Below are positions 1 to 64,000 of a stretch of 64,000 nucleotides of DNA, in pieces. Position 1 is the first letter of the stretch. Each line of letters begins with the position of its first letter. The DNA is from Granulimonas faecalis. GTDB lineage: Bacteria > Actinomycetota > Coriobacteriia > Coriobacteriales > Atopobiaceae. The notes below the pieces were generated by a model. It saw only the letters and a program-made list of their open reading frames with translations. It had not been told where the DNA came from and made no database searches. The stretch lies in NCBI RefSeq assembly GCF_022834715.1, contig NZ_BQKC01000001.1:904501-968500 (forward strand), given 5' to 3'. The translations under genes and the position numbers were made by a program.

Positions 1-858
1 GGTGAGTTCTACCGCATCTGCGAGGAGCTCTCCATCCCGTACCCCAAGACCTGGACCGTCCTTGCCTCTGAGGGCGACCTGCCTGACGACCTGCCGTTCC
101 CGCTTGTGGTCAAGCCGGCCAACTCGGCGGCCTACGACCTGCTCGAGTTCCCGGGCAAGGAGAAGGTCTACGCCGTCGACGATCGTCGCGGTCTCGACGA
201 GGTCATGGGCTCCCTCGCCCGTTCCGGCTACTCCAAGGAGGTCGTGCTCCAGGACTTCGTGCCTGGAGGTGACTCGGCCCTGCGCTCGCTCACGGTCTTC
301 ACCGACCGGCATGGCGAGGCCCGCGTGGTGTCCGGCGGCCGTGTGGTCATCCAGGACCACTCGCCCATCCTCATCGGCAACCCCTGCTGCATCATGGGGG
401 AGCGGGTGGAACAGATAATCTCCGATGCCAAGCGCTTCCTCTCTCATGTGGGCTATCACGGCGTGGCCAACTTCGACATCAAGTTCGACGAGCGTGACGG
501 CTCCTACCGCTTCTTCGAGGTCAACACGAGGCCCGGGCGCAACAGCTGGTACGTCACCTTGGGCGGCGTCGAGTTCACCGAGCCCATCGTCCGCGACTTC
601 GTGCTCCACGACCCCATGGAGTACCGCGAGGCCTTCGACCCGTTCCTCTATACGGTGGTTCCCAGGAAGGTCGTGGCCGACCACGTCGCCGACGACGGGC
701 TCAGGGCTCGCGCCCTCGAGATGTTCCGAAAAGGAAAGGCCGGCTATCCCTACGGCAATCCCGATGACACCCTCAAGCACCGGGTGCTCGCGCGCCTTCT
801 GCTGTTCAACCAGGTGAGGAAGTTCAACATCCATCTCGGCAAGGGGACGAGGGTCTAG
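1..858 (+). CDS. ATP-grasp carboxylate-amine ligase, 5' partial
   Basis: The reading frame is open from base 1, so the start lies upstream of the window; 285 codons are visible. The middle carries ATP-grasp features: the lysine in 'LVVKPANS', and near the end of the fold 'ANFDIKFDE' and 'FEVNTRPGRN', which match the metal-binding D/E and N positions of the family. ATP-grasp enzymes join a carboxylate to an amine through an acyl-phosphate. Coriobacterial homologues are usually annotated as carboxylate-amine ligase or D-aspartate ligase. The next gene is a cell-wall hydrolase and a FemAB-type transferase follows, so a role in peptidoglycan or cell-surface modification is plausible but inferred. 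The substrate cannot be read from the sequence. Confidence 0.8.
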   Translation, partial: GEFYRICEELSIPYPKTWTVLASEGDLPDDLPFPLVVKPANSAAYDLLEFPGKEKVYAVDDRRGLDEVMGSLARSGYSKEVVLQDFVPGGDSALRSLTVFTDRHGEARVVSGGRVVIQDHSPILIGNPCCIMGERVEQIISDAKRFLSHVGYHGVANFDIKFDERDGSYRFFEVNTRPGRNSWYVTLGGVEFTEPIVRDFVLHDPMEYREAFDPFLYTVVPRKVVADHVADDGLRARALEMFRKGKAGYPYGNPDDTLKHRVLARLLLFNQVRKFNIHLGKGTRV

Positions 859-896
859 GGATGTGGAGGCCTCCCGCAGCTGAAAAACCCTTCAGT

Positions 897-924
897 TTGG
901 CGCCCTGAAGGCCTATGATAAGAT
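897..924 (+). promoter_or_regulatory. putative promoter of the NlpC/P60 gene
   Basis: TTGGCG (897-902) and TAAGAT (919-924) are separated by 16 bp and lie about 70 bp before the start codon. A 7-bp inverted repeat (CCTTCAG at 889-895, CTGAAGG at 905-911) overlaps the -35 region and could be an operator or the end of a weak upstream terminator. Confidence 0.4.
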
Positions 925-992
925 GCGACACTGGGTACGCAGCCTGACGAGGGACGCCTTGGCGCCCCATATCCATATCAAGGAGCGATTCC

Positions 993-2201
993 ATGAAACG
1001 AGCCCGTAGCGTTTGCGCCGCCATCGCCGCCACGGCCTTTGCCCTGACCGTCGTGGTGGCCGTGCCGTCCCCGGCCGTCGCCGAAACCTCCTCGGAGCTT
1101 CAGGCCCAGCTCGACAAGGCCAAGGCGACCCGCGACGACTACTACGCCCAGGCCGAGGCCGTCTCCGACCAGCTCAACGCCACCCGCGAGCAGCTCTCCG
1201 AGACCGAGTCCCAGATCGCGGACACCCAAAAGAACATCGACAAGGTCCAGGAGGACATCAAGGTCAAGGAGGCCGAGCTGGCCAGACGCCAGGCGCTCCT
1301 TGCCGAGAACGTCTCCGAGAACTACAAGTCCGGCGGCGTGTCGCTGCTCTCCCTGGTCCTCGAGGCCAACTCGTTTGACGATTTCGTGACCAGGGTCTAC
1401 TACGCTGACAAGATCAGCGAGACCCAGGCCTCCAACATCGAGGAGACCAACCGCCTGCGCACCGATCTCGCCGTGAAGAAGGGGGAGCTCGACAACGAGA
1501 AGGCCACCCTCGAGGACCAGAAGTCCCAGCAGGAGCAGCTGGTCTCCCAGCAGGAGGCCCAGCAGGCCGACCTCAAGAGCAAGGTCGACGAGGCCGACTC
1601 CTATGTCAACAGCCTCGATTCTCAGGTGAAGGAGGCCCTGGCCCAGGAGGCCGAGGCCGCCCGCCAGGCCGCCGAGCGCGAGGCGGCGGCCGCCGCTGCC
1701 GCCGCTGCCGCCAACTCCGGCAGCTACTACTCCGGTGGCGGCACCTCCGGTGGCGGCACCTCCGGCGGGGGAACCTCGGGCGGTTCCGTCTCTTCCGGCG
1801 GAAGCACCTCCGGCTCTGTCGGCGGGCTCACCTCTGCCCAGCGCAACACCATCCTCAGCGCCGCGTACTCCCTGGTCGGCAAGGTCAACTATGTCTGGGG
1901 CGGCGAGAATCCCTCCACCGGTCTCGACTGCTCCGGCTTCACCCGCTGGTGCTACGCCCAGGCCGGCATCAGCCTGCCCCACAGCTCCGCGTCCCAGCGC
2001 GCCATGGTCTCCGCCGCCTCCGGGCTCAAGTCGCCCTCCAACGCCATCCCCGGCGACATCGTCTGCTGGGAGGGCCATGTGGGCATCTATGCCGGTGGCA
2101 ACACCGTGATCGACTGCAACTGGCCCCCTGACGGCGTGCGCGTGGCAACCATCTGGAACACCGCGGGCAGCCGTCTCTACGGCGCGGGGTCGCCCATCTA
2201 A
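993..2201 (+). CDS. secreted coiled-coil NlpC/P60 peptidoglycan endopeptidase
   Basis: This 402-residue protein has a Sec signal peptide with likely cleavage after 'SPAVA' near residue 30. Residues 30-240 form a long Glu/Lys/Gln-rich coiled coil like the N-terminal domain of PcsB/RipA-type hydrolases, ending in an alanine-rich stretch. A low-complexity linker of repeated 'SGGGT' units follows at about 243-285, then a C-terminal NlpC/P60 (C40) domain. The catalytic Cys is in 'GLDCSGF' (residue 313) and the His in 'GHVGIYAG' (residue 362). The family cleaves D-Glu-meso-DAP/Lys peptide bonds in the wall, often at the septum, and the coiled coil may hold it inactive until an FtsEX-like partner activates it. 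The ATG follows an AAGGAG ribosome-binding site at good spacing. Confidence 0.93.
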   Translation: MKRARSVCAAIAATAFALTVVVAVPSPAVAETSSELQAQLDKAKATRDDYYAQAEAVSDQLNATREQLSETESQIADTQKNIDKVQEDIKVKEAELARRQALLAENVSENYKSGGVSLLSLVLEANSFDDFVTRVYYADKISETQASNIEETNRLRTDLAVKKGELDNEKATLEDQKSQQEQLVSQQEAQQADLKSKVDEADSYVNSLDSQVKEALAQEAEAARQAAEREAAAAAAAAAANSGSYYSGGGTSGGGTSGGGTSGGSVSSGGSTSGSVGGLTSAQRNTILSAAYSLVGKVNYVWGGENPSTGLDCSGFTRWCYAQAGISLPHSSASQRAMVSAASGLKSPSNAIPGDIVCWEGHVGIYAGGNTVIDCNWPPDGVRVATIWNTAGSRLYGAGSPI

Positions 2202-2238
2202 ACGGGTCCGCACCCTCGTGCTCCGCGTCGTCCCTGCG

Positions 2239-2275
2239 GGGGCCGCACCCTCTCCGGTGCGGCCCCTCTTCTTTT
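2239..2275 (+). terminator. rho-independent terminator after the NlpC/P60 gene
   Basis: An 11-bp perfect G+C-rich stem (2239-2249 with 2256-2266) with a 6-base loop is followed by a T-rich run at 2267-2275. Confidence 0.85.
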
Positions 2276-2314
2276 GGCCGCCGGGGACGTCGGGCCCTGA
2301 GGCCGCGGGCTATG

Positions 2315-2351
2315 GGAAAGGCCCGTTCGGAGCGGTGACTCCGGGCGGGCC
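2315..2351 (-). terminator. terminator of the FemAB-type gene
   Basis: Read on the minus strand, an interrupted stem (GGCCCG/CGGGCC outer, CCGGAG/CTCCG inner) is followed by TTTCCC. It lies just past the stop codon of the convergent FemAB-type gene. Confidence 0.55.
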
Positions 2352-2377
2352 CGTACACGTCTCGTGCCTTGGGTGCC

Positions 2378-3370
2378 TCAGCGGTCCTTGATCCTCTTGG
2401 CACCCTTGAGCGCCTTGTAGAAGAGGCCCTTGACGGGGATGTCGCGGTCGGGGGCCACATCCACCACGTCCTTGGAGAACTTGGTCTTGAACATGTTGAG
2501 CCCCTTGAGGTTGGGGGAGAAGTCGTTGCCGATGCCCATGAGGTCGTAGGTGGTGCAACCCAGTCCGGCTAGGATGAGGCAGGTCTCGAATACCTCGGCG
2601 TCCACGAAGTTCTTGACGCCCTCGAGCATGCGGGAGGCCCCGTAGTAGCGGGTGGCGCGGGTACCCTCAATGACGTTGAGCGCCCAGCACGCAAGCTCGC
2701 CGTCGATGCGGCCGGCGGTGAGGCGGGCGCGGTCGGGGCCCAGGATCTTGAGCATGTCCACGTAGTCCTTGGCGGGGGAGGGGGTGAAGCCGTCGCGGGC
2801 ACAGGTCTCCTCCATCACCGCGTAATAGGGGGCGAAATCCTCCAGGGCCTGGGTCGTCTCGTCGGCCACGGTCTCGTTTGACTCGCGCAGAGACTTGCGA
2901 ACGTCCCTGCGGCCGCGGGTCTTGAACTTGGAGAGGATCTCGTCGGCGTCGCCGTGGTCGAGGTCGATGACCACGGTCTGGTTGTAGGGGCTGGTGGAGA
3001 GCACCGGACGGCTCGAGGGAATCTCGTGCTCCACGGCCATGCGGATGAAGGCCACCTTGGGGTCGCGCCTCTTGACGTAGGCCACCAAGGCCCGGGCAAG
3101 CTCCTCCTCCCGGTTGGCCGTGGGCGGCACGAGCCATACGGGGGCGTGGTGGCCGCGGAGGTAGTGGTAGCCGTGGGTCTCATAGTCCATGAACGAGGCT
3201 ACGGCCACGGGCCTGCCGTCCTGCTCGAAGGCCACCGACCCCCAGTAGGTGCGGTCGGTGATGGTGGACTCGTACTCGCACCAGTCCTCGGTCTGCTCGA
3301 CGGGGAGCGGAAGGTCGTGCTCCTTTGCTGCCTCCTCGACCCTGGCTGCCGAGATCTCATGCAATTCCAT
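2378..3370 (-). CDS. FemAB/GNAT-fold aminoacyl or acyl transferase
   Basis: A 330-residue protein whose body resembles the FemABX/GNAT-like transferase family. It has a central basic segment 'TRGRRDVRKSLRES', of the type found before the second acyltransferase domain in FemAB proteins, and a C-terminal segment that puts the acyl chemistry beside 'YYGASR' and 'MGIGNDFSPNLKGLN'. Family members transfer amino acids from aminoacyl-tRNA to the lipid II stem peptide, or acetyl groups in the GNAT branch. The ATG has a strong GGAGGAAAGG ribosome-binding site. The frame continues upstream but would run antisense through uvrC, so the ATG at 3370 is chosen. It is transcribed away from uvrC and towards the NlpC/P60 gene. 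A bridge-forming role is inferred from family and context. Confidence 0.75.
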   Translation of the reverse strand: MELHEISAARVEEAAKEHDLPLPVEQTEDWCEYESTITDRTYWGSVAFEQDGRPVAVASFMDYETHGYHYLRGHHAPVWLVPPTANREEELARALVAYVKRRDPKVAFIRMAVEHEIPSSRPVLSTSPYNQTVVIDLDHGDADEILSKFKTRGRRDVRKSLRESNETVADETTQALEDFAPYYAVMEETCARDGFTPSPAKDYVDMLKILGPDRARLTAGRIDGELACWALNVIEGTRATRYYGASRMLEGVKNFVDAEVFETCLILAGLGCTTYDLMGIGNDFSPNLKGLNMFKTKFSKDVVDVAPDRDIPVKGLFYKALKGAKRIKDR

Positions 3371-3395
3371 GTTGTGATACCTTTCCTCCACGCGC

Positions 3396-3427
3396 TGCGC
3401 ACGGGACCGGTTGTGCGCACCTATGAT
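3396..3427 (+). promoter_or_regulatory. inverted repeat and -10 element upstream of uvrC
   Basis: TATGAT (3422-3427) is a good -10 candidate about 50 bp before the uvrC start. A 7-bp inverted repeat (TGCGCAC at 3396-3402, GTGCGCA at 3413-3419) covers the expected -35 area. No SOS-type GAACN4GTTC box is present here. The operator idea is speculative. Confidence 0.3.
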
Positions 3428-3478
3428 AGCCGCGGGCCCCCGTGGGCCCTCTACCGGGCAACCTGTTATGGAGGATCT

Positions 3479-5455
3479 TTGGACCGACCGCGCACCGCCC
3501 AGGACGGCACCGTTCCCGACGGCGCCCCCTCCCTCGCCGAGCAGGTGTCCCGGGTCCCTACGGACCCGGGCTGCTACCTGTGGAAGGACGCCTCGGGCCG
3601 CGTGCTCTACGTGGGAAAGGCCAAGAACCTGCGCGCCCGCATGCGGCAGTACGTGAACGGCGACGACGAGCGCGCCATGATCGCGCTCATGATGCCCCAG
3701 GTGGCCTCCTTCGACTACCTGGTGGTGGGCTCCGAGCACGAGGCCCTGGTCCTCGAGATCAACCTGATCCAGCAGTACCACCCGCCCTACAACGTCGCCC
3801 TCATGGACGACAAGAGCTACCCCTTCATTGCCGTCACCGAGGGCGACCTCTACCCGGCCATCAAGTACACCAGGGAGAGGCATCGTCCCCACACCCGTTA
3901 TTTCGGCCCCTACACCGACGCCCGCGCCGCCCGGGAGGCCATCGACACGGTCCGCAAGCTCTGCCCCCTCTGCATCGGAACCTGTGCCGAGTGGAAGCGC
4001 GTCAAGCGCCTCGCCGACGCCCACCCGGAGCGGGCCGACCTCCTGCCCATGGAGCTCGCCGAGTCGGGGCGCCCCTGCTTCGACTACCACGTGGGCCGCG
4101 GCCCCGGCGTGTGCGCGGGCGCGGTCTCGCCCGAGGAGTACCGCGAGAACGTGCGCACCGTGGAGGGGTTCCTCGAGGGGCGCCGCACCGCCCTCAAGGA
4201 GGCGCTCCGCGCCGAGATGGACGCCGCCGCCCGCGACCTGGACTTCGAGAAGGCCGGCCGCTACAAGCGTCGGCTCGACCTCGTGGGCCACCTCGACAAC
4301 GACCAGAAGGTCGTCTTCCGCAACCCTGTGGACGCCGACCTCGTGGGCCTCTGGCGCGAGGAGACCATCGCTGGCGTGTGCGTGTTCGTCGTGCGCGAGG
4401 GCCGCATGGTCAGGAGCGCGGAGTTCATCCTCGACAAGGGCATGGACGTCGGCGAGGAGGAGCTGCTCTCGGGCTTCCTCAAGCGCTACTACGGGCGCAC
4501 CGACGAGGTGCCTCCGGCCATCGAGGTGCCCGCGCTGCCGGACGACTCCGAGACCCTCGAGTCATGGCTGGGGGAGCGCCGCGGCCACCGGGTGCACCTC
4601 CACGTGCCCCGGCGCGGCGAGCGGGCGCGGCTGCACGAGATGGCGTCTGCCAACGCCCGCCACGCCCTCATGCGCCACAAGATGCGCACGGGTTACGAGG
4701 ACGACCGTGCCAACCGTGCCCTCCTCGAGCTTGAGAGCGCCCTGGCCCTCCCCGAGGCCCCCCTGCGCATCGAGTGCTTCGACATCTCCACCATCCACGG
4801 CCGCCACACGGTGGCGTCCATGGTGGTGTTCACCAACGGCCGGGCCGACAAGTCGCAGTACCGCCGCTTCAAGGTGCGCACGCCCCTGGAGGAGGCCAAC
4901 GACTTCGCGTCCATGGCCGAGGTCCTGGGGCGCCGCTACGCGCCGGAGCGCATGGCCGACGGCAGGTTCGGGTCCAGGCCGGACCTCCTCATCCTCGACG
5001 GCGGCAAGCCACAGCTCACGGCGGCCATGGGCCAGCTCCAGGCCCTCGGGCTCGACATCCCGGTGGCCGGCCTCGCCAAGTCCGACGAGGAGCTCTTCGT
5101 GCCGTGGGACGACGCACCCGTGGTGCTCCCCAGCGGTTCGCCGTCGCTCTACCTCGTCAAGCGCGTCCGCGACGAGGCCCACCGGTTCGCCATCACCTAC
5201 CACCGCGAGCTCCGCGGCAAGGCCATGACGGCCTCGGTCCTCGACGAGGTCCCCGGGGTTGGGGAGGGTCGCAAGAGGGCCCTGCTCAAGGCCTTCGGGT
5301 CCATGAGGGGGCTGCGGAAGGCCGCCCTGGAGGAGATCGAGGCCGTCCCCGGCATTCCGGCGCGGGTGGCGGCGGACGTCTACGGGACCCTCCGCTCGTG
5401 GGAGGAGGAGCTCGGCCGCGCCCGCGCGGCGGGCAGGGGGTCCGCCGACGGGTGA
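3479..5455 (+). CDS. uvrC: excinuclease ABC subunit UvrC
   Basis: UvrC makes the 3' and 5' incisions around bulky DNA lesions in nucleotide excision repair. The 658-residue protein has the N-terminal GIY-YIG nuclease ('GCYLWKDASGRVLYVGKAKN'), a central UvrB-binding UVR segment ('AARDLDFEKAGRYKRRL'), the RNase H-like C-terminal nuclease ('ECFDISTIHGRHTVASMVVF', 'LLILDGGKPQL') and two helix-hairpin-helix motifs at the end ('DEVPGVGEGRKRALLKAFGS'). The TTG at 3479 is chosen because GGAGGA lies just upstream and the GIY-YIG domain begins about 30 residues later. It is the first gene of the actinobacterial uvrC-rapZ-whiA order. Confidence 0.96.
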   Translation: MDRPRTAQDGTVPDGAPSLAEQVSRVPTDPGCYLWKDASGRVLYVGKAKNLRARMRQYVNGDDERAMIALMMPQVASFDYLVVGSEHEALVLEINLIQQYHPPYNVALMDDKSYPFIAVTEGDLYPAIKYTRERHRPHTRYFGPYTDARAAREAIDTVRKLCPLCIGTCAEWKRVKRLADAHPERADLLPMELAESGRPCFDYHVGRGPGVCAGAVSPEEYRENVRTVEGFLEGRRTALKEALRAEMDAAARDLDFEKAGRYKRRLDLVGHLDNDQKVVFRNPVDADLVGLWREETIAGVCVFVVREGRMVRSAEFILDKGMDVGEEELLSGFLKRYYGRTDEVPPAIEVPALPDDSETLESWLGERRGHRVHLHVPRRGERARLHEMASANARHALMRHKMRTGYEDDRANRALLELESALALPEAPLRIECFDISTIHGRHTVASMVVFTNGRADKSQYRRFKVRTPLEEANDFASMAEVLGRRYAPERMADGRFGSRPDLLILDGGKPQLTAAMGQLQALGLDIPVAGLAKSDEELFVPWDDAPVVLPSGSPSLYLVKRVRDEAHRFAITYHRELRGKAMTASVLDEVPGVGEGRKRALLKAFGSMRGLRKAALEEIEAVPGIPARVAADVYGTLRSWEEELGRARAAGRGSADG

Positions 5456-5556
5456 CCACGGCGCGCCCCTCCGTGCCGGGGGCGTTGTCCCCTGACGGCC
5501 CGGCGCCGGCACGGCACCTGTCATACTTGCACCCGAACCCGCCGAGAGGAGCTCAC

Positions 5557-6447
5557 ATGGAGAGGACCGAGGACGTTCCCGACGTCGTCGTCATCACGGG
5601 CATGAGCGGTGCCGGGCGCACCGAGGCCATGCACACGTTCGAGGACCTGGGCTACTACGTTATCGACAACCTGCCGCCCTCGCTGCTGCTGCCGCTCTCC
5701 CGCGTCGTGGGCATCGACTCCGGCGTCGGGCGCCACCTGGCCGTGGTCTGCGACCTCCGCAGCCAGGGGCTCTTCGACGAGCTCCAGGACTCCCTCGCCG
5801 AGCTTGCCGACCACGAGCTCTCCTCGGCCCTCATCTTCCTCGACAGCTCCGACGAGGTCCTGCGCCGCCGCTACGCTCTCTCGCGCCGCCGCAACCCCAT
5901 CGCCAAGGAGGGGGAGAGCAACCTCGCCGCCATCGCCCGCGAGCGCGCCCAGCTCGAGGACGTGCTGCACCGCGCGGACTACGTCATCGACACCTCCAAC
6001 CTGCGCCCCATCGAGCTGCGCCGCCGCCTCCAGGGGCTCTTCTCCGAGCTCACCGACCAGCAGCTCATGGAGGTCCACGTCTTCTCCTTTGGGTTCAAGT
6101 ACGGCATGCCCGAGGAGGCCGACCTCATGATCGACGTCCGCTTCCTGCCCAACCCCTACTGGGACCCGGCCATGCGCCGGCTTACGGGCAAGGACGAGCA
6201 GGTGCGCTCCTTCGTGCTCGACCACCCGCAGACCAAGGGGTTCCTGGGGGCCTGGGAGCGGCTGCTCGACTGCGTCATGCCCGGCTATGTCGCCGAGGGC
6301 AAGAGCTCGCTCTCCATCGGCGTCGGGTGCTCCGGCGGCCAGCACCGCTCCGTGGCCCTGGCCGAGGCGACGGCCGCGCACCTGGAGGCCGAGGGCTACC
6401 GCGTCACGGTGTCCCACCGCGACCTCCACCGCGCCCAGCGGGGCTGA
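5557..6447 (+). CDS. rapZ: RapZ family nucleotide-binding adapter
   Basis: This 296-residue P-loop protein has Walker A 'GMSGAGRT' near residue 13, with Arg in place of the usual Lys. It also has the family signature 'FEDLGYYVIDNLPPSLL' and the C-terminal GlmZ-binding-type domain with 'FGFKYGMPEEADLMIDVRFLPNP' split around it and 'GCSGGQHRSV'. In E. coli RapZ presents the small RNA GlmZ to RNase E and so controls glucosamine-6-phosphate synthase; actinobacterial roles are less clear. The ATG follows GAGAGGA. The stop lies 2 bp before whiA, so the two genes are probably translationally coupled. Confidence 0.93.
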   Translation: MERTEDVPDVVVITGMSGAGRTEAMHTFEDLGYYVIDNLPPSLLLPLSRVVGIDSGVGRHLAVVCDLRSQGLFDELQDSLAELADHELSSALIFLDSSDEVLRRRYALSRRRNPIAKEGESNLAAIARERAQLEDVLHRADYVIDTSNLRPIELRRRLQGLFSELTDQQLMEVHVFSFGFKYGMPEEADLMIDVRFLPNPYWDPAMRRLTGKDEQVRSFVLDHPQTKGFLGAWERLLDCVMPGYVAEGKSSLSIGVGCSGGQHRSVALAEATAAHLEAEGYRVTVSHRDLHRAQRG

Positions 6448-6449
6448 CC

Positions 6450-7415
6450 ATGTCGTTCACCGCCGAGGTCAAGGACGAGCTCTCCCGCGTCGAGGGCGGC
6501 CCCGAGGCAGATGTCTCGGAGCTCTCCGCCCTGGTGCGGGTCTGTGGCACCCTCTCCTTCTACGGCTCGGGCGCCTACGCCGTGCGCGTGACCACCGAGA
6601 CGGGGGCCGTGGCGCGCACCGTCATCCGCCTCTCCCACAAGGTGTTCGAGCTCGACACGCAGCTCACCGTGCGCCGCTCCGTCCTGCACAAGACCCGCAA
6701 CTACCTCATCGAGATGCGCGACCAGCCCGGCCTCGAGGACGCCCTCGTGGAGCTCGGGGTGCTCGTCCCCGGCCGCGGGCTCGCCTCGGGCGTCCCCGGG
6801 CAGGTGGTCTCCACGCCGGGGCGGCGCGCGGCCTTCCTCCGCGGCGCCTTCATGGCCGGCGGCTTCATCGCCGACCCCCGCGGCGACTTCCACCTCGAGA
6901 TGGCCGTCACCGGCGAGGCCCTCGCCGAGGCCCTCGTCTCCGTCTGTCGCGACGCCGGTGTCCAGGCCCGGCTCAACCGCCGCCGCGGCGCGTTCGCCAT
7001 CTACATCAAGAGCTTCGACGACATCGTCCGGTTCCTCCTCGTGGTGGGCGCTGCGCGCACGGCCCGGGCCGTCTCCAACGTGCGGCGCATGAAGTCCGTC
7101 AAGAACGACGTCAACCGGTCCGTGAACGCGGAGATGGCCAACGCGCGCCGCGCCTCAGGGGCCGCCGCCGAGCAGCTCGCCCTCATAGACCGCGTGGAGG
7201 CCGGGCCGGGCCTCTCCGGACTGCCCCCGGCCCTGCGTGCCTTCTGCGATCTCCGCCGCGAGTACCCAGACCTCCCCCTGGCGGAGCTCGGCCGCCGCGC
7301 CTACCCGCCGCTCTCCAAGTCGGCCCTCTACCACCGGGTGCTCCGGCTCGAGGCCCTCGACGCCGAGTGGCGCGACGGCGGGGGAGGGGCCGGCCGATCC
7401 GGCGAGGATGGATAA
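6450..7415 (+). CDS. whiA: DNA-binding protein WhiA
   Basis: This 321-residue protein has the WhiA N-terminal LAGLIDADG-like fold ('SFTAEVKDELSRVE', 'RAAFLRGAFMAGGFIADP') and the C-terminal helix-turn-helix ('LPLAELGRRAYPPLSKSALYHRVLRLEAL'). WhiA is a transcription factor for sporulation genes in Streptomyces and affects cell division in Firmicutes and other Actinobacteria. It starts 2 bp after rapZ. In many Gram-positive genomes a YvcK/CofD-like gene lies between these two, and it is absent here. Confidence 0.95.
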   Translation: MSFTAEVKDELSRVEGGPEADVSELSALVRVCGTLSFYGSGAYAVRVTTETGAVARTVIRLSHKVFELDTQLTVRRSVLHKTRNYLIEMRDQPGLEDALVELGVLVPGRGLASGVPGQVVSTPGRRAAFLRGAFMAGGFIADPRGDFHLEMAVTGEALAEALVSVCRDAGVQARLNRRRGAFAIYIKSFDDIVRFLLVVGAARTARAVSNVRRMKSVKNDVNRSVNAEMANARRASGAAAEQLALIDRVEAGPGLSGLPPALRAFCDLRREYPDLPLAELGRRAYPPLSKSALYHRVLRLEALDAEWRDGGGGAGRSGEDG

Positions 7416-7631
7416 ACTACAACAAATATTCTTGCTACCTCCCTGCCCGTAATTCAAAGTTGTCCACTCGCCCGTAGACAATCATGGGCCCTAACTGCAG
7501 ATTCAGAGTCATTTGTGGGTTCTCGGGCCCGGCGTGCCCCAAACGGGTTACTATGCACGCAGTGGTTCAAGTCATGGCCCTCGACCCGGCCGAGAGGCTC
7601 GGTCCGGGAGGGGCCGCGAAAGGAGAAGCGC

Positions 7632-8657
7632 ATGGCAGTCAAGGTTGCGATTAACGGTTTCGGTCGCATCGGCCGTCTGGCCTTCCGTCAGATGTTCGGC
7701 CACGAGGGCTCCGAGATCGTCGCGATCAACGATCTCACCAGCCCCGACATGCTGGCCTACCTGCTCAAGTACGACTCGACCCAGGGCAACTACGCCCGCG
7801 ACCACAAGGTCGAGGCCGGCGAGGACTCCATTACCGTCGACGGCAAGACCATCAAGATCTACAAGGAGGCCGACGCCCACAACCTGCCGTGGGGCGATCT
7901 CGACGTCGACGTCGTCCTCGAGTGCACCGGCTTCTACACCTCCAAGGCCAAGGCCCAGGCCCACATCGACGCCGGCGCCAAGAAGGTCGTCATCTCCGCT
8001 CCCGCGGGCAACGACCTCCCCACCATCGTCTACAACGTCAACCATGACATCCTGACCGCGGACGACGACATCATCTCCGCCGCCTCCTGCACCACCAACT
8101 GCCTCGCCCCGATGGCCAAGGCCCTGAACGACTACGCCCCCATCAAGAGCGGCATCATGGCCACCATCCACGCCTACACCGGCGACCAGATGATTCTCGA
8201 CGGCCCCCAGCGCAAGGGCGACAAGCGCCGCAGCCGCGCCGGCGCCGTCAACATCGTCCCCAACTCCACCGGTGCCGCCAAGGCCATCGGCCTGGTGATC
8301 CCCGAGCTCAACGGCAAGCTCATCGGTGCCGCCCAGCGCGTGCCCGTGCCCACCGGCTCCACCACCCTCCTGTTTGCCGTGGTCGAGTCCGACAAGGAGG
8401 TCACCGTCGACTCCATCAACGCCGCCATGAAGGCCGCGTCTGACCCCGAGACCTTCGGCTACAACGAGGACCAGATCGTCTCCACCGACATCGTGGGCAT
8501 GACCTACGGCTCGCTCTTCGACGCCACCCAGACCATGGTCCAGGATCTCGGCGACGGTCAGTACCTCGTGCAGGTCGTCTCTTGGTACGACAACGAGAAC
8601 TCCTACACCTCCCAGATGGTCCGCACCATCAAGTACTTCGAGAAGTTCGTCGCCTAA
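7632..8657 (+). CDS. gap: glyceraldehyde-3-phosphate dehydrogenase, type I
   Basis: This cytoplasmic glycolytic enzyme oxidises and phosphorylates glyceraldehyde-3-phosphate to 1,3-bisphosphoglycerate with NAD+. The 341-residue protein has the Rossmann motif 'GFGRIGR', '[17 protein letters not shown]', the active-site 'SCTTNCLAP' with nucleophilic Cys153, and the conserved 'SWYDNE' near the end. The ATG follows AAGGAGAAG. It leads a glycolytic run with pgk, tpiA and gpmI. The 216-bp region upstream is the most AT-rich stretch nearby and probably holds the promoter, but I could not fix both hexamers. Confidence 0.98.
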
Positions 8658-8709
8658 AGCGGCACCTTCCCAGCGTCTCGCGGCCGTGAGGCGCCCATAG
8701 CGTCAGCCA

Positions 8710-8751
8710 GGGGCGCGGACGAGGCCCGAAGCCCAGTCCGCGCCCCTTCCA
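8710..8751 (+). terminator. hairpin between gap and pgk (attenuator or processing site)
   Basis: An 11-bp perfect stem (8710-8720 with 8736-8746) and a 15-base loop are followed by TTCCATT, which is short for a full terminator. Such a hairpin could reduce read-through or stabilise the gap message so that gap is expressed above the downstream genes. Confidence 0.5.
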
Positions 8752-8776
8752 TTGCAAACCGATAAGGAGGAGTCCC

Positions 8777-9970
8777 ATGGCGTTCACCAAGAAGACCGTC
8801 AAGGACGTCGACGTCGACGGCAAGCGCGTCCTCATGCGCGTCGACTTCAACGTGCCGCTGGCCGACGGCGTCGTCACCGACGACACCCGCATCAAGGCGG
8901 CCATCCCCACCATCCAGTACCTCGTCGACCATGGCGCAAAGGTCGTGCTCATGAGCCACCTCGGCCGCCCCAAGGGCGACGGCGTGGAGCCCGAGCTCTC
9001 CCTCAAGCCCGCCGCCGAGAAGCTCGCCGAGCTCACCGGCCTCGACGTGACCTTCGTGCCCGACACCTACGGTCAGGAGGCCGCCGACGCCGTGGCCGCC
9101 ATGGAGCCCGGCCAGGTCGTCGTGCTCGAGAACGTCCGCTTCGACAAGCGCGAGAAGAAGAACGACCCCGAGATCGCCGACAGGCTCGCCGCCCTCGGCG
9201 ACATCTTCGTGCTCGACGCCTTCGGCACCGCCCACCGCGCCCAGGGCTCCGTGGTCGGCCCCGCCGCCAAGCTGCCCGCCGTGGCCGGCTTCCTGCTCGA
9301 GAAGGAGGTCGACACCCTCACCAACATCTTCGAGGCCCCCGAGCGCCCCTTCGTCGCCATCGTCGGCGGCTCCAAGGTGTCCTCCAAGATCGGCGTGCTC
9401 GACCACCTGCTCGACTCCGTCGACACCCTGATCATCGGCGGCGGCATGGCCTACACCTTCTTCCTCGCCAAGGGCTACACCGTGGGCACCTCCCTGCAGG
9501 AGCCCGACTGGGTTGACCGCGCTCGCGAGATGATGGAGAAGGCCGAGAAGAACGGCGTCAAGCTGCTCCTTCCCGTGGACAACGTGGTCGCCGACCACTT
9601 CGGCCCCGACGCCGTGGGCGTCGTCGTCAAGTCCAACGCCATCCCCGACGACATGATGGGCATGGACATCGGTCCCGAGACCGCCCAGCTCTACGCCGAC
9701 GCCATCGCCGGCGCCAAGACCGTCTTCTGGAACGGCCCCATGGGCGTCTTCGAGTTCGACCAGTTCTCCGACGGCACCAAGGCCGTGGCCGAGGCCGTGG
9801 CCGCCAACGAGGACTGCACCTCGATCATCGGCGGCGGTGACTCCGTCGCGGCTGTCAACAAGTTCGACCTTGCCGACAAGATGAGCTGGATCTCCACCGG
9901 CGGCGGTGCCTCCATGGAGCTCGTCGAGGGCAAGGCCCTTCCCGGAGTGGAGGCCCTTCTCGATGCCTAA
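8777..9970 (+). CDS. pgk: phosphoglycerate kinase
   Basis: This enzyme transfers phosphate from 1,3-bisphosphoglycerate to ADP. At 397 residues it has the normal bacterial length. It has the N-domain substrate motif 'RVDFNVPL', 'SHLGRPKG', the basic patch 'VLENVRF', the hinge region, the nucleotide motif 'VFWNGPMGVFE' and the C-terminal 'STGGGASMELVEGKALPGVE'. The ATG follows AAGGAGGAG. The last codons overlap the tpiA start by 8 bp, so coupling is likely. Confidence 0.98.
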   Translation: MAFTKKTVKDVDVDGKRVLMRVDFNVPLADGVVTDDTRIKAAIPTIQYLVDHGAKVVLMSHLGRPKGDGVEPELSLKPAAEKLAELTGLDVTFVPDTYGQEAADAVAAMEPGQVVVLENVRFDKREKKNDPEIADRLAALGDIFVLDAFGTAHRAQGSVVGPAAKLPAVAGFLLEKEVDTLTNIFEAPERPFVAIVGGSKVSSKIGVLDHLLDSVDTLIIGGGMAYTFFLAKGYTVGTSLQEPDWVDRAREMMEKAEKNGVKLLLPVDNVVADHFGPDAVGVVVKSNAIPDDMMGMDIGPETAQLYADAIAGAKTVFWNGPMGVFEFDQFSDGTKAVAEAVAANEDCTSIIGGGDSVAAVNKFDLADKMSWISTGGGASMELVEGKALPGVEALLDA

Positions 9971-10742
9971 CAACACGCGCACCCGCCTCATCGCGGGCAA
10001 CTGGAAGATGAACAAGAACTACACCGAGGGCGTGCAGCTGGCCCAGGACCTGGCCAACGAGCTCGGCCACGACACCCACGGCGTCGAGGTCGTCGTCTGC
10101 CCGCCGGCCACCGACCTCAAGGGCGTCTCCGGCGTCATCGAGTTCGACCGCGCCCCCTTTGGCCTCGGTGCCCAGAACGTCTACTGGGAGGCCTCCGGCG
10201 CCTTCACCGGCGAGCTCTCCTGCGACATGCTCAAGAGCGTCGGCTGCACCCACTGCATCGTGGGCCACTCCGAGCGCCGCGACTACTTCGGCGAGACCGA
10301 CGGCGACATCAACCTCAAGGTCAAGGCGCTGCTGGCCGCGGGCATCGTGCCCATCTCCTGCTGCGGCGAGTCCCTCGAGGTCCGCGAGGCCGGCAACCAG
10401 GTCGACTTCGTCGTGGGCCAGATCCGCGCCGACTTCGACGGCGTCGAGCTCGAGAGCGGCGACCAGCTCGTCGTGGCCTACGAGCCCATCTGGGCCATCG
10501 GCACCGGCAAGACCGCCACGCCCGAGGACGCCCAGGAGGTCTGCGGCGCCATCCGCGCCGCCCTCGTCGACATCTTCGGCGCCGACATCGCCTCCCAGAT
10601 TCGCGTGCTCTACGGCGGCTCCGCCAAGCCCGGCAACGTCGCCGGCTTCCTCGCTGAGGAGGACGTCGACGGCGCCCTCGTGGGCGGCGCCTCGCTCGTT
10701 GCGGCCGACTTCGCCGCCATGGTCGAGAGGGCTGCTGAGTAA
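9963..10742 (+). CDS. tpiA: triosephosphate isomerase
   Basis: This enzyme interconverts dihydroxyacetone phosphate and glyceraldehyde-3-phosphate. The 259-residue TIM barrel has 'GNWKMNKN' (catalytic Lys), 'CIVGHSERR' (catalytic His), 'AYEPIWAIGTGKTATPEDAQ' (catalytic Glu and the mobile loop 6) and the phosphate-binding 'LYGGSAKPGN'. The start overlaps the end of pgk by 8 bp. The stop and the gpmI start share one base. Confidence 0.98.
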   Translation: MPNNTRTRLIAGNWKMNKNYTEGVQLAQDLANELGHDTHGVEVVVCPPATDLKGVSGVIEFDRAPFGLGAQNVYWEASGAFTGELSCDMLKSVGCTHCIVGHSERRDYFGETDGDINLKVKALLAAGIVPISCCGESLEVREAGNQVDFVVGQIRADFDGVELESGDQLVVAYEPIWAIGTGKTATPEDAQEVCGAIRAALVDIFGADIASQIRVLYGGSAKPGNVAGFLAEEDVDGALVGGASLVAADFAAMVERAAE

Positions 10743-12310
10743 TGAGTTCCAACAAGGGAAAGAAACCCGCCCTCCTCGTCATCATGGACGGCTTCGGCCT
10801 CGCGCCCACCGGCCCTGAGAACGCCGTGAGCCAGGCCAAGCTGCCCTACATCCAGTCGCTCCTCGCCACCTACCCCCACACCACCCTGGGCGCGTCCGGC
10901 GAGGACGTGGGGCTGCCCGACGGCCAGATGGGCAACTCCGAGGTGGGCCACCTCAACATCGGCGCCGGCCGCATCGTCTTCCAGGAGCTCTCGCGCATCA
11001 ACAACGCGGTGCGCGACGGCTCCATCGAGGAGAACCCGGTGCTCGCCGACGCCATGGACGCCGTGAAGGAGAGGGGCTCCGTGCTGCACGTCATGGGCCT
11101 CGTCTCCGACGGCGGCGTGCACTCCTCCATGGAGCACGCCGAGGCCGTCGTGTCCATGGCCGCCAAGCGCGGCGTCCAGCGCGTGCGCATCGACGCCTTC
11201 ACCGACGGCCGCGACGTCGACCCCCAGTCCGGGGCCGGCTTCATGGAGTCGCTCCAGGCCTTCTGCGCCAAGGTCTCCGAGGCCACCGGCGCCGACGTCA
11301 AGATCGCCACGGTCTCCGGCCGTTACTGGGGCATGGACCGCGACAACCGCTGGGAGCGCGTCGAGCGCGCCTACGACGCCATCGTCGGCGCCGAGGGCGT
11401 CGAGGTGGCCAGCGCCGCCGAGGGCCTGCGCGCGTTCTACGAGAAGGACCCGCGCGGCGACGAGTTCGCCGACCCCATGGTGGTCGAGGGCGCGGCCCTC
11501 GGCACCCACGACGGCGACGCGTTCATCTTCTTCAACTTCCGCCCGGACCGCGCCCGCGAGATGACCCGCGCGCTCACCGACGCCACCTTCGACGGCTTCG
11601 AGCGCCGCTCCACCCCCGAGCTCTCGTGCTTCGTCACCATGACCGAGTACGACCCCGAGCTCGACGTCGAGGTCGCCTTCCCCAAGACGGTGCCGGCCCA
11701 CGTCCTGGCCGACGTCATCGCCGACAACGGCCTCAGGCAGCTCCACACCGCCGAGACCGAGAAGTACGCCCATGTGACGTTCTTCCTCAACGGTGGCGTG
11801 GAGGAGCCCAAGGAGGGGGAGACCCGCGTGCTCGTCCCGAGCCCCAAGGTCGCCACCTACGACCTCAAGCCCGAGATGAGCGAGCCGGAGGTTACCGAGC
11901 GCCTCGCCAGGTCCATCCGCGCGGACGCCGCCGACCTCTACGTGGTCAACTACGCCAACTGCGACATGGTGGGCCACACCGGCGTCGTCCAGGCCGCCAC
12001 CGCGGCCTGCGAGGCCGTGGACGACGGCCTCTCCCGCATCGTCCCCGAGATCCTGGCCAAGGGCGGCTTCGCGCTCATCACCGCCGACCACGGAAACGCC
12101 GACCACATGTACGACGTCTCCTCCACCGGCGAGCGCAAGCCCTTCACGGCCCACACCACCAACCGCGTGCCCCTGATCGTCGTCGACCCCGACGCCAGCC
12201 TGTCCGGCGTCGAGGACGGCCGCCTCTCCGACATCGCCCCCACCATCCTCGCGATGATGGGCATCGACCGTCCCGAGGAGATGACGGGCCGAGTGCTCGT
12301 GAAGGAGTAA
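10742..12310 (+). CDS. gpmI: 2,3-bisphosphoglycerate-independent phosphoglycerate mutase
   Basis: This Mn-dependent mutase converts 3-phosphoglycerate to 2-phosphoglycerate. The 522-residue protein has the alkaline-phosphatase-fold metal site 'VIMDGFGLAPTGPENAVSQA' and the phosphoserine motif 'GNSEVGHLNIGAGR'. The second metal cluster is 'NYANCDMVGHTG' with 'ITADHGNADHM'. It starts within the tpiA stop (TAATG), indicating translational coupling in the gap-pgk-tpiA-gpmI run. Confidence 0.98.
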   Translation: MSSNKGKKPALLVIMDGFGLAPTGPENAVSQAKLPYIQSLLATYPHTTLGASGEDVGLPDGQMGNSEVGHLNIGAGRIVFQELSRINNAVRDGSIEENPVLADAMDAVKERGSVLHVMGLVSDGGVHSSMEHAEAVVSMAAKRGVQRVRIDAFTDGRDVDPQSGAGFMESLQAFCAKVSEATGADVKIATVSGRYWGMDRDNRWERVERAYDAIVGAEGVEVASAAEGLRAFYEKDPRGDEFADPMVVEGAALGTHDGDAFIFFNFRPDRAREMTRALTDATFDGFERRSTPELSCFVTMTEYDPELDVEVAFPKTVPAHVLADVIADNGLRQLHTAETEKYAHVTFFLNGGVEEPKEGETRVLVPSPKVATYDLKPEMSEPEVTERLARSIRADAADLYVVNYANCDMVGHTGVVQAATAACEAVDDGLSRIVPEILAKGGFALITADHGNADHMYDVSSTGERKPFTAHTTNRVPLIVVDPDASLSGVEDGRLSDIAPTILAMMGIDRPEEMTGRVLVKE

Positions 12311-12419
12311 GGAACCGTGGCGTCCCCCGCGACGCTGTGGTAGCCTTATGGGCTGTGATCTCAGACCGTCTGCCCGGCCCCGCCCCGTGCGGGGCCGGGT
12401 CGTGCAAGGAGGAGTCCCC

Positions 12420-12671
12420 GTGGGTCCCTTGAACATCGCCCTCATCGTCGTCTGGGCCCTGTCGGCCGTCGCGTCCATCGTCTTCGTGCTCATGCACTCG
12501 GGCAAGGGGACCGGCGTGTCCGACATGATCGCCAGCTCGATGTACAACTCCAACGCCGGTTCCGGCGTGTGGGAGAAGAACCTCGACCGCCTCACGGTGA
12601 TCAGCTGCTGCGTCTTCGCGGCTACCCTCCTGATCTTCATGCTCACGTTCCCTCAGGGGAGCCTGGGCTAG
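12420..12671 (+). CDS. secG: preprotein translocase subunit SecG
   Basis: This 83-residue membrane protein has two transmembrane segments (about residues 4-22 and 58-78) joined by a Gly/Ser-rich loop with the SecG-like 'MHSGKGTGVSDM'. It is the auxiliary subunit of the SecYEG channel. The GTG start at 12420 follows AAGGAGGAG. An upstream ATG exists in frame, but its extension is a Pro/Arg-rich segment across a hairpin (12373-12382 with 12390-12399), so the GTG is preferred. secG next to pgk and tpiA is a widespread Gram-positive arrangement. Confidence 0.9.
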   Translation: MGPLNIALIVVWALSAVASIVFVLMHSGKGTGVSDMIASSMYNSNAGSGVWEKNLDRLTVISCCVFAATLLIFMLTFPQGSLG

Positions 12672-12695
12672 GCCCTGTGGCCAACGCGCGTTCCG

Positions 12696-12730
12696 GGACC
12701 GCCGCCCCTCCCTGGGGTGGCGGTCCTTTT
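12696..12730 (+). terminator. rho-independent terminator after secG
   Basis: A 13-bp stem (12696-12708 with 12714-12726, one G-T pair), a 5-base loop and TTTT. It closes the glycolytic/secG unit. Confidence 0.9.
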
Positions 12731-12876
12731 GTATATGTGGATGCGTGAAGCATCGGTGCCTTCCGCCGACGACTGTATAACTCGAGCCGTTTGACGCATA
12801 AACCCCCGGACCACTGCATGCCGGCGCCAGCCGGACGAGCGGGCCGACGGCGCCCGCGCTGACCCAAGGGGGATCT

Positions 12877-14535
12877 ATGAATGGCATCGCAGGTACGAGC
12901 GGCGTGACGAGACGCACCTTCCTCACGGGTTGCGCGCTGGCCTCCGGCCTCGTCGCGCTCTCCGGCTGCAAGAAGAGCGACGGCGCCTCGGCGGGGGAGG
13001 GGGGCGGCAAGCTCTCCTACTTCATCACCAACCCGCCCTCGATCGACCCCTTCAACGCGCAGGACGTGGCCGGCTGCATGGTGGCCCGCCAGCTGTTCGA
13101 CCCCATGTGCACCTACGACTTCGACAAGCAGGAGCTCGTGCCCTGCGCCGGCGAGTCGTGGAGCAGCAACGACGGCACCGTGTGGACCTTCAAGGTCAAG
13201 GAGGGCAACACCTTCCACAACGGTGAGACCGTTGACGCCGAGGCCTTCAAGCGCGCCTGGAACCGTCTCTGCAGCCCCAAGACGAGCGACTCGCCGTCCG
13301 TCGTGAGCTACTACCTCAAGCTGGTCAAGGGCTACGAGGACGTCGTCTCCGGCAAGGCCGACGAGCTCGCCGGCGTCTCCTGCCCCGACCAGTACACCCT
13401 CCAGGTGGAGCTCTCCGAGCCCTTTATGGACTTCCCCATGATCTGCTCCATCATGCCCACGGCCCCCGTGCCTAAGGCCGCCCTCGACGACTTCCAGACC
13501 TTCTTCCGGGCGCCCATCGGCAACGGCCCCTACACCATGGACGGCCCGTGGGAGGACGGCCAGTACATCAACCTCAAGACCTACGAGGATTACAAGAACG
13601 GCGACAAGCCCAAGATCGGCCAGCTTACGTTCAACATCCAGAAGGACGTCGAGACGGGGTACCGCGAGTTCCAGGCCGGCAACGTCGACATCTGCGACAT
13701 CCCCACGGCCCAGGTGAAGGGCGCCCACGAGCAGTACGGCGTCTCCGAGGACGGCTACACCATCACCCCGGGCAAGCAGTGTCTGGACGGCGACCAGCCC
13801 TCCACGTACTACCTCGTGCTCAACCTCAAGGACCCCGCCATGGCCGACGTCAACCTGCGTCGCGCCATCTCCCTGGCCATCGACCGTCAGACCATCTGCG
13901 ACTCCGTGCTCCAGGGCACGCGCCTCCCGGCCACCAACCTCTGCCCGCCCCCGTGCCGCGGTTACGAGGAGGGGCAGTGGGCCTGGTGCAAGTACGACCC
14001 CGACCAGGCCACGGCCATCCTCGACCAGTACTACCCCAAGGACGCCAGCGGCAGCCGCGGGGTCAAGGTGACCCTCATGTACAACGTCGATGGCTCCCAC
14101 AAGGAGATCATGGAGGCCGTGCAGGGCAACCTCAACCAGGTGGGTATCGACGTGGAGCAGAGCACCCTCGAGTGGGCCAGCTACCTCACCAAGCTCCAGT
14201 CCGGCGACTTCCAGATGGGCCGCAACGGCTGGGTGGCCGAGTACCCCTCCATCGACAACTTCCTGTACTCGCTGCTCTACACCGGCAACGCCGACAACCT
14301 CTCTGGCTACTCCAACCAGCAGGTGGACGACCTGATCATGGAGGCCCGGGCCACCAGGGACGACGACCGCCGCTACCGGCTGCTGCAGGAGGCCAACAAG
14401 ATCGCCGGCGACGACGTGCCCATGGTCCCGCTCTTCTACTACAAGTTCGCCAAGGTGGGCTCCAGCCGCATCGCCCATGCCTACCTCTCGCCCATCGAGC
14501 AGTCCTCCGCCGCCACCTGGGAGCTGCAGGCCTGA
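12877..14535 (+). CDS. peptide ABC transporter substrate-binding lipoprotein (first copy)
   Basis: This 552-residue family 5 solute-binding protein (OppA/DppA type) has an N-terminal export signal with twin arginines ('TRRTFLTG') and a lipobox 'LSGC', so it is probably exported by Tat or Sec and lipid-anchored at Cys31. Typical OppA features are the early 'PPSIDPFNAQD', 'TFHNGETVDAEAFKRAWNRL', 'PIGNGPYTMDGPW' and 'NLRRAISLAIDRQTI'. The ATG follows AAGGGGGA. It is followed by its own terminator and then by a paralogue and the oppBCDF genes. The two binding proteins probably feed the same permease with different peptide preference, which is inferred. Confidence 0.93.
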   Translation: MNGIAGTSGVTRRTFLTGCALASGLVALSGCKKSDGASAGEGGGKLSYFITNPPSIDPFNAQDVAGCMVARQLFDPMCTYDFDKQELVPCAGESWSSNDGTVWTFKVKEGNTFHNGETVDAEAFKRAWNRLCSPKTSDSPSVVSYYLKLVKGYEDVVSGKADELAGVSCPDQYTLQVELSEPFMDFPMICSIMPTAPVPKAALDDFQTFFRAPIGNGPYTMDGPWEDGQYINLKTYEDYKNGDKPKIGQLTFNIQKDVETGYREFQAGNVDICDIPTAQVKGAHEQYGVSEDGYTITPGKQCLDGDQPSTYYLVLNLKDPAMADVNLRRAISLAIDRQTICDSVLQGTRLPATNLCPPPCRGYEEGQWAWCKYDPDQATAILDQYYPKDASGSRGVKVTLMYNVDGSHKEIMEAVQGNLNQVGIDVEQSTLEWASYLTKLQSGDFQMGRNGWVAEYPSIDNFLYSLLYTGNADNLSGYSNQQVDDLIMEARATRDDDRRYRLLQEANKIAGDDVPMVPLFYYKFAKVGSSRIAHAYLSPIEQSSAATWELQA

Positions 14536-14578
14536 CGCAGACGGCGGCACCATCATAAAAGACCGTGGTTCCTGCATA

Positions 14579-14616
14579 GGCCCCCGGCGCACCGGACGCG
14601 GTGCGCCGGGGGCCTT
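14579..14616 (+). terminator. terminator after the first peptide-binding gene
   Basis: A 15-bp perfect stem (14579-14593 with 14600-14614) and a 6-base loop; the T-run is only two bases. Confidence 0.7.
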
Positions 14617-14893
14617 CCCGTGGGTAGGGGAGGGGCCCGGTCGCGCCATGGGGTGCGCACCGCCGCCCCTACATGGGAAAATAAGGCACCTTCTTTACAC
14701 CCGCCCGCACTGCCTTGGATTTCGGAAACGTTACAATCCATAAAATCAATGAAGGCAATCCGCCGTTTTCCTTGCATATCAGGAAACTTTGAGAAATACT
14801 TTTGTCCCATGCAGACGTTCCATGGAGGTCCGTAACCTCCGGCGATTGCTGGCCGTGCCGAGGGCATGGCCAAGAGACAGAAGGAGAGAGCAT
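14617..14893 (+). promoter_or_regulatory. AT-richer leader before the second peptide-binding gene
   Basis: This 277-bp stretch has no gene. It is clearly less G+C-rich than its flanks between about 14680 and 14815. A TACAAT -10 candidate lies at 14732-14737, but its -35 is poor. I see no T-box, riboswitch or attenuator. Together with the terminator upstream it suggests that the second binding protein has its own promoter. Confidence 0.4.
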
Positions 14894-16555
14894 ATGAGTG
14901 AGCAGGTGAAGATCGGCCGCCGCACGTTCCTCAAGGGGTCCGCTGCCGCGTCCGCGCTTCTGGCGCTCGCGGCCTGCAAGAAGGCCGACGACGCCCCCAC
15001 TGCCGAGGCCGAGGGCACCGGTGCCACCGCCAAGGTCTACATCAACAACCCCGTCTCCATCGACCCCTACAACTGCCAGGAGTCCGAGGGCACGCAGGTC
15101 TGCTACCAGATCTTCGACAGCCTGACCGACTACGACTACGAGAAGGGCGAGCTCGTCCCCAGCGCCGCCGCCTCCTGGAAGCCCAACGACGGCGCCACCG
15201 AGTTCACCTTCACCCTTGTGGAGGGCGCCAAGTTCCACAACGGCGACCCTGTGGACGCCGAGTCCTTCAAGCGCGCCTGGACCCGCCTGGTCGACCCCAA
15301 GACCAACGAGTCGTCCCCCTCGGCCGTCAACTACCACATCGCCATGGTGGACGGCTACGACGCCCTCGTGGCCGGCGAGACCGACGAGCTCACCGGCGTC
15401 ACCTGCCCCGACGAGAAGACCCTCGTGGTCAAGCTCGCGGTGCCCTATGCCGACTTCCCCTACGTGGCCAGCCACCCGGCCCTCGGCCCCGTGCCCGCCG
15501 TGGCCCTCGAGGACTTCGACACCTTCTTCCGCGCCCCCATCGGCAACGGCCCCTTCATGATGGACGGCAAGTGGGAGGACGGCCAGTACATCAACGTCAA
15601 GCGCTTCGAGGACTACGTGGGCGACAAGCCCTCCATCGCCGCGGTGCAGTTCAACATCCAGAAGGACATGGAGACCGCCTACAAGGAGTTCCAGGCCGGC
15701 AACTACGACTTCTGCGACGTCCCCACCGCCCAGATCAAGAGCGCCCAGGACACCTACGGCGTCTCCGAGGACGGCTACACCATCACCCCGGGCAAGCAGA
15801 TGCTCCTGGGCGACGAGGCCTCCGTCTACTACCTCACGGTCAACAACAACGACCCGGTGCTCAAGGACCCCAACCTGCGCAAGGCCATCTCCCTGGCCAT
15901 CAACCGCCAGGCCATCTGCGACACCGTCTTCTCCGGCACCCGCACCCCGGCCGCCAACATCGTGCCGCCCGGAATCGCCGGCTACGAGGACGACGTCTGG
16001 GAGTACTCGCACTACGACAAGGACGCTGCCGTCAAGCTGCTCGACCAGTACTATCCCGCCGATGCCGACGGCAAGCGCAACGTGAGCTTCCAACTCTCGT
16101 TCAACGGCGACGGCAACCACGGCGACATCATGGAGGCCATCCAGGCCGACCTCGCCGCCGTGGGCATCGATGCCCAGCTCGACCAGGGCGAGTGGGCCGC
16201 CATTCTCGACCGCTACCAGAACGGCGACTACCAGGCCGGCCGCCTCGGTTGGATCGCCGACTACCCCATCATGGACAACTACCTCTACCCTCTGTTCTAC
16301 ACCGGCAACGGCGACAACCGCTCCCTGTACTCCAACCCCGCCGTCGACGAGGCCCTCGACAAGGCCCGTCAGACCACCGACGACGACGAGCGCATCGCCG
16401 CCCTCCAGGCCGTCAACAAGACGATCTCCGAGGACTTCCCGGTGATCCCGATCTTCTTCTACAAGCACACCTACGTGGGTTCCGACAAGGTCAAGAGTGC
16501 CTATGTGGACCCCTCCAAGAAGATCAAGCTCCGCGCCGCGGAGATGGAGGGCTAG
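14894..16555 (+). CDS. peptide ABC transporter substrate-binding lipoprotein (second copy)
   Basis: This 553-residue family 5 solute-binding protein is closely similar along its length to the preceding one: shared 'DGYTITPGKQ', 'NLRKAISLAINRQAICD' and 'PIGNGPFMMDGKWEDGQYIN'. Its signal has 'GRRTFLKG' and a lipobox 'LAAC' (Cys near residue 28). The ATG follows AAGGAGAGAG. The near-identical segments indicate tandem duplication followed by divergence. It precedes oppBCDF and is separated from it by a terminator, so it is likely the most strongly expressed part of the system. Confidence 0.93.
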   Translation: MSEQVKIGRRTFLKGSAAASALLALAACKKADDAPTAEAEGTGATAKVYINNPVSIDPYNCQESEGTQVCYQIFDSLTDYDYEKGELVPSAAASWKPNDGATEFTFTLVEGAKFHNGDPVDAESFKRAWTRLVDPKTNESSPSAVNYHIAMVDGYDALVAGETDELTGVTCPDEKTLVVKLAVPYADFPYVASHPALGPVPAVALEDFDTFFRAPIGNGPFMMDGKWEDGQYINVKRFEDYVGDKPSIAAVQFNIQKDMETAYKEFQAGNYDFCDVPTAQIKSAQDTYGVSEDGYTITPGKQMLLGDEASVYYLTVNNNDPVLKDPNLRKAISLAINRQAICDTVFSGTRTPAANIVPPGIAGYEDDVWEYSHYDKDAAVKLLDQYYPADADGKRNVSFQLSFNGDGNHGDIMEAIQADLAAVGIDAQLDQGEWAAILDRYQNGDYQAGRLGWIADYPIMDNYLYPLFYTGNGDNRSLYSNPAVDEALDKARQTTDDDERIAALQAVNKTISEDFPVIPIFFYKHTYVGSDKVKSAYVDPSKKIKLRAAEMEG

Positions 16556-16605
16556 GCCCAGACGGCCGTCTCGGTGGATATACCGCCGCCTTGATTGCAT
16601 AACGA

Positions 16606-16640
16606 GGCACCGGGTCTTTCAGGCCCGGTGCCTTATTTTG
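16606..16640 (+). terminator. rho-independent terminator after the second peptide-binding gene
   Basis: A 9-bp stem (16606-16614 with 16624-16632) with a 9-base loop is followed by TTATTTT. Partial read-through would let the binding protein exceed the permease. Confidence 0.85.
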
Positions 16641-16747
16641 TTCGTTTCGTTGGCAAGGCGCGGGTCAGATGGGTCCTCGGTGCACAAAACGCCCCGTGGA
16701 TTGCTTCGAAACTGTTTCCAGTAGGTAGTAGGGTGCATAGGAGGGGC

Positions 16748-16773
16748 TTGGATTTGCATTAGGCGGCTATACT
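16748..16773 (+). promoter_or_regulatory. possible promoter of oppBCDF
   Basis: TATACT (16768-16773) is a good -10 hexamer about 80 bp before oppB. The nearest -35-like TTGGAT is only 14 bp away, so the assignment is weak. Confidence 0.3.
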
Positions 16774-16851
16774 TGCCCAAGGCCCTGTTTTAGCCAAAAT
16801 AAACGGAAAAGCAAGGCTTCGTATCGGCCCAGGACACAGGAGACACTGAGT

Positions 16852-17889
16852 ATGGTCAAGTACATCCTGAAACGTCTCCTGCAGTTCATCCCGGTTTTCA
16901 TCGGCGTCACGATCATCCTGTTCGCCATGGAAAACATCGTCCCCGGCGACCCGATCAAGCTGATCGCCGGCGACAAGGCTCTCAACCCGGAGACTGAGCT
17001 GCAGCTGCGCATCGCGAACCATCTCATCGAGACGGATTCCGAAGGCAAGCCCCTGTACGACGCGGATGGAAACACCATCCCCACGCCCCTCTGGAAGCAG
17101 TACGGCTACTACATCAACGGCCTGCTCCACGGAGACCTCGGCAACTCCTACAGCCGCAAGCTCCCTGTGACCCAGATCTTCGCCGACAAGTACCCCTACA
17201 CCGTGAAGCTCGCCCTGGTGGGCATCGTCATCGAGGCGGTGGTGGGCATCGGCGCCGGCCTCATATCGGCCATCAAACGCTACTCGTTCTGGGACGTGCT
17301 CGTGACCCTGGTCACTGCCGTCCTCGTGGCCATGCCCGCCTTCTGGCTCGGCATGCTCCTGCAGCTCTTCTTTGGCGTGGTGCTCAAGAACGCCACGGGA
17401 GGGGGCTTCTACCTGCCCATCTCCGGTGCCGGCGGCCCCAACTCCGAGTTCGAGAGCTGGGTGCACTACATCCTGCCCGGCATCACCCTGGCGGCCGTGT
17501 CCACGGCCTACGCCGCCCGCATCATGCGTTCCCAGCTCCTCGAGGTCATGAACCAGGACTACATCCGCACCGCCAAGGCCAAGGGCCTCTCCCGGCGCCA
17601 GGTCATCCTGCACCACGCCCTCAAGAACGCCCTGATCCCCGTGGTCACCTACATCGGCATCGACTTCGGCGCCATGCTCTCCGGCGCCATCCTCACCGAG
17701 ACGGTGTTCAACTGGCCCGGCGTGGGCTATGAGATCTACCGTGCCATCACCCAGCGCGACTGGCCCATCGTCATGGGCGGCGTCACGATCATCATCGTCG
17801 TGGTGATGGTGATCAACCTCGTCGTCGACGTGAGCTACGCCTTCCTCGATCCCAGGATCAGGTACGGCGCGCCCAAGGACCAAGGCTAG
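16852..17889 (+). CDS. oppB: oligopeptide ABC transporter permease OppB
   Basis: This 345-residue inner-membrane permease starts with the typical 'MVKYILKRLLQFIPVFIGVTI'-type first membrane helix (split here at 20 residues or fewer). It has five more membrane segments and the EAA loop 'DYIRTAKAKGLSRRQVILHHALKNAL' (in two halves), which contacts the ATPase. The C-terminal 'PGVGYEIYRAITQRD' is standard for the OppB/DppB family. It is the first gene of oppBCDF and pairs with oppC to form the peptide channel. Confidence 0.93.
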   Translation: MVKYILKRLLQFIPVFIGVTIILFAMENIVPGDPIKLIAGDKALNPETELQLRIANHLIETDSEGKPLYDADGNTIPTPLWKQYGYYINGLLHGDLGNSYSRKLPVTQIFADKYPYTVKLALVGIVIEAVVGIGAGLISAIKRYSFWDVLVTLVTAVLVAMPAFWLGMLLQLFFGVVLKNATGGGFYLPISGAGGPNSEFESWVHYILPGITLAAVSTAYAARIMRSQLLEVMNQDYIRTAKAKGLSRRQVILHHALKNALIPVVTYIGIDFGAMLSGAILTETVFNWPGVGYEIYRAITQRDWPIVMGGVTIIIVVVMVINLVVDVSYAFLDPRIRYGAPKDQG

Positions 17890-17904
17890 GGGAGGGGTAG
17901 ACCC

Positions 17905-18985
17905 ATGGAGAAGAAGCAGCATGGGGCGGACCTCGACCGCGAGGCCGCCAAGGAGCTCAGAGAAGAGACGGACAGGGCCTACGAGGTCCACGAGGAGGAG
18001 GCTCAGGCCGCCGGCGAGCGGGTCACCCTCGACCACGACGACTCCGAGGCGGAACACCACCGCGACTTCCGCGGCGCCTACAACGCCGTGGTCGACGAGG
18101 TGGACAATGACAACTCCGCCCGCACCCTCTGGGGCGACGCCTTCGGGCGTCTGCGCAAGAACAAGCTCGCCGTCATCGGCGCCGTCTGGATCGTGTTCAT
18201 CGCCATCGTGGCGATCACGGCCGACCTCTGGGTCCCCCAGACGCTCGGTTCCCCCATCGCCATCGACTCGTCGCAGATGGCCGACCTCGCAAGGCTCCCC
18301 CCCGTCGCCGGAGCACCCCTTCGGCACCGACTCCCTCGGCCGTGACGTGCTCTGCCGCGTGATCTACGGCGCCCGCGTGTCGCTGATGGTGGGCCTTCTG
18401 GCCACGGCCATCTCCACGGTGCTCGGCCTCATCATGGGCGCCCTCGCCGCCTACTACGGCGGCATCTGGGACACCATCATCATGCGCCTGGCCGACATCT
18501 TCCTGGCCTTCCCCTACACGCTCTTCGTCATCGCCATGCTGGCGGTGCTCGGCCAGGGCATCCAGAACGTCTTCATCGCCATCGGCGTCCTCGGGTGGCC
18601 CTCCATCGCCCGCGTTTTCAGGAGTGCCATCCTCTCGGTCAAGGAGAACGACTACGTCGACGCGGCCCGCTCCATGGGTGCCTCCGACCTCCGCATCGTC
18701 GCCCGCCACATCTTCCCCAACTCCGTGGCCTCCATCGTGGTCTACGCCACGATGAACATCGGCGGCGCCATCCTCACCGAGAGCGCCCTGAGCTTCCTCG
18801 GCATGGGCGTCACTCCGCCCAACCCCTCGTGGGGCTCCATGATCCAGGACGGGCAGACCTACCTCGCCACCGAGCCCTGGCTCATGCTCATGCCCGGTAT
18901 CGCGATCCTGTCCACCGTGCTCGCCTTCACCCTGCTGGGCGACGGCCTGCGCGATGCCCTCGACGTCAAGATGAAGGATGCGTAA
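17905..18985 (+). pseudogene. oppC: oligopeptide permease OppC, interrupted by a +1 frameshift
   Basis: Two overlapping frames together encode one complete OppC. The first (17905-18345, 146 codons) has a long acidic cytoplasmic N-terminus and the first membrane helix 'LAVIGAVWIVFIAIVAITA'. The second, one base later, continues with 'HPFGTDSLGRDVLCRVIYGA', further membrane helices and the EAA loop 'YVDAARSMGASDLRIVARH' and ends at 18985. The switch falls at a run of seven C (18297-18303). With six C the protein would be 359 residues and read through as '...ARLPPSPEHPFGTD'. oppB, oppD and oppF are intact. A sequencing error, a real mutation or slippage-based switching are all possible. Confidence 0.85.
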
Positions 18986-18991
18986 AGACCC

Positions 18992-20107
18992 ATGGCCAAG
19001 AAGCAGAACGAGTCCGTCAAGGACCTCAAGACGGCCCCCATCCCCGAGGGCTCCCATCTTCTCGAGGTGGACGACCTCAAGATGTACTTCCACACCCAGG
19101 ACGGCGTGGTCAAGGCCGTCGACGGCGTGACCTACACCCTCGACCGCGGCGAGACCCTCGGCGTGGTGGGCGAGTCCGGCTCCGGCAAGTCGGTGACCGC
19201 CATGACCATCATGGGCCTCATCGACATGCCCCCGGGGCGCATCGAGGGCGGCGACGTGCGCTACCGCGGGCGCTCCCTGCTCGAGATGACCGAGCAGGAG
19301 ATGCAGTCCATCCGCGGCAACGACATCGCCATGATCTTCCAGGACCCCATGACCTCGCTGAACCCCGTCTACACCATCGGGCGCCAGCTGGGGGAGGGCC
19401 TGAGGATCCACTGCGGCTATTCCAAGAAGCAGGCCCTCGACCGGGCCACCGAGCTCCTCGAGATGGTGGGCATCCCCAACGCCGAGCAGCGCGTGAAGGA
19501 CTACCCGCACCAGTTCTCCGGCGGTATGCGCCAGCGCGCCATGATCGCCATGGCGCTGGCCTGCGACCCCGACATCCTCATCGCCGACGAGCCCACGACG
19601 GCCTTGGACGTCACCATCCAGGCCCAGATCATCGAGCTCATGCAGAAGATGCAGGAGAAGAACGGCAACGCCATCATCATGATCACCCACGACCTCGGCG
19701 TCGTGGCGGACATCGCCGACAAGATCATGGTCATGTACGCCGGGTGCCCCGTGGAGTTCGGCACCGCCGACGAGATCTTCTACTCGCCGATCCATCCCTA
19801 CACCTGGGGCCTCATGCGGTCCATCCCCGAGCAGGTGACCGACGAGAAGAAGCCGCTCACGCCCATCAAGGGCAACCCGCCCTCGCTGGTGAACGTGCCC
19901 AAGGGCTGCTCCTTCTCGCCGCGGTGCCCCTACGCCACCGACCTCTGCCGCACCGAGAGGCCGTCCCTGTACACCACGCCGTCGGGCCACTACGCGCGGT
20001 GCCACTACTGCAACGACCCCGAGTTCGTCGCCAAGAACTCGCCCAAGAACTCCCGCAGCGCCGACGTGGCTGACGGGGCCAAGAACGTCGACGGAAGCGA
20101 GGCCTAA
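18992..20107 (+). CDS. oppD: oligopeptide ABC transporter ATPase OppD
   Basis: This 371-residue ATPase energises peptide import. It has Walker A 'GESGSGKS', Q-loop '[10 protein letters not shown]', signature 'FSGGMRQR', Walker B '[13 protein letters not shown]' and the H-loop 'MITHDLGVV'. The C-terminal oligopeptide-transporter extension carries a Cys cluster ('[15 protein letters not shown]') that in some OppD/DppD proteins binds an Fe-S cluster. It starts 6 bp after oppC and ends 3 bp before oppF. Confidence 0.96.
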
Positions 20108-20110
20108 GCC

Positions 20111-21133
20111 ATGGCAGACAAGAAGGAGCCCCTGCTCTCCGTTCAGCACCTGACCAAGGAGTTCCCCGTCGACTCCGGGGTCTTCGCCAGCCGCATGGCC
20201 AAGAAGGTCTCGGCCGTGCAGGACGTGAGCTTCGACATCTTCCCCGGCGAGACCTTCGGCCTCGTGGGCGAGTCGGGCTGCGGCAAGTCCACCACCGGCC
20301 GCTGCATCATGCGCCTCACCCACCCCACGGACGGCCGCGTGGTCTTTGACGGCAAGGACGTCGCCTCGATGCACAAGAAGCAGCTCAAGGCCGTCCGCCA
20401 CGACATGCAGTACATCTTCCAGGACCCCTACGCGTCCCTGAACCCCCGCATGACCATCGGCGAGATCGTGAGCGAGCCGCTGGCCATCCACAACGAGATG
20501 GACAGCAACGAGGAGCGCATCGACTACGTCCGCCAGCTCCTCGACATCGTGGGCCTGAACCCCGAGCACATCAACCGTTACCCCCACGAGTTCTCCGGCG
20601 GCCAGCGCCAGCGCGTGGGCATCGCCCGCGCCTTCGCCCTGCACCCCAAGCTCATCATCTGCGACGAGCCGGTCTCGGCCCTGGACGTCTCCATCCAGGC
20701 CCAGGTGCTCAACCTGCTGGGCGACCTCCAGAAGGAGTACGGCACCGCCTACCTCTTCATCGCCCACGACCTCTCTGTGGTGCAGCACATCTCGGACCGC
20801 GTGGCCGTCATGTACCTCGGCAACCTCATGGAGTGGTCCGACTGGTGCACGCTCTACGCCGAGCCGTACCACCCCTACACCCAGGCGCTCCTGTCGGCCG
20901 TGCCCGTGCCCGACCCGGATGTGCAGCGCAGTCGCGAGCGCATCATCCTCGCCGGCGACCCGCCCAGCCCCATCGACCCGCCGAGCGGCTGCCGCTTCCA
21001 CACGCGCTGCCCCATCGCCCAGGAGATCTGCTCCCGGGAGAAGCCCGAGATGCGCGAGGTGGCGCCCGGCCACCACTGCGCGTGCCACTTCGCCAAGCCG
21101 TTCCCCATCCAGGGTTCCTCCATCGAGCTCTAG
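20111..21133 (+). CDS. oppF: oligopeptide ABC transporter ATPase OppF
   Basis: This 340-residue partner ATPase has Walker A 'GESGCGKST', Q-loop '[12 protein letters not shown]', signature '[17 protein letters not shown]', Walker B '[14 protein letters not shown]' and H-loop '[12 protein letters not shown]'. It ends with the OppF C-terminal '[15 protein letters not shown]' cysteine cluster. It is the last gene of the opp operon and is followed by a strong terminator. Confidence 0.96.
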
Positions 21134-21160
21134 GACGGGCTCCGGGCACGACGCCTTCGA

Positions 21161-21189
21161 CCGGGCGCCCAGCGGGGCGCCCGGTTTTT
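21161..21189 (+). terminator. rho-independent terminator of the opp operon
   Basis: A 10-bp perfect stem (21161-21170 with 21175-21184) with a 4-base loop is followed by TTTTTGTTT. Confidence 0.93.
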
Positions 21190-21265
21190 GTTTCCCGCCG
21201 CATACTTTTCTGCGGCTCCGGGCACAGGTAGAGTGACATACAGGGCGACAGTGAGGTTTTGAGAC

Positions 21266-21661
21266 GTGACTTCCACGGATGAGGGGCGCGCCCACGGGGC
21301 GCCCATCGCACTTTCACAGGCGGAGGTGGGGCGCACCTACCGCCTCGTCTCCTTCGACGGACTCCCCGAGGCCACGGCGCGCCGGCTCGAGTCCGTGGGC
21401 ATGACCTGCGGCACCCAGGTGACCGTCCTCAACAACAAGAGCCGCGGCACCGTGATCGTGCGGGTGCGCGAGACGCGCTGGGCCATGGGCCGCTCCATCA
21501 GCGGCGGCATCCTCGTGGAGCCTGCCGTCGGCGCCCCCGCCGACGGCCTCGTCTCCGAGCGGCATTTCGTGGCCACCGCCGCGAGCTGCGCCATCGGCGC
21601 GCCCGGCATGGACTCCGTCTCCGCGGGGGAGAGCGGCTTCGAGGGGGGCGAGGGCCGATGA
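21266..21661 (+). CDS. feoA: ferrous iron transport protein FeoA
   Basis: FeoA is a small cytoplasmic SH3-like protein that assists the FeoB ferrous-iron channel. The core (about residues 15-90) has 'EVGRTYRLVSFDGLPEATARR' (split) and 'GTVIVRVRETRWAMGRSISGGI'. The total of 131 residues is longer than the usual 75-90 because of a C-terminal tail with no recognised domain. The GTG start is chosen because a GTGAGG-type ribosome-binding site precedes it and it gives a full N-terminus. It overlaps feoB by 4 bp (ATGA). Confidence 0.85.
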   Translation: MTSTDEGRAHGAPIALSQAEVGRTYRLVSFDGLPEATARRLESVGMTCGTQVTVLNNKSRGTVIVRVRETRWAMGRSISGGILVEPAVGAPADGLVSERHFVATAASCAIGAPGMDSVSAGESGFEGGEGR

Positions 21662-23760
21662 ACGCCTTCGAGGAGCACTTCACCTACGAGCCCGTGGGGG
21701 CCGAGCCCGGCCCCGAGGTGGGCCACCCGGGCATGACCATCGCCTTCGTGGGCAACCCCAACTGCGGCAAGACCACGCTCTTCAACGCCTACACGGGCTC
21801 CAACCTCAAGACCGCCAACTGGCCCGGCGTCACCGTGGAGGGCAAGGAGGGCTCGGCCCGGTTCGAGGGCTACGAGGTGCGCCTTGTGGACCTCCCGGGC
21901 ACCTACTCCCTCACGAGCTACACCATGGAGGAGGAGGTCGCCCGCAACTACGTGCTCTCCGGCGACGCGGACGTCATCATCGACGTCGTGGACGCCTCGT
22001 CCCTCGAGCGCTCCCTCTACCTCACCCTGCAGCTCCTCGCCCTCGGAAAGCCCGTGGTCGTGGCCCTCAACATGATGGACGTCGTGGCCAAGCGCGGCAT
22101 GGAGATCGACGTTCACCGCCTCTCGGAGACCCTGGGCGCACCCGTCATCCCCGTGAGCGCCCGCAGGCGCGAGGGCCTGCAACCGCTCCTCCACGCCGCC
22201 TACCACCACCGCGGCGTGGCCCACGACCCCATCCAGCACTTCCACCCGGTGGACGACGGCATGGCCGAGAAGCACGCCGAGAACGTCATGGTCTACTCCC
22301 GCGACCTCGAGGGGCGCATCGACGCCGTGCAGGCGGCCTTCGAGGGGCGCTACCCCGACGTCGCGAACCCCCGCTGGTATGCGACGAAGCTCCTGGAGGG
22401 CGACGTCGCCGTGCGGCGCGACTACCCCCTGGACGTCCCCGAGCTCGAGGAGGACCTCGAGGAGCGCTTCATCGCCGAGCGCTACGACTTCATCAGCGGC
22501 GTGGTGGCCGAGTGCGTGTTCAACCGCGAGCGCCGTGCCGAGGCGACGGACCGCGCCGACCGCGTCCTGACGAGCCGGGTGTGGTCCATCCCCGTCTTCC
22601 TCCTCATCATGGCCGCGGTGTTCGGGCTCACGTTCGTCCTCGGCGACGCCGTGAAGGACGTCTTCCAGACATGGCTCGACCTTTTCAACGGCTGGGTGGC
22701 CGACGGCCTTGCGGCCCTCGGCGCCTCCGAGGCGGTGGTGAGCCTCGTGTGCGACGGCGCCATCTCCGGCGTGGGCACCGTGCTCACGTTCCTGCCCAAC
22801 ATCTTCATCCTCTTCTGCGCCCTGGCGTTCCTCGAGGACTCCGGCTACATGAGCCGCGTGGCCTACGTCATGGACGGCATCATGGGCGCCCTCGGGCTCT
22901 CCGGCCGCGCGTTCATCCCCATGATCCTGGGCTTCGGCTGCACCGTCCCCGCCATCATGAGCTCGCGCACCCTTGAGAGCATGCGCGACCGGCGCCGGGT
23001 CATGCTCGTCACGCCGTTCATGAGCTGCTCGGCGAGGCTCCCCATCTACGTGCTGCTGAGCGGCATGTTCTTCGGGCAGTGGGCCGGCCTCGCGGCCTTC
23101 TCCATGTACGTGCTCGGCATCGTCGTGGCGCTCCTCGTGCTGCTGGTGCTCAAGGTCATGGGCCACGCCACCGACGACGAGGGCGGCATGCTCCTCATCG
23201 AGCTCCCCGAGTACAAGATGCCGGACGCCTACACCGTGTGGGTGTACGTGAAGGACAAGGTCCTCGACTATCTGGAGCGCGCCGGCACCGTCATCTTCGC
23301 GGCGTCCGTGATCATGTGGGTGCTCCTGAACTTCGGGGCCACGGGCTACGTTGGCGAGAACGTGGACGGGTCGTTCGCCGCCGTCGTCGGCCGCGCCATC
23401 GCGCCTGCGCTGGCACCCTTCGGCTCCGGCGACTGGCGCCTCGCCGCGGCGCTCCTCGCCGGCATCTCCGCCAAGGAGGTCGTGGTCTCCAGCCTCTCCG
23501 TGCTGTTCGGCGTGAGCGGCACGGCCGTGGGCACGGCGGCCCTCCACGACGCCCTGCTGGGCATCGGGTTCGGCCCGGCCAACGCCCTGGCGTTCATGAC
23601 GTTCTGCCTGCTCTACGTGCCCTGCATCGCCACGATCGCCACCATCAGGAGCGAGAGCGGCTCGTCGCGCTACGCCCTGTTCGCGGTGGTGTTCCAGCTG
23701 GCAGTGGCCTGGGTGGTGGCCTGGCTCGTGTTCCTGGTGGCCGGGTCGCTGCTGGGCTGA
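21658..23760 (+). CDS. feoB: ferrous iron transporter FeoB
   Basis: This 700-residue inner-membrane Fe(II) transporter has an N-terminal G domain with G1 'GNPNCGKTT', the switch region 'TANWPGVTVEG', G3 'DLPGTYSL' and G4 'NMMD'. A helical spacer follows, then two Gate-type membrane repeats ('GFGCTVPAIMSSRTLES' and 'LLAGISAKEVVVSSLSVLFG'). The first Gate carries the conserved Cys of the family. The start overlaps feoA, giving translational coupling. FeoAB is the main route for ferrous iron in anaerobic hosts. No clear iron-regulator box could be identified upstream of feoA. Confidence 0.97.
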   Translation: MNAFEEHFTYEPVGAEPGPEVGHPGMTIAFVGNPNCGKTTLFNAYTGSNLKTANWPGVTVEGKEGSARFEGYEVRLVDLPGTYSLTSYTMEEEVARNYVLSGDADVIIDVVDASSLERSLYLTLQLLALGKPVVVALNMMDVVAKRGMEIDVHRLSETLGAPVIPVSARRREGLQPLLHAAYHHRGVAHDPIQHFHPVDDGMAEKHAENVMVYSRDLEGRIDAVQAAFEGRYPDVANPRWYATKLLEGDVAVRRDYPLDVPELEEDLEERFIAERYDFISGVVAECVFNRERRAEATDRADRVLTSRVWSIPVFLLIMAAVFGLTFVLGDAVKDVFQTWLDLFNGWVADGLAALGASEAVVSLVCDGAISGVGTVLTFLPNIFILFCALAFLEDSGYMSRVAYVMDGIMGALGLSGRAFIPMILGFGCTVPAIMSSRTLESMRDRRRVMLVTPFMSCSARLPIYVLLSGMFFGQWAGLAAFSMYVLGIVVALLVLLVLKVMGHATDDEGGMLLIELPEYKMPDAYTVWVYVKDKVLDYLERAGTVIFAASVIMWVLLNFGATGYVGENVDGSFAAVVGRAIAPALAPFGSGDWRLAAALLAGISAKEVVVSSLSVLFGVSGTAVGTAALHDALLGIGFGPANALAFMTFCLLYVPCIATIATIRSESGSSRYALFAVVFQLAVAWVVAWLVFLVAGSLLG

Positions 23761-24809
23761 GCGGGCCGCAGCCTGTGCGTGGGGGAGGGTCTGTCCGACG
23801 GGGGCAGGCCCTCCCTATCTGTGCCGCCGTCCCGGTAGGCCTCAGGGACGAACGTCCAGGCGGTGTCGACGGACGGGTCGAGCTCCGGCAGCCCCTGCCA
23901 GAGGCGCTTGGGCATGAGGTGCACGCGGAGGTCGTAGCCGCGCTGGTCCCTGCCACGGCCGGGGAGGGACACGGCGTCGTAGAAGCCCTTCCAGAGGGCG
24001 CGGACGTAGGCCTCCTCGCGGTGGGTGTCGTCCAGCCTGCGGCACGCCTCGCGCGCCGCCTCGCCGTCGAGGCGCACGAGGGCGAGGCGGCCGCCCTCGT
24101 GCAGAACGGCCGAGCCGTGGGCCGGGTCGACGATGCAGAACCGCTCGGTGCCCATGCGGCGGCGGAAGTGCCCGGCCACGAGGGGCACGACGTCCGCCTT
24201 GGGGCGGTAGACGGCCAGGTACTCGCCAGTGGACAGACGCGAGAACCGGATGAACTGGCGCGCGTGCTCGCACTCGCCGGCGGCGGCCGTGGCGAGTTCC
24301 TCGGCCCGGGCGATGGCCGGGTCGCTGTTGTGGGTGCCCACGGCCGGCCCCCAGGTGAAGCCGCCGCGGAGGTAGCGGTGCAGGGCCTCCGCCATGTCGG
24401 GTTCGTCCACCATGGACGCCACGAGGCTCACGAGGTGCCGCGGGGAGTGCACGTAGCGGGGCAGGCCGCGCCCGGAGGCCATGGGGGCCGTGGCGGCGAG
24501 GAAGCCGTCCAGGACCCGCTGGGCCACGGCGGGGTCCGTCCCCACGGCGGCGGTCGCCTCCCCGAGCCGGGGCTGCCCGGCACCCTCCGCCTGCAGGCGC
24601 ACGGCGTCGGGGCGCAGCCGGGCCAGGTAGGCGGCGCCCACGGCCGTGAGCACGCCCTCGGCGCTGGCCTCGCACGAGAGGCAGAGCGGCCCCCGGGCCC
24701 CGAGGGCCGCTAGGTCGCGGAGCACCTCCGGGGGCAGGGTGGCCTCAGAACAGGGCGAGCTGCCCCTCGGCGGCGCGGCGGGTGCGGTTGTAGCGGGAGC
24801 CTCGGGCAT
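23670..24809 (-). CDS. TIGR03915-family putative DNA metabolism protein
   Basis: This protein has up to 379 residues. The family core runs from about 'LCLSCEASAEGVLTAVGAAY' to 'MPKRLWQGLPELDP', with 'RFSRLSTGEYLAVYRPKADV' (in two parts) and 'FCIVDPAHGSAVLHEGGRL' between. This family nearly always sits next to a TIGR03916 radical SAM protein, as here; the two are thought to act together in an undefined DNA modification or repair reaction. The start is uncertain. The ATG at 24809 has an upstream GGAGAAGG and overlaps the radical SAM gene by 65 bp, and no better site was found inside. The last 30 or so codons run antisense into the 3' end of feoB and are low-complexity, so the true C-terminus may differ. 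Confidence 0.8.
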   Translation of the reverse strand: MPEAPATTAPAAPPRGSSPCSEATLPPEVLRDLAALGARGPLCLSCEASAEGVLTAVGAAYLARLRPDAVRLQAEGAGQPRLGEATAAVGTDPAVAQRVLDGFLAATAPMASGRGLPRYVHSPRHLVSLVASMVDEPDMAEALHRYLRGGFTWGPAVGTHNSDPAIARAEELATAAAGECEHARQFIRFSRLSTGEYLAVYRPKADVVPLVAGHFRRRMGTERFCIVDPAHGSAVLHEGGRLALVRLDGEAAREACRRLDDTHREEAYVRALWKGFYDAVSLPGRGRDQRGYDLRVHLMPKRLWQGLPELDPSVDTAWTFVPEAYRDGGTDREGLPPSDRPSPTHRLRPAQPSSDPATRNTSQATTQATASWNTTANRA

Positions 24810-26124
24810 CGGATACCACCTTCTCCCGTATGAGCTCGGGGTCGGCGGGGCTTCGCGGGTCCCTCTTTCCCCCGCAGGTGAGGAAGTGCCGGGCGCGGCG
24901 CAGGGTGAGCCGCAGGCGCTCGAGGTCGTCGAACCCCAGGTGGTGGCTCCTGCGGGCGCGGCAGATCTTGCGGGCGCCCTCCGGGCCGATGCCCGGCACC
25001 CGCAGGAGCTCCTCCTTGGTGGCCGTGTTGACCTCCACGGGGAACTCGTCGATGTGGGCGAGGGCCCAGGCGAGCTTGGGGTCCACGTCCAGGTCCAGGA
25101 AGGGCGCCTCGGGGCTCACGAGCTCGTCCGCCGTGAATCCGTAGAAGCGCATGAGCCAGTCCGCCTGGTAGAGGCGGTGCTCGCGGCGCAGGGGCACCGG
25201 CGTCTCGGGGTGGGGGAGCCGGCCGTCCTCCACCACCGGCATGTAGGCGGAGAAGAACACGCGCTTGAGCCCGTAGGTGGAGTAGAGCGAGGAGGACAGC
25301 TTGAGGATGCGGTTGTCGTCCTCGGGGGAGGCGCCGACGATGAGCTGGGTGGACTGCCCCGCCGGGGCGAACGGGGCCGGGGCGCCGGGCTTGCGGCCGC
25401 CGCGCCTCCGGAGGCCGCCGCGGGCGCCGGGGAGGCCCCTGGGCGCCGGCGGGAGGTCGGGCCTCACCGTCGAGAGGTGCGAGCCGCCGCCCAGGTAGCC
25501 GGGGCCCGTGGCGCCGAGGAGGCGCTCCCGCTCCATGGTGTCCCGGATCTGGCGCATGGGGGAGAGCACCGTGCCCGCGCGCTTCTCGGGGCAGAGGGCC
25601 TCCAGCGACCCCGAGCTGGGGAGCTCGATGTTCACGGAGATGCGGTCCGCCAGCCGTCCCAGGGCGTCGAGAAGCTCGGGGGAGGCGCCGGGGATGGCCT
25701 TGGCGTGGATGTAGCCGTTGAAGCGGTGCTCCTCTCGGAGGAGCCGGAGGACCTCGATCATGCGCTCGCACGTGCGGTCGGCCCCGCCGAGCACCCCGGA
25801 GCTCAGGAAGAGCCCCTCGATGTAGTTGCGGCGGTAGAAGTCCATGGTGAGCTGCGCGAGCTCCGCCGGCTCGAACGTGGCCGTGGCGTGGGGGTTGGAG
25901 CGGCGGTTGACGCAGTAGGCGCAGTCGTAGGAGCAGGCGTTGGACATGAGCACCTTGAGCAGGGTCACGCAGCGGCCGTCCGGCGTGAAGCTGTGGCAGC
26001 ACCCCGCGGCGCTCGCGGCGCCGAGGGACCCCTCCCGCGGCCCGCGGTCCACGCCCGACGACGTGCAGGCCGCGTCGTACTTGGCGGCGTCCGCCAGTAT
26101 GGTGAGCTTAGAGAGGGTGTCCAC
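24745..26124 (-). CDS. TIGR03916-family radical SAM protein, putative DNA modification/repair
   Basis: This 459-residue radical SAM enzyme has the [4Fe-4S] motif 'CSYDCAYC' (CX3CX2C), the family opening 'KLTILADAAKYDAACTSSG' and a C-terminal helix-hairpin-helix ('ATKEELLRVPGIGPEGARKI') of the DNA-binding type. Between the barrel strands it has a Gly/Pro/Arg-rich insertion (about residues 215-250) that looks like a disordered loop. The ATG start matches the family N-terminus. A GAACGGGTGTTC palindrome lies between the likely -10 and the start, suggesting LexA/SOS control. It is upstream of, and overlaps, its TIGR03915 partner. The reaction is unknown. Confidence 0.9.
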   Translation of the reverse strand: MDTLSKLTILADAAKYDAACTSSGVDRGPREGSLGAASAAGCCHSFTPDGRCVTLLKVLMSNACSYDCAYCVNRRSNPHATATFEPAELAQLTMDFYRRNYIEGLFLSSGVLGGADRTCERMIEVLRLLREEHRFNGYIHAKAIPGASPELLDALGRLADRISVNIELPSSGSLEALCPEKRAGTVLSPMRQIRDTMERERLLGATGPGYLGGGSHLSTVRPDLPPAPRGLPGARGGLRRRGGRKPGAPAPFAPAGQSTQLIVGASPEDDNRILKLSSSLYSTYGLKRVFFSAYMPVVEDGRLPHPETPVPLRREHRLYQADWLMRFYGFTADELVSPEAPFLDLDVDPKLAWALAHIDEFPVEVNTATKEELLRVPGIGPEGARKICRARRSHHLGFDDLERLRLTLRRARHFLTCGGKRDPRSPADPELIREKVVSDARGSRYNRTRRAAEGQLALF

Positions 26125-26138
26125 GCCGCCTCCTGGTA

Positions 26139-26165
26139 GAACGGGTGTTCCTTCTCCTCAGTATA
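26139..26165 (-). promoter_or_regulatory. SOS-type (LexA) box and -10 for the radical SAM gene
   Basis: A perfect GAAC-N4-GTTC palindrome (26139-26150) is the core of the LexA operator known from Bacillus and Actinobacteria. On the minus strand TATACT (26165-26160) lies 9 bp before it, so a repressor bound here would cover the start of transcription. It is 15 bp from the start codon of the TIGR03916 gene. Confidence 0.6.
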
Positions 26166-26193
26166 GCAGGGGCAAACGGATGTTCGGCCGCGA

Positions 26194-26829
26194 TCAGAAC
26201 TCGGCGAACCTCGGCCCGTGCACCACGCAGAGGTCCCGCCCGCTGGCGAGCTCCGTGACCTTGGCGCGGAACGCCTCCTCCTCGCCGGCGCGGAAGTCGC
26301 AGGTGAGCTGCACCTCGTCGGTGAAGATCTGGCCCACCACCTTGCCGCCGGCGTCTCTGGCCATGCGTCGCACCTGGTCGTACCAGGCGTAGGGGATGCA
26401 GCAGGCGACGCGGGTCACGGGCCGCATCTCCACCACGATCCCCTGGGAGCGGGCTTCCTCCACGGCGCCCGCCACGGCGCCGCCGTAGGCGCGCACCAGC
26501 CCGCCGGGCCCCAGGAGCGTGCCGCCGAAGTAGCGGGTGGTCACCGCGCAGACGTCGGCCAAGCCGGCCCCGCGGAGCGCGTCGAGGGAGGGGAGGCCCG
26601 AGGTCCGCTGGGGCTCGCCATCGTCGCTCGCGCGCTCCTTGCCCGAGGCCAGCACCCAGGCCGGCACGTGGTGGCGGGCGTCGTGGTGGAGGGCGCGCAC
26701 CTCGTCGACGAACCCCTCGGCCTCGGCCTCCGTCTCCACGTGGCGCAGGGCGGCGATGAAGCGGCTCTTGCGGTCAACGAGCTCGAAGACGGCCTCGGTT
26801 TCGGGTTTCAGGGTGAGATAGGTCTTCAC
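26194..26829 (-). CDS. YigZ/IMPACT family protein
   Basis: This 211-residue protein has the UPF0029 N-terminal signature: 'KSRFIAALRHVETEAEAEGF', 'HHDARHHVPAWVL', 'ERASDDGEPQRTSGLPSL' and 'VTTRYFGGTLLGPGGLVRAYGGA' in two parts. A C-terminal DUF1949 domain follows. Eukaryotic IMPACT modulates GCN2 and bacterial members are of unknown function, possibly RNA- or ribosome-associated. The GTG at 26829 is chosen because GAGGAG lies 7 bp before it and the family N-terminus follows directly. It is divergent from rnpB. Confidence 0.9.
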   Translation of the reverse strand: MKTYLTLKPETEAVFELVDRKSRFIAALRHVETEAEAEGFVDEVRALHHDARHHVPAWVLASGKERASDDGEPQRTSGLPSLDALRGAGLADVCAVTTRYFGGTLLGPGGLVRAYGGAVAGAVEEARSQGIVVEMRPVTRVACCIPYAWYDQVRRMARDAGGKVVGQIFTDEVQLTCDFRAGEEEAFRAKVTELASGRDLCVVHGPRFAEF

Positions 26830-26865
26830 GGGGCGCTCCTCGGGGTGTCGTCGGTCTGGTGCAAT

Positions 26866-26873
26866 GCTATACT
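26866..26873 (+). promoter_or_regulatory. extended -10 promoter of rnpB
   Basis: TGCTATACT is an extended -10 element (TGN plus TATACT at 26868-26873) 8 bp before the first base of the P1 helix of RNase P RNA. No clear -35 is seen, which is usual for extended -10 promoters. Confidence 0.6.
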
Positions 26874-26880
26874 GCTTGGT

Positions 26881-27238
26881 CGCGAAGCGGGCCGGACGGC
26901 CGCGCCCCCTCTCCGGGGGTGAGGAAAGTCCGGGCTCCATAGGGCAAGATGCCGGCTAACGGCCGGGCGGAGCGATCCGACGGAAAGTGCCGCAGAAAAG
27001 AAGACTCCCACTGGCCCGCAAGGGTTAAGGGAAAAGCTGAAACGGTGGTGTAAGAGACCACCAGCACCCCGGCAACGGGGTGGCTTGGTAAACCCCATCC
27101 GGAGCAAGCGCAAATAGGAACGCCATGGGTTGGCCCGACCCGCGTTCGGGTTGCGCGCGAGAGAAGGACCGCGGCGACGCGGCCTCGAGATAAATGGTCG
27201 TCTATTACAGAACCCGGCTTACAGGCCCGCTTCGCACC
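26881..27238 (+). ncRNA. rnpB: RNase P RNA, class A
   Basis: This is the catalytic RNA that removes tRNA 5' leaders. The P1 helix is a 12-bp pairing of 26882-26893 with 27224-27235. The universal core elements are present: 'GAGGAAAGTCCGGGCTCC' near the 5' end, 'AGGGTTAAGGGAAAAGC' in the specificity domain, and the 3' core 'GAGATAAATGGTCGTC' with 'ACAGAACCCGGCTTA'. The length is about 355 nt. It lies between a divergent yigZ-like gene and a convergent HAD gene, as in several Actinobacteria. Confidence 0.97.
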
Positions 27239-27250
27239 TTCTCGCACACA

Positions 27251-27282
27251 GGCCCGCCGCCCCCACGGGGACGGCGGGCCTT
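27251..27282 (+). terminator. terminator after rnpB (possibly bidirectional)
   Basis: GGCCCGCCG pairs with CGGCGGGCC, with inner C/G pairs and one bulged A (27251-27280), followed by TT. It also lies downstream of the convergent HAD gene. Confidence 0.65.
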
Positions 27283-27307
27283 CCCCGTGGGGCCCGTGCG
27301 GAGGGGC

Positions 27308-27931
27308 TCAGGAGAGGCCGGCCACCTCGGCCTCCAGGGCGTCCATGTCGCCGGTGAAGTGGAAGGCGTGCATACCGGCCCGCTCGGCGCCCACGCAGTT
27401 GACCGCCGTGTCGTCCACGAACAGGCAGCTGGCCGGCTCCACGCCGAACCGCTCGCAGAAGCGCAGGAAGATGATGGGGTCAGGCTTCATCATGTGCTCC
27501 TCCGCCGAGACGAGCGCGCCGTCCGCCACGTCGCACAGCGGGATCCTCGGAGCGAGCTCCGAGCGGAACCTCGAGCTCACGTTGGAAAGGATGTAGACGC
27601 CGTAGCCCCGCTCCTTGAGGCGCCGGCCGAGCTCGTTGACCTCGGGGATCACGGCCTGCATGGAGGGGAAGCGCCGGAGGGCCTCGGCCGCCGCGCCGTG
27701 GAGGCGCTCCGGTAGGGCGTGGCAGGCCTCCATGAGCACCGTTTCGGGGCCGAACACGCCGGCGTCGGAGAGGGTCCAGGCGCTCCCCTTGAAGAGGGCC
27801 TCGAGCACCAGCCCCGCGTCCTCGTCGTTGTCCGTCACGTTGCGGGCGTAGACCTCGGGCTCCCACCTCAGGAGCACCCCGCCCATGTCGAAGACGACGT
27901 TCCGCACCGTGCCCGTTCCCTGTGGCGCCAT
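27308..27931 (-). CDS. HAD-superfamily hydrolase (subfamily IA)
   Basis: This 207-residue haloacid-dehalogenase-like phosphatase has motif I 'VVFDMGGVLLRWEP' (nucleophile Asp; the second Asp of DxD is Gly, as in the 'DxGGVL' branch), motif II 'YILSNVSS', motif III Lys in 'EHMMKPDPIIF' and motif IV 'CLFVDDTAVN'. The branch includes sugar-phosphatases such as YihX, but the substrate cannot be predicted. The ATG follows GAGGAGG. Confidence 0.9.
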   Translation of the reverse strand: MAPQGTGTVRNVVFDMGGVLLRWEPEVYARNVTDNDEDAGLVLEALFKGSAWTLSDAGVFGPETVLMEACHALPERLHGAAAEALRRFPSMQAVIPEVNELGRRLKERGYGVYILSNVSSRFRSELAPRIPLCDVADGALVSAEEHMMKPDPIIFLRFCERFGVEPASCLFVDDTAVNCVGAERAGMHAFHFTGDMDALEAEVAGLS

Positions 27932-28052
27932 GGCCCCTCCTCGTTCGCTCCCGTGCCTTCGGTCACGGCTCCCAGTGTATCCCCAACGGCCGCGCCCCCC
28001 TGCCCGGTGCTACGCTGGATGGGCGAAACCCCGGCTTCGAGAGAGGTATCCC

Positions 28053-29408
28053 ATGGCACACGTACCTGCCGACTCCGTCACCGCCCAGGACCGCGAGGCC
28101 TGGCTCGCCCGCTTCTCCCGCGAGCGCGCCAACGTCGTGGCCAAGAACGCCGTCACCTCCGTGGGCATCCGCGCCGCCGCCCGGGTCCCCGAGGGTGTGG
28201 CCGCCAACGCCATGGGCTTCGACGTCGAGGTCCCCCAGGGCGACCGCTGCGACCAGCAGCGCTCCGGGCGCTGCTGGATGTTCGCGAGCCTCAACACCAT
28301 GCGCCAGGCCGTCATCGAGCGCCTCGGCCTCAAGACCCTCGAGCTCTCCCAGAGCTACCCGCTCTTCTTCGACAAGCTCGAGAAGGCCAACTGGTTCCTC
28401 GTGAACGCGATCGACACCGTCGACGAGCCCCTGGACGGCCGTCTCGTGTCGTACCTGCTTCAGGACCCCGTGGCCGACGGCGGCCAGTGGGACATGTTCC
28501 GCTCCATCGTCAAGAAGTACGGCGTGGTGACCAAGGAGGCCATGCCCGAGACCGCCTGCTCCCGCAACACGTCCGAGCTCGACCGCTACCTCACGCGCTA
28601 CCTGCGCGGCTGCGCCATGCGCCTGCGCCGGGCCCACGGGGAGGGCGCCGACGCCGCCGAGCTTGACGGCCTGCGCCGGGCCATGATGGCCGACGTCCAC
28701 TCCATGCTCGTCACCTGCCTCGGGGAGCCGCCCGCGAGCTTCGAGGTGCGCCTGCGCGACAAGGACGGCAGGCTCGTGCTGCACGGCACCTACACGCCCC
28801 GCGAGTTCTTCTCCGACGTGGTGCAGATGGACGTGGACGCCCTCGTCTCGTGCATCAACGCCGAGACCGCCGACAAGCCCCTCATGCACGCCTTCACCGT
28901 CGACCGTCTCGGCAACGTCGTGGAGGACGGCGGCGTGCGCTACCTCAACCTCCCCATGTCCCGCCTCAAGGAGCTCGCCGTGGCGCAGCTCCGCGACGGC
29001 CGCCCCGTGTGGTTCGGGTGCGACGTGGCCCAGAGCTACGTGCGCGACGAGGGCATCATGTCCTGCGGCGCCCTGCAGGTGGACGAGCTCTTCGGCTTTG
29101 CGGTGGAGGGCTGCATGGACCGCGAGGAGCGGCTGGACTACGGCGAGTCCGTCATGACCCACGCCATGGTGCTCGAGGGCGTGCGCCTCGACGCCGAGGG
29201 GCGCCCCGAGGTCTGGAAGGTCGAGAACTCCTGGGGCAAGGATCACGGCCGCGAGGGCTTCGACACCATCACCGACGACTGGTTCGACCAGTACGTCTAC
29301 CAGGTGGTCGTGGACCGTCGCTACCTCACCGACGAGGAGCGCTCCGTCATGGACGGCGCCGAGGCGATCGTGCTCGCGCCCTGGGACCCCATGGGCTCCC
29401 TTGCCTGA
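28053..29408 (+). CDS. pepC: C1-family aminopeptidase C / bleomycin hydrolase
   Basis: This 451-residue papain-like cytoplasmic peptidase removes N-terminal residues from peptides. The catalytic Cys74 is in 'QQRSGRCWMFASLN', the His in 'VMTHAMVLEG' and the Asn in 'VENSWGKDHGREGF'. Family length is about 440-450. It fits with the Opp importer as part of peptide utilisation. The ATG follows GAGAGG. The end overlaps the next gene by 8 bp. Confidence 0.95.
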   Translation: MAHVPADSVTAQDREAWLARFSRERANVVAKNAVTSVGIRAAARVPEGVAANAMGFDVEVPQGDRCDQQRSGRCWMFASLNTMRQAVIERLGLKTLELSQSYPLFFDKLEKANWFLVNAIDTVDEPLDGRLVSYLLQDPVADGGQWDMFRSIVKKYGVVTKEAMPETACSRNTSELDRYLTRYLRGCAMRLRRAHGEGADAAELDGLRRAMMADVHSMLVTCLGEPPASFEVRLRDKDGRLVLHGTYTPREFFSDVVQMDVDALVSCINAETADKPLMHAFTVDRLGNVVEDGGVRYLNLPMSRLKELAVAQLRDGRPVWFGCDVAQSYVRDEGIMSCGALQVDELFGFAVEGCMDREERLDYGESVMTHAMVLEGVRLDAEGRPEVWKVENSWGKDHGREGFDTITDDWFDQYVYQVVVDRRYLTDEERSVMDGAEAIVLAPWDPMGSLA

Positions 29409-30834
29409 CGCCCCCCGCCTCCGGTCGCCCGACGGCCTCGCCGCCCCTCCGGAGGCCGGGTTCGTCCTGCGCACCCTCGAGGACGCCGGCCACAGCGCGT
29501 GGGTCGTGGGCGGCTGGGTGAGGGACTCCCTCCTCGGCCGCCCCGTCCACGACGTCGACGTCGCCACGAGCGCCCGTTGGGAGGACGGCGCCCGCGCCCT
29601 GCGCGCGGCCGGCATCCCCGTGGTGGAGACGGGCACGGCCCACGGCACCGTGACGGCCGTCGTGGGGGGCGTGCCCGTGGAGGTGACCACCTACCGCGTG
29701 GACGGCGCCTACAGCGACGCCCGCCACCCGGACGCCGTGCGGTTCGTGGACTCCGTGGACGACGACCTCGCCCGCCGGGACCTCACCGTCAACGCCATGG
29801 CGTGGCACCCGGAGAGGGGCCTGCGCGACCCGTTCGGGGGTCGCGACGACCTCGCCCGCGGCCTCGTGCGGGCCGTGGGCGACCCGGACGCCCGCATGGC
29901 CGAGGACGCCCTCAGGGTGCTTCGGGCCGTGCGGTTCTCGGCGCGGCTCGGCTTCTCGGTGGAGCCGGCCACCCAGGCCGCCGTGGACGCCCACGCTCCG
30001 GGCCTCCGGCACGTGAGCCGCGAGCGCATCGGGTCCGAGCTCCGGGCTCTGCTCGCCACCGGCCGCGGGGGAGGGGCGCTCCGCACCCAGCGGCCCGCGC
30101 TCTTCTGTGCCGTGCCCGAGCTCGCCGCCATGGACGGGTTCCCCCAGCGCACGCCCTACCACTCCATGGACGTCCTGGGCCACGTGGCTCGCGTCATGGA
30201 CTACGTCGAGGTCTACACGGGCGGCACGGCCACCGAGCACCTGCGGTGGGCCGCGCTGCTCCACGACGTGGGTAAGCCCGACCGCCTCACCTACGGCCCC
30301 GAGGACACCGCCCACTTCTTCGGCCACCCGGCCCGGAGCCGCGACATCGCGCGGGAGGTCATGGCGAGGCTCGCCGTGCCGCGCGCCGTGGCGGTGCCCG
30401 CCCTGGCCCTCGTGCGCCTGCACGACCGGCCCGTCGCGGACGACGACCGCTCGGTGACCTCCATCCTCCGCGACCTCGACCGCCTGGCCCCGGCCATGGC
30501 GCCGGGCCTCTTCTTCGAGCTCATGGCTCTCAAGCGCGCCGACGCCGCCGGCAAGGCGCCCGCGTACCGCGGCTACGCCGTGGAGGTGGACGCCCTCGAG
30601 GCCCGCGGCCGCGCCCTCCTGACCGCCGGCGTGCCCCTCAGGCCCTCCGACCTCGCGGTCTCGGGCGCGGACGTCATGGGGGCGCTCGGCCTGCCCCCGG
30701 GCCCGGCCGTGGGCCGGGCGCTCCGTGCGGCCCTCGACGCCGTGCACCGGGGCGAGGTGGGGCCTGGGCGCGACGAGCTGCTCCGTTGGATCGAGGAACA
30801 TGGGGATGATTCATCCGTTTGCGGAAAACCTTAG
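29401..30834 (+). CDS. cca: CCA-adding tRNA nucleotidyltransferase / poly(A) polymerase family
   Basis: This 477-residue protein adds or repairs the 3' CCA of tRNAs. The N-terminal nucleotidyltransferase core has 'VVGGWVRDSLLGRPVHDVDVAT' (in two parts; DVD carries the metal-binding Asp pair), 'RRDLTVNAMAW' and 'EDALRVLRAVRFSARLGF'. A C-terminal HD domain follows ('YHSMDVLGH', 'AALLHDVGKPD'). The TTG at 29401 is the only upstream start that gives a full N-terminal domain, and it overlaps pepC by 8 bp. The three tRNA genes in the window already encode CCA, so the role here would be repair. Confidence 0.9.
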   Translation: MPDAPRLRSPDGLAAPPEAGFVLRTLEDAGHSAWVVGGWVRDSLLGRPVHDVDVATSARWEDGARALRAAGIPVVETGTAHGTVTAVVGGVPVEVTTYRVDGAYSDARHPDAVRFVDSVDDDLARRDLTVNAMAWHPERGLRDPFGGRDDLARGLVRAVGDPDARMAEDALRVLRAVRFSARLGFSVEPATQAAVDAHAPGLRHVSRERIGSELRALLATGRGGGALRTQRPALFCAVPELAAMDGFPQRTPYHSMDVLGHVARVMDYVEVYTGGTATEHLRWAALLHDVGKPDRLTYGPEDTAHFFGHPARSRDIAREVMARLAVPRAVAVPALALVRLHDRPVADDDRSVTSILRDLDRLAPAMAPGLFFELMALKRADAAGKAPAYRGYAVEVDALEARGRALLTAGVPLRPSDLAVSGADVMGALGLPPGPAVGRALRAALDAVHRGEVGPGRDELLRWIEEHGDDSSVCGKP

Positions 30835-30838
30835 ACCC

Positions 30839-30867
30839 TTCACCGAATTCCGGAGAGGGGGTACACT
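30839..30867 (+). promoter_or_regulatory. putative promoter of the glutamate-cysteine ligase gene
   Basis: TTCACC (30839-30844) and TACACT (30862-30867) with a 17-bp spacer lie directly after the cca stop and 57 bp before the start codon. Confidence 0.5.
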
Positions 30868-30923
30868 GGCCTTGCACGTGGCGGATCGGATGCCGCCCCT
30901 TGCCCTGCGTCGAAAGGTGCTCC

Positions 30924-32261
30924 ATGGGCGAACCCCGTTACACCGCCGCCGAGGCCGATAGGCTGGAGAGGAACCGTACCGCCCTCTGCTCCGTCGTAGG
31001 CGGGAGGTCCCGGACGAGGCGCCCCGAGGATGGTCGCACGCTCGGCCTCGAGCTCGAGCGCATCGTCATCGACCCCGTCACCGGCACCCGCGTGGCCTTC
31101 GACGACGTCCTCGGCATCTCCACGCTCCTCGAGCGCTGGCAGCGCTACTTCTCGCCAGACGAGCGTGTCCTCGTGGACGGCAGGGTCTTCGGCTACGCGG
31201 GCACGGTCGACGTGGGCTGCGGGCGCTCCGTGGGCATCTCGGTCTCCTTGGAGCCTGGCGGCCAGCTCGAGGCCTCCGTGGGCCCCTCGTCGAGCGTGGT
31301 GGACCTCCTCGGCGCCCTCGAGGCCTTCGACGAGCAGTTCCTCGCCATCTGCGACGAGCTCGGCGTGGAGTGGCAGCTCGTGGCCCTGGGCTGCGACCCC
31401 GTGACGGCCGACCCCCGGGAGGTGCCGCTCATCCCCAAGGAGCGCTACCGCCTCATGGACGCCTACCTCTCCCGCACGGGCCGCTACGCCCGCGACATGA
31501 TGCGGCTCTCGGCCTCCACCCAGGTCTCCATCGACTGCGGCGAGGAGGACTCCATGGTGGGGCAGTTCCGCCTGGCCGTGGCCCTGGGCCCCATCCTCTC
31601 GTTCCTCTGCGACAACGTGAGCTCCTGGCGCGGCCTCGCCCCCTGCGACACGCCGTCCATGGTGCGTTCGCGCATCTGGGACTCCGTGGACGGCGACCGC
31701 TGCGGCGTCGTGCCCGGCACGTTCGACGGGGACTTCTCGCCGGAGTCCTACGTGGACTGGCTCATGGGCGTGAGGCCCATCCTGTTCACGGACGACCACG
31801 GCCTCACAATCTCCACCTGCTCCGCCACCGAGGCCGACATCATGGCCATGCGCGACCTCTCCGGGGGCGAGGTCGCGCACATGTTGTCCATGGTGTTCCC
31901 CACGGTGCGCCTCAAGGGCATCGTCGAGATGCGCGACGCCGACTCCATGCCGCCCCGACTCGCCGCCGCCCTCGCCGCCTTCGTCAAGGGCGTCTTCTAC
32001 GACGCCGACGCCTTCGGGCGGGCGAGCGCCCTGCTCGTGGACGGCCGCACCGAGGAGGACGTCCGCATGGCCTACTGGCAGCTTCGTACCCTCGGCTGGG
32101 AGGCGGAGGTCTACGGCACCCCCATGACCACGCTCGTGCAGCGCCTCATCCAGCTCGCCGAGAACGGCCTCACCGACCACGACGAGCGGCGCATCTTCCA
32201 CGGCCTTTCGAGCCTGTGGCAGTCGCGGCTCGTCCCCAGGGACCTCTACCTCAAAGGATAG
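30924..32261 (+). CDS. glutamate-cysteine ligase family protein
   Basis: This 445-residue protein resembles the GCS2/plant-type and EgtA-like glutamate-cysteine ligases: the N-terminal 'LGLELERIVIDP' is the Glu motif at the active site, and 'SLEPGGQLEASVGP', 'RLSASTQVSID' and 'GIVEMRDADSMP' follow the family order. The reaction would make gamma-glutamylcysteine, the first step of glutathione-like thiols. No glutathione synthetase is in the window, so the end product is open. The ATG follows GAAAGG and a likely promoter precedes it. It is followed by an SPFH gene at 32 bp. Confidence 0.82.
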   Translation: MGEPRYTAAEADRLERNRTALCSVVGGRSRTRRPEDGRTLGLELERIVIDPVTGTRVAFDDVLGISTLLERWQRYFSPDERVLVDGRVFGYAGTVDVGCGRSVGISVSLEPGGQLEASVGPSSSVVDLLGALEAFDEQFLAICDELGVEWQLVALGCDPVTADPREVPLIPKERYRLMDAYLSRTGRYARDMMRLSASTQVSIDCGEEDSMVGQFRLAVALGPILSFLCDNVSSWRGLAPCDTPSMVRSRIWDSVDGDRCGVVPGTFDGDFSPESYVDWLMGVRPILFTDDHGLTISTCSATEADIMAMRDLSGGEVAHMLSMVFPTVRLKGIVEMRDADSMPPRLAAALAAFVKGVFYDADAFGRASALLVDGRTEEDVRMAYWQLRTLGWEAEVYGTPMTTLVQRLIQLAENGLTDHDERRIFHGLSSLWQSRLVPRDLYLKG

Positions 32262-32293
32262 GCCCCGCGCGGGCCCGAAAGATTGGATTGGCC

Positions 32294-33217
32294 ATGCTGT
32301 TGTTCGACCGCATCCTGCCCATCGTGCTCCTCGTCGCCGCCGTGGGGGCGCTCTTCGCCTCGGTGGTCGTGGTGAGGCAGCAGCACGTGGCCGTCGTGGA
32401 GCGCTTCGGCCGCTTCAACCGCGTGCTGCGGCCGGGTCTCAACCTCCTCGTCCCGGTGGTGGAGACGGCTCACGACGTCTCGCTCATGACCCAGGACCTC
32501 CACCTGGACTACGACGCCAAGACCAAGGACAACGTCACCATCGGCCTCGAGGTGGCCATCCAGTACCGGGTGGACCAGGAGCCCTGCGCCGACGTCCGGG
32601 AGTCCGGCATCTACAAGTCGGTCTACACCCTCGCCGACCCCGTGGGACAGATAAAGGACTACTTCGCGGACGCCCTGCGCTCCCAGATTCCCACCCGCGA
32701 CCTCGAGACCGTCTTCTCCGAGAAGGACGCCATCGCGAGTGCCATCGGCGAGGACGTCAAGGAGAAGATGGTGGGCTACGGCTACGCCATCGTGACCACG
32801 CTCATCACCTCCATCAAGCTCCCGGCCGACGTCCAGGCGTCCATGAACCGCATCATCACCACGGCCAACGACCGCGTGAGCGCCACCAACGAGGCCGAGG
32901 CCGCCAAGGCACGCTCCGTCATCGCCGCCCAGGCCGACGCCGAGTCCATGAAGATCCAGGGCGAGGGCATCGCCCAGCAGCGCATCGCCATCGCCGAGGG
33001 CCTGGCGCGCTCGCTCTCCACCATCCAGGAGTCGGGCCTCTCCAGCAACGAGGCCAACATGCTGCTCATGTTCACCCAGCGCCTGGGCATGCTCGAGAAG
33101 TTCGCCGAGAAGGGCTCCTCGACGCTCCTCATCCCCGAGGACCTGGGTTCCACGGACGTCATGGCCCAGGTCATGGCGGCCATCGAGGCCGAGCGCCGGG
33201 ACGGTGGAAAGGCCTAG
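32294..33217 (+). CDS. SPFH/band 7 (stomatin-like) membrane protein
   Basis: This 307-residue protein has one N-terminal membrane segment (residues 5-25) and the SPFH core 'VRQQHVAVVERFGRFNRVL', then 'TKDNVTIGLEVAIQYRV' and a Glu/Ala-rich helix ('ATNEAEAAKARSVIAAQADA') that forms the oligomerising stalk. Family members build ring-like scaffolds in the membrane and often partner with NfeD or FtsH, neither of which is adjacent here. The start has no strong ribosome-binding site, but the N-terminus fits the family. Confidence 0.88.
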   Translation: MLLFDRILPIVLLVAAVGALFASVVVVRQQHVAVVERFGRFNRVLRPGLNLLVPVVETAHDVSLMTQDLHLDYDAKTKDNVTIGLEVAIQYRVDQEPCADVRESGIYKSVYTLADPVGQIKDYFADALRSQIPTRDLETVFSEKDAIASAIGEDVKEKMVGYGYAIVTTLITSIKLPADVQASMNRIITTANDRVSATNEAEAAKARSVIAAQADAESMKIQGEGIAQQRIAIAEGLARSLSTIQESGLSSNEANMLLMFTQRLGMLEKFAEKGSSTLLIPEDLGSTDVMAQVMAAIEAERRDGGKA

Positions 33218-33249
33218 GGGCCCCACGGGGTGTCCCTTAAGGGAAACGG

Positions 33250-33289
33250 CGGCCGGTGCCGGGGGTACACACCCGGCACCGGCCGTTTT
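33250..33289 (+). terminator. rho-independent terminator after the SPFH gene
   Basis: A 14-bp perfect stem (33250-33263 with 33272-33285) with an 8-base loop is followed by TTTT. Confidence 0.92.
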
Positions 33290-33310
33290 GCATATCCGCG
33301 AGGAGAGCCC

Positions 33311-34681
33311 ATGGGACAGCGTCCAGAGTCTAGCCCGAGCCCCGTCCGACCGCTCGACGGGAGGGCGCGGCTCGTCGTGGCCCTCATGCTGTTCTCCATG
33401 TTCTTTGGCGCGGGCAACCTCATCCTCCCGCCGCTGCTGGGCCTCCAGGCCGGCACGGCCGCCGTGCCGGCCACCGTGGGGTTTCTGGTGTCGGGCATCG
33501 GGCTGCCGGTCCTCGCCGTGGTGGCCGTGGCCCTGGCGGGCGACGCCCGGGCGCTCGCCGGCAGGGTCTCGGCGCGCTTCTCGGCCGTGTTCGTGGCCCT
33601 GGTCTACCTCTCCATCGGCCCGCTGCTGGCCATCCCGCGCACGAGCTCCACGGCCTTCGAGATGCTCTCGCCGCTCCTGCCCGACGGTTCCAAGGCCGTG
33701 CCCCAGCTCGTCTTCTCGGTGGCGTTCTTCTCCGTGGCCTTCGCCATGGCGCTCCGCCCGGGGCGCCTCTCGCGGTTCCTCGGCAGGGTGACGGGCCCGG
33801 CCCTCGTGGCCCTCATCGCCGTCCTCGCCGTGGCGAGTCTCGTGGACCCGCTCGGCGTGCCGGGGCCCGTGCAGGCGACGTACGCGGCGTCTCCCGCCGT
33901 GGACGGCTTCGTGACCGGCTACCAGACCATGGACCTCCTGGCGGCCATGACCTTCGGCCTCGTGGTCGCCGAGAACCTGAGGTCCCTCGGCGTGGCCGAC
34001 AGGGGCGCCCAGGCCCGCGAGGTCTCCCTGGCGGGCCTCGGCGCCGGCGCCCTCATGGCGGTCATCTACTGCGCGTTCTCGTTTCTCGGGGCCACTATGG
34101 GCACCGTGGCGCCCGGCGCGTCCAACGGCGCCGAGGTGCTCACGGCCGCGGCCTACGGGCACTTCGGCACGGCCGGCGTGGCCCTCGTGGCCGCCATCTT
34201 CCTGCTCGCGTGCCTCAACGTCTGCGTGGGCCTCGTGAGCTGCTGCGGCACGTACTTCTTCGAGACCTGCGGCGCCGGCTCCCCGGAGCCCGGCGCCCAC
34301 CGTCTGGGGCGCGTGACCTACGTGGCGTGGGCGGCCGCGTTCGCCGCGTTCTCCTGCGTGGTGTCCAACGTGGGGCTCACCCAGATCCTCGCGCTCTCCG
34401 TGCCCCTGCTCGAGGCGCTCTACCCGCCGGCCATCGTGCTCGTGCTCATGGCCTTCGGCGCCGGGGCGTTCGACCGGCGGCCGTGGTGCTGGCCGGCGGC
34501 CGTGGGGTGCGCCGCGGTGCTGGGCGTGGCCCAGGCCGCATGTGGGGTCCTGGCCCCCGGCGCGCCCACCGTGCTCGACTGGCTGCCCCTGGCCGGCGTG
34601 GGCCTGGGGTGGGCGGTCCCCACGGCCGTGGTCCTCGGCGCCACGTGGCTGCTGTCGCCGAGGCTGCCGGCGCGCGGGTAG
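33311..34681 (+). CDS. brnQ: branched-chain amino acid transporter, BrnQ/LIVCS family
   Basis: This 456-residue permease has about 12 membrane segments. Its N-terminal 'ALMLFSMFFGAGNLILPPLL' is the LIVCS signature, followed by 'GPLLAIPRTSSTAFEM', another family hallmark. LIVCS proteins import Leu/Ile/Val with Na+ or H+. The ATG follows GAGGAGAG. It stands alone between a terminator and the tRNA cluster. Confidence 0.92.
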   Translation: MGQRPESSPSPVRPLDGRARLVVALMLFSMFFGAGNLILPPLLGLQAGTAAVPATVGFLVSGIGLPVLAVVAVALAGDARALAGRVSARFSAVFVALVYLSIGPLLAIPRTSSTAFEMLSPLLPDGSKAVPQLVFSVAFFSVAFAMALRPGRLSRFLGRVTGPALVALIAVLAVASLVDPLGVPGPVQATYAASPAVDGFVTGYQTMDLLAAMTFGLVVAENLRSLGVADRGAQAREVSLAGLGAGALMAVIYCAFSFLGATMGTVAPGASNGAEVLTAAAYGHFGTAGVALVAAIFLLACLNVCVGLVSCCGTYFFETCGAGSPEPGAHRLGRVTYVAWAAAFAAFSCVVSNVGLTQILALSVPLLEALYPPAIVLVLMAFGAGAFDRRPWCWPAAVGCAAVLGVAQAACGVLAPGAPTVLDWLPLAGVGLGWAVPTAVVLGATWLLSPRLPARG

Positions 34682-34827
34682 GGGAGCGGGCTGCGACGGA
34701 CCCCCGTCTGACCTCCCCAAGCCGCGGAAACGGGCCGGTGGCAAATTCGTCGCGATTGTGGGTTGCACGGCCCAGGGCATTGCGTTAATGTAACTACTCG
34801 CGCCGAGCAATCGGCGCACAGGGATAT

Positions 34828-34901
34828 TGGGATGTCGTCTAACGGCAGGACAGCGGATTCTGGTTCCGTCAATGGGAGTTCGATTCTCTCCATCCCAGCC
34901 A
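34828..34901 (+). tRNA. tRNA-Gln (CTG)
   Basis: The acceptor stem TGGGATG pairs with CATCCCA. The anticodon stem GCGGA/TCCGT encloses loop TTCTGGT with anticodon CTG, and the T-arm has GTTCGAT. The discriminator is G and CCA is encoded (74 nt with CCA). Confidence 0.95.
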
Positions 34902-34909
34902 TCCCCTAC

Positions 34910-34986
34910 GGCCCGTTCGTCTAGCGGTTCAGGACGCCGCCCTCTCAAGGCGGAGATCACCAGTTCGAATCTGGTACGGGCTACCA
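34910..34986 (+). tRNA. tRNA-Glu (CTC), copy 1
   Basis: The acceptor GGCCCGT pairs with ACGGGCT (a G-T pair at the end). Anticodon stem CCGCC/GGCGG with loop CTCTCAA gives anticodon CTC. The T-arm has GTTCGAA and the CCA is encoded (77 nt). Confidence 0.95.
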
Positions 34987-35020
34987 CGCACTACGGGTCG
35001 CTCCGGCGGCCCTCACATAC

Positions 35021-35097
35021 GGCCCGTTCGTCTAGCGGTTCAGGACGCCGCCCTCTCAAGGCGGAGATCACCAGTTCGAATCTGGTACGGGCTACCA
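35021..35097 (+). tRNA. tRNA-Glu (CTC), copy 2
   Basis: Identical over all 77 nt to the copy 34 bp upstream, including the encoded CCA. The match extends a few bases upstream, consistent with tandem duplication. Confidence 0.95.
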
Positions 35098-35105
35098 AAC
35101 GTGAC

Positions 35106-35133
35106 CGCGGGTCCCTCTGGGGCCCGCGTTTTT
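35106..35133 (+). terminator. rho-independent terminator of the tRNA cluster
   Basis: A 10-bp stem (35106-35115 with 35119-35128, one T-G pair) with a 3-base loop is followed by TTTTT. Confidence 0.9.
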
Positions 35134-35274
35134 GTCTCGCGGCAGTTCGTCCATGCCTGCCGCCCTGCTGGCCCCGCTTTTCCCGTGGAGCGCACGGCAC
35201 AGCGTCAGGGCGCGCGGCGGTTCAGGTATAACCATCAGAATGAGCTTGAGGAATGCCGTCGGAGAGGGGGGGGT

Positions 35275-36792
35275 ATGGACGAGGGACGTCGCGACGGGGT
35301 CGACACCGCGTCTTCCGCCGACGCCCCCCAGGACCGCCCCGTCGACCCCGTCGTGGACGTGGACGGCCTGGAGCTCCCCGCCGACGGCCCCGCGCCCCAG
35401 GCCCTCGAGGCCGCGGAGCAGCCGCTGGAGGACGCCCTGGGCTTCTTCGACGTCGACGGGGCTGATGCGGGGAACGCCGAGCCCGCCGAACACGCCTCTC
35501 AGGCTCCCGGTGCCCGCCCCGCCGACGAGACCGCCCGCCGCGCCAAGCCCAAGGGCCTCCGCATCGGCGTGGCCGGCGCCGCCCACCGCGCCCCCAAGAA
35601 GGCCAAGGCCGGTTCCAAGGCCGCCGCCAAGCCCGCCCCCAGGCCCAAGGGGTCCCACGCGGGCCCGCGCACCCGCGTGGGCGAGGAGGAGAGCCGCGAC
35701 AAGGCGAAGGCCCGCAAGGGCGCCCTGTTCATGGCGGCGGTGCTCGCCGCCAATATGCTCTGGATCGTGGTCTCGGGGCAGTTCGACGAGTTCGTCCGCG
35801 CGCTTCACAACGCCGAGGCCGGCTGGTTCGTGGCCGGGCTCCTCGTCATGGGGCTCAACTTCGCCTTCGGGTCCCTGGCCTTCGTGCTGGCGGCCTACAT
35901 CGACCCCGACAGCCCCCTGGGCCTGCGCGACTGCATGTCCGTGGAGGCCAACGGCGTGCTCTTCGGCAATCTCACGCCCATGAGCACGGGCACCATGCCG
36001 GCCCAGATCTTCCGCCTCACACAGGCCGGCCTCGACGTGGGCGAGGCCTCCGCCACGCAGCTCACGCGCTTCGTCATCTACCAGGCCGGCGAGGTCGTCG
36101 TGGCCGCTGTCCTGCTGCTCCTGCGGTTCGACTTCTTCCTCGAGACCTACGGCGACATCGTCTTCGTCAACATCGTCGTCTTCATCATCCAGACGGCCCA
36201 GGCCCTCGGCCTGCTCTGCGTGTGCCTCTTCCCGCGCTTCGTCAACCGCGTGGGTCACTGGGGGCTGGGCTTCGCCAGCCGCCACGGCTGGCTCTCCCGC
36301 GAGCGCGTCGAGCGCCACGAGGACGTCCTCCAGACCCAGGTGATGTCGTTCGGGGGCACCTTCCGCGACTCGTTCCGCCACAAGGAGTCCCTCGCCCTCA
36401 CGCTCCTGGTGACGCTGGGGCAGATGCTCGCATTCTACGCCGTGCCGTGGTTCGTGCTCCGCGCCTTCGGCGGCGACGCCGACTTCGTCACGTGCCTCGC
36501 CGCGGCCTCCATGGTGCAGATGATCGGCAACTCCGTGCCCCTGCCCGGCGGCACCGGCGGCAACGAGGCCGGCTTCGCGCTCTTCTTCGGACCCATCTTC
36601 GGCAGCGCGGCCGCCGCCGGGTTCATCGTCTGGCGCCTCATCACGTTCTTCATCCCCACGGCCGTGTCGCTGCCGCTCACCACGCTGCGCTCGTCGCACC
36701 GCCGCTCCATCTACCAGCGCTGGCAGCGGTTCCGCACCCGCAAGGGGCGCGTGGCGAACGTCTCGGTGTCCAGGCGCGGCCGGAGGCGCTGA
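35275..36792 (+). CDS. flippase-like membrane protein (lysylphosphatidylglycerol synthase TM region family)
   Basis: This 505-residue protein has a cytoplasmic N-terminal extension of about 155 residues, first acidic and Pro/Ala-rich, then Lys/Ala/Pro-rich, followed by a membrane domain of the UPF0104/YbhN type with about eight segments. Family motifs visible are 'EANGVLFGNLTPMSTGTMPAQ' (split) and 'NSVPLPGGTGGNEAGFALFF'. Relatives include the flippase half of MprF and presumed lipid-linked sugar transporters. The ATG follows a G-rich ribosome-binding site. A paralogue lies on the other strand beyond msrA. Confidence 0.85.
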   Translation: MDEGRRDGVDTASSADAPQDRPVDPVVDVDGLELPADGPAPQALEAAEQPLEDALGFFDVDGADAGNAEPAEHASQAPGARPADETARRAKPKGLRIGVAGAAHRAPKKAKAGSKAAAKPAPRPKGSHAGPRTRVGEEESRDKAKARKGALFMAAVLAANMLWIVVSGQFDEFVRALHNAEAGWFVAGLLVMGLNFAFGSLAFVLAAYIDPDSPLGLRDCMSVEANGVLFGNLTPMSTGTMPAQIFRLTQAGLDVGEASATQLTRFVIYQAGEVVVAAVLLLLRFDFFLETYGDIVFVNIVVFIIQTAQALGLLCVCLFPRFVNRVGHWGLGFASRHGWLSRERVERHEDVLQTQVMSFGGTFRDSFRHKESLALTLLVTLGQMLAFYAVPWFVLRAFGGDADFVTCLAAASMVQMIGNSVPLPGGTGGNEAGFALFFGPIFGSAAAAGFIVWRLITFFIPTAVSLPLTTLRSSHRRSIYQRWQRFRTRKGRVANVSVSRRGRRR

Positions 36793-36845
36793 GGCCGGAC
36801 GAGCCCGCCCGCCTTGCCTGCCCACCTGCCCGCGGGCGCGGCCGC

Positions 36846-37385
36846 CTACGGCAGCCGGTACCCCTCCGCCGGGTCCACCGTGCCGTCCTGGAGCGCCCGG
36901 ATGAGGCCCGGCGCCATGTGGCAGTAGCCGCCGGGGTTGCGGTACAGGTAGCGCTGGTGGTACCCCTCGGCGGGATAGAAGCTTTCCACGGGGCCCAGCT
37001 CCACGGCGAACCCTGGATGCCTTCTCGCCACGGCGCCGGCCACGGCGAGTACCTCTCGCTCCGTGGCGCCGTCGCCCGGCTCCCAGAAGACGCCGGCCTG
37101 GTACTGCTCGCCCACGTCGTTGCCCTGGCGGTTCCTGGCCGTGGGGTCGATGACGGAGAAGAACGAGAAGAGCAGGGACCGTGCGACGTCTCCGCCCCCG
37201 CGGAAGGTGCAGCTCACGCACTCCCTGAAACCGGTGCCGCCGGCGCACACGCGCTCGTAGACGGCGTCCTCGGGCCTGTCGCCGTTGGCGTAGCCCACCA
37301 CGGTGGACGTCACGCCGGCCATGCCCTCCATCAGGTGCTCGATGCCCCAGAAGCAGCCTCCGCAGAGGTACAGGGTCCTGTCCAT
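36846..37385 (-). CDS. msrA: peptide-methionine (S)-S-oxide reductase
   Basis: MsrA repairs oxidised methionine. The 179-residue protein has the catalytic 'CGGCFWGIEH', 'VGYANGD', 'DPTARNRQGNDVGEQY' and 'YHQRYLYRNPGGYC'. The last Cys is a candidate resolving residue. It starts 22 bp after the upstream flippase-like gene on the same strand and is probably co-transcribed with it. Confidence 0.96.
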   Translation of the reverse strand: MDRTLYLCGGCFWGIEHLMEGMAGVTSTVVGYANGDRPEDAVYERVCAGGTGFRECVSCTFRGGGDVARSLLFSFFSVIDPTARNRQGNDVGEQYQAGVFWEPGDGATEREVLAVAGAVARRHPGFAVELGPVESFYPAEGYHQRYLYRNPGGYCHMAPGLIRALQDGTVDPAEGYRLP

Positions 37386-37407
37386 GGGGTCCTTTCCGGT
37401 CGCGGCC

Positions 37408-38634
37408 TCAGGATCCGAGTCGCTCCACCAGCCCGCGCATCCGCTGGCGCACGGTGGGGGAGGACGGCTTGGTGGAGACCATGGTAGCCGCGCCGCAGAG
37501 CGCGGTGTAGCCGTAGAACGTCACGAGGCGCCATACGAGGTAGCCGGCCGTGGCGGCGGAGCCGAACACCGGCCCCAGGAACAGCGCGAAGGAGGCCTCG
37601 ACGCCGCCGGTGCCGCCCGGCAGCGGGATGGAGCTCGCCACGAACTGCACGAGGGAGCCCGCGGCGCAGGTGACGAGGGGGTCCTGGTGGATGCCGAAGG
37701 CCCCCAGCACGAACCACGGCGACACCCACAGGCACGCCTGCTGCGCCATGGAGAACGCGAGCATGACGGCCATGGCGCCGCGGTGGCGCACAGCCGTGCG
37801 GAACGTGGAGGAGAACTGCGCCACCTGCGTCCTCACGGAGGAGCGCCAGCCCTCCGTGCGGCTGCGGAGGCCGAAGAGGCTCCTGCGGTCCACGAGGTCC
37901 AGGGCGGAGAGGGCCACCTTGGTCACCCAGTCGGGGAACAGGCAGGCGGCGAGCAGCACCGCCATCTGGGCGGCCTTGAAGGCGAACAGGAACAGGTTCA
38001 CGAACATGACGGCGCCCACCTGCGCGTAGAAGCGGTCCCAGGTGAGGGCCAGCAGCGCGCCGCCGAGCACGATCTCGGCCGTCTGGAACATGAGGAAGCG
38101 CGTGATCTGCACTGCGCCGGCCGCGCCGAGCCCCAGACCGCCCTTGACCAGGCGCCAGATCTGGCCCGGCACGGCCCCCGCCATCATCGGGGTGAGGTTG
38201 CCGAAGAAGGTGCCGGCGGCCTCCGCCGAGCACAGGTCGAGGAAGCCCGCCGGGGCGTCGGGCGTCACCGCCACGGTGGTGACGAAGGCAAGCGTGCCAA
38301 AGAGCAGGTAGGCCACCATGACGGCGAAGGTGGCCCAGACCCAGGGCGCCTGGACCCGGCCCAGGGCGTCCATGAGCGCCGGACCCCGGCCGCTGCCCTC
38401 GATGTAGACGAGGAGCGAGGCGAACACGGCCGCCATGAACAGCGCCCCCACGACGGCGCCCTTGCGGTCGGGCTTGGCCTTGGGGCCGGGGGCCGCCGGG
38501 GCCCGGCCGCCCTCGGGGACGGCGCGCCCCTGCTCCCAGGCCTCGAGCGCCGCGACGGCCTGGCCCTTGGTGGCGTAGTCCAGGACGTCGGGGGCGTCTC
38601 CCGTCTTTGGCGGCGTGTGGGGGACCGGTGGCAC
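37408..38634 (-). CDS. second flippase-like membrane protein (LPG synthase TM region family)
   Basis: This 408-residue paralogue of the protein at 35275-36792 shares the signatures 'AEAAGTFFGNLTPMMAGAVPG' (split) and 'SSIPLPGGTGGVEASFALFL', but has only a short (about 60 residues) cytoplasmic N-terminus. It has about eight membrane segments. The GTG start at 38634 follows GGAGAGGAG. The substrate is not predictable. With the other copy it brackets msrA in convergent arrangement. Confidence 0.85.
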   Translation of the reverse strand: MPPVPHTPPKTGDAPDVLDYATKGQAVAALEAWEQGRAVPEGGRAPAAPGPKAKPDRKGAVVGALFMAAVFASLLVYIEGSGRGPALMDALGRVQAPWVWATFAVMVAYLLFGTLAFVTTVAVTPDAPAGFLDLCSAEAAGTFFGNLTPMMAGAVPGQIWRLVKGGLGLGAAGAVQITRFLMFQTAEIVLGGALLALTWDRFYAQVGAVMFVNLFLFAFKAAQMAVLLAACLFPDWVTKVALSALDLVDRRSLFGLRSRTEGWRSSVRTQVAQFSSTFRTAVRHRGAMAVMLAFSMAQQACLWVSPWFVLGAFGIHQDPLVTCAAGSLVQFVASSIPLPGGTGGVEASFALFLGPVFGSAATAGYLVWRLVTFYGYTALCGAATMVSTKPSSPTVRQRMRGLVERLGS

Positions 38635-38732
38635 GGGCGGCTCCTCTCCGGGTTCGGGGCTTGTCTGGGTAGGTCCCTACCCAAAGAGCGCCTGCCGCCG
38701 CATCGGGCCGCCGGAGCGGTGTATCAGGGGCT

Positions 38733-40304
38733 TCAGTCCCAGGAGCCACAGGCAGCGCAGGCGCTCGGGCAGGCGGCAAGGCCCCCCTGGGCGGTCTCGC
38801 GGAGGCTCACCGGCAGCGCGTTTCCCACGAGCGTCATGGCCTGCACGGCCTCGTCGAAGGGCACAGGGCAGCCCACGGACGAGAGCGCCAGCTGGGCCGA
38901 GGTGAAGGCGTTGGCCACGCCGATGGCGTTGCGGTTCTGGCACGGGAACTCCACGAGGCCGCCCACCGGGTCGCACACGAGGCCCAGGAGGTTGCCGAGG
39001 GCGATGGAGGCCGCTGTGAGGCAGGTCTCGGGGCTGCCGTAGAGCATCTGGCAGAGGCCGGCCGCGGCCATGGCGCTCGCGGTGCCCACCTCGGCCTGGC
39101 ACCCGCCCTCGGCCCCCGATACGCTGCCGTTGGCCATGACGACGGCACCCACGGCCGCGGCGCACCAGAGGGCGCCCTCCAGCCGCTCCTGCGCCCCCAG
39201 GGCGTCGGCGCAGGCGATGAGGGCGCCGGGCACGACGCCGGCCGAGCCCGCGGTGGGGGCGGCCACGATGACGCCCATGGCCGCGGAGCGCTCGAGGACC
39301 GCCATGGCGCCGGCCACGGCGGCGGAGAGGGCGCCTCCCAGGAGCGGGGCGGCGAGGGCGCCCGAGCGGCGCTCCACGGCGCGGGCCTGGCCGTGGAGGA
39401 ACCCACCCAGGGAGCGCTCGGGGCGCTCCACGGTGGCGCGCACGGAGACCTCCATGGCCCGGCGCACCCGGCCCATGGTCTCGTCGGCAGCCCGGGCCCC
39501 GCCCACGGCGAGGCCGGCCTCGCGCTCGCGCATGACCGAGCCGATGGACGCGTGTCGCTCCCGGCAGAGGGCGAGGAGGTCGGCGCCGCAGGAGAAGTCG
39601 GGCCCCTGGGGCCCCTCGGCCGCAACGGGGAGGGCGCCGGGGATGGTGAGGGACGTGGCGAAGATGACGCCGGGGGCGGCCCCCACGGCGGCGACGAGCT
39701 CGGCGGGCAGGGCCTCGTCGAGCTCGGCCACGGTGTAGGCGTCGCCGCCCCGGGCGTCGCGGAACGTGCGGATGGTGGCGATGTTGATGGAGGCCGCCGA
39801 CAGGGCCCCCGTGAGGCGCGCCAGGACGCCCGGGCGGTCCCCGTGGTGCACGAAGAGCGTGGGGTACTCGCCGGCCACGTCCACGGCCACGCCGCCCACG
39901 GCCGAGAGACGCACGCGGCCGCCGCCCACGGACTCTCCGCGCACCGTGAGCGACCCGCCGTAGGCGAGGCCCATGGCGATGTCCACCGTGTTGGGGTGCA
40001 GGCCCGTCCCCTCGTCGGACGTGCGGAACGAGAAGGCGAGGCCCTGCTCTGCCGCCAGGGAGAAGGAGTCGCGGATGCGCCCGTCGTCGGTGTCGAGGCC
40101 GAGCATGCCGGCCACCAGCGCCTTGTCGGTGCCGTGCCCCAGGTAGGTCTTGGCGAACGAGTTGTAGAGCGTGAACTCCACGGAGGACACCCGCCCAGGG
40201 GCGATCTCGCGGGCCACGCGGGCCAGGCGCAGGGCGCCCGCCGTGTGGGAGCTGGAGGGCCCCACCATCACGGGGCCGAGGACCTCGAAGGCGCTGGGCA
40301 GCAT
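38733..40304 (-). CDS. sdaA: L-serine ammonia-lyase, fused beta and alpha domains
   Basis: This iron-sulfur enzyme deaminates serine to pyruvate. The 523-residue single chain has the beta domain first ('VMVGPSSSHTAGALRLARVA', with an ACT-like stretch 'GVLARLTGALSAASINIATI'), then the alpha domain ('PTAGSAGVVPGAL', 'GSVSGAEGGCQAEVG', 'CDPVGGLVEFPCQNRNAIG'). The cluster cysteines include those in these motifs and the C-terminal 'CPSACAACGSWD'. Many bacteria have separate SdaAA/SdaAB; the single-chain form is common in Actinobacteria and Proteobacteria. It starts 5 bp after gltX. Confidence 0.95.
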   Translation of the reverse strand: MLPSAFEVLGPVMVGPSSSHTAGALRLARVAREIAPGRVSSVEFTLYNSFAKTYLGHGTDKALVAGMLGLDTDDGRIRDSFSLAAEQGLAFSFRTSDEGTGLHPNTVDIAMGLAYGGSLTVRGESVGGGRVRLSAVGGVAVDVAGEYPTLFVHHGDRPGVLARLTGALSAASINIATIRTFRDARGGDAYTVAELDEALPAELVAAVGAAPGVIFATSLTIPGALPVAAEGPQGPDFSCGADLLALCRERHASIGSVMREREAGLAVGGARAADETMGRVRRAMEVSVRATVERPERSLGGFLHGQARAVERRSGALAAPLLGGALSAAVAGAMAVLERSAAMGVIVAAPTAGSAGVVPGALIACADALGAQERLEGALWCAAAVGAVVMANGSVSGAEGGCQAEVGTASAMAAAGLCQMLYGSPETCLTAASIALGNLLGLVCDPVGGLVEFPCQNRNAIGVANAFTSAQLALSSVGCPVPFDEAVQAMTLVGNALPVSLRETAQGGLAACPSACAACGSWD

Positions 40305-40309
40305 GGCGG

Positions 40310-41806
40310 CTAGGCCTCCCTGGAGCCGGCGGCCACCTTGGCGATGGCGGCGTCCAGGCGGGCGAGGCCGCGGGCGCGGCCCAGGAGCTCTATGGAGGCG
40401 CCCAGGGGCGGCGAGACGAGCGAGCCGGTCTCGGCCGCGCGAACGGCCGCGAAGAACTTGCGCTTGTTGGTGCCGAGCTCCTCGGGCAGGGCCTCGAGGG
40501 CGGCGTCGACGGACCCGGCGTCGAAGTCGGCCAGGCCCTCCAGGGCGGCCCTGGCGGCGGCGAGGGCCTCGGCGGCGCCGTCCTTGGCGAGCGCCTTGGT
40601 CCAGGCCTTCTCCTCGATCTGCGGGGTGTCGCCGGAGTAGAGGAACGCGGTCAGCCCCTCGACGTCGGAGGCGCGCTTGGTGCGGGGCTTGAGGATGGCG
40701 GCGAGGGTGGAGAACCACTCGGGCCGGGCTTCCACGCAGCCGCGCTCCTCGCGGCCGGCCGCCACGAGGGCGGGCTCGAGCACGCGGCGGGCGAACTCGA
40801 GGTCGTCCATGGCCTCGTAGTACCGCCCGTTGATCCAGTCGAGCTTGGCCGGGTCGAAGGTAGCCGGGTTCTTGGACACGTGGTCGAGGGAGAACTCCCG
40901 GGCCAGCACCTCGCGCGGCACGATGGTGGTCTCGCCGTCGAGGGACCAGCCGAGCAGGGCCAGGTAGTTCACGAAGGCCTCGGGGTCGTAGCCGGCGTCG
41001 CGGTACTCCTCCACGGAGGTGGCGCCGTGGCGCTTGGAGAGCTTCTTGCCGTCGGCGCCCAGGATCATGGAGATGTGGGCGAACTCGGGCACGGGGTAGC
41101 CGAGGGCCTCGTAGACCATGACCTGGCGCGGGGTGTTGGACAGGTGGTCGTCGCCGCGGATGACGTGGGTGATGCCCATGAGGGCGTCGTCCACCACGGT
41201 GCAGAAGTTGTAGGTGGGGGTGCCGTCGGAGCGTACGATGACGAAGTCGTCGAGCTCGCGGGCGTTGAAGGTCACCTCGCCGTGGACGGCGTCGCGCACC
41301 ACCACGTCGCCGCGGTCGCGGGGCACCTTGATGCGAAGCACGTGGGGCTCGCCGGCCTCGACGCGGCGCCGGGCCTCGGTGGGGTCGAGGTCGCGGCAGC
41401 GGCCCTGGTAGCCCTGGAAGGGGTCCTTGCGCTCGCGGGCGGCCTCGCGGTCGGCCTCCAGCTGCTCGGGCGTGCAGAAGCACGGGTAGGCGCGGCCCTC
41501 GGCCACGAGCCTCTCGGCCGCCTCGCGGTAGATGTCCAGGCGCTCGGCCTGCTTGTAGGGGCCGTGGTCGCCGCCCACGCCGGGGCCCTCGTCCCAGTCC
41601 AGGCCCAGCCAGCGCATGGCCCGCAGGATGACGCCCTCGTTCTCCTTGGTGGAGCGGGCCGGGTCGGTGTCGTCGATGCGCAGGATGAAGGTGCCGTGGT
41701 TGGCCCGGGCGAAGGCCCAGTTGTAGATCGCGGTGCGCGCCCCTCCCACGTGGAGCTTGCCGGTGGGGGACGGCGCGAATCGGACGCGGACGGCTGTGTC
41801 TTTCAA
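40310..41806 (-). CDS. gltX: glutamate-tRNA ligase
   Basis: This class I aminoacyl-tRNA synthetase of 498 residues charges tRNA-Glu, two copies of which lie 6 kb away. It has the HIGH-type motif 'FAPSPTGKLHVGGARTA', 'DTDPARSTKE' and the KMSKS-type 'KKLSKRHGA', followed by the anticodon-binding helical domain. The TTG at 41806 is chosen because AGGAG lies 7 bp before it and the catalytic domain begins within ten residues. Longer upstream starts add only a short unrelated segment. Co-directional with sdaA. Confidence 0.96.
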   Translation of the reverse strand: MKDTAVRVRFAPSPTGKLHVGGARTAIYNWAFARANHGTFILRIDDTDPARSTKENEGVILRAMRWLGLDWDEGPGVGGDHGPYKQAERLDIYREAAERLVAEGRAYPCFCTPEQLEADREAARERKDPFQGYQGRCRDLDPTEARRRVEAGEPHVLRIKVPRDRGDVVVRDAVHGEVTFNARELDDFVIVRSDGTPTYNFCTVVDDALMGITHVIRGDDHLSNTPRQVMVYEALGYPVPEFAHISMILGADGKKLSKRHGATSVEEYRDAGYDPEAFVNYLALLGWSLDGETTIVPREVLAREFSLDHVSKNPATFDPAKLDWINGRYYEAMDDLEFARRVLEPALVAAGREERGCVEARPEWFSTLAAILKPRTKRASDVEGLTAFLYSGDTPQIEEKAWTKALAKDGAAEALAAARAALEGLADFDAGSVDAALEALPEELGTNKRKFFAAVRAAETGSLVSPPLGASIELLGRARGLARLDAAIAKVAAGSREA

Positions 41807-41873
41807 AACTGCTCCTAACACGGGGTGCAATGCCAACCCATGGTACTACGGCCCCTGGGCGCCGCGGCTCCCC

Positions 41874-44138
41874 TCACATCACCTTCGTCGAGGCCAGCTG
41901 GTGCTCCATCCACTCGTTGAGGCGGATGAGGGGGCGCCGCAGGAAGAGGCCCAGCACCACCGACGGGACGATGAAGGCCAGCAGCGCCAGCATGTGCCAC
42001 AGGTAGTCCATGCCGTAGACCCCGGCCACGGCGCCGCGCATGAGCTGGATGGCCTGGACGAACGGCAGGAACGGGTAGGCCGCCTGGAAGGGGCCCGGCA
42101 GCATCTGGGGCGGGAACGTCCCGCCGGAGCCGGCCACCTGGATCACCAGGAGGAACACGGCGATGGCCTTGCCCACGTCGCCGAACGACACCGTGAGGGC
42201 GTACATGATGTTGACGTCCACGAAGGCGCAGGCGAAGCACGCCAGGAACATGAGGCCGGGGTGGACGCACTGGATCTGTAGGTAGAAGAGGTCGCCGGCG
42301 CACACCAGGGCCGCCTGGAGGAGCGCCAGCAGCACGAAGACGCCCATGCGGCCGAAGTAGGCCTGCCAGAGCCTGGCGCCGCCCACCTCGGCGAGCTCAC
42401 GCTCGCTCGGCTGCACCTTGACGATGACCACGAGGATGAGCGACCCCACCCAGAGGGCGAGGGTGGTGTAGAAGGGGGCCATGGCGCTGCCGTTGTTGGC
42501 CACGGGGTAGACGGCGTTTCGCTCCAGCTCCACCGGGGCCGAGAGGAAGGCGGCCAGGGTCGCGGGGTCGCCGCCGAGGATGCGGCGGAGCTGGTCCATG
42601 TCGCCCGAGGCGAGGGCCGCGTCGATGCGGCCCTGGAGGTCCCTGAGGTCCGAGGCGCTCGCGGCGAGGTCGTCGGCGGCCCCGGAGAGCTCCGACCGGA
42701 TGGAGGAGAGGTCCGAGGCGGCCTGGCCCGACACCGCCGAGAGGCTCTCCATGGAGTCGTCCAGGGAGCCCTGGACGGCCGAGGCGTCCGCGCTGGCCCC
42801 GTCCACGGCCGAGGCGAGCGACGCCAGGGAGCGGCCGAGGGTGTCGCCGTAGGTGGTGTCCGCCCCCTTCACGGCGTCTTTGGCCTGGCCCACGATGCCG
42901 TCGAGGCGTTCCTTGGCCCCTGCGGCGTCGGTGGCGCCCTGGCGCAGGTCGGACGCGGTGGCGGTGAGGGAGCCGCCCAGGTCCCCCAGGGTCTGTGAGG
43001 CCGACGAGAGCGACGAGAGGGCCCGCTCCGCCGCGGCGATGGCGCGGTCCACGGCGGCCAGGGCGGCCCGCTCCGGCTCGGTGACCGACCCGTCGGACGA
43101 GGCCGCCTGGTCGAGGGCGTCTCGGATGGACTGGAGCTGGTCCCTCTGGGCGGTGAAGCCCTCCACCAGGGCGTCCACGGCCTCCTTGCGCTCCTGGGCC
43201 GTGCCGGCAGCGGCGTCGAGGCCGTCGGCGACCGTCTGGGTCTTGTCGCCGGCGTCGGCGAAGGCGGCGTCGATCTTGGCGGAGACGGCGTCCAGGGAGT
43301 CGGCGGAGCCGGAGAGGGCGTCCTCGATGGCGGAGTCGGCCGACCCGAGGGCGTCGTCGGCCGAGCGGACCCCCGAGGCGGCCTGGGAGAGCGCCTGGGG
43401 GATGGAGGCCCCCTCGGGGGCCGTGGTGTCGAGGAGCCCCTGGGCCCCGGAGAGCAGCGACGAGGCCGAGCCCACCAGGGAGGCGTAGGCGCGGGCGTCG
43501 GAGGCCGTGCGGTCGAGGGAGTCGGCCGTGGTCCCCACGCTGGCGCGCAGCCTCTGGGCCAGGGAGGAGATGGCGTCGGAGTCCAGGTAGTCGGAGAGCG
43601 ACCCCAGGGCCGACGTGCCGATCCTGCCCACGGTCTCCACGAAGGTGGTGTCGATCTGCTCGCGCAGGGCCCCCGAGGCCTTGTCGGTCACCACGTTGGC
43701 GATGGCGTTCTCCTTCTCGTTGCTGTAGAACTCCAGCGTGGGCTTGGCGGCGTCGTCGTCGAGCACGCCGAGGAGGTTGCGGGAGAAGTCCGGCGGGATG
43801 ATGATGGCCGCGTAGTAGGTGCCCGCCTCGAGGCCGCCCATGGCGTCGTCCTTGTCGGTGATGACCCAGCCGATCTGGTCGTTCTCCCGCAGGGCGTTCG
43901 TCACCTTCTCGCCCACGTTGATGTCCATGGGCATGAGGTCGCTCGTGTAGCCCTCGTCGGTGTTGGCCACGGCCACCTTGACGTTCCTGGTGTTGGCGTA
44001 GGGGTCCCAGCTGCCGGCGATGTTGAACCACGCGTAGAGCGACGGCACGATGATCAGGCCGATGCACACGATGCCGGCGATGACGTTCATGGTGGCGTGG
44101 CGAACGTCGAGGCAGAAGAGCTTCCAGACCTTCCTCAT
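41874..44138 (-). CDS. YhgE/Pip-family membrane protein (second of pair)
   Basis: This 754-residue protein has one N-terminal membrane segment followed by 'VPSLYAWFNIAGSWDPYANT', the YhgE/Pip signature. A long Ala/Ser/Asp-rich extracytoplasmic helical region (about 130-520) follows, then five or six C-terminal membrane segments of the ABC-2 type ('YTLALWVGSLILVVIVKVQP' region). YhgE/Pip proteins include the phage infection protein of Lactococcus and EsaA-like secretion factors. The ATG overlaps the stop of the preceding gene (ATGA), so the two are co-translated. Confidence 0.88.
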   Translation of the reverse strand: MRKVWKLFCLDVRHATMNVIAGIVCIGLIIVPSLYAWFNIAGSWDPYANTRNVKVAVANTDEGYTSDLMPMDINVGEKVTNALRENDQIGWVITDKDDAMGGLEAGTYYAAIIIPPDFSRNLLGVLDDDAAKPTLEFYSNEKENAIANVVTDKASGALREQIDTTFVETVGRIGTSALGSLSDYLDSDAISSLAQRLRASVGTTADSLDRTASDARAYASLVGSASSLLSGAQGLLDTTAPEGASIPQALSQAASGVRSADDALGSADSAIEDALSGSADSLDAVSAKIDAAFADAGDKTQTVADGLDAAAGTAQERKEAVDALVEGFTAQRDQLQSIRDALDQAASSDGSVTEPERAALAAVDRAIAAAERALSSLSSASQTLGDLGGSLTATASDLRQGATDAAGAKERLDGIVGQAKDAVKGADTTYGDTLGRSLASLASAVDGASADASAVQGSLDDSMESLSAVSGQAASDLSSIRSELSGAADDLAASASDLRDLQGRIDAALASGDMDQLRRILGGDPATLAAFLSAPVELERNAVYPVANNGSAMAPFYTTLALWVGSLILVVIVKVQPSERELAEVGGARLWQAYFGRMGVFVLLALLQAALVCAGDLFYLQIQCVHPGLMFLACFACAFVDVNIMYALTVSFGDVGKAIAVFLLVIQVAGSGGTFPPQMLPGPFQAAYPFLPFVQAIQLMRGAVAGVYGMDYLWHMLALLAFIVPSVVLGLFLRRPLIRLNEWMEHQLASTKVM

Positions 44139-46855
44139 CGCCCGTCACCCCCTCTCCCGCGGTCGTCTTCCGCCGGTCCGTCGCCGTCCCTGCGCTCGTC
44201 CGCCCTGGCGTCCTTGAGCAGCTGCTCCAGGCGCCCCTTGGGCCACCCCATCCGGGAGAACGGGGCGATGGGGGCCACCTCGCGGTCGAGGCTCTCTCCC
44301 ACCATCTCGAGGAGCCGGTCGTGGGGCAGCGACGTGAGGTCGGTCTTCTCGTTCATGCGCTCGTGGAGGTACTCCACCACCACGAGGAAGGCGATGAGTG
44401 CCAGGATTGCGCAGATCCATATCACCAGGACGGTGAACTTGACCTCGGGCCCCGCCGCGAACATGGGCACGAGCAGCACCGTGGAGCACAGCACCAGGCA
44501 GCGGAAGCCCACGTGGACCATGCGCTGGTAGTGGCGGTTGAACCAGGTGCAGCGCTCGTTGAAGACCTTGAGGTAGGACTCTGAGTCGAGGGCGGCCTTG
44601 AGCAGGGTGGAGAGGCGGAAGTGGGCCTCGGGCGGCTCGGTGCGCTCGCAGATCATGAGGTCGGTGTCGCGGAGCTTGGCGTCGAAGAGGCGGTTGAGGT
44701 TGAGCAGGTAGCGCCTGAGCACCACGCCCACCAGGAGCGAGGGCACCACAAAGAGCAGCAGCATGAGGATGTCGTGGCCGAAGTGCCCGTCGTAGAAACC
44801 GGCGATGGCCTCCCGCATGGCGTTGTTGCCGTAGGTGAAGGGCAGCCACGGGGAGAGGGCGCGGAAGAAGTCGGGCTGCATCTGGATGGGGTAGAGGCCC
44901 GACGACCCCGGGATCTGTAGGATGACGATGAGCACGGCGAGGGCCTTGCCCACGTGCTTGAAGGCCACGGCCAGGGCGTAGACCATGTTCACGTAGACGA
45001 ACGACTCCACGACGCCGGCGAGGATGAAGGCGGCCGGGCTCACGCACTGGATGCCCAGGACGAGGTCGCCCACGCAGGTGATCAGCGCCTGGAGCACGCC
45101 CACCACGAACAGCAGGAGCCACCGGCCGAAGTAGGCCTCCCAGGGCTTGAGGTTCTCGATGCCCTCGCGGTCCACCTCGAGCTTGTAGATGGACACGAGC
45201 ACGAACCCTCCCACGAAGAGGGCGAGGTCGGTGTAGAAGGGGGTCACGCCGGACCCGTAGTTGGCCACGGGGAAGACCGCCTTCTGCTCGATGGCCACCG
45301 GCGACCCCATGAAGTCGGCGAGGCGCCCGGAGTCCACCTCGGTGAGCTCCTTCAGGGATGAGAAGGCCTCGGAGCTCGTCACGGCCGCGAGGTCGGCGGA
45401 GAGGGAGTCGAGGGTGCCCATGGCCCCGTCGAGGGCCTCGCGGGTGTTGCCGAGGGCGCCGTCGGCCTCCTGCACGGTGGCGACGAGCTGGCCCAGGGAC
45501 CCCCTGGCCCCCTCGATGGAGGTGGAGAGGGAGGCGAGGACCCCCTGGAGCGACGAGCCGGCCCCGGCGAAGTCGTCCAGGGCCTGCCCCGCCTGGGGCA
45601 GGGAGTCGCGGGAGAGCGCTTCCCGGGTGTCGAGGAGCCCGTCGGCGGCCCCCTTCACGGCGTCGTTGACCCCCTGGGCGCCGGAGTCGGCCGCCGACGT
45701 GGCGTTCTTCACGGCGTCAGAGAGCTTCGAGAGCCGGTCCAGGGCCTCCTGCTGGGCGTCGAGCTGGGCCTGGATGCGGCCGGACTGCTCCTGGAGGCGC
45801 TGCTTGAGCTCGGCGACGCGGTCGCCGAGGGGGCCGTCCACGGGCAGGTCGGCCACGGCCTGGTCGAGGCGCTGCTTCGCCTGGGAGAGGCTGTCCTGGG
45901 CCGACTGCAGCTGGGCCGCGGCCGAGTCAACCGTGGCCTGGGCGCCGCCGATGTCGCCCGCGAGGGCGCCGATGTCGTGGGAGGCCGTCGACGAGATGCC
46001 GGCCATGGTGGTGGCGCCGCCCACGAGGGCGTCGTCCAGGCGGGAGGAGAGGGTGCGGGCCTGGTCCCTGGCCTCGCCGAGCTGCGAGAGGGCGGAGCCG
46101 AGGGTGTCGGAGGAGCCCGCCACGGTGGAGGAGAGCCTGTCCAGGACCCCCTGGGCGTCGGTGGCCGCGGCCTGCGCCGACGTGCAGGTGGTGCGGGTCT
46201 TGTCCACGAGGCCGCCGATGGCCTCCAGGTCGCCCCTGGCCTCACGGATCCTCGCCGACGCGCTGTCGGCCGCCCCCTGGGTGCCCTGGGTGACGTCCCC
46301 GGCCAGGGCCTTGGCCTTCTCGGTGACCACGTCGGTCACGGTGGAGACGAACTGCTCGTTGACGGTGCTCTCCACCGTGGAGGCCCCCGAGTCGGTGACC
46401 TTGGGGGCCACCGCGTTGAGCTTCTCGTTGACGTAGTACTCCAGCCTGGGGCGGTCGAGCCTGCCGGTGACCACCGAGGCCAGGTCTGCCGAGAAGTCCT
46501 CGGGAATCACGATGGCGGCGTAGAAGCGGCCAGAGTCCACGCCGGAGAGGGCGTCGTCGCGGTCCACGAAGGTCCACCCGAGCTTGTGGTTGTCCTTGAG
46601 GGCGTCCACCACGGCCTGGCCCACGTCCACGTGGCCCTGGCCCTCCACGTCGGCGCCGGCGTCCTCGTTGGCCACGGCCACGGCGATCGTGCCGGTGTTC
46701 TCGTAGGGGTCCCAGTTGGCCAGGATGTTGAACCACGCGTAGAGGGCCGGAATCACCGCCACCCCCAGGGTGACCACGAGGGCCACCGGGTTCTTGAGGA
46801 TGCGGACGAGGTCCCGCTTGAATATCAGAAGTATGTTGTGCACGCGTCTCCCCAT
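44135..46855 (-). CDS. YhgE/Pip-family membrane protein (first of pair)
   Basis: This protein of up to 906 residues has the same plan as its neighbour: N-terminal membrane segment, '[20 protein letters not shown]', long external coiled region with many Ala/Asp/Gln repeats, and a C-terminal membrane domain. It then adds a cytoplasmic tail of about 170 residues containing two more hydrophobic segments ('[20 protein letters not shown]' and '[20 protein letters not shown]'). The ATG at 46855 has a poor ribosome-binding site. The GTG at 46843 follows GGGGAG and may be the true start, shortening the protein by four residues. Confidence 0.88.
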
Positions 46856-46959
46856 GGAAGGTCGAGGGTCTGCAGGGCCGTCCCGAAAATCCCCAGTATG
46901 GCCCGTCCCGTCCCGGAGGCGGGGGAGGGGTCCGCTTGTATGCCAGCTGCCGCGGCCCT

Positions 46960-46988
46960 TTGCCCCGGATTCCCGGTGGCGCTACGCT
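46960..46988 (+). promoter_or_regulatory. possible promoter of metK
   Basis: TTGCCC (46960-46965) and TACGCT (46983-46988) with a 17-bp spacer would give a leader of about 120 nt before metK. I looked for a SAM-binding riboswitch in this leader and did not recognise one. Confidence 0.3.
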
Positions 46989-47116
46989 CTTTTGGCCTTG
47001 GGGGCCCGCGGGGGACCATCGAGGCGATTTTTCCGGATTGTTCCACTCCCCCCGGGGTAATAACGTGGGGACTGTTTTCGCCGCACAACGCGGCATGGCG
47101 CCGCAAAGGAGACTCT

Positions 47117-48379
47117 ATGGCCACTGAGACCCATTACTTCACCTCCGAGAGCGTTACCGAGGGGCACCCCGACAAGATCTGCGACCAGGTCTCCGACGCC
47201 ATCCTCGACGCCATTCTCGCCAAGGAGGCCGACCTCGAGGCCAAGGGCTACGTCTCCCCGTCGGGGCGCCACGCGAACGTGGACGCCGTCCGCTGCGCCT
47301 GCGAGACCTTCGTCACCACCGGCACCGTGCTCGTGGCCGGCGAGATCCGCACCCAGGCCTACGTGGACGTGCAGCACATCGCCCGCGACGTCATCCGCGA
47401 GATCGGCTACGACGACCCCGCCTACGGCTTCGATGCCGACACCTGCGGCGTCATCAACATGATTCACGAGCAGTCCCCCGACATCGCCATGGGCGTGGAC
47501 GAGTCCTACGGCGCCCAGCGCGGCGAGGCCGCCGAGCTCGAGGACCGCATCGGCGCCGGCGACCAGGGCATGATGTTCGGCTACGCCACCGACGAGACCG
47601 AGACCCTCATGCCCATGCCGGTCCACCTGGCCCAGCGCCTCTCCGAGCGCCTGGCCAAGGTGCGCAAGGACGGCACCGTGTCCTACCTGCGCCCCGACGG
47701 CAAGACCCAGGTCACCGTGCGCTACGAGGACGACGAGCCCAAGGCCGTGACCGCCGTGGTCCTCTCCACCCAGCACGACCCCTTGGTGGAGTCCATGGAC
47801 GTCATCAAGCACGACATGATCGAGCACGTCATCGCCCCGGTGCTCGACGGCGAGGGCATCGACTGGTCCGATGCCGAGATCTACGTCAACCCCACCGGCC
47901 GCTTCGTGGTGGGCGGCCCCATGGGCGACACCGGCCTCACCGGCCGCAAGATCATCGTCGACACCTACGGCGGCATGGGCCGCCACGGCGGCGGCGCGTT
48001 CTCGGGCAAGGACGCCACCAAGGTGGACCGCTCCGCCGCCTACGCCGCCCGCTGGGTGGCCAAGAACGTGGTGGCCGCCGGCCTCGCCAAGCGCTGCGAG
48101 GTGGAGCTCGCCTACGCCATCGGCGTGGCCTACCCCATTTCCGTTCTGGTGGACACCCATGACACCGGCGTGGTGCCCGACGCCGTGATCGAGCAGGCCG
48201 TCAAGGAGGTCTTCGACCTGCGCCCCGGCGCCATCATCCGCGACCTCAAGCTGCGCCGCCCGATCTTTCGCAAGACCGCTGCCTACGGCCACTTCGGCCG
48301 CGAGGACGCCGACTTCACCTGGGAGGCCACCGACAAGGCCGACGAGCTCAAGGCCGCCGTGGCCGCCCTCACCGAGTAG
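47117..48379 (+). CDS. metK: S-adenosylmethionine synthetase
   Basis: This enzyme makes S-adenosylmethionine from Met and ATP. The 420-residue protein has '[20 protein letters not shown]', the ATP-binding '[15 protein letters not shown]', '[20 protein letters not shown]' and '[20 protein letters not shown]'. The ATG follows AAAGGAG. In Actinobacteria metK commonly precedes priA, as here. SAM is also the cofactor for the methyltransferase half of the R-M enzyme and for the radical SAM protein in this window. Confidence 0.98.
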
Positions 48380-48422
48380 CCCCACGGCGATCCGGCGACC
48401 GGACGCCGGTCGCTCTACAACG

Positions 48423-48467
48423 GGCCGCGGCCGCCCCGACGATGGTTCGGGGAGGTTGCGGCCTTTT
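48423..48467 (+). terminator. rho-independent terminator after metK
   Basis: GGCCGC pairs with GCGGCC (48423-48428 with 48458-48463), with a second inner stem CCCCGA/TCGGGG, followed by TTTT. Confidence 0.8.
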
Positions 48468-48499
48468 CCGTGGGGGGGGCATCGCGGGCGGCCGGGGGG

Positions 48500-48669
48500 T
48501 CTGAAACCGCGGCTTCCGACGGGGACCGTCGCCACCGGGCGGCCTGAAATCGCGGTCGCGGACGGGGCTGTCGCCATCGGACGGCCCGGAACGGCCTGAA
48601 ATCGCGGTTTCAAGCCGCCTTGAGCCGGGGCGCCCGGGCCGCGGCGGTCCGAAACCGCGATTTCCGATA
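48500..48669. repeat. degenerate repeats with a GAAAYCGCGRTTTC palindromic core
   Basis: Four units with a common core begin near 48502, 48545, 48596 and 48651 (GAAACCGCGGCTTC, GAAATCGCGGTCGC, GAAATCGCGGTTTC and GAAACCGCGATTTC). Spacing is about 43-55 bp and each core is close to a dyad. Directly downstream (48680-48745) a second short motif of the form GACAGG...GTCG recurs. Together with the metK terminator they fill the 446-bp metK-priA gap; no gene is seen. A related core, AAATCGCGATTT, occurs at 61896-61907. Confidence 0.65.
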
Positions 48670-48825
48670 GGTGCGCCGGTCGACAGGGGCGTCGACACAG
48701 GCGCCGACAGGCGTGTCGCCAAGGGTGCCCGCCGACAGGTGCGCCGCCTTCGTGGCGCTTCCTGCCAAACGGCTCGGTGGGGCTACACTGGATGGTCCTG
48801 CCAGCCCCGGCCCCAGGGAGAGCCC

Positions 48826-51117
48826 GTGCCCTTCGCCTCCGTCGTCCTCGACATCCCCACCCGCGCCCTCACGGAGCCCTACGACTACCGGGTGCCCGAC
48901 CGCCTCGCCGGGCAGGTGGACGTGGGTGCCACGGTGCTCGTCACCTTCTCGGGCCGCTCCGCCGTGGGCTACGTGGTGGCCATGGACGAGGAGCCCCCGG
49001 CCGGTGTCGACCCCGCCAAGGTGCGCGACGTCGAGGAGGTGCTCGCCGCCCCGGCCTTCGACGGGGTGGCGGCACGGCTCGCCCTCTGGATGGCCCACGA
49101 GTACGCCGCACCCCCGGCCTCCTGCCTGAGGCTCCTCCTGCCGCCGGGCCAGACGGTCAAGGTGGTGCGCGACGACGGCTCGGGGCCCTGGCGCCTCGTC
49201 AACGAGCAGGTCAAGGCCGCCGACGACCGCTGGGTGCGCCTGGGCGAGGGGGCGGACGGGTACGAGCCGCGCAGGAACGCCGTGCGCCAGCGCGAGCTCC
49301 TCGCCGCCCTCGCCGAGGGGCCGCAGCGCCTCGCCGAGCTCAAGGCCGTGGTGCCGGGAGCCCAGGGGGCCGTGACGGCGCTGGCCAAGAAGGGCGTCGT
49401 GGTGGTGGAGGGCCGCCGCACCCAGGGACCGGCCACCACGCTCTCCAGCGCCCGGGCCGCCCATCCGGAGCGCCTGTCGGACGGCCAGGTGCAGGCCCTC
49501 GACGCCGTGGACGCCGCCGTGGCCGACGGCTCCGGCGGCGTGGTGCTCGTGGACGGCGTCACGGGGTCGGGCAAGACGGAGGTCTACCTCTCGGCCATCG
49601 AGCGGGTGCTCGGGCAGGGGAGGGGCGCCGTGGTGCTCGTGCCCGAGATCTCGCTCACGGCCCAGACCGTGGGCCGGTTCCGCAGCCGCTTCGGTGACAC
49701 GGTGTCCATCCTGCACTCGAGGCTCTCCACCGGCGAGCGCCGCGAGCAGTGGGAGCGCATCCGCTCCGGCGAGGCCCGCGTCGTGGTGGGCGCTCGCTCG
49801 GCGCTGTTCGCGCCCATGGCCGACCTCGGCCTCGTGGTGGTGGACGAGGAGCACGAGCACTCCTACAAGCAGGACCAGGCGCCCCGCTACCACGCCCGCG
49901 ACGTCGCCGCAGAGCTCGCGCGCCTGCGCGGGGGCGCCCTCGTGCTGGGGAGCGCCACGCCGTCCATGGAGGCGGTGTCCCGCTGCGCCCGCGGGTCGTG
50001 GCGCGGCGCGGCGTGGACGTCGGTGACCATGGAGGAGCGCCCCGGCGGGGCGACGCTGCCCGCGGTGCAGGTCGTGGACATGCGCAGCCAGTTTGCCGCC
50101 AACAACAACTCGCCGTTCTCGGCACCGCTCCGCAAGGCCCTGGTCGAGAACTTCGAGGCGGGGCACAAGTCTGTGCTGCTGCTCAACCGCCGCGGGTTCG
50201 CCACGTTCCTCATGTGCCGCGACTGCGGGTGCGTGCCCACGTGCCCGCACTGCTCCACGGCGCTCACCTACCACGAGCGCACCCATGAGCTCGCCTGCCA
50301 CTCCTGCGGGCGCACCTGGCCCCAGGCGGCGTTTCCCAACCCGTCCACGCACTGCCCGGCGTGCGGCAGCCGCTACCTCGCCGCCTACGGCGTGGGCACC
50401 CAGCGCGTGGAGGACGAGCTGCGGATGATGCTGCCCGACGCCCCCGTCGTGCGCATGGACGCCGACACCACCCGGGGCAAGGGGGCCCACCAGGCGCTGC
50501 TCGAGGAGTTCGACGCGGCGGACGGCGCGGTGCTCATCGGCACGCAGATGATAGCCAAGGGCCTGGACTTCCCCGAGGTCACGCTCGTGGGCGTCATCAA
50601 CGCCGACACCACCCTCAAGCTGCCCGACTTCCGCGCGTCCGAGAGGACCTACGACCTCCTGGAGCAGGTGGCGGGCCGCGCGGGCCGCGGCGAGGACCCG
50701 GGCCGCGTGCTGGTGCAGACCTACTGGCCCACGCACCCGGCCGTGACGTGCGTGGCCGGCCACGACCGCGCGGCGTTCAGGGCCTTCGAGCTGGCCGACC
50801 GCGAGGAGGCCGCCTACCCGCCGTTCAGGCGGCTGGGCAACGTGGTGGTGTCGGGCGTCAACGGGGCGCTCGTGGAGCGCGTGGTGGCCCAGATCGCCGC
50901 GGCGCTGCGCTCCCAGGCCGAGGGCGAGCAGGGCTGGCAGGTCGTGGGGCCGGCGGAGTGCGTGAAGGGCAAGGTGGCCGACCGCCTGCGGCGCCACGTG
51001 CTGGTGAAGGCGCCGGTGGACGGCGACCTGGGCGGCTTTCTGGCCAGGGCCTGCTCGGCGGTGGACAGCCGGGGCGTCTCGGTGGCCATCGACGTGGACG
51101 CCTACGACCTGCTGTAG
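48826..51117 (+). CDS. priA: primosomal protein N' (replication restart helicase PriA)
   Basis: PriA restarts stalled replication forks. The 763-residue protein has the N-terminal 3'-DNA-binding domain ('YDYRVPDRLAGQVDVGATVL'), Walker A 'VTGSGKTEVY', Walker B 'VVVDEEHEHSYKQ', and the zinc module between helicase lobes with four CXXC pairs ('CRDCGCVPTCPHC', 'CHSCG', 'CPACG'). Helicase motifs 'GTQMIAKGLDFPEV' and 'QVAGRAGRGEDPG' follow. The GTG start follows CAGGGAGAG. It is convergent with the Fic gene. In related genomes def-fmt-rsmB usually follows closely; here they are 11 kb away. Confidence 0.95.
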   Translation: MPFASVVLDIPTRALTEPYDYRVPDRLAGQVDVGATVLVTFSGRSAVGYVVAMDEEPPAGVDPAKVRDVEEVLAAPAFDGVAARLALWMAHEYAAPPASCLRLLLPPGQTVKVVRDDGSGPWRLVNEQVKAADDRWVRLGEGADGYEPRRNAVRQRELLAALAEGPQRLAELKAVVPGAQGAVTALAKKGVVVVEGRRTQGPATTLSSARAAHPERLSDGQVQALDAVDAAVADGSGGVVLVDGVTGSGKTEVYLSAIERVLGQGRGAVVLVPEISLTAQTVGRFRSRFGDTVSILHSRLSTGERREQWERIRSGEARVVVGARSALFAPMADLGLVVVDEEHEHSYKQDQAPRYHARDVAAELARLRGGALVLGSATPSMEAVSRCARGSWRGAAWTSVTMEERPGGATLPAVQVVDMRSQFAANNNSPFSAPLRKALVENFEAGHKSVLLLNRRGFATFLMCRDCGCVPTCPHCSTALTYHERTHELACHSCGRTWPQAAFPNPSTHCPACGSRYLAAYGVGTQRVEDELRMMLPDAPVVRMDADTTRGKGAHQALLEEFDAADGAVLIGTQMIAKGLDFPEVTLVGVINADTTLKLPDFRASERTYDLLEQVAGRAGRGEDPGRVLVQTYWPTHPAVTCVAGHDRAAFRAFELADREEAAYPPFRRLGNVVVSGVNGALVERVVAQIAAALRSQAEGEQGWQVVGPAECVKGKVADRLRRHVLVKAPVDGDLGGFLARACSAVDSRGVSVAIDVDAYDLL

Positions 51118-51128
51118 GTGGCGGCGGG

Positions 51129-51158
51129 CTTCGGTGAGCGGGTTTTCACTCACCGAAG
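51129..51158. terminator. symmetrical hairpin between priA and fic
   Basis: A 10-bp perfect stem (51129-51138 with 51149-51158) with a 10-base loop containing TTTT lies between two convergent genes. There is no outer T-run, so termination is uncertain. The 10-bp stem plus 10-base loop layout recurs in the hairpin array at 61.6 kb, at the other end of the accessory region. Confidence 0.5.
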
Positions 51159-51164
51159 GGTCGT

Positions 51165-52226
51165 CTACGGGCGGCCCGCGTCGCCCCTCCACAGGTAGGC
51201 GGACGACCTCCCCGACCCCAGCAGCTCCAGCAAGCCGTCGCGCCGGGCCTGCGCGAGCACCCTCTTGACCGTGATCTCGGAGATGTCTGGCAGGGCGGCC
51301 AAGATGTCCGCTTTCCGGAACGGGCCTTGGTGGAAGGCCATGAACTCGACGACCCTGTCGCCTTTGGATGTCGGGGCGCCTCCCCGGCCCTCGAGCCTCC
51401 GGCGAGCCTCTTGCTGGCACTCCGTCAAGGCCTCGAGGTGGAAGGCGAGAAACGGCCTCGGGTCCGACGCGTTCTCGTGCCATCCCATGGAGGATGCCTG
51501 CAAGGCGTCGTAGTACTCGGGACGACGGCGCTCTATGACGGCCTCGAGGGGGGAGTAGAGCACGGCGTCGTACCCGTCCTTGAGGAGCAGGAGCTGTGTC
51601 AGGATCCTGCTCATGCGTCCGTTGCCGTCCGAGAACGGGTGAATGCAGGTGAAGTCGAGGACGAAGGCGCCACAGAGGAGGAGCGGGCTAACGCCGCCGT
51701 CCTCATGAGCTGCCGACCATGCCCGGCAGAGCTCCTCCACGGCATCCGGTGTCCTGCTTGCGGAGACGGGCTTGAACCTCGTGGAGAGGGCGCCGTCGGG
51801 CCCGACCTCCGCGATGACGTTGTCGCTGTCCTTGAAACGGCCCCCGATGGACTCCCCGCTCCTTCTGTAAAGGTCGCGGTGCAGCTGGAGGATGAGCCCG
51901 GGAGTGGGCTCCATGGCGCCGTGGTTCTCCTGTACGAGGGTGAGCGCGTCCCTGTAGCCCGCGATCTCACGCTCGTCATGGGTGCGCGGCGCTGCAATGC
52001 CTCCGGCCACGGCAAGGCCGCGTTCGGGCGTGGTACGGATTCCCTCGATGGCGTTGGAGGCCAGGGTGCTCATGATCCTGGTGTCTGATGCCATGGAGGA
52101 GAGGGGTGCGGCCCTTCCGTCACTGACAGCCTCCCATCCGCCGCGTCCGCGTTCGGTCTCTGCGAGGAGCCCAAGGATGGTCGGGTCCGATGCAAGCTCT
52201 GGCCAGGGGTACTCGAAGAGGTGCAT
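51165..52226 (-). CDS. Fic family protein (class II, with inhibitory motif and C-terminal winged helix)
   Basis: This 353-residue Fic-domain protein has the core 'HPFSDGNGR' (residues 196-204) for transfer of AMP or another nucleotide group to a hydroxyl side chain. The N-terminal 'SNAIEG' (57-62) matches the (S/T)xxxE inhibitory motif, here preceding the Fic core, so it is a self-inhibited class II member. The C-terminus (about 280-345) looks like a winged helix ('DISEITVKRVLAQARRDGLL'). Such proteins may bind their own promoter, and there are GGTATCAT repeats upstream. AAGGAG precedes the ATG. The target is unknown. It is the first gene of the accessory region. Confidence 0.92.
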   Translation of the reverse strand: MHLFEYPWPELASDPTILGLLAETERGRGGWEAVSDGRAAPLSSMASDTRIMSTLASNAIEGIRTTPERGLAVAGGIAAPRTHDEREIAGYRDALTLVQENHGAMEPTPGLILQLHRDLYRRSGESIGGRFKDSDNVIAEVGPDGALSTRFKPVSASRTPDAVEELCRAWSAAHEDGGVSPLLLCGAFVLDFTCIHPFSDGNGRMSRILTQLLLLKDGYDAVLYSPLEAVIERRRPEYYDALQASSMGWHENASDPRPFLAFHLEALTECQQEARRRLEGRGGAPTSKGDRVVEFMAFHQGPFRKADILAALPDISEITVKRVLAQARRDGLLELLGSGRSSAYLWRGDAGRP

Positions 52227-52240
52227 GGAGGGCTCCTTTC

Positions 52241-52292
52241 GGTATCATGTGGGCTAGATTGGTATCATATATGCAAATCATGATACTGATAC
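52241..52292. promoter_or_regulatory. GGTATCAT repeat cluster between fic and the recombinase
   Basis: GGTATCAT occurs at 52241-52248 and 52261-52268, spaced 20 bp (two helical turns). The inverted form ATGATAC lies at 52280-52286 and TGATAC at 52287-52292. On the minus strand TATGAT within the 52261 copy can serve as the -10 of fic, so a protein bound to the repeats would block it. The divergent recombinase promoter is about 50 bp away. Confidence 0.5.
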
Positions 52293-52322
52293 TGCACCGG
52301 TCCTGCCAGCCCTCCCAAAACA

Positions 52323-52342
52323 GAACAGATGTACGCTATACT
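52323..52342 (+). promoter_or_regulatory. -10 of the recombinase gene with an imperfect SOS-type box
   Basis: TATACT (52337-52342) is a good -10 hexamer. GAACAGATGTAC (52323-52334) lies just before it and differs by one base from GAACN4GTTC. The mismatch makes LexA control uncertain. Confidence 0.35.
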
Positions 52343-52413
52343 GGAGAGAGAGACCCCCTCCCGCGTCGCCCCGGTGCCGCGTCTTTGCCCATGGATCGCG
52401 AGGGGAGGGCTCC

Positions 52414-53028
52414 ATGGACCACCGTTCCTTCGGCTACGCGCGCGTGTCGTCCGCAGACCAGAACCTCGACCGCCAGCTTGACGCCTTCGCGGAGCTGGGG
52501 CTCGACGCCGTGTACGAGGACAAGGCCAGCGGCAAGGACTTCGACCGCCCGGGGTGGCGCCGTCTCAAGCGGCGGCTCAGGGCGGGCGACGTCCTCTACG
52601 TGCTGAGCATCGACCGCATCGGCCGCAACTACGACGAGATAATCGCGGAGTGGCGCGAGCTCACGCGCGACAGGGGCGTGGACATCGTGGTGCTCGACAT
52701 GCCGCTGCTGGACACGCGCTCGGACGCCGAGGGCGTCACGGGCGCCTTCATCTCGGACATCGTTCTCCAGCTCCTCGCCTACGTGGCCCATCTCGAGAGG
52801 GAGAAGATCCGCGAGCGGCAGGCCCAGGGCATCGCCGCCGCACGGGCCCGCGGCAAGCACCTCGGGCGCCCCAGGATCGCGCGCCCCGACTGCTACGAGG
52901 CCGTGAGGGAGGAGTTCCTCCGCGGCGACCTTACCCGCAGGCAGGCGGCCCGTCGCCTCCAAGTGAGCGTCTCGACCTTCGACCGTTGGAGGGCCGAGGA
53001 CGGTGCCTGCGCCCAGACGGCCGGTTGA
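52414..53028 (+). CDS. small serine recombinase, DNA invertase/resolvase type
   Basis: This 204-residue recombinase has the N-terminal catalytic domain with the nucleophile Ser12 in 'GYARVSSADQN', the conserved 'LDRQLDAF', 'SIDRIGRNYDEI' and 'VVLDMPLLDTR'. The E helix 'AHLEREKIRERQAQGIAAAR' follows, then a C-terminal helix-turn-helix ('DLTRRQAARRLQVSVSTFDR'). This subclass, with 'DMPLLDTR', belongs to the Hin/Gin/Pin-like invertase group rather than the large serine integrases. It ends about 40 bp before one of two inverted sites and is a candidate to invert the DNA between them. The ATG follows GAGGGGAGGG. No other transposase gene is present. Confidence 0.92.
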   Translation: MDHRSFGYARVSSADQNLDRQLDAFAELGLDAVYEDKASGKDFDRPGWRRLKRRLRAGDVLYVLSIDRIGRNYDEIIAEWRELTRDRGVDIVVLDMPLLDTRSDAEGVTGAFISDIVLQLLAYVAHLEREKIRERQAQGIAAARARGKHLGRPRIARPDCYEAVREEFLRGDLTRRQAARRLQVSVSTFDRWRAEDGACAQTAG

Positions 53029-53070
53029 CCGGGAACGGTGGGACCGTCTGCGCTTCTCCTGTGAACTTCG

Positions 53071-53194
53071 CAGAACGTAGTCGTTTTGAGGAGCCCCCTC
53101 AAGCGCCTTCTCGAGTGCTGACCCGCCGCGAAATGTGCAGGTAGTTGCTTCGGTTCATTTTCAGATAATACCCTCTCAAAACGACTACCTTTTC
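53071..53194. repeat. inverted repeat bounding a candidate invertible promoter
   Basis: A perfect 14-bp sequence (53077-53090) recurs inverted at 53175-53188. Each copy extends into an imperfect dyad around TAGT/ACTA: left CAGAACG-TAGT-CGTTTTG (53071-53088), right CAAAACG-ACTA-CCTTTTC (53177-53194). Such half-sites around a short asymmetric centre are the layout of small-serine-recombinase crossover sites. The segment between them (about 0.1 kb) ends with TTGCTT (53145-53150) and TAATAC (53166-53171), a suboptimally spaced promoter facing the R-M gene. Confidence 0.6.
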
Positions 53195-53237
53195 GTGACC
53201 TTGGGCCACCCGCCGCGTCCGTTCGAAGGACGCAAGC

Positions 53238-56200
53238 GTGGGAGAGAGCCAGGTCAACCTATCTGTCCGCGAGGTCTTCGACCGTATCGTCGCGGAGTCC
53301 GTCAACAAAAAGGACCAGGGCACCGCCTGGGAGCGGGCCGTCAAGTTCTTCCTTGAGAACGACCCGCTCTATGCCGACAGGTTCGACGGCGTCTGGATGT
53401 GGGCCGACGCCCCCACCAACAACGGCAAGCAGGACGTGGGCATCGACCTCGTGGCCCGTGACGCCAAGACCGGCGAGTACTGGGCCATCCAGGCCAAGTG
53501 CTACACGGACGCCGCCTTGTCCGAGGGCTCCGTGGCCACCTTCTTCATGCAGGCCACGGAGGACGTCTACACCTACCGGGTCCTTGCGGACACCGCCGTA
53601 AAGCTCACCAAGAACCTCGAGGCCTACATCAACGAGCACGACAACGTCGTGCGCATCGGCCTCGACGACATCGAGCGGTCCAACCTCCCGTGGCAGGACT
53701 TCTACACCAACGGCATGCACCTCACCTGCGAGGAGGTGCGGCAGGGCCGCGAACGCCTGGTCTTTGAGCCCCGCAAGCATCAGCGCAGGGCCATCGACGC
53801 CGTCAAGGCCGAGTTCGAGACGGCCGACCGCACCACCCTCGTCATGGCCTGCGGCACCGGCAAGACCCTCACGGCCCTGCGCCTGGCCGAGGAGCTCGTG
53901 CCAGGCGGCACGGTGCTCTTCCTCGCCCCGTCCATCAGCCTCGTGGCCCAGTCCATGCGCGACTGGGCCGAGCAGGTGCGCGGCCGTCTCAACTCCTACG
54001 TGGTGTGCTCCGACCCCAAGGCGTCGAGCCTGGGCAAGGGGGACCCGGCCGAGGTGGCCGAGTCCTACGGCACCCTCTCCATGGTGCCGTATCCCGCCAC
54101 CACCAACTCGGGCCTTCTGGCCTCGCGCTTCCGCGCCGACCCCGGCGCCCTCAACGTCGTCTTCTCCACCTACCAGTCCATCGACGTCATCCATGAGGCC
54201 CAGGAGGCGGGCCTGCCCTCCTTCGACCTCGTGATCTGCGACGAGGCCCACCGCACCACGGGCCGCATGCACGGCGAGGACGGCAAGGCCGACGAGACCG
54301 CCTTCGTGCGCGTCCACGACAACGCCTGGATCGACGCCCGGCGCCGCCTCTACATGACGGCCACGCCCCGGGTCTACCAGACCAAGGACGACGAGAAGCT
54401 CGCCGGCATGGCCAAGGTCTCCGACGGACTCGTGGCATCCATGGACAACCCCGAGGTCTACGGCCGCATCTGCCACCGGCTCTCCTTTGGGGCCGCGGTC
54501 AGCCAGGGCCTGCTCACCGACTACAAGCTCGTGGTCATGCAGGTCGACCAGTCCATGATGCCGCGGTCGATCCAGCGCCTCGTCGCCAACAACGCCAACG
54601 AGATCGAGATGCCCGACGCCGCGCGCTTCCTCGGCGTGTGGAAGGCGCTCTTCGACCGCACCCATGCCGGCGGCGTCATGGATATCGAGGGCGCCGGCGT
54701 CGTCGAGGGCGAAGACACCCGTCGCGTGCTGCACCATGCCATCGCCTTCGCGGCCAACATCGCCGCGTCCAAGTTCCTCTCCGACCAGTTCCAGCATGTG
54801 GTGGACGCCTACCTCCAGGGCATGGAGGAGGAGGGCTCGGACTCCGGTGACGGCGGCCGTCACGTGCGGGTGGACGTCAGGCACGTGGACGGCACCATGA
54901 CCGCCCCGGAGCGCGCCGAGCGCCTCGACTGGCTTGCGGGCGGCGATGACGACGACGTCTGCCGAATCCTCTCAAACGCACGCTGCCTCTCCGAGGGCAT
55001 CGACGTGCCAGCCCTCGACGCCGTCGTCTACCTCTCCAAGCGTCGCAGCAAGGTGGACATCATCCAGTCCGTCGGGCGCGTCATGCGCACGTCGGCGGGC
55101 AAGCGCTACGGCTACATCATCATCCCCATCTTCGTGGCGGACGGCAGCGACCCCGGCGAGGCCCTCTCGTCCAGCCGCGAGTACGGCCGCATCTGGGATG
55201 TGGTCTCGGCCCTGCGCTCCCACGACGAGCGCCTGGACGCCAAGATCAACGCCGCCTCCCTGGGCGACTCCGAGCCCCTCAAGGAGGTCGTCGAGTTCGA
55301 GGTGCTCGACCCCTCCCGCCTCGACAGGCCCAAGAACGTCGCGCACCGCGCTCACCGGGTGGGGGAGGACGCCCGCGACGAAGACTACGAGCCCACGGCC
55401 CCCGAGAAGCTCAAGCGCGGCGAGGTGGACCCCAACCAGGGGCAGCTCCTCCTGGGCGAGGACGAGGACTCCCTCCAGGAGATGGCCCGCGCCATCCGCG
55501 CCCAGATCGTGCGCAAGTGCGGCACCAAGATCTACTGGAACGAGTGGGCGGGCGATGTCGGCGCCGTCACCCGGGCCCGGGCCGACCAGATTCGCTCCCT
55601 CGTGGCCGAGCCGGGCGAGGCGGCCGACGCCTTTGACGGATTCCTCACCGGTCTCCGGGACACCCTGAACCCCGACTACGACGCGGACCGCGCCGTGGAC
55701 GTGCTGGCCCAGCACGAGGTGACCAGGCCCATCTTCGACGCCCTGTTCAACCAGGACCAGGTGCGCGAGGGCAACCCCATCGTGGCCGGCATCGACCGCG
55801 CCCTGACGGCCCTCTACGACGCGGGCCTCAGGTCGTCGCTGGACAGCCCCGAGCTCAACGACCTCTACTCCCAGGTGCGTGTCATCGCCTCCCAGGTGCA
55901 GAGCGACGCCGCCAAGCAGAACCTCATCAAGGAGCTCTACAACGACTTCTTTGCCGCGGCCTTCAAGGGCACCGCCGAGGAGCTGGGCATCGTGTACACG
56001 CCCGTGGAGGTGGTGGACGCCCAGCTCCACATGGTGCAGAGGGCCCTTGAGCGGGAGTTCGGCCAGCATCTCGGCGACAGGGGGGTGCACGTCCTCGACG
56101 GCTTTGCCGGCACGGGCACCTACCTCACGCGCCTCATCGAGGACCCCACCCTCATCTCGGACGAGGACCTGCCCTACAAGTACGAGCACGACCTGCACTC

Positions 56201-58343
56201 CAACGAGATCGTGCCCCTGGCTGCCTCCATCATGGACATCAACATCGAGCAGTCCTACCACGCCCGCATGGGCGGGGCCTACAAGCCGTTCCCTGGGGCG
56301 CTCCTCTGTGACACCTTCCAGTTGGGGGAGGAGGACAATGTCATCGACCGGGGGACCTTCCTCGAGAACAGCGAGCGCATCGAGGAGCAGGTGAACACGC
56401 CCATCACGGTCATCGTGGGAAACCCGCCGTACCGTGCCGGTGACAAGAACAACACGGGCAACCAGAACGCGAAGTACAAGACGTTAGATGGGCGCATCGC
56501 CGAGACCTATGCGGCGAATACAAAGGCGAGCAACAAGAACTCCCTCTACAACCACTACATCCGTGCGTTCCGCTGGGCCAGCGACCGCATTGGAGACAGC
56601 GGAATAGTGTGTTTCGTCTCCGGAGGCGGCTGGCTCTCTGGCGAATCTGGTGAAGGGGTCAGGCGTTGTTTCACGGAAGAGTTCAACGATATATATGTAT
56701 ACGATCTACGGGGAAACAAAGAGTTCCGTCGGCTTTCCCGAGAGCAGCTCGATGCCGAGGGCGACAATTTGTTCGGAAGTGGCTCTAAGTCCCCGATAAC
56801 CGTCACGCTCCTGGTTAAGAACCCGGTATCTTCAGGGCGCGGGATAATACATTACCGGAATATCGGGGATGGTCTCTCTCGTCAGGAAAAGTTGGACATT
56901 CTCAAAGAGGCAGTGGGCGTCGACCCCCAGTGGGACACTGTTATTCCCGACCGTCACGGAGACTGGCTCGATCAGCGAGACGACTCTTGGTATGAATTCG
57001 CGCCGATGGGCATCGAGAAGCGTAAGGGTATCCTCGGACTCTTTGATATTTGGTCCTGCGGACTGAAAACACAGAGGGATCCTTGGGCATGGGGCTACTC
57101 AAAGAGCCAGGTCGCCCATCAGATGGCTGAACTCATTGGCAATACCAATGATGCTGTCGATGAGATGAGATGCATGGGCTCAAAGACCGTTCCCAGGGAC
57201 GATAAGCGCTACAGCTGGACGAGGCGCATCGAGGACTATGCCAAGCGGCATATGAATATCGACTACGTTCCGGACTCGGTCGTAGTGGGCTGCTATAGGC
57301 CGTTCTGCAAGCAGTGGGTTTACTACGAGCGGACGATGAACGAAAGGACCTACCAGCAACCCCGCTTTTTCCCGCTCGCCGCAGGCGAGCGGGCGAAAGG
57401 ACCTACCAGCAACCCCAATGCTGCCTCTTTGACAGAGGTGACGGCTGAGGCTGGTATGAAGGGAAAAAGCGGCCGAAATGACCTACCAGCAATGTCCCCT
57501 CACTGTCTCACAAATCTCGAGATATGTATGACCGGCCCAGCTTCGGGACGAGAGTTCTCATGTCTTATATCAGCTCAAGTTCCTGATTTGCACATGCAGA
57601 GCACTTCCCAGTGCTTCCCCCTCTACTGGTACGACGAGCCGTCGGGCGATGGGCTTCTCGGCCGCTCCGAGCCCGTGCGCCACGACGCCATCACCGATGA
57701 ATCCTTGGCCGTGTTCCAGGAGACCTACGGAGACACCTCCATCACCAAGGAGGACATCTTCTTCTACGTCTACGGCCTGCTCCACTCGCCGGAGTACCGC
57801 AAGCGCTTCGCCAACAACCTCAAGAAGGAGCTGCCCCGCATACCGCTCGCCAAGGATTTCCGTGCGTTCGAGCAGGCCGGCCGCAAGCTCGGCGAGCTCC
57901 ATGTGAACTATGAGTCGGTGGAGCCCTGGCCCGTGGAAGAGGCCGGCTGCTCGGAGAACCCCGGACGGACCGAGAAGATGGCCTGGGGCAAGGTGCGCGA
58001 CAAGAAGACCGGCAAGCTCGTCAAGGACTTCACCGTCCTCAAGGTGTCCGACAGCCTCACCCTGCGCGGCATCCCCGAGCGGGCCCAGGAGTACGTGGTC
58101 AACGGCAAGAGCGCCCTTGCATGGCTGGTGGACCGTTACCAGATGAAGGTGGACAAGAAGAGCGGCATCGTCAACGACCCCAACCTCTACGCGCCGGACA
58201 ACCCGCGCTACATCGTAGACCTCGTGGAGTCGGTCATTACGGTGTCCTTGGAGACGCTGGACATCGTTGACTCCCTGCCGACCCTGAACGAGCTGCCGCA
58301 CCCGGCCAACTGGCCGGCAGCCTGGAGCATGGACGCAAAATGA
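53238..58343 (+). CDS. Type ISP single-chain restriction-modification enzyme
   Basis: This 1701-residue protein combines all R-M activities. In order it has an Mrr-like nuclease (about residues 50-100, 'GIDLVARD' and 'IQAKCY'), a superfamily 2 helicase (Walker A 'ACGTGKT' near 205, 'CDEAH' near 334, 'QSVGRVMR' near 612), a coupler, an adenine methyltransferase (motif I 'DGFAGTGTYL' near 955, motif IV 'NPPY' near 1062) and a target-recognition region to the end ('QCFPLYWYDE'). This is the plan of LlaGI/LlaBIII, which translocate along DNA before cutting. The GTG start follows AAGGA, which is partly inside a hairpin (53215-53233). DNA from about 56440 to 57600 is lower in G+C and carries internal repeats. 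Confidence 0.9.
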   Translation: MGESQVNLSVREVFDRIVAESVNKKDQGTAWERAVKFFLENDPLYADRFDGVWMWADAPTNNGKQDVGIDLVARDAKTGEYWAIQAKCYTDAALSEGSVATFFMQATEDVYTYRVLADTAVKLTKNLEAYINEHDNVVRIGLDDIERSNLPWQDFYTNGMHLTCEEVRQGRERLVFEPRKHQRRAIDAVKAEFETADRTTLVMACGTGKTLTALRLAEELVPGGTVLFLAPSISLVAQSMRDWAEQVRGRLNSYVVCSDPKASSLGKGDPAEVAESYGTLSMVPYPATTNSGLLASRFRADPGALNVVFSTYQSIDVIHEAQEAGLPSFDLVICDEAHRTTGRMHGEDGKADETAFVRVHDNAWIDARRRLYMTATPRVYQTKDDEKLAGMAKVSDGLVASMDNPEVYGRICHRLSFGAAVSQGLLTDYKLVVMQVDQSMMPRSIQRLVANNANEIEMPDAARFLGVWKALFDRTHAGGVMDIEGAGVVEGEDTRRVLHHAIAFAANIAASKFLSDQFQHVVDAYLQGMEEEGSDSGDGGRHVRVDVRHVDGTMTAPERAERLDWLAGGDDDDVCRILSNARCLSEGIDVPALDAVVYLSKRRSKVDIIQSVGRVMRTSAGKRYGYIIIPIFVADGSDPGEALSSSREYGRIWDVVSALRSHDERLDAKINAASLGDSEPLKEVVEFEVLDPSRLDRPKNVAHRAHRVGEDARDEDYEPTAPEKLKRGEVDPNQGQLLLGEDEDSLQEMARAIRAQIVRKCGTKIYWNEWAGDVGAVTRARADQIRSLVAEPGEAADAFDGFLTGLRDTLNPDYDADRAVDVLAQHEVTRPIFDALFNQDQVREGNPIVAGIDRALTALYDAGLRSSLDSPELNDLYSQVRVIASQVQSDAAKQNLIKELYNDFFAAAFKGTAEELGIVYTPVEVVDAQLHMVQRALEREFGQHLGDRGVHVLDGFAGTGTYLTRLIEDPTLISDEDLPYKYEHDLHSNEIVPLAASIMDINIEQSYHARMGGAYKPFPGALLCDTFQLGEEDNVIDRGTFLENSERIEEQVNTPITVIVGNPPYRAGDKNNTGNQNAKYKTLDGRIAETYAANTKASNKNSLYNHYIRAFRWASDRIGDSGIVCFVSGGGWLSGESGEGVRRCFTEEFNDIYVYDLRGNKEFRRLSREQLDAEGDNLFGSGSKSPITVTLLVKNPVSSGRGIIHYRNIGDGLSRQEKLDILKEAVGVDPQWDTVIPDRHGDWLDQRDDSWYEFAPMGIEKRKGILGLFDIWSCGLKTQRDPWAWGYSKSQVAHQMAELIGNTNDAVDEMRCMGSKTVPRDDKRYSWTRRIEDYAKRHMNIDYVPDSVVVGCYRPFCKQWVYYERTMNERTYQQPRFFPLAAGERAKGPTSNPNAASLTEVTAEAGMKGKSGRNDLPAMSPHCLTNLEICMTGPASGREFSCLISAQVPDLHMQSTSQCFPLYWYDEPSGDGLLGRSEPVRHDAITDESLAVFQETYGDTSITKEDIFFYVYGLLHSPEYRKRFANNLKKELPRIPLAKDFRAFEQAGRKLGELHVNYESVEPWPVEEAGCSENPGRTEKMAWGKVRDKKTGKLVKDFTVLKVSDSLTLRGIPERAQEYVVNGKSALAWLVDRYQMKVDKKSGIVNDPNLYAPDNPRYIVDLVESVITVSLETLDIVDSLPTLNELPHPANWPAAWSMDAK
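57341..57493 (+). repeat. three short direct repeats and a hairpin inside the R-M recognition region
   Basis: A 23-bp sequence at 57341-57363 recurs exactly at 57394-57416. A third, shorter and slightly altered copy lies at 57474-57492. Between the first two is a perfect 10-bp hairpin (57371-57380 with 57384-57393, loop GCA). The copies are read in three frames (ERTYQQP, KGPTSNP, NDLPAM). The extra 40 or so residues interrupt a region that is normally continuous in Type ISP proteins. Confidence 0.8.
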
Positions 58344-58474
58344 AGCGAGCCTTCGGCTACGGCGAGGTGGTCGGTATCGAGCGCGAGCGGGGCAAGGTCG
58401 TCGTCTTCCTCGACGGCAGGGGGCGCACGTTCCTGTTCCCGAGCGCGTTCTATCAGGGGCTGCTGACGCTGTAG
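58340..58474 (+). CDS. 44-residue SH3-like small protein coupled to the R-M gene
   Basis: The ATG overlaps the R-M stop codon (ATGA), so translation is coupled. The 44-residue product is a short beta-rich module: 'GYGEVVGIERERGKVVVFLD' followed by 'GRGRTFLFPSAFYQGLLTL'. This alternation of G-x-V strands and a closing 'F-P-x-A-F-x-x-G' is typical of small KOW/SH3-like domains attached to some helicases and nucleases. I do not recognise a named family. Its position suggests a factor acting with the R-M enzyme. It was found by reading past the stop; codon use is like the host's. Confidence 0.7.
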   Translation: MKRAFGYGEVVGIERERGKVVVFLDGRGRTFLFPSAFYQGLLTL

Positions 58475-58484
58475 CACATGGATG

Positions 58485-58515
58485 GGGCCGTGCCCGGGAA
58501 AGTCGGGCACGGCCC
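58485..58515. terminator. hairpin between convergent small genes
   Basis: A 12-bp perfect stem (58485-58496 with 58504-58515) with a 7-base loop lies just after the R-M/small-protein unit and just after the stop of the small gene on the other strand. The T-run is weak (TCTC), so it may act as a bidirectional stop or as a processing hairpin. Confidence 0.6.
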
Positions 58516-58528
58516 TCTCGGAGAGGCG

Positions 58529-58660
58529 CTAGTCCTTCTTCTTTATCTCGTCGTACGCCGCCACGCCTATGACGAGGAGGCAGTAAGCGCCCCTGAGAAA
58601 CACGGCGATCGCAATGACTGCGCCGGCCACTTCGGCAACGATGAGAGGATTCATGGCCAT
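58529..58660 (-). CDS. possible 43-residue single-span membrane protein
   Basis: An open frame of 44 codons on the minus strand starts with ATG and encodes 'AMNPLIVAEVAGAVIAIAVF' and then 'LRGAYCLLVIGVAAYDEIKK'. This is one or two hydrophobic helices closing with a charged tail (KKKD). It lies convergent with the R-M unit. A second ATG two codons later (58654) could be the start. The ribosome-binding site is weak, so it is only a candidate. Confidence 0.4.
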   Translation of the reverse strand: MAMNPLIVAEVAGAVIAIAVFLRGAYCLLVIGVAAYDEIKKKD

Positions 58661-58965
58661 CTCGATTCTGTCAATGAAAGACGTCTAGTCGATAGTGATG
58701 ATGAGCCGTGTGCCGGAGATGTTCCCTTTGAGAAAGCGGGTGCTGGAGCTCTGAAACACGGGCTCATGGTAGCGGGTGGTCTGTGTGGGCCATGTCCGCA
58801 CCCCAGTCGAGCGAGCTGCTGTCAATCGCTTCCTTTCCGAGGCAAATATAGGCCATTCTCTGCCACTTTGGCGTTGCTGTCGTTGCCGCAATTGCTAAAT
58901 GATTATAGAACCAATAATATTGGCATCTATAGCATGAAGTTACCTTCTCAATCGGCAATTATAAG
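58661..58965. other. 305-bp region without a recognisable gene, falling in G+C
   Basis: G+C content falls along this stretch from about 55-60% to near 35%. A minus-strand frame (58685-58891) ends in 'NISGTRLIITID', which looks protein-like, but its start half does not. It may be the tail of a lost gene. I see no RNA gene or promoter I can support. Confidence 0.4.
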
Positions 58966-59494
58966 ATGGAAGTCTATAAGCTGATACCTTCCAGTTCGGC
59001 TACTCTTGATTTGATTCAGATTGTTCTTAAACATAGCTTAGGAGTTTAGTAATAGATGCAAATCTCGAGATTGTTCTGAGTGCTCTTCTTTCCGATTGGA
59101 ATGCAGTAAGTGACTTCTTGAGTTCTCCTCAAGAGTTCTTGCAGTCCGCTGGACTATCATTATTGGTAGTTTAGAAGTCGCATTACTTCACTTGCATGAG
59201 GCTGGGTTTGCTTGGTGTGATTTGTCGTTTGACAACATCCTCGTCAACAAGACATGGGATTCACTGGTTGTCTCTGACCTAGAAAATGCAACAACATCTT
59301 CTAATGCGGAAGAACCTCTTTATTCAACTCCAGGATTTACTCTTTATGAAACTGGTGTTCTTGCATCCAAAAGAGATGATGCAGCCTTAAAAGCACTAAG
59401 ACTCTATCTAGACAATCCCATTTTAACCATTAACTGCATAAGGACTGGAGATTTTAGTCCTTTTTGGAAGGATGTGGAGCATGGCTCACATTGA
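58966..59494 (+). pseudogene. decayed, AT-rich kinase-like gene (two frame breaks)
   Basis: Three overlapping frames continue one another: 58966-59049 ('MEVYKLIPSSSATLDLIQIV'), 59037-59174 ('LVIDANLEIVLSALLSDWNA') and 59114-59494. The last has a protein-kinase C-lobe: 'LHLHEAGFAWCDLSFDNILV' holds the catalytic-loop D and N, 'VVSDLENATT' is like the metal-binding D-x-G/E step, and 'STPGFTLYE' resembles the activation-segment end. This kinase style is found in class III/IV lanthipeptide synthetases as well as in other kinases. G+C content (about 40-45%) is far below the genome, so it was probably acquired and then damaged. Its end overlaps the start of an ABC transporter gene. Confidence 0.6.
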
Positions 59495-60398
59495 TGGTCG
59501 GCTCCTTTGGGCAGAACGCCTGACCGTGAGCTATCGGGCTTCAGGGCGCCCCGCCCTCGACGATGTATCCCTCGACATCAGCGCCGGTTCCATCCACGGG
59601 TTGCTCGGTCGCAACGGGGCGGGGAAGTCAACGCTCATGCACGCCCTTCTGGGCATGGCTCGTCTCGATTCGGGGAGGGTCGGGCGCTCCCCGGGCGTCC
59701 GGGTGGGTTGGTGTGCCCAGAAGCTTGTCATCGACTGGTTCCTAGGTGTCCATGACAACGTGCTCCTTGGCGCGCGGCTTCGTGGGCTGACGGGCCGCTC
59801 TGCCCGCCGCGCCGCCGACGAGGTGCTCGATGCCGTGGGGCTCTCGGACAAAGCGCCGCGCGACCCCGAGGAGCTCTCCGGCGGGGAGCAGCAGCGCCTT
59901 ATGCTTGCCCGCACCCTCGCTTTCGACCCCGACGTCTACATTCTCGACGAGCCGTTCGTCGGGCTCGACGCCTTGGTGAAGCGTGGCCTCATGGGTGTGC
60001 TGCGCGAGCGGTCGACCCGTGGCTCCGCGGTCCTCGTGAGCTCCCACGAGCTCGATGTGGTCGAGCACGATGTCGACCACATCACCCTGCTCGACGGAGG
60101 CCGCCGCGCGTTCTCTGGAGACAGGGGGGCGTTCATTGCTCGGTTCGTTCCCATGGACACGGTCCGTCTGGTCTTTGACCGCCCGGTGACAGCCGACGAC
60201 GAGGCGGGGGTCGCCGGTTCGCGCTTGGGCGGGGCCAACGCATTGGAGGTGGAGGTGCCGTCCGGAAGCCCCATCCCCGACCTCCTGTCCATGGCGGCGT
60301 CGCTCGGCGGCGTGATCGATGTGGTCCGCACGGCGTCAACCTTGGGAGATGCCGTGGAGGCGGCCTATGACCGTATGGGCGCCGGGGAAGGGCGGTGA
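59481..60398 (+). CDS. ABC exporter ATP-binding protein
   Basis: This 305-residue ATPase has Walker A 'GRNGAGKST', signature 'LSGGEQQRLMLARTLAF', Walker B 'VYILDEPFVGLDALV' and the H-loop 'VSSHELDVVEHD', followed by a C-terminal extension of about 80 residues. It is of the ABC-2/multidrug or bacteriocin-export type. The ATG at 59481 has GGAAGGATG upstream; an alternative ATG at 59472 leaves no room for that site. It overlaps the decayed kinase-like frame and the permease gene (GTGA), so the three form one transcription unit. Unlike the kinase, its G+C is high. Substrate unknown. Confidence 0.88.
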   Translation: MAHIDGRLLWAERLTVSYRASGRPALDDVSLDISAGSIHGLLGRNGAGKSTLMHALLGMARLDSGRVGRSPGVRVGWCAQKLVIDWFLGVHDNVLLGARLRGLTGRSARRAADEVLDAVGLSDKAPRDPEELSGGEQQRLMLARTLAFDPDVYILDEPFVGLDALVKRGLMGVLRERSTRGSAVLVSSHELDVVEHDVDHITLLDGGRRAFSGDRGAFIARFVPMDTVRLVFDRPVTADDEAGVAGSRLGGANALEVEVPSGSPIPDLLSMAASLGGVIDVVRTASTLGDAVEAAYDRMGAGEGR

Positions 60399-61168
60399 CG
60401 GCGATGGCCGATTTTCTCAGGGGTTTTGCGCTCACGGTTCAGTTTGAGGTGAAGGCCGCACGCCTCACCAGTGTTGCCGGCCTACCGGGGCTGTTGGCCT
60501 ACCCGATCTTCTACAGCCTCTTTGTCGTGACCGCGCTCTCGTCGAGCGACGGTCGCACCGAGCCGTCCATGACGGCCTTTCTGGCAGTCGGCGTCGTGGG
60601 CATGCAGGCGGTCTCCATGATGAGCCAGGTGATCTACCGCTGGACCCTCGAGCGAAAGTGGTCCCTTGGCTGCCTCAAGCTTGCCAGCGGGGTGTCGAGG
60701 GGCGGGTACTACGCAGGGATGCTCTGTGTGCCGCTCATAACGCTGCTGTGTCAGGGAGCCTGCATCGTCGTCGTGGCAGAGGTCGTCACCGGGTTCAACG
60801 CCCCGATCGATGTGCCGGCCCTGGCGGCGGGCTCCCTCCTGTGCGGCCTGTTCTGGTCGGCCGCGGGGTGCGTCGTCACGGCCGCCATCACGTCCTACCG
60901 CACCCGCGACCTGACGGTGAGCCTTCTCATGACACCGCTCATGTTCAGCGCCCCCACGCTTTACCGTCTGGACCAGGCCCCGGTGTTCCTCAAGGTCATC
61001 GCTGCCGTGAACCCCCTCACCTACCAGCTCGACCTCATGCGCGACCTGGCTTCGGGAGTCATGCCGGCGGCTGGTCTGGCCGTCGTGCTTGGGCTCACGC
61101 TGGTCATGGTAACCCTCGGCTATGTCAGTACCGAGCGCATGCGCACCGTTGCCAACGAGGGGGCATGA
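60395..61168 (+). CDS. ABC-2 type permease
   Basis: This 257-residue membrane protein has six hydrophobic segments in the ABC-2 arrangement, with the conserved late loop 'VIAAVNPLTYQLDLMRDLAS' before the last helix. The GTG start overlaps the ATPase stop (GTGA). It forms a two-gene exporter with the ATPase. With the kinase-like remnant upstream a peptide or lipid export role is possible, but the substrate is not shown. Confidence 0.85.
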   Translation: MTAMADFLRGFALTVQFEVKAARLTSVAGLPGLLAYPIFYSLFVVTALSSSDGRTEPSMTAFLAVGVVGMQAVSMMSQVIYRWTLERKWSLGCLKLASGVSRGGYYAGMLCVPLITLLCQGACIVVVAEVVTGFNAPIDVPALAAGSLLCGLFWSAAGCVVTAAITSYRTRDLTVSLLMTPLMFSAPTLYRLDQAPVFLKVIAAVNPLTYQLDLMRDLASGVMPAAGLAVVLGLTLVMVTLGYVSTERMRTVANEGA

Positions 61169-61291
61169 CCTCAAGCGGCCTGCCCCATGGGCCCCTGACT
61201 CGACCGCGGGGGATCGCTTGGCCCTTCTCGCCGCCAATCGAGGCGTGCCGGGCGCCCCAAGGTCGATGCAGGTGACCGTTGGACCGTCCGA

Positions 61292-61591
61292 TCATGTGAG
61301 CCTGCGCACCCGCTGGGGCAGCCCCTGGGACGCCCGCGCCCTTCCGCAGTCGGTCTCGTAGGGGTCCACGGCGTCGATGATGCGGTCCGTGACCACGAAC
61401 GTGTTGCAGACGTCGAGCAGCGTGGCCAGGCTCACGGAGGCATCGCCGTTCTCCGGCCTCGACAGGGTCGAGCGCGAGACGCCCGCCATGTCGGCCAGCT
61501 CCTCCGACTTGAGACCCTGCATCCTCCGCCAGTCTCCGATCGACTGCCCTATGTCCTCGGCGACCCGTCTCGCCCTGCGCGTTTCTCCTCC
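61292..61591 (-). pseudogene. truncated XRE/HipB-like HTH regulator
   Basis: On the minus strand the frame reads 'VAEDIGQSIGDWRRMQGLKS', 'EELADMAGVSRSTLSRPENG' and 'DASVSLATLLDVCNTFVVTD', a helix-turn-helix of the XRE type resembling HipB-family antitoxins. The only ATG (61522) lies inside the first helix. Upstream of it the frame stays open and protein-like but has no start codon before it meets the hairpin array near 61595. The Pro in 'SRPENG' replaces a usual Leu/Ile. No HipA partner is present. It is probably a remnant whose 5' end was lost at the array. Confidence 0.6.
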
Positions 61592-61594
61592 GCC

Positions 61595-61997
61595 GTGCGG
61601 AGTGGGCCAGCCTTCTCCGCACCGTCTCGCCAGGGGAGTGAGGAGTGTGTGCCCTTACTCCTCACTCCGAGCTTCCGTGGTGAGGAGCAGCCATTGCCAC
61701 TCCTCACGTTCGCCTTCCAGAATGCGGAGCAGCCCACGCCACTCCGCATTTTTCATCGTCGGACTGCGGAGTGGGCTACGTCACTTCTCGCTCCAATCAC
61801 CCTCGGTGCGGAGTACCGCCGCGGACTCCGCACCGAACGACATCCCGATGAGGACAGGTCCTGATTTCTCCTCGTTTTTCACCGCCAAGTGAGGGAAATC
61901 GCGATTTGTCCGCACCGTCGGCCTTCAGAGTGAGGACAAATCCAGATCTCCCCTCGATCTCCGCCGCAAAATGAGGGGAAATCTCGATTGCCTCTCA
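61595..61997. repeat. array of covarying palindromic hairpins
   Basis: At least ten hairpin-like units stand in line. Clear stems are 61595-61602/61615-61622 (GTGCGGAG), 61635-61646/61657-61668 (12 bp), 61680-61687/61700-61707 (GTGAGGAG), 61721-61729/61742-61750 (9 bp) and 61804-61814/61825-61835 (11 bp), each with 10-12 base loops. Weaker units follow near 61766, 61850, 61890, 61930 and 61972. The arms differ between units but stay complementary, so pairing is conserved rather than sequence. No gene is recognised in 61601-62164 apart from this array and the def leader. Confidence 0.75.
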
Positions 61998-62164
61998 GGC
62001 CGCGCCGTCGAACGGGGGCACATCCCGGTCTCCCTCCTCCGGCCCGCCCGCGGCAAGTCGACAAGCTCGCTCCCAACGGCCGGCCGCCCGTCCTCGCAGC
62101 TCCCCGCTCACGGTCCCCCTCTCCGGGTAGAATGCTGGGTGGAAAACCTACCGTGAGGAGACCC

Positions 62165-62716
62165 ATGGCCGATATAGATGCGATGCTTGATGACATCGTC
62201 CTCATGGGCGACCCCGTGCTCACCCGCGAGGCCAGCCCCATCGACGAGATAACCCCCCAGGTACGCGCCCTCGCCGAGCGCATGATCGACGACATGTACG
62301 CCGCCGAGGGCTGCGGCCTGGCCGCCCCGCAGGTGGGGGAGTCGGTGGCCATGGTGGTCATCGACTGCGACTACGGCGACGGCACCAAGAAGAACCCCTA
62401 CGTCCTCATCAACCCCCAGATCGTGGAGCAGTCCGAGGAGACCTTCACCGGCTCCGAGGGCTGCCTGTCGTTCCCCGGCGTCACCGTGGAGGTGGAGCGT
62501 CCCCGCCACGTGGTGGTGCACGCCCAGAACCTCGACGGCGACCTCATGCGCTACGAGGCCGACGGCACGCTGCTGGCCCGCTGCCTCCAGCACGAGATCG
62601 ACCACCTCCACGGCACCGTGATGCTCGACCACCTCGGCCCCATCGCGCGTGCCCGTGCTGCCACCCGCGTCCGCCAGGCCATCGCCGAGGGCGTCCGCCC
62701 CGGCGAGACCGAGTAG
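62165..62716 (+). CDS. def: peptide deformylase
   Basis: This enzyme removes the formyl group from nascent proteins. The 183-residue protein has the three family motifs: 'GCGLAAPQVG', 'EGCLSFPG' (metal-binding Cys) and 'HEIDHLHG' (metal-binding His pair and catalytic Glu). The ATG follows GAGGAGACC, and a TAGAAT -10 candidate lies at 62128-62133. It starts the def-fmt-rsmB unit, 11 kb from priA. Confidence 0.97.
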   Translation: MADIDAMLDDIVLMGDPVLTREASPIDEITPQVRALAERMIDDMYAAEGCGLAAPQVGESVAMVVIDCDYGDGTKKNPYVLINPQIVEQSEETFTGSEGCLSFPGVTVEVERPRHVVVHAQNLDGDLMRYEADGTLLARCLQHEIDHLHGTVMLDHLGPIARARAATRVRQAIAEGVRPGETE

Positions 62717-62725
62717 GGGGCCGCC

Positions 62726-63646
62726 ATGCGCGTCGTCTTCATGGGCACGCCGGACTTCGCCGTGCCCTCCCTCGAGGCGCTCGACGCCACCTTCGACGTC
62801 GTGGGCGTGGTCACGCGCCCCGACGCCGTGCGCGGCCGCGGCAAGACCCTCGACCCCTCTCCCGTCAAGGCGTGCGCCGCGCGCCTCGGCCTTCCCGTGC
62901 GCGAGGCCACCCGCATGGACGACGAGACCCAGGCGTGGCTCCGCGGCCTCGAGCCCGACATCCTGTGCGTGGCCGCCTTCGGCTGCATCCTGCCCCAGGG
63001 CGTCATCGACCTCGCGCCCCTCGGCTGCGTGAACGTCCACGCGTCGCTGCTGCCGCGCTGGCGCGGCGCCGCCCCCATCCAGCGCGCCATCCTGGCCGGC
63101 GACCGCACGGCCGGCGTCTCGATCATGCGTGTGGTCAAGGAGCTCGACGCCGGCGACTTCTGCCTCACGGGCTCTGTGCCCATCGACGGCAAGAACAGCG
63201 CCCAGGTGACCGACGAGCTCTCCCACCTGGGCGCACGCCTCCTCGTGCGCGCCCTCGTGGCCGTCGAGGCCGGCGAGGCCGTCTGGACGCCCCAGGACGA
63301 GTCCCTCGTGACCTTTGCCCCCAAGGTGGAGAAGGCCGAGATGCGCCTGGACCCCGGCGACACCGCCGTGGCCAACGTCCGCCGCGTGCTGGCCTCGAGC
63401 GACGCCGCCCCCGCCCGCCTCAGGGCCGGCGGCCGCGGCATGCGCGTGCTCGCCGCCCGCACGGTGGCCGGCCTCGGCGCCCGTCCCGGGCACCTGCGCA
63501 TCGAGCACGGCCGCGTGGCCCTGGGCTGCTCCGACGGCGTCGTGGAGCTGCTCGAGGTGAAGCCCGACGGCAAGCGCGCCATGGCCGCCGGCGAGTGGGC
63601 CCGCGGCCTGCACGACGACCCCGACTGCCGCTGGGAGCGTATCTGA
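62726..63646 (+). CDS. fmt: methionyl-tRNA formyltransferase
   Basis: This enzyme formylates initiator Met-tRNA. The 306-residue protein has 'MGTPDFAVPSLEAL', 'RPDAVRGRGKTLDPSPVKACA' (split) and the catalytic core 'VNVHASLLPRWRGAAPIQRA' with Asn, His and, further on, Asp ('KELDAGDF'). The C-terminal tRNA-binding domain is complete. It starts 9 bp after def and shares a base with the next gene (TGATG). Confidence 0.97.
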   Translation: MRVVFMGTPDFAVPSLEALDATFDVVGVVTRPDAVRGRGKTLDPSPVKACAARLGLPVREATRMDDETQAWLRGLEPDILCVAAFGCILPQGVIDLAPLGCVNVHASLLPRWRGAAPIQRAILAGDRTAGVSIMRVVKELDAGDFCLTGSVPIDGKNSAQVTDELSHLGARLLVRALVAVEAGEAVWTPQDESLVTFAPKVEKAEMRLDPGDTAVANVRRVLASSDAAPARLRAGGRGMRVLAARTVAGLGARPGHLRIEHGRVALGCSDGVVELLEVKPDGKRAMAAGEWARGLHDDPDCRWERI

Positions 63647-64000
63647 TGGCCGAGGTCTCGCCCTCCCGCGCCGTGGCCCTGGCCGTGGTCTCCCGGGCCC
63701 GCCGTCGCGACGCCTACGCCCGCGAGCTCCTGCGCGCCGCCCCGGAGATGGCGCGGCTCTCCCTCAAGGCCCGCGGCCTGGCCTCCCGCCTCGTGCTGGG
63801 GTCCACGGCCTGCCGCGGCCTGCTCGACGCCGTGCTCGACAGCCACCTGCGGCGCCCCCGCGACCTCGAGCCCCGCGTGCGCGACGCCCTGCGCGTGGCA
63901 TGCTTCGAGGTCATGTACCTCGAGACCTCGCCCGAGGTCTCCGTCTTCCAGGGCGTGGAGCTCGTGCGCACCGTGGCGAGACGCGCGTCCGGCCTGGCCA
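63646..64000 (+). CDS. rsmB: 16S rRNA cytosine-5 methyltransferase RsmB, 3' partial
   Basis: The frame is open to the end of the window (118 codons). The visible part is the NusB-like RNA-binding domain: 'SPSRAVALAVVSRARRRDAY', 'LLDAVLDSHLRRP' and 'RVRDALRVACFEVMYLETSP'. In RsmB/Fmu proteins this domain precedes the SAM-dependent methyltransferase that modifies C967 of 16S rRNA. Order def-fmt-rsmB and the TGATG overlap with fmt support this over a free NusB. Confidence 0.85.
   Translation, partial: MAEVSPSRAVALAVVSRARRRDAYARELLRAAPEMARLSLKARGLASRLVLGSTACRGLLDAVLDSHLRRPRDLEPRVRDALRVACFEVMYLETSPEVSVFQGVELVRTVARRASGLA

Follow-up and report, generated by a model that had tools for sequence, protein, structure and literature searches.

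A perfect GAACN4GTTC palindrome lies directly ahead of a radical SAM gene of the TIGR03916 family, and the question that it raises is whether LexA controls this gene and its TIGR03915 neighbour, a pair annotated as putative DNA repair or modification proteins. The original prediction proposed such control from the palindrome and a TATACT hexamer just upstream of it. Both elements were confirmed, but the palindrome claim was understated, in that a second box on the far side of the hexamer had been overlooked. The features are listed here by position in the window, by which we mean the whole 64-kb stretch of DNA analysed.

Two LexA-type boxes bracket the predicted promoter of the TIGR03916 gene

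23670-24809, minus strand: TIGR03915/DUF4130 gene, second in the predicted operon, with a putative start (148.9 bits against a cut-off of 112.25; DUF4130, 111 bits)
24745-26124, minus strand: TIGR03916 radical SAM gene, 459 aa, GTG start (570.1 bits against a curated cut-off of 343.5)
26129-26134, minus strand: Shine-Dalgarno sequence AGGAGG, read from the sequence
26139-26150: LexA-type box 1, GAACGGGTGTTC (minus strand: GAACACCCGTTC), at about +3 to +14 of the predicted transcript; 14.5 bits with a matrix from the genome's own SOS genes
26160-26165, minus strand: -10 element TATACT (plus strand AGTATA), between boxes 1 and 2
26174-26185: LexA-type box 2, AAACGGATGTTC (minus strand: GAACATCCGTTT), at about -21 to -32, in the spacer/-35 region; 15.9 bits with the same matrix
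26194-26940, minus strand: YigZ/IMPACT-family gene, upstream of box 2 and taken to lie outside the operon (156.1 bits, below the curated cut-off of 167.95)

Read along the minus strand, the order of elements is GAACATCCGTTT, TGC-TATACT, GAACACCCGTTC, AGGAGG and GTG. The TGC at 26166-26168 precedes TATACT and supplies the TG of an extended -10, and transcription of the TIGR03916 gene would start near 26153. The two boxes therefore bracket an extended -10 ahead of the gene and overlap its predicted promoter. A good -35 is absent from this promoter, and a consensus promoter scan misses it for that reason. Box 1 is the sole perfect GAACN4GTTC in the window; box 2 was found in the window scan once one mismatch was allowed.

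The boxes resemble the operator of the genome's own SOS genes

The genome encodes LexA, with a single PF01726 match (80 bits) in a 253-aa open frame; a 244-aa LexA-type ORF adjoins the lexA boxes. Upstream of lexA lie two boxes, GAACGTCCGTTT and GAACAGATGTTT, and the operator GAACRNNYGTTY is common to lexA, recA, two Y-family polymerase genes, ruvC and sbcD. We derived a matrix from seven boxes of these genes, none of them from TIGR03916. The candidate boxes scored 14.5 and 15.9 bits, similar to the lexA boxes, which scored 13.7 and 17.2 bits when each was left out in turn, although the matrix is not blind, because the seven training boxes were picked from pattern matches. Scores as high as those of the two candidates are expected by chance 0.11 and 0.05 times per 64 kb, and a matrix scan of 10 Mb of simulated sequence returned no pair of boxes within 60 bp. 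The recA and sbcD boxes outscore both candidates. Elsewhere in the genome, sites that score about as well are found ahead of genes without an evident part in the SOS response, and the pattern GAACNNNNGTTY (GAACN4GTTY) is not enriched genome-wide (37 and 38 matches; the reversed control pattern gave 53 and 49). Neither of the genome's two uracil-DNA glycosylase (UDG) loci, considered as LexA targets, has a box with up to one mismatch.

The best-surviving alternative is that the boxes are bound not by LexA but by a different repressor, such as a LexA-like HTH/peptidase protein, whose palindrome is similar. Some relatives do have extra, weaker PF01726 matches, but this genome has only one, and the boxes upstream of its lexA and recA genes share the same consensus. 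We consider binding by another repressor very improbable.

Paired boxes are conserved within the family and order

We searched 40 genomes, 27 of which had a TIGR03916 match, above the cut-off in 23. These gave 30 matching loci. Five were dropped, two without upstream DNA (L042 and L043) and three with weak, HhH-only matches (L046, L048 and L049), leaving 25 loci including our own. Every one of the 25 has at least one box with no more than one mismatch, 23 have at least two boxes within 300 bp, and 18 have a perfect box. The corresponding numbers for 259 control windows from the same loci were 20, 3 and 0. Fisher values for box conservation were 3.7e-23 and 1.8e-28, which overstate independence because the compared genomes are related. 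For comparison, all 30 lexA loci have at least two boxes.

The arrangement around the promoter recurs as well. The best -10-like hexamer sits between the boxes in 23 of the 26 loci with two boxes within 150 bp; the spacing of neighbouring boxes ranges from 14 to 57 bp, and the -10 tends to remain between them. Among 29 order-level loci, three lack two boxes within 150 bp (two have none and one has a single box).

These data bear on the reading of box 1 as a chance palindrome with no function. A perfect GAACN4GTTC arises by chance at a mean of 0.43 per shuffled window, with at least one in 33 of 100 shuffles, and the palindrome alone is therefore no proof. However, position, second box, matrix score and conservation combined exceed chance: the pairing of boxes at the promoter, their scores and their occurrence at all 25 loci already contradict this reading, which we regard as having almost no likelihood. 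Least credible of all is that LexA binds here but mainly governs the YigZ/IMPACT gene, or some function other than the repair operon: the YigZ gene ends just 8 bases from box 2, but with YigZ upstream and in the same orientation, a promoter at this site would point away from it, and in relatives the distance from the boxes to the TIGR03916 start is comparable.

A model for LexA control of the operon

We conclude that the two boxes are very probably LexA operators, placed on either side of the -10 of the promoter driving a TIGR03916-TIGR03915 operon. The LexA control put forward in the original prediction thus gains support from sequence and comparative evidence alike. Each of the three findings that the prediction named as contrary to it, namely a lack of LexA, use of a different operator and absence of the box from relatives, was looked for and not encountered. 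In the arrangement that we propose, LexA dimers on the upstream box, in the spacer/-35 region, and on the downstream box, at the transcript start, would block RNA polymerase. Upon DNA damage, RecA-stimulated self-cleavage of LexA would release the operon alongside recA, the Y-family polymerase genes, ruvC and sbcD. Binding and repression by LexA, induction by damage, and co-transcription of the two genes are predictions of this model.

Occurrence of the boxes beyond the order

Boxes are also frequent at TIGR03916 loci from a wider set of named organisms. A perfect box is present at 40 of 80 named loci, at least one box at 67 and at least two at 41, compared with 6, 162 and 9 of 1851 control windows. 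All 14 loci from Coriobacteriia (assigned by title) have at least one box, and 13 have two. The other 66 loci, mostly from Bacillota and including Enterococcus, comprise 53 with at least one box, 28 with two and 13 with none. The top-ranked named relatives are from Atopobiaceae and Olsenella. A TIGR03915 gene is present at 72 of the 80 named loci, always on the same strand as the TIGR03916 gene.

A different picture emerged from a sample of 197 genomes of the phylum, 16 of them above the TIGR03916 family cut-off. GAACN4GTTC-type boxes were absent from all 11 TIGR03916 loci outside the order in this sample. Of 15 genomes checked, 14 have LexA, 10 of them from outside the order. By eye, the lexA promoters of those ten (L202, L203, L205, L206, L208, L210 and L212-L215) carry TAAACN4GTTTA-like sites. 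Judged from the lexA promoters, the LexA operator is shifted within Actinomycetota. Two of the TAAACN4GTTTA-like sites often stand in tandem at the -10 of lexA genes outside the order, replacing GAACN4GTTC.

At the TIGR03916 loci outside the order, no TAAACN4GTTTA with one mismatch was found anywhere, and the best upstream site had three mismatches. The promoters of these TIGR03916 genes are without either operator; therefore, as far as the sequences of the phylum sample indicate, LexA control of TIGR03916 is a trait of Coriobacteriales and not a family-wide constant.

Predicted chemistry of the gene products

A domain search of the TIGR03916 protein found Radical_SAM and a C-terminal helix-hairpin-helix (HhH) domain, HHH_3. 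In 41 of 41 sequences the cysteines of its CX3CX2C motif (C64, C68 and C71) do not vary, and neither do the additional cysteines C20, C43 and C52, which lie N-terminal to the motif; C417 is conserved in 95%. A low-complexity stretch at about residues 205-245 had raised the suspicion of a frameshift, which we rejected, as family members align with variable inserts there. On the alignment, the protein is intact.

The predicted structure of the TIGR03916 protein (pLDDT 84.3) has a radical SAM fold, and its nearest folds are lipoyl synthase and HydE (Z of about 17; rmsd 3.6 over 226 residues and 2.6 over 218 residues). The conserved C20, C43 and C52, together with C417, hint that the protein may have a second iron-sulfur cluster, like lipoyl synthase. 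SplB was not among the NCBIfam matches of the TIGR03916 protein to E 0.001, nor among the best 50 structural matches listed for its model, the latter being no proof of absence.

DUF4130 is the sole domain detected in the window's TIGR03915 protein. We scanned 43 TIGR03915 proteins, namely 42 of the 72 found at the named loci and the window's own. All 43 contain DUF4130 only, with no uracil-DNA glycosylase domain, and all 43 lack a literal DHH motif. The predicted structure (pLDDT 81.3) resembles RecJ, other DHH-DHHA1 phosphoesterases and Cdc45, with a best Z of 9.2 and an rmsd of 5.8 over 232 residues; the best E-value from Foldseek was 1.2e-3. Because the match is weak, we treat the resemblance to RecJ and the DHH family as a lead only. 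On this model, TIGR03915 may be a degenerate member of the DHH family. A sequence search against solved structures brought up no more than HhH and radical SAM fragments in the case of the TIGR03916 protein, and no meaningful match in that of TIGR03915.

A radical SAM enzyme with a DNA-binding HhH domain and a DUF4130 partner would be expected to repair or modify damaged DNA. More speculatively, and with rather low confidence, we suggest an SOS-induced, UDG-independent repair route, in which a lipoyl-synthase-like radical SAM protein with HhH and a possible second cluster (C20, C43 and C52, perhaps with C417) works with a degenerate, RecJ/Cdc45-like DUF4130 partner and reverses or reworks a lesion chemically in anaerobic gut bacteria.

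Other LexA-like sites

The top LexA-like site of the window is GAACAGATGTAC, at 52323-52334 (19.6 bits). It stands directly ahead of GCTATACT and a gene for a serine recombinase (Pfam Resolvase; 52414-53028), which on the sequence is possibly under SOS control. After the recombinase gene comes an ORF of 1701 aa (53238-58343) with the look of a type ISP restriction enzyme. According to extracts of PMC3998124, MraZ had been put forward earlier as an SOS candidate of gut bacteria. Further GAACRNNYGTTY sites lie upstream of mraZ (L056, 944-1375), a Zn_peptidase_2 gene (L055, 739-1431), a patatin gene (L072, 1567-2514), an AAA_30/PIF1-like helicase gene (L066, 1519-2916), an HhH-GPD (AlkA-like) glycosylase gene (L067, 806-1390) and a DUF1156 methylase-like gene (L058, 3-1397).

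Comparison with known systems

By way of its boxes, a widespread pair of uncharacterised genes becomes linked to the DNA-damage response in Coriobacteriia and, as judged by sequence, also in many Bacillota. DNA damage is a clear condition under which to seek the function of the TIGR03916/TIGR03915 pair, and the boxes can serve as candidate LexA operators in a class of bacteria from the human gut. A literature search found no publication on TIGR03916, and the literature searched contained no study joining LexA, SOS and Coriobacteriia; a broader search (Atopobium, Olsenella, Eggerthella, Coriobacteria) gave no LexA among the matches listed. The pair is not named in the main text searched of a paper on the C. 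difficile LexA regulon (PMC4234289), nor in that of a paper on the gut SOS meta-regulon (PMC3998124).

The Bacteroides and Caulobacter genomes included as controls have a TIGR03916 match, and we take COG4277 to be the TIGR03916 radical SAM/HhH family. Extracts of PMC8565304 describe SOS control of a two-gene COG1573-COG4277 operon, a putative base-excision-repair system, in Bacteroidetes, and cite the same control for Verrucomicrobia and Alphaproteobacteria (Caulobacter). An SOS-controlled operon that probably contains this radical SAM family has therefore already been published for Bacteroidetes, and the novelty of the present locus is to that extent smaller than the original prediction implied. 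As far as those extracts go, the two systems are alike in having LexA-type control of a two-gene putative repair system and differ in the operator, which is GAACRNNYGTTY here and of the Bacteroidetes motifs there (PMC8565304). They differ also in the partner, here a free-standing DUF4130 protein that lacks a UDG domain, in a genome whose own two UDG genes have no nearby box.

DUF4130 itself has been predicted to be a mutagenesis-related enzyme, linked through SOS gene neighbourhoods to SplB-like radical SAM proteins and UDGs (PMC3765255, in extract). Our locus shares with that case the DUF4130 family and the tie to radical SAM enzymes and the SOS response. However, whereas the link described in the extracts of PMC3765255 was drawn from gene neighbourhood, here it comes from operator sequence. 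With respect to the operator, the boxes share the palindromic core, including its four central bases, with Gram-positive SOS boxes as represented by the S. venezuelae LexA consensus tCGAAC-N4-GNNCGa (PMC9380542, in extract). Compared with that consensus, the boxes described here have less strict flanks and often end in T.

Follow-up and report, generated by a model that had tools for sequence, protein, structure and literature searches.

Promoter inversion by serine invertases is well established as a switch for the capsule loci of Bacteroides (PMC5903667, PMC3090145). Restriction-modification (R-M) systems are also known to vary, by hsdS shuffling, by hsd inversions in Mycoplasma and by slippage (PMC5903667, PMC11868660, PMC11892184). 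The inversions at hsd1 of Mycoplasma pulmonis are attributed to Dybvig and Yu (1994), as cited in PMC11892184, and repeat slippage as a source of phase variation in Type IIG and Type III enzymes is cited in PMC11868660 and PMC7911514. For Eggerthella lenta, a 2026 preprint describes megabase capsule inversions at a different 16-bp repeat with no adjacent recombinase (PMC13174815), which is another mechanism than that of the switch discussed here. A search of open-licence papers returned no phase-variable Type ISP enzyme, no invertible promoter matched with an R-M system and no SOS-controlled phase invertase.

The stretch of DNA analyzed here (64,000 nucleotides, hereafter the window; G000:C1:904501-968500) belongs to the 2.23 Mb genome of Granulimonas faecalis and encodes, on the same strand and 209 bp apart, a small serine recombinase and a Type ISP R-M enzyme, with a short segment bounded by inverted sites lying between them (Table 1). 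The recombinase is full length, aligns with Sin, Gin and the gamma-delta resolvase, and has kept the catalytic Ser and Arg motifs (GYARVSS/SIDRIGRN, as compared with Sin), while a putative C-terminal helix-turn-helix was matched by HTH_28 and HTH_23 at E 3e-4, below the Pfam cut-offs. The R-M protein has the single-chain Type ISP architecture, comprising an Mrr-like nuclease, a helicase, a coupler, a methyltransferase and an ISP specificity domain (PF13156, PF04851, PF22240, PF07669, and PF18135, all above cut-off). Its gene start, GTGGGAGAGAGCC, is conserved in G027 and G028, the two other genomes in which such a recombinase adjoins a Type ISP gene. A hairpin pairing the ribosome-binding site may limit translation of the Type ISP gene, and a similar pairing with a changed stem is present in G027 (z -0.94). 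A Fic-domain gene lies on the opposite strand at 51165-52226, between priA and the recombinase, and had no match in the G027 and G028 loci.

Table 1. Features of the recombinase–Type ISP interval, in window positions.
Feature	Position	Strand	Remarks
LexA (SOS)-like box AGAACAGATGTACG	52322-52335	+	11/12 core positions of GAACAGATGTTC; about 90 bp before recombinase start
TATACT, likely -10 of recombinase promoter	52337-52342	+	1 bp after SOS-like box; conserved in G027/G028
Serine recombinase (invertase), 204 aa	52414-53028	+	PF00239, E 9e-32; GYARVSS and SIDRIGRN catalytic motifs
Left crossover site AGAACGTAGTCGTTTT	53072-53087	+	central AG at 53079-53080; 11/12 match to family dyad AAAASGNNNNCSTTTT
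Predicted invertible segment between exchange points	53080-53185	.	106 bp center to center; inversion predicted from homologous loci
Alternative candidate -10, GATAAT	53164-53169	+	family promoter model
Best candidate -10, TATTAT, towards recombinase	53165-53170	-	family promoter model, not significant
Right crossover site AAAACGACTACCTTTT	53178-53193	+	central CT at 53185-53186; 12/12 match to family dyad
Hairpin GCGTCC-GTTCGAA-GGACGC pairing R-M ribosome-binding site	53215-53233	+	perfect 6-bp stem; fold z -2.07
Type ISP restriction-modification enzyme, 1701 aa, GTG start	53238-58343	+	Mrr_cat_2, ResIII, ISP_coupler, Eco57I, Type_ISP_C

The locus is like the capsule switches of Bacteroides fragilis (Mpi and FinA) in having a small serine recombinase, short inverted sites and a putative invertible promoter segment, and the wider family to which it belongs is like them in having mostly capsule and surface genes as targets. 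It differs in that each recombinase is local, beside its own segment, and not a master invertase like Mpi, in that the target here is a Type ISP gene, and in that the crossover site appears to double as the -35 in part of the family. The relation of the window recombinase to Mpi is weak (NF009949, 36.7 bits against a cut-off of 272). With M. pulmonis hsd1 the locus would share the regulation of an R-M system by DNA inversion. There, inversion shifts coding segments of a Type I hsd locus with respect to a promoter, whereas here a 106-bp non-coding segment would turn before a single-chain Type ISP gene. Inversion acting on an R-M system is also what links the locus to the hsdS shufflons of Type I systems (PMC5903667, PMC11892184), in which inversion inside the coding sequence alters specificity; in the window no coding sequence would be inverted, and a shufflon was rejected because the segment lies outside the recombinase and R-M reading frames. 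As in the slippage of Type IIG and Type III enzymes, an R-M enzyme would be switched randomly, with a possible phasevarion, the mechanism here being site-specific inversion.

A perfect 14-bp inverted repeat between a serine invertase and the R-M gene had been described in the earlier note, and both of its copies were recovered at the same positions, GTAGTCGTTTTGAG at 53077-53090 and its exact reverse complement at 53175-53188. The repeat is real and not a product of chance: when the 210-bp intergenic region was shuffled 20,000 times, a perfect inverted repeat of at least 14 bp arose twice. It is also unique in the genome, these being the only two copies. One other perfect inverted repeat of such kind was found in the window. 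Imperfect dyads around TAGT/ACTA with asymmetric centers, also claimed before, are present at both copies (AGAACG-TAGT-CGTTTT and AAAACG-ACTA-CCTTTT), their central dinucleotides AG and CT being complementary, and the 14-mer is the stretch common to the two 16-bp sites plus their inner edges. Two inverted, dyad-symmetric sites with complementary asymmetric centers thus flank a short segment, as is characteristic of invertible promoters. An attenuator or terminator reading of the repeat was rejected, as no terminator was found between the recombinase and the R-M gene and the arms lie 84 bp apart.

To place these sites in a wider context, homologs of the recombinase were compared across the class Coriobacteriia, where 94 of 398 genomes carry close homologs (E <= 1e-30). 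In total 83 loci were read, made up of 80 loci of close homologs and the Type ISP-linked ones. The dyad AAAASG-NNNN-CSTTTT recurs directly 3' of the recombinase across this family. When a site pair was defined as two dyads separated by 70-450 bp whose central dinucleotides are asymmetric and complementary, an inverted pair was found directly 3' of the recombinase at 39 of the 83 loci, whereas the 700 bp upstream gave no pair at any of the 83 and shuffled sequences gave none; as the loci are related to each other, these counts overstate their independence. A few more loci that fail this rule show a pair with more degenerate arms. The spacings between sites fall into clusters of 105-107, 116-118, 126-127, 137-141, and 148-150 bp, with a period near 11 bp (resultant 0.86) that was equaled in regularity by 0 of 2000 random sets, a probability that is indicative only given the relatedness of the loci. 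The spacing therefore appears to follow the DNA helix, as would happen if two sites on a small loop have to face one another. The window sites, 106 bp apart, conform to the pair rule.

The genes lying behind the sister segments encode capsule or polysaccharide functions, adhesins with VWA, FctA, SpaA, MucBP or List_Bact repeats, and a NusG-like factor. In G383 (L111, G383:C1:82464-89057) an Eco57I-type methylase and a T5orf172 protein lie behind a sister recombinase whose site pair has a spacing of 107 bp, and from this second R-M system it can be argued that control of R-M genes by the recombinase family probably arose more than once. The first methylase frame of this locus looks shifted. Two further observations concern the switches themselves. 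At L078 (G316:C67), the region 95-420 bp 3' of the recombinase holds three crossover sites, and 114 bp of segment sequence are perfectly duplicated there in inverted orientation, possibly a duplicated switch. At L089 (G181) and L093 (G100), the recombinase and switch are 94% identical between genomes of different families, a likeness that suggests horizontal transfer of such switches.

Inversion itself is visible at homologous loci. Four pairs of close relatives (G100/G104, G181/G100, G378/G277, and G400/G217) carry the segment in opposite orientations: in all four the recombinase (94-98% identical) and the left flank (84-96%) align forward, and the segment is 92-96% identical only as the reverse complement, against 48-57% forward. 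In the L115/L117 comparison the outer right flank was masked by N. These pairs strengthen the proposal of the earlier note that the repeat copies mark serine-recombinase crossover sites, the segment being found in both orientations among related genomes. The check for both orientations that it had suggested gave a divided outcome, with inversion seen in the four homologous pairs and a single orientation shared by both Type ISP-linked relatives, the segments of G027 and G028 being identical and no opposite orientation being seen at a Type ISP-linked locus. The family search returned no further genome of the window's genus, which is represented by one genome, and a search of viral contigs for the flank pattern of the window locus gave no match. 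On the strength of the homologous loci, the reading of the window interval as an invertible segment is well supported, and inversion would be expected in this species too.

Of roughly 20 Type ISP loci in the class, some of which are short or broken by contig ends, the recombinase adjoins the R-M gene in three, namely in the window, G027 and G028. In all three, which span two genera, the recombinase, site pair and Type ISP gene occupy one chromosomal place, priA-def. Identity to the window proteins in G027 and G028 is 68-69% for the recombinase and 74-79% for the Type ISP enzyme, and their crossover sites (GAAAGGTGTGCCTTTT / GAAAGGCACACCTTTT, site pair AAAGGTGTGCCTTT, 105 bp apart) differ in sequence from those of the window. 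The arrangement has thus persisted although both site copies changed their sequence in step, which indicates selection for a working pair. The G028 recombinase (L004/L158) has a premature in-frame TAA stop, though its segment is identical to that of G027. In both relatives the C-terminal end of the Type ISP enzyme recurs downstream of the gene as a second copy, 66% identical (L157:10836-11045 in G027 and L158:12828-13037 in G028).

The promoter content of the segment is less clear. The earlier note had placed a promoter directed at the R-M gene at TTGCTT (53145-53150) and TAATAC (53166-53171), and this was not borne out: each hexamer matches its consensus at 3/6 positions, the two are 15 bp apart, and the pair did no better than chance by consensus scan, weight matrix or a family-trained promoter model. 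No promoter was found in a consensus sigma-70 scan of 53029-53238, and the best weight-matrix scores were much the same in both directions, 6.4 for the R-M gene against 6.2 for the recombinase. The family-trained model, which called the direction correctly for nearly every training locus when that locus was left out, gave 7.0 towards the recombinase and 1.6 towards the R-M gene, neither of them significant against a shuffle 95% limit of 8.7. The earlier view that the sequenced state is ON finds no backing here, as this model leans, without significance, to the clone having been sequenced OFF.

Clearer signals were found among the relatives. In loci with an ACAC core, often capsule loci, a TATAAT sits within the segment, at a distance of 21-22 bp from the far site in most cases. 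In those with an AGAC core, a -10-like hexamer lies exactly 17 bp from the TAGACT/CAGACA of the site in 13 of 19 loci (e.g., L117, L119, and L142; five of the 13 are close relatives), any other offset being seen in at most five loci. From these positions, the simplest reading is that the crossover site would supply the -35 and the segment the -10, so that a promoter, directed inward over the segment, would be assembled at the end that holds the -10. By the marks of these two classes most sequenced loci are OFF; the window segment fits neither class well. A GCAG-like element in the middle of the segment was considered as a direction marker and dropped, being inconsistent across the family.

Upstream of the recombinase, a LexA (SOS)-like box stands out. 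The palindrome GAACAGATGTTC occurs 40 bp upstream of recA (confirmed by PF00154) in the window genome, which also has LexA. When compared with an operator of the GAACNNNNGTTC type lying over a promoter, the window holds GAACAGATGTAC, with one core mismatch (GTAC for GTTC), beside the -10 and conserved in two genera, the box of G027 and G028 being AGAACAAATGTACG at the same distance before the recombinase. No SOS-like box was found in the 220 bp upstream of the other 80 family recombinases. In the window genome AGAACANATGTWC occurs at 8 places, against 0 for the reversed control. Going by gene names read from the sequences, perfect palindromes also precede sbcD (49 bp), a dinB-like polymerase, an alkA-like gene and an operon with an xseA-like gene, with a close variant 12 bp ahead of a ruvC-like gene. 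A perfect SOS-type box was also observed at a patatin-like gene (G000:C1:2025595, L190), and both this box and that of sbcD are conserved in G027 and G028. It may be, then, that the window recombinase, unlike its relatives, is SOS-controlled.

Taken as a whole, it seems likely that the interval 53072-53193 is an invertible control segment flipped by the adjacent recombinase, with the Type ISP enzyme phase-variable and the recombinase repressed by LexA. The serine recombinase encoded directly upstream would pair the two inverted crossover sites and flip the 106 bp that these enclose. Judging by other members of the family, transcription signals of the segment would drive the Type ISP gene in one orientation (ON) and point back into the recombinase gene in the other (OFF), making R-M expression phase-variable. 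LexA probably represses transcription of the recombinase, in which case DNA damage would raise flipping.

It is also conceivable, if rather unlikely, that the segment inverts while the Type ISP gene is transcribed mainly by read-through from the recombinase promoter, inversion serving only to tune expression or to set antisense transcription over the recombinase. The closeness of the two genes on one strand and the lack of a detectable terminator between them would allow read-through to express the R-M gene in either state of the segment; the window segment has no clear promoter in either direction, and the recombinase promoter is conserved together with the SOS-like box. However, relatives of the segment have clear promoters at fixed positions, and the next gene of many relatives is unrelated and well apart from the recombinase and would need a promoter of its own. 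The weak promoter of the window segment would also fit a worn-out switch, in which the sites and recombinase are relics and inversion has been lost, and so would the imperfect arms outside the 14 bp, as in the left site, and the interrupted recombinase of G028. Such decay appears improbable, given that the window recombinase is full length with its catalytic motifs and that the 14-bp core is perfect with complementary central dinucleotides. Plasmids and transposons often carry small serine recombinases of similar domain content, and a mobile-element resolvase whose site adjoins the R-M gene by chance might be imagined. This can be given very little credence when 39 relatives whose downstream genes are unrelated have an inverted site pair at this same position, when inversions are observed between relatives, and when the priA-def position is conserved in two genera.

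The reading preferred here, of a segment inverted by its neighboring recombinase before the Type ISP gene, would mean that the bacterium probably switches a defense gene on and off at random, and perhaps more often after DNA damage. A more speculative extension, which we regard as possible and hold only tentatively, is a defense switch responsive to DNA damage: with the recombinase repressed by LexA, damage (e.g., by phage or by restriction itself) would flip the segment before the Type ISP gene, shifting part of the population between restriction-on and restriction-off states and altering the methylome. The SOS-like box leads to the prediction that mitomycin C raises flipping of this switch and not of the switches of its relatives. 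Promoter inversion is a known kind of switch; the Type ISP target and the possible SOS control appear to be new. The recombinase family is widespread in the class, otherwise standing before capsule and adhesin genes, and offers a ready set of switches to test. If the reading is true, a dedicated promoter inverter before a single-chain Type ISP enzyme would represent a further route to phase-variable defense and DNA methylation.
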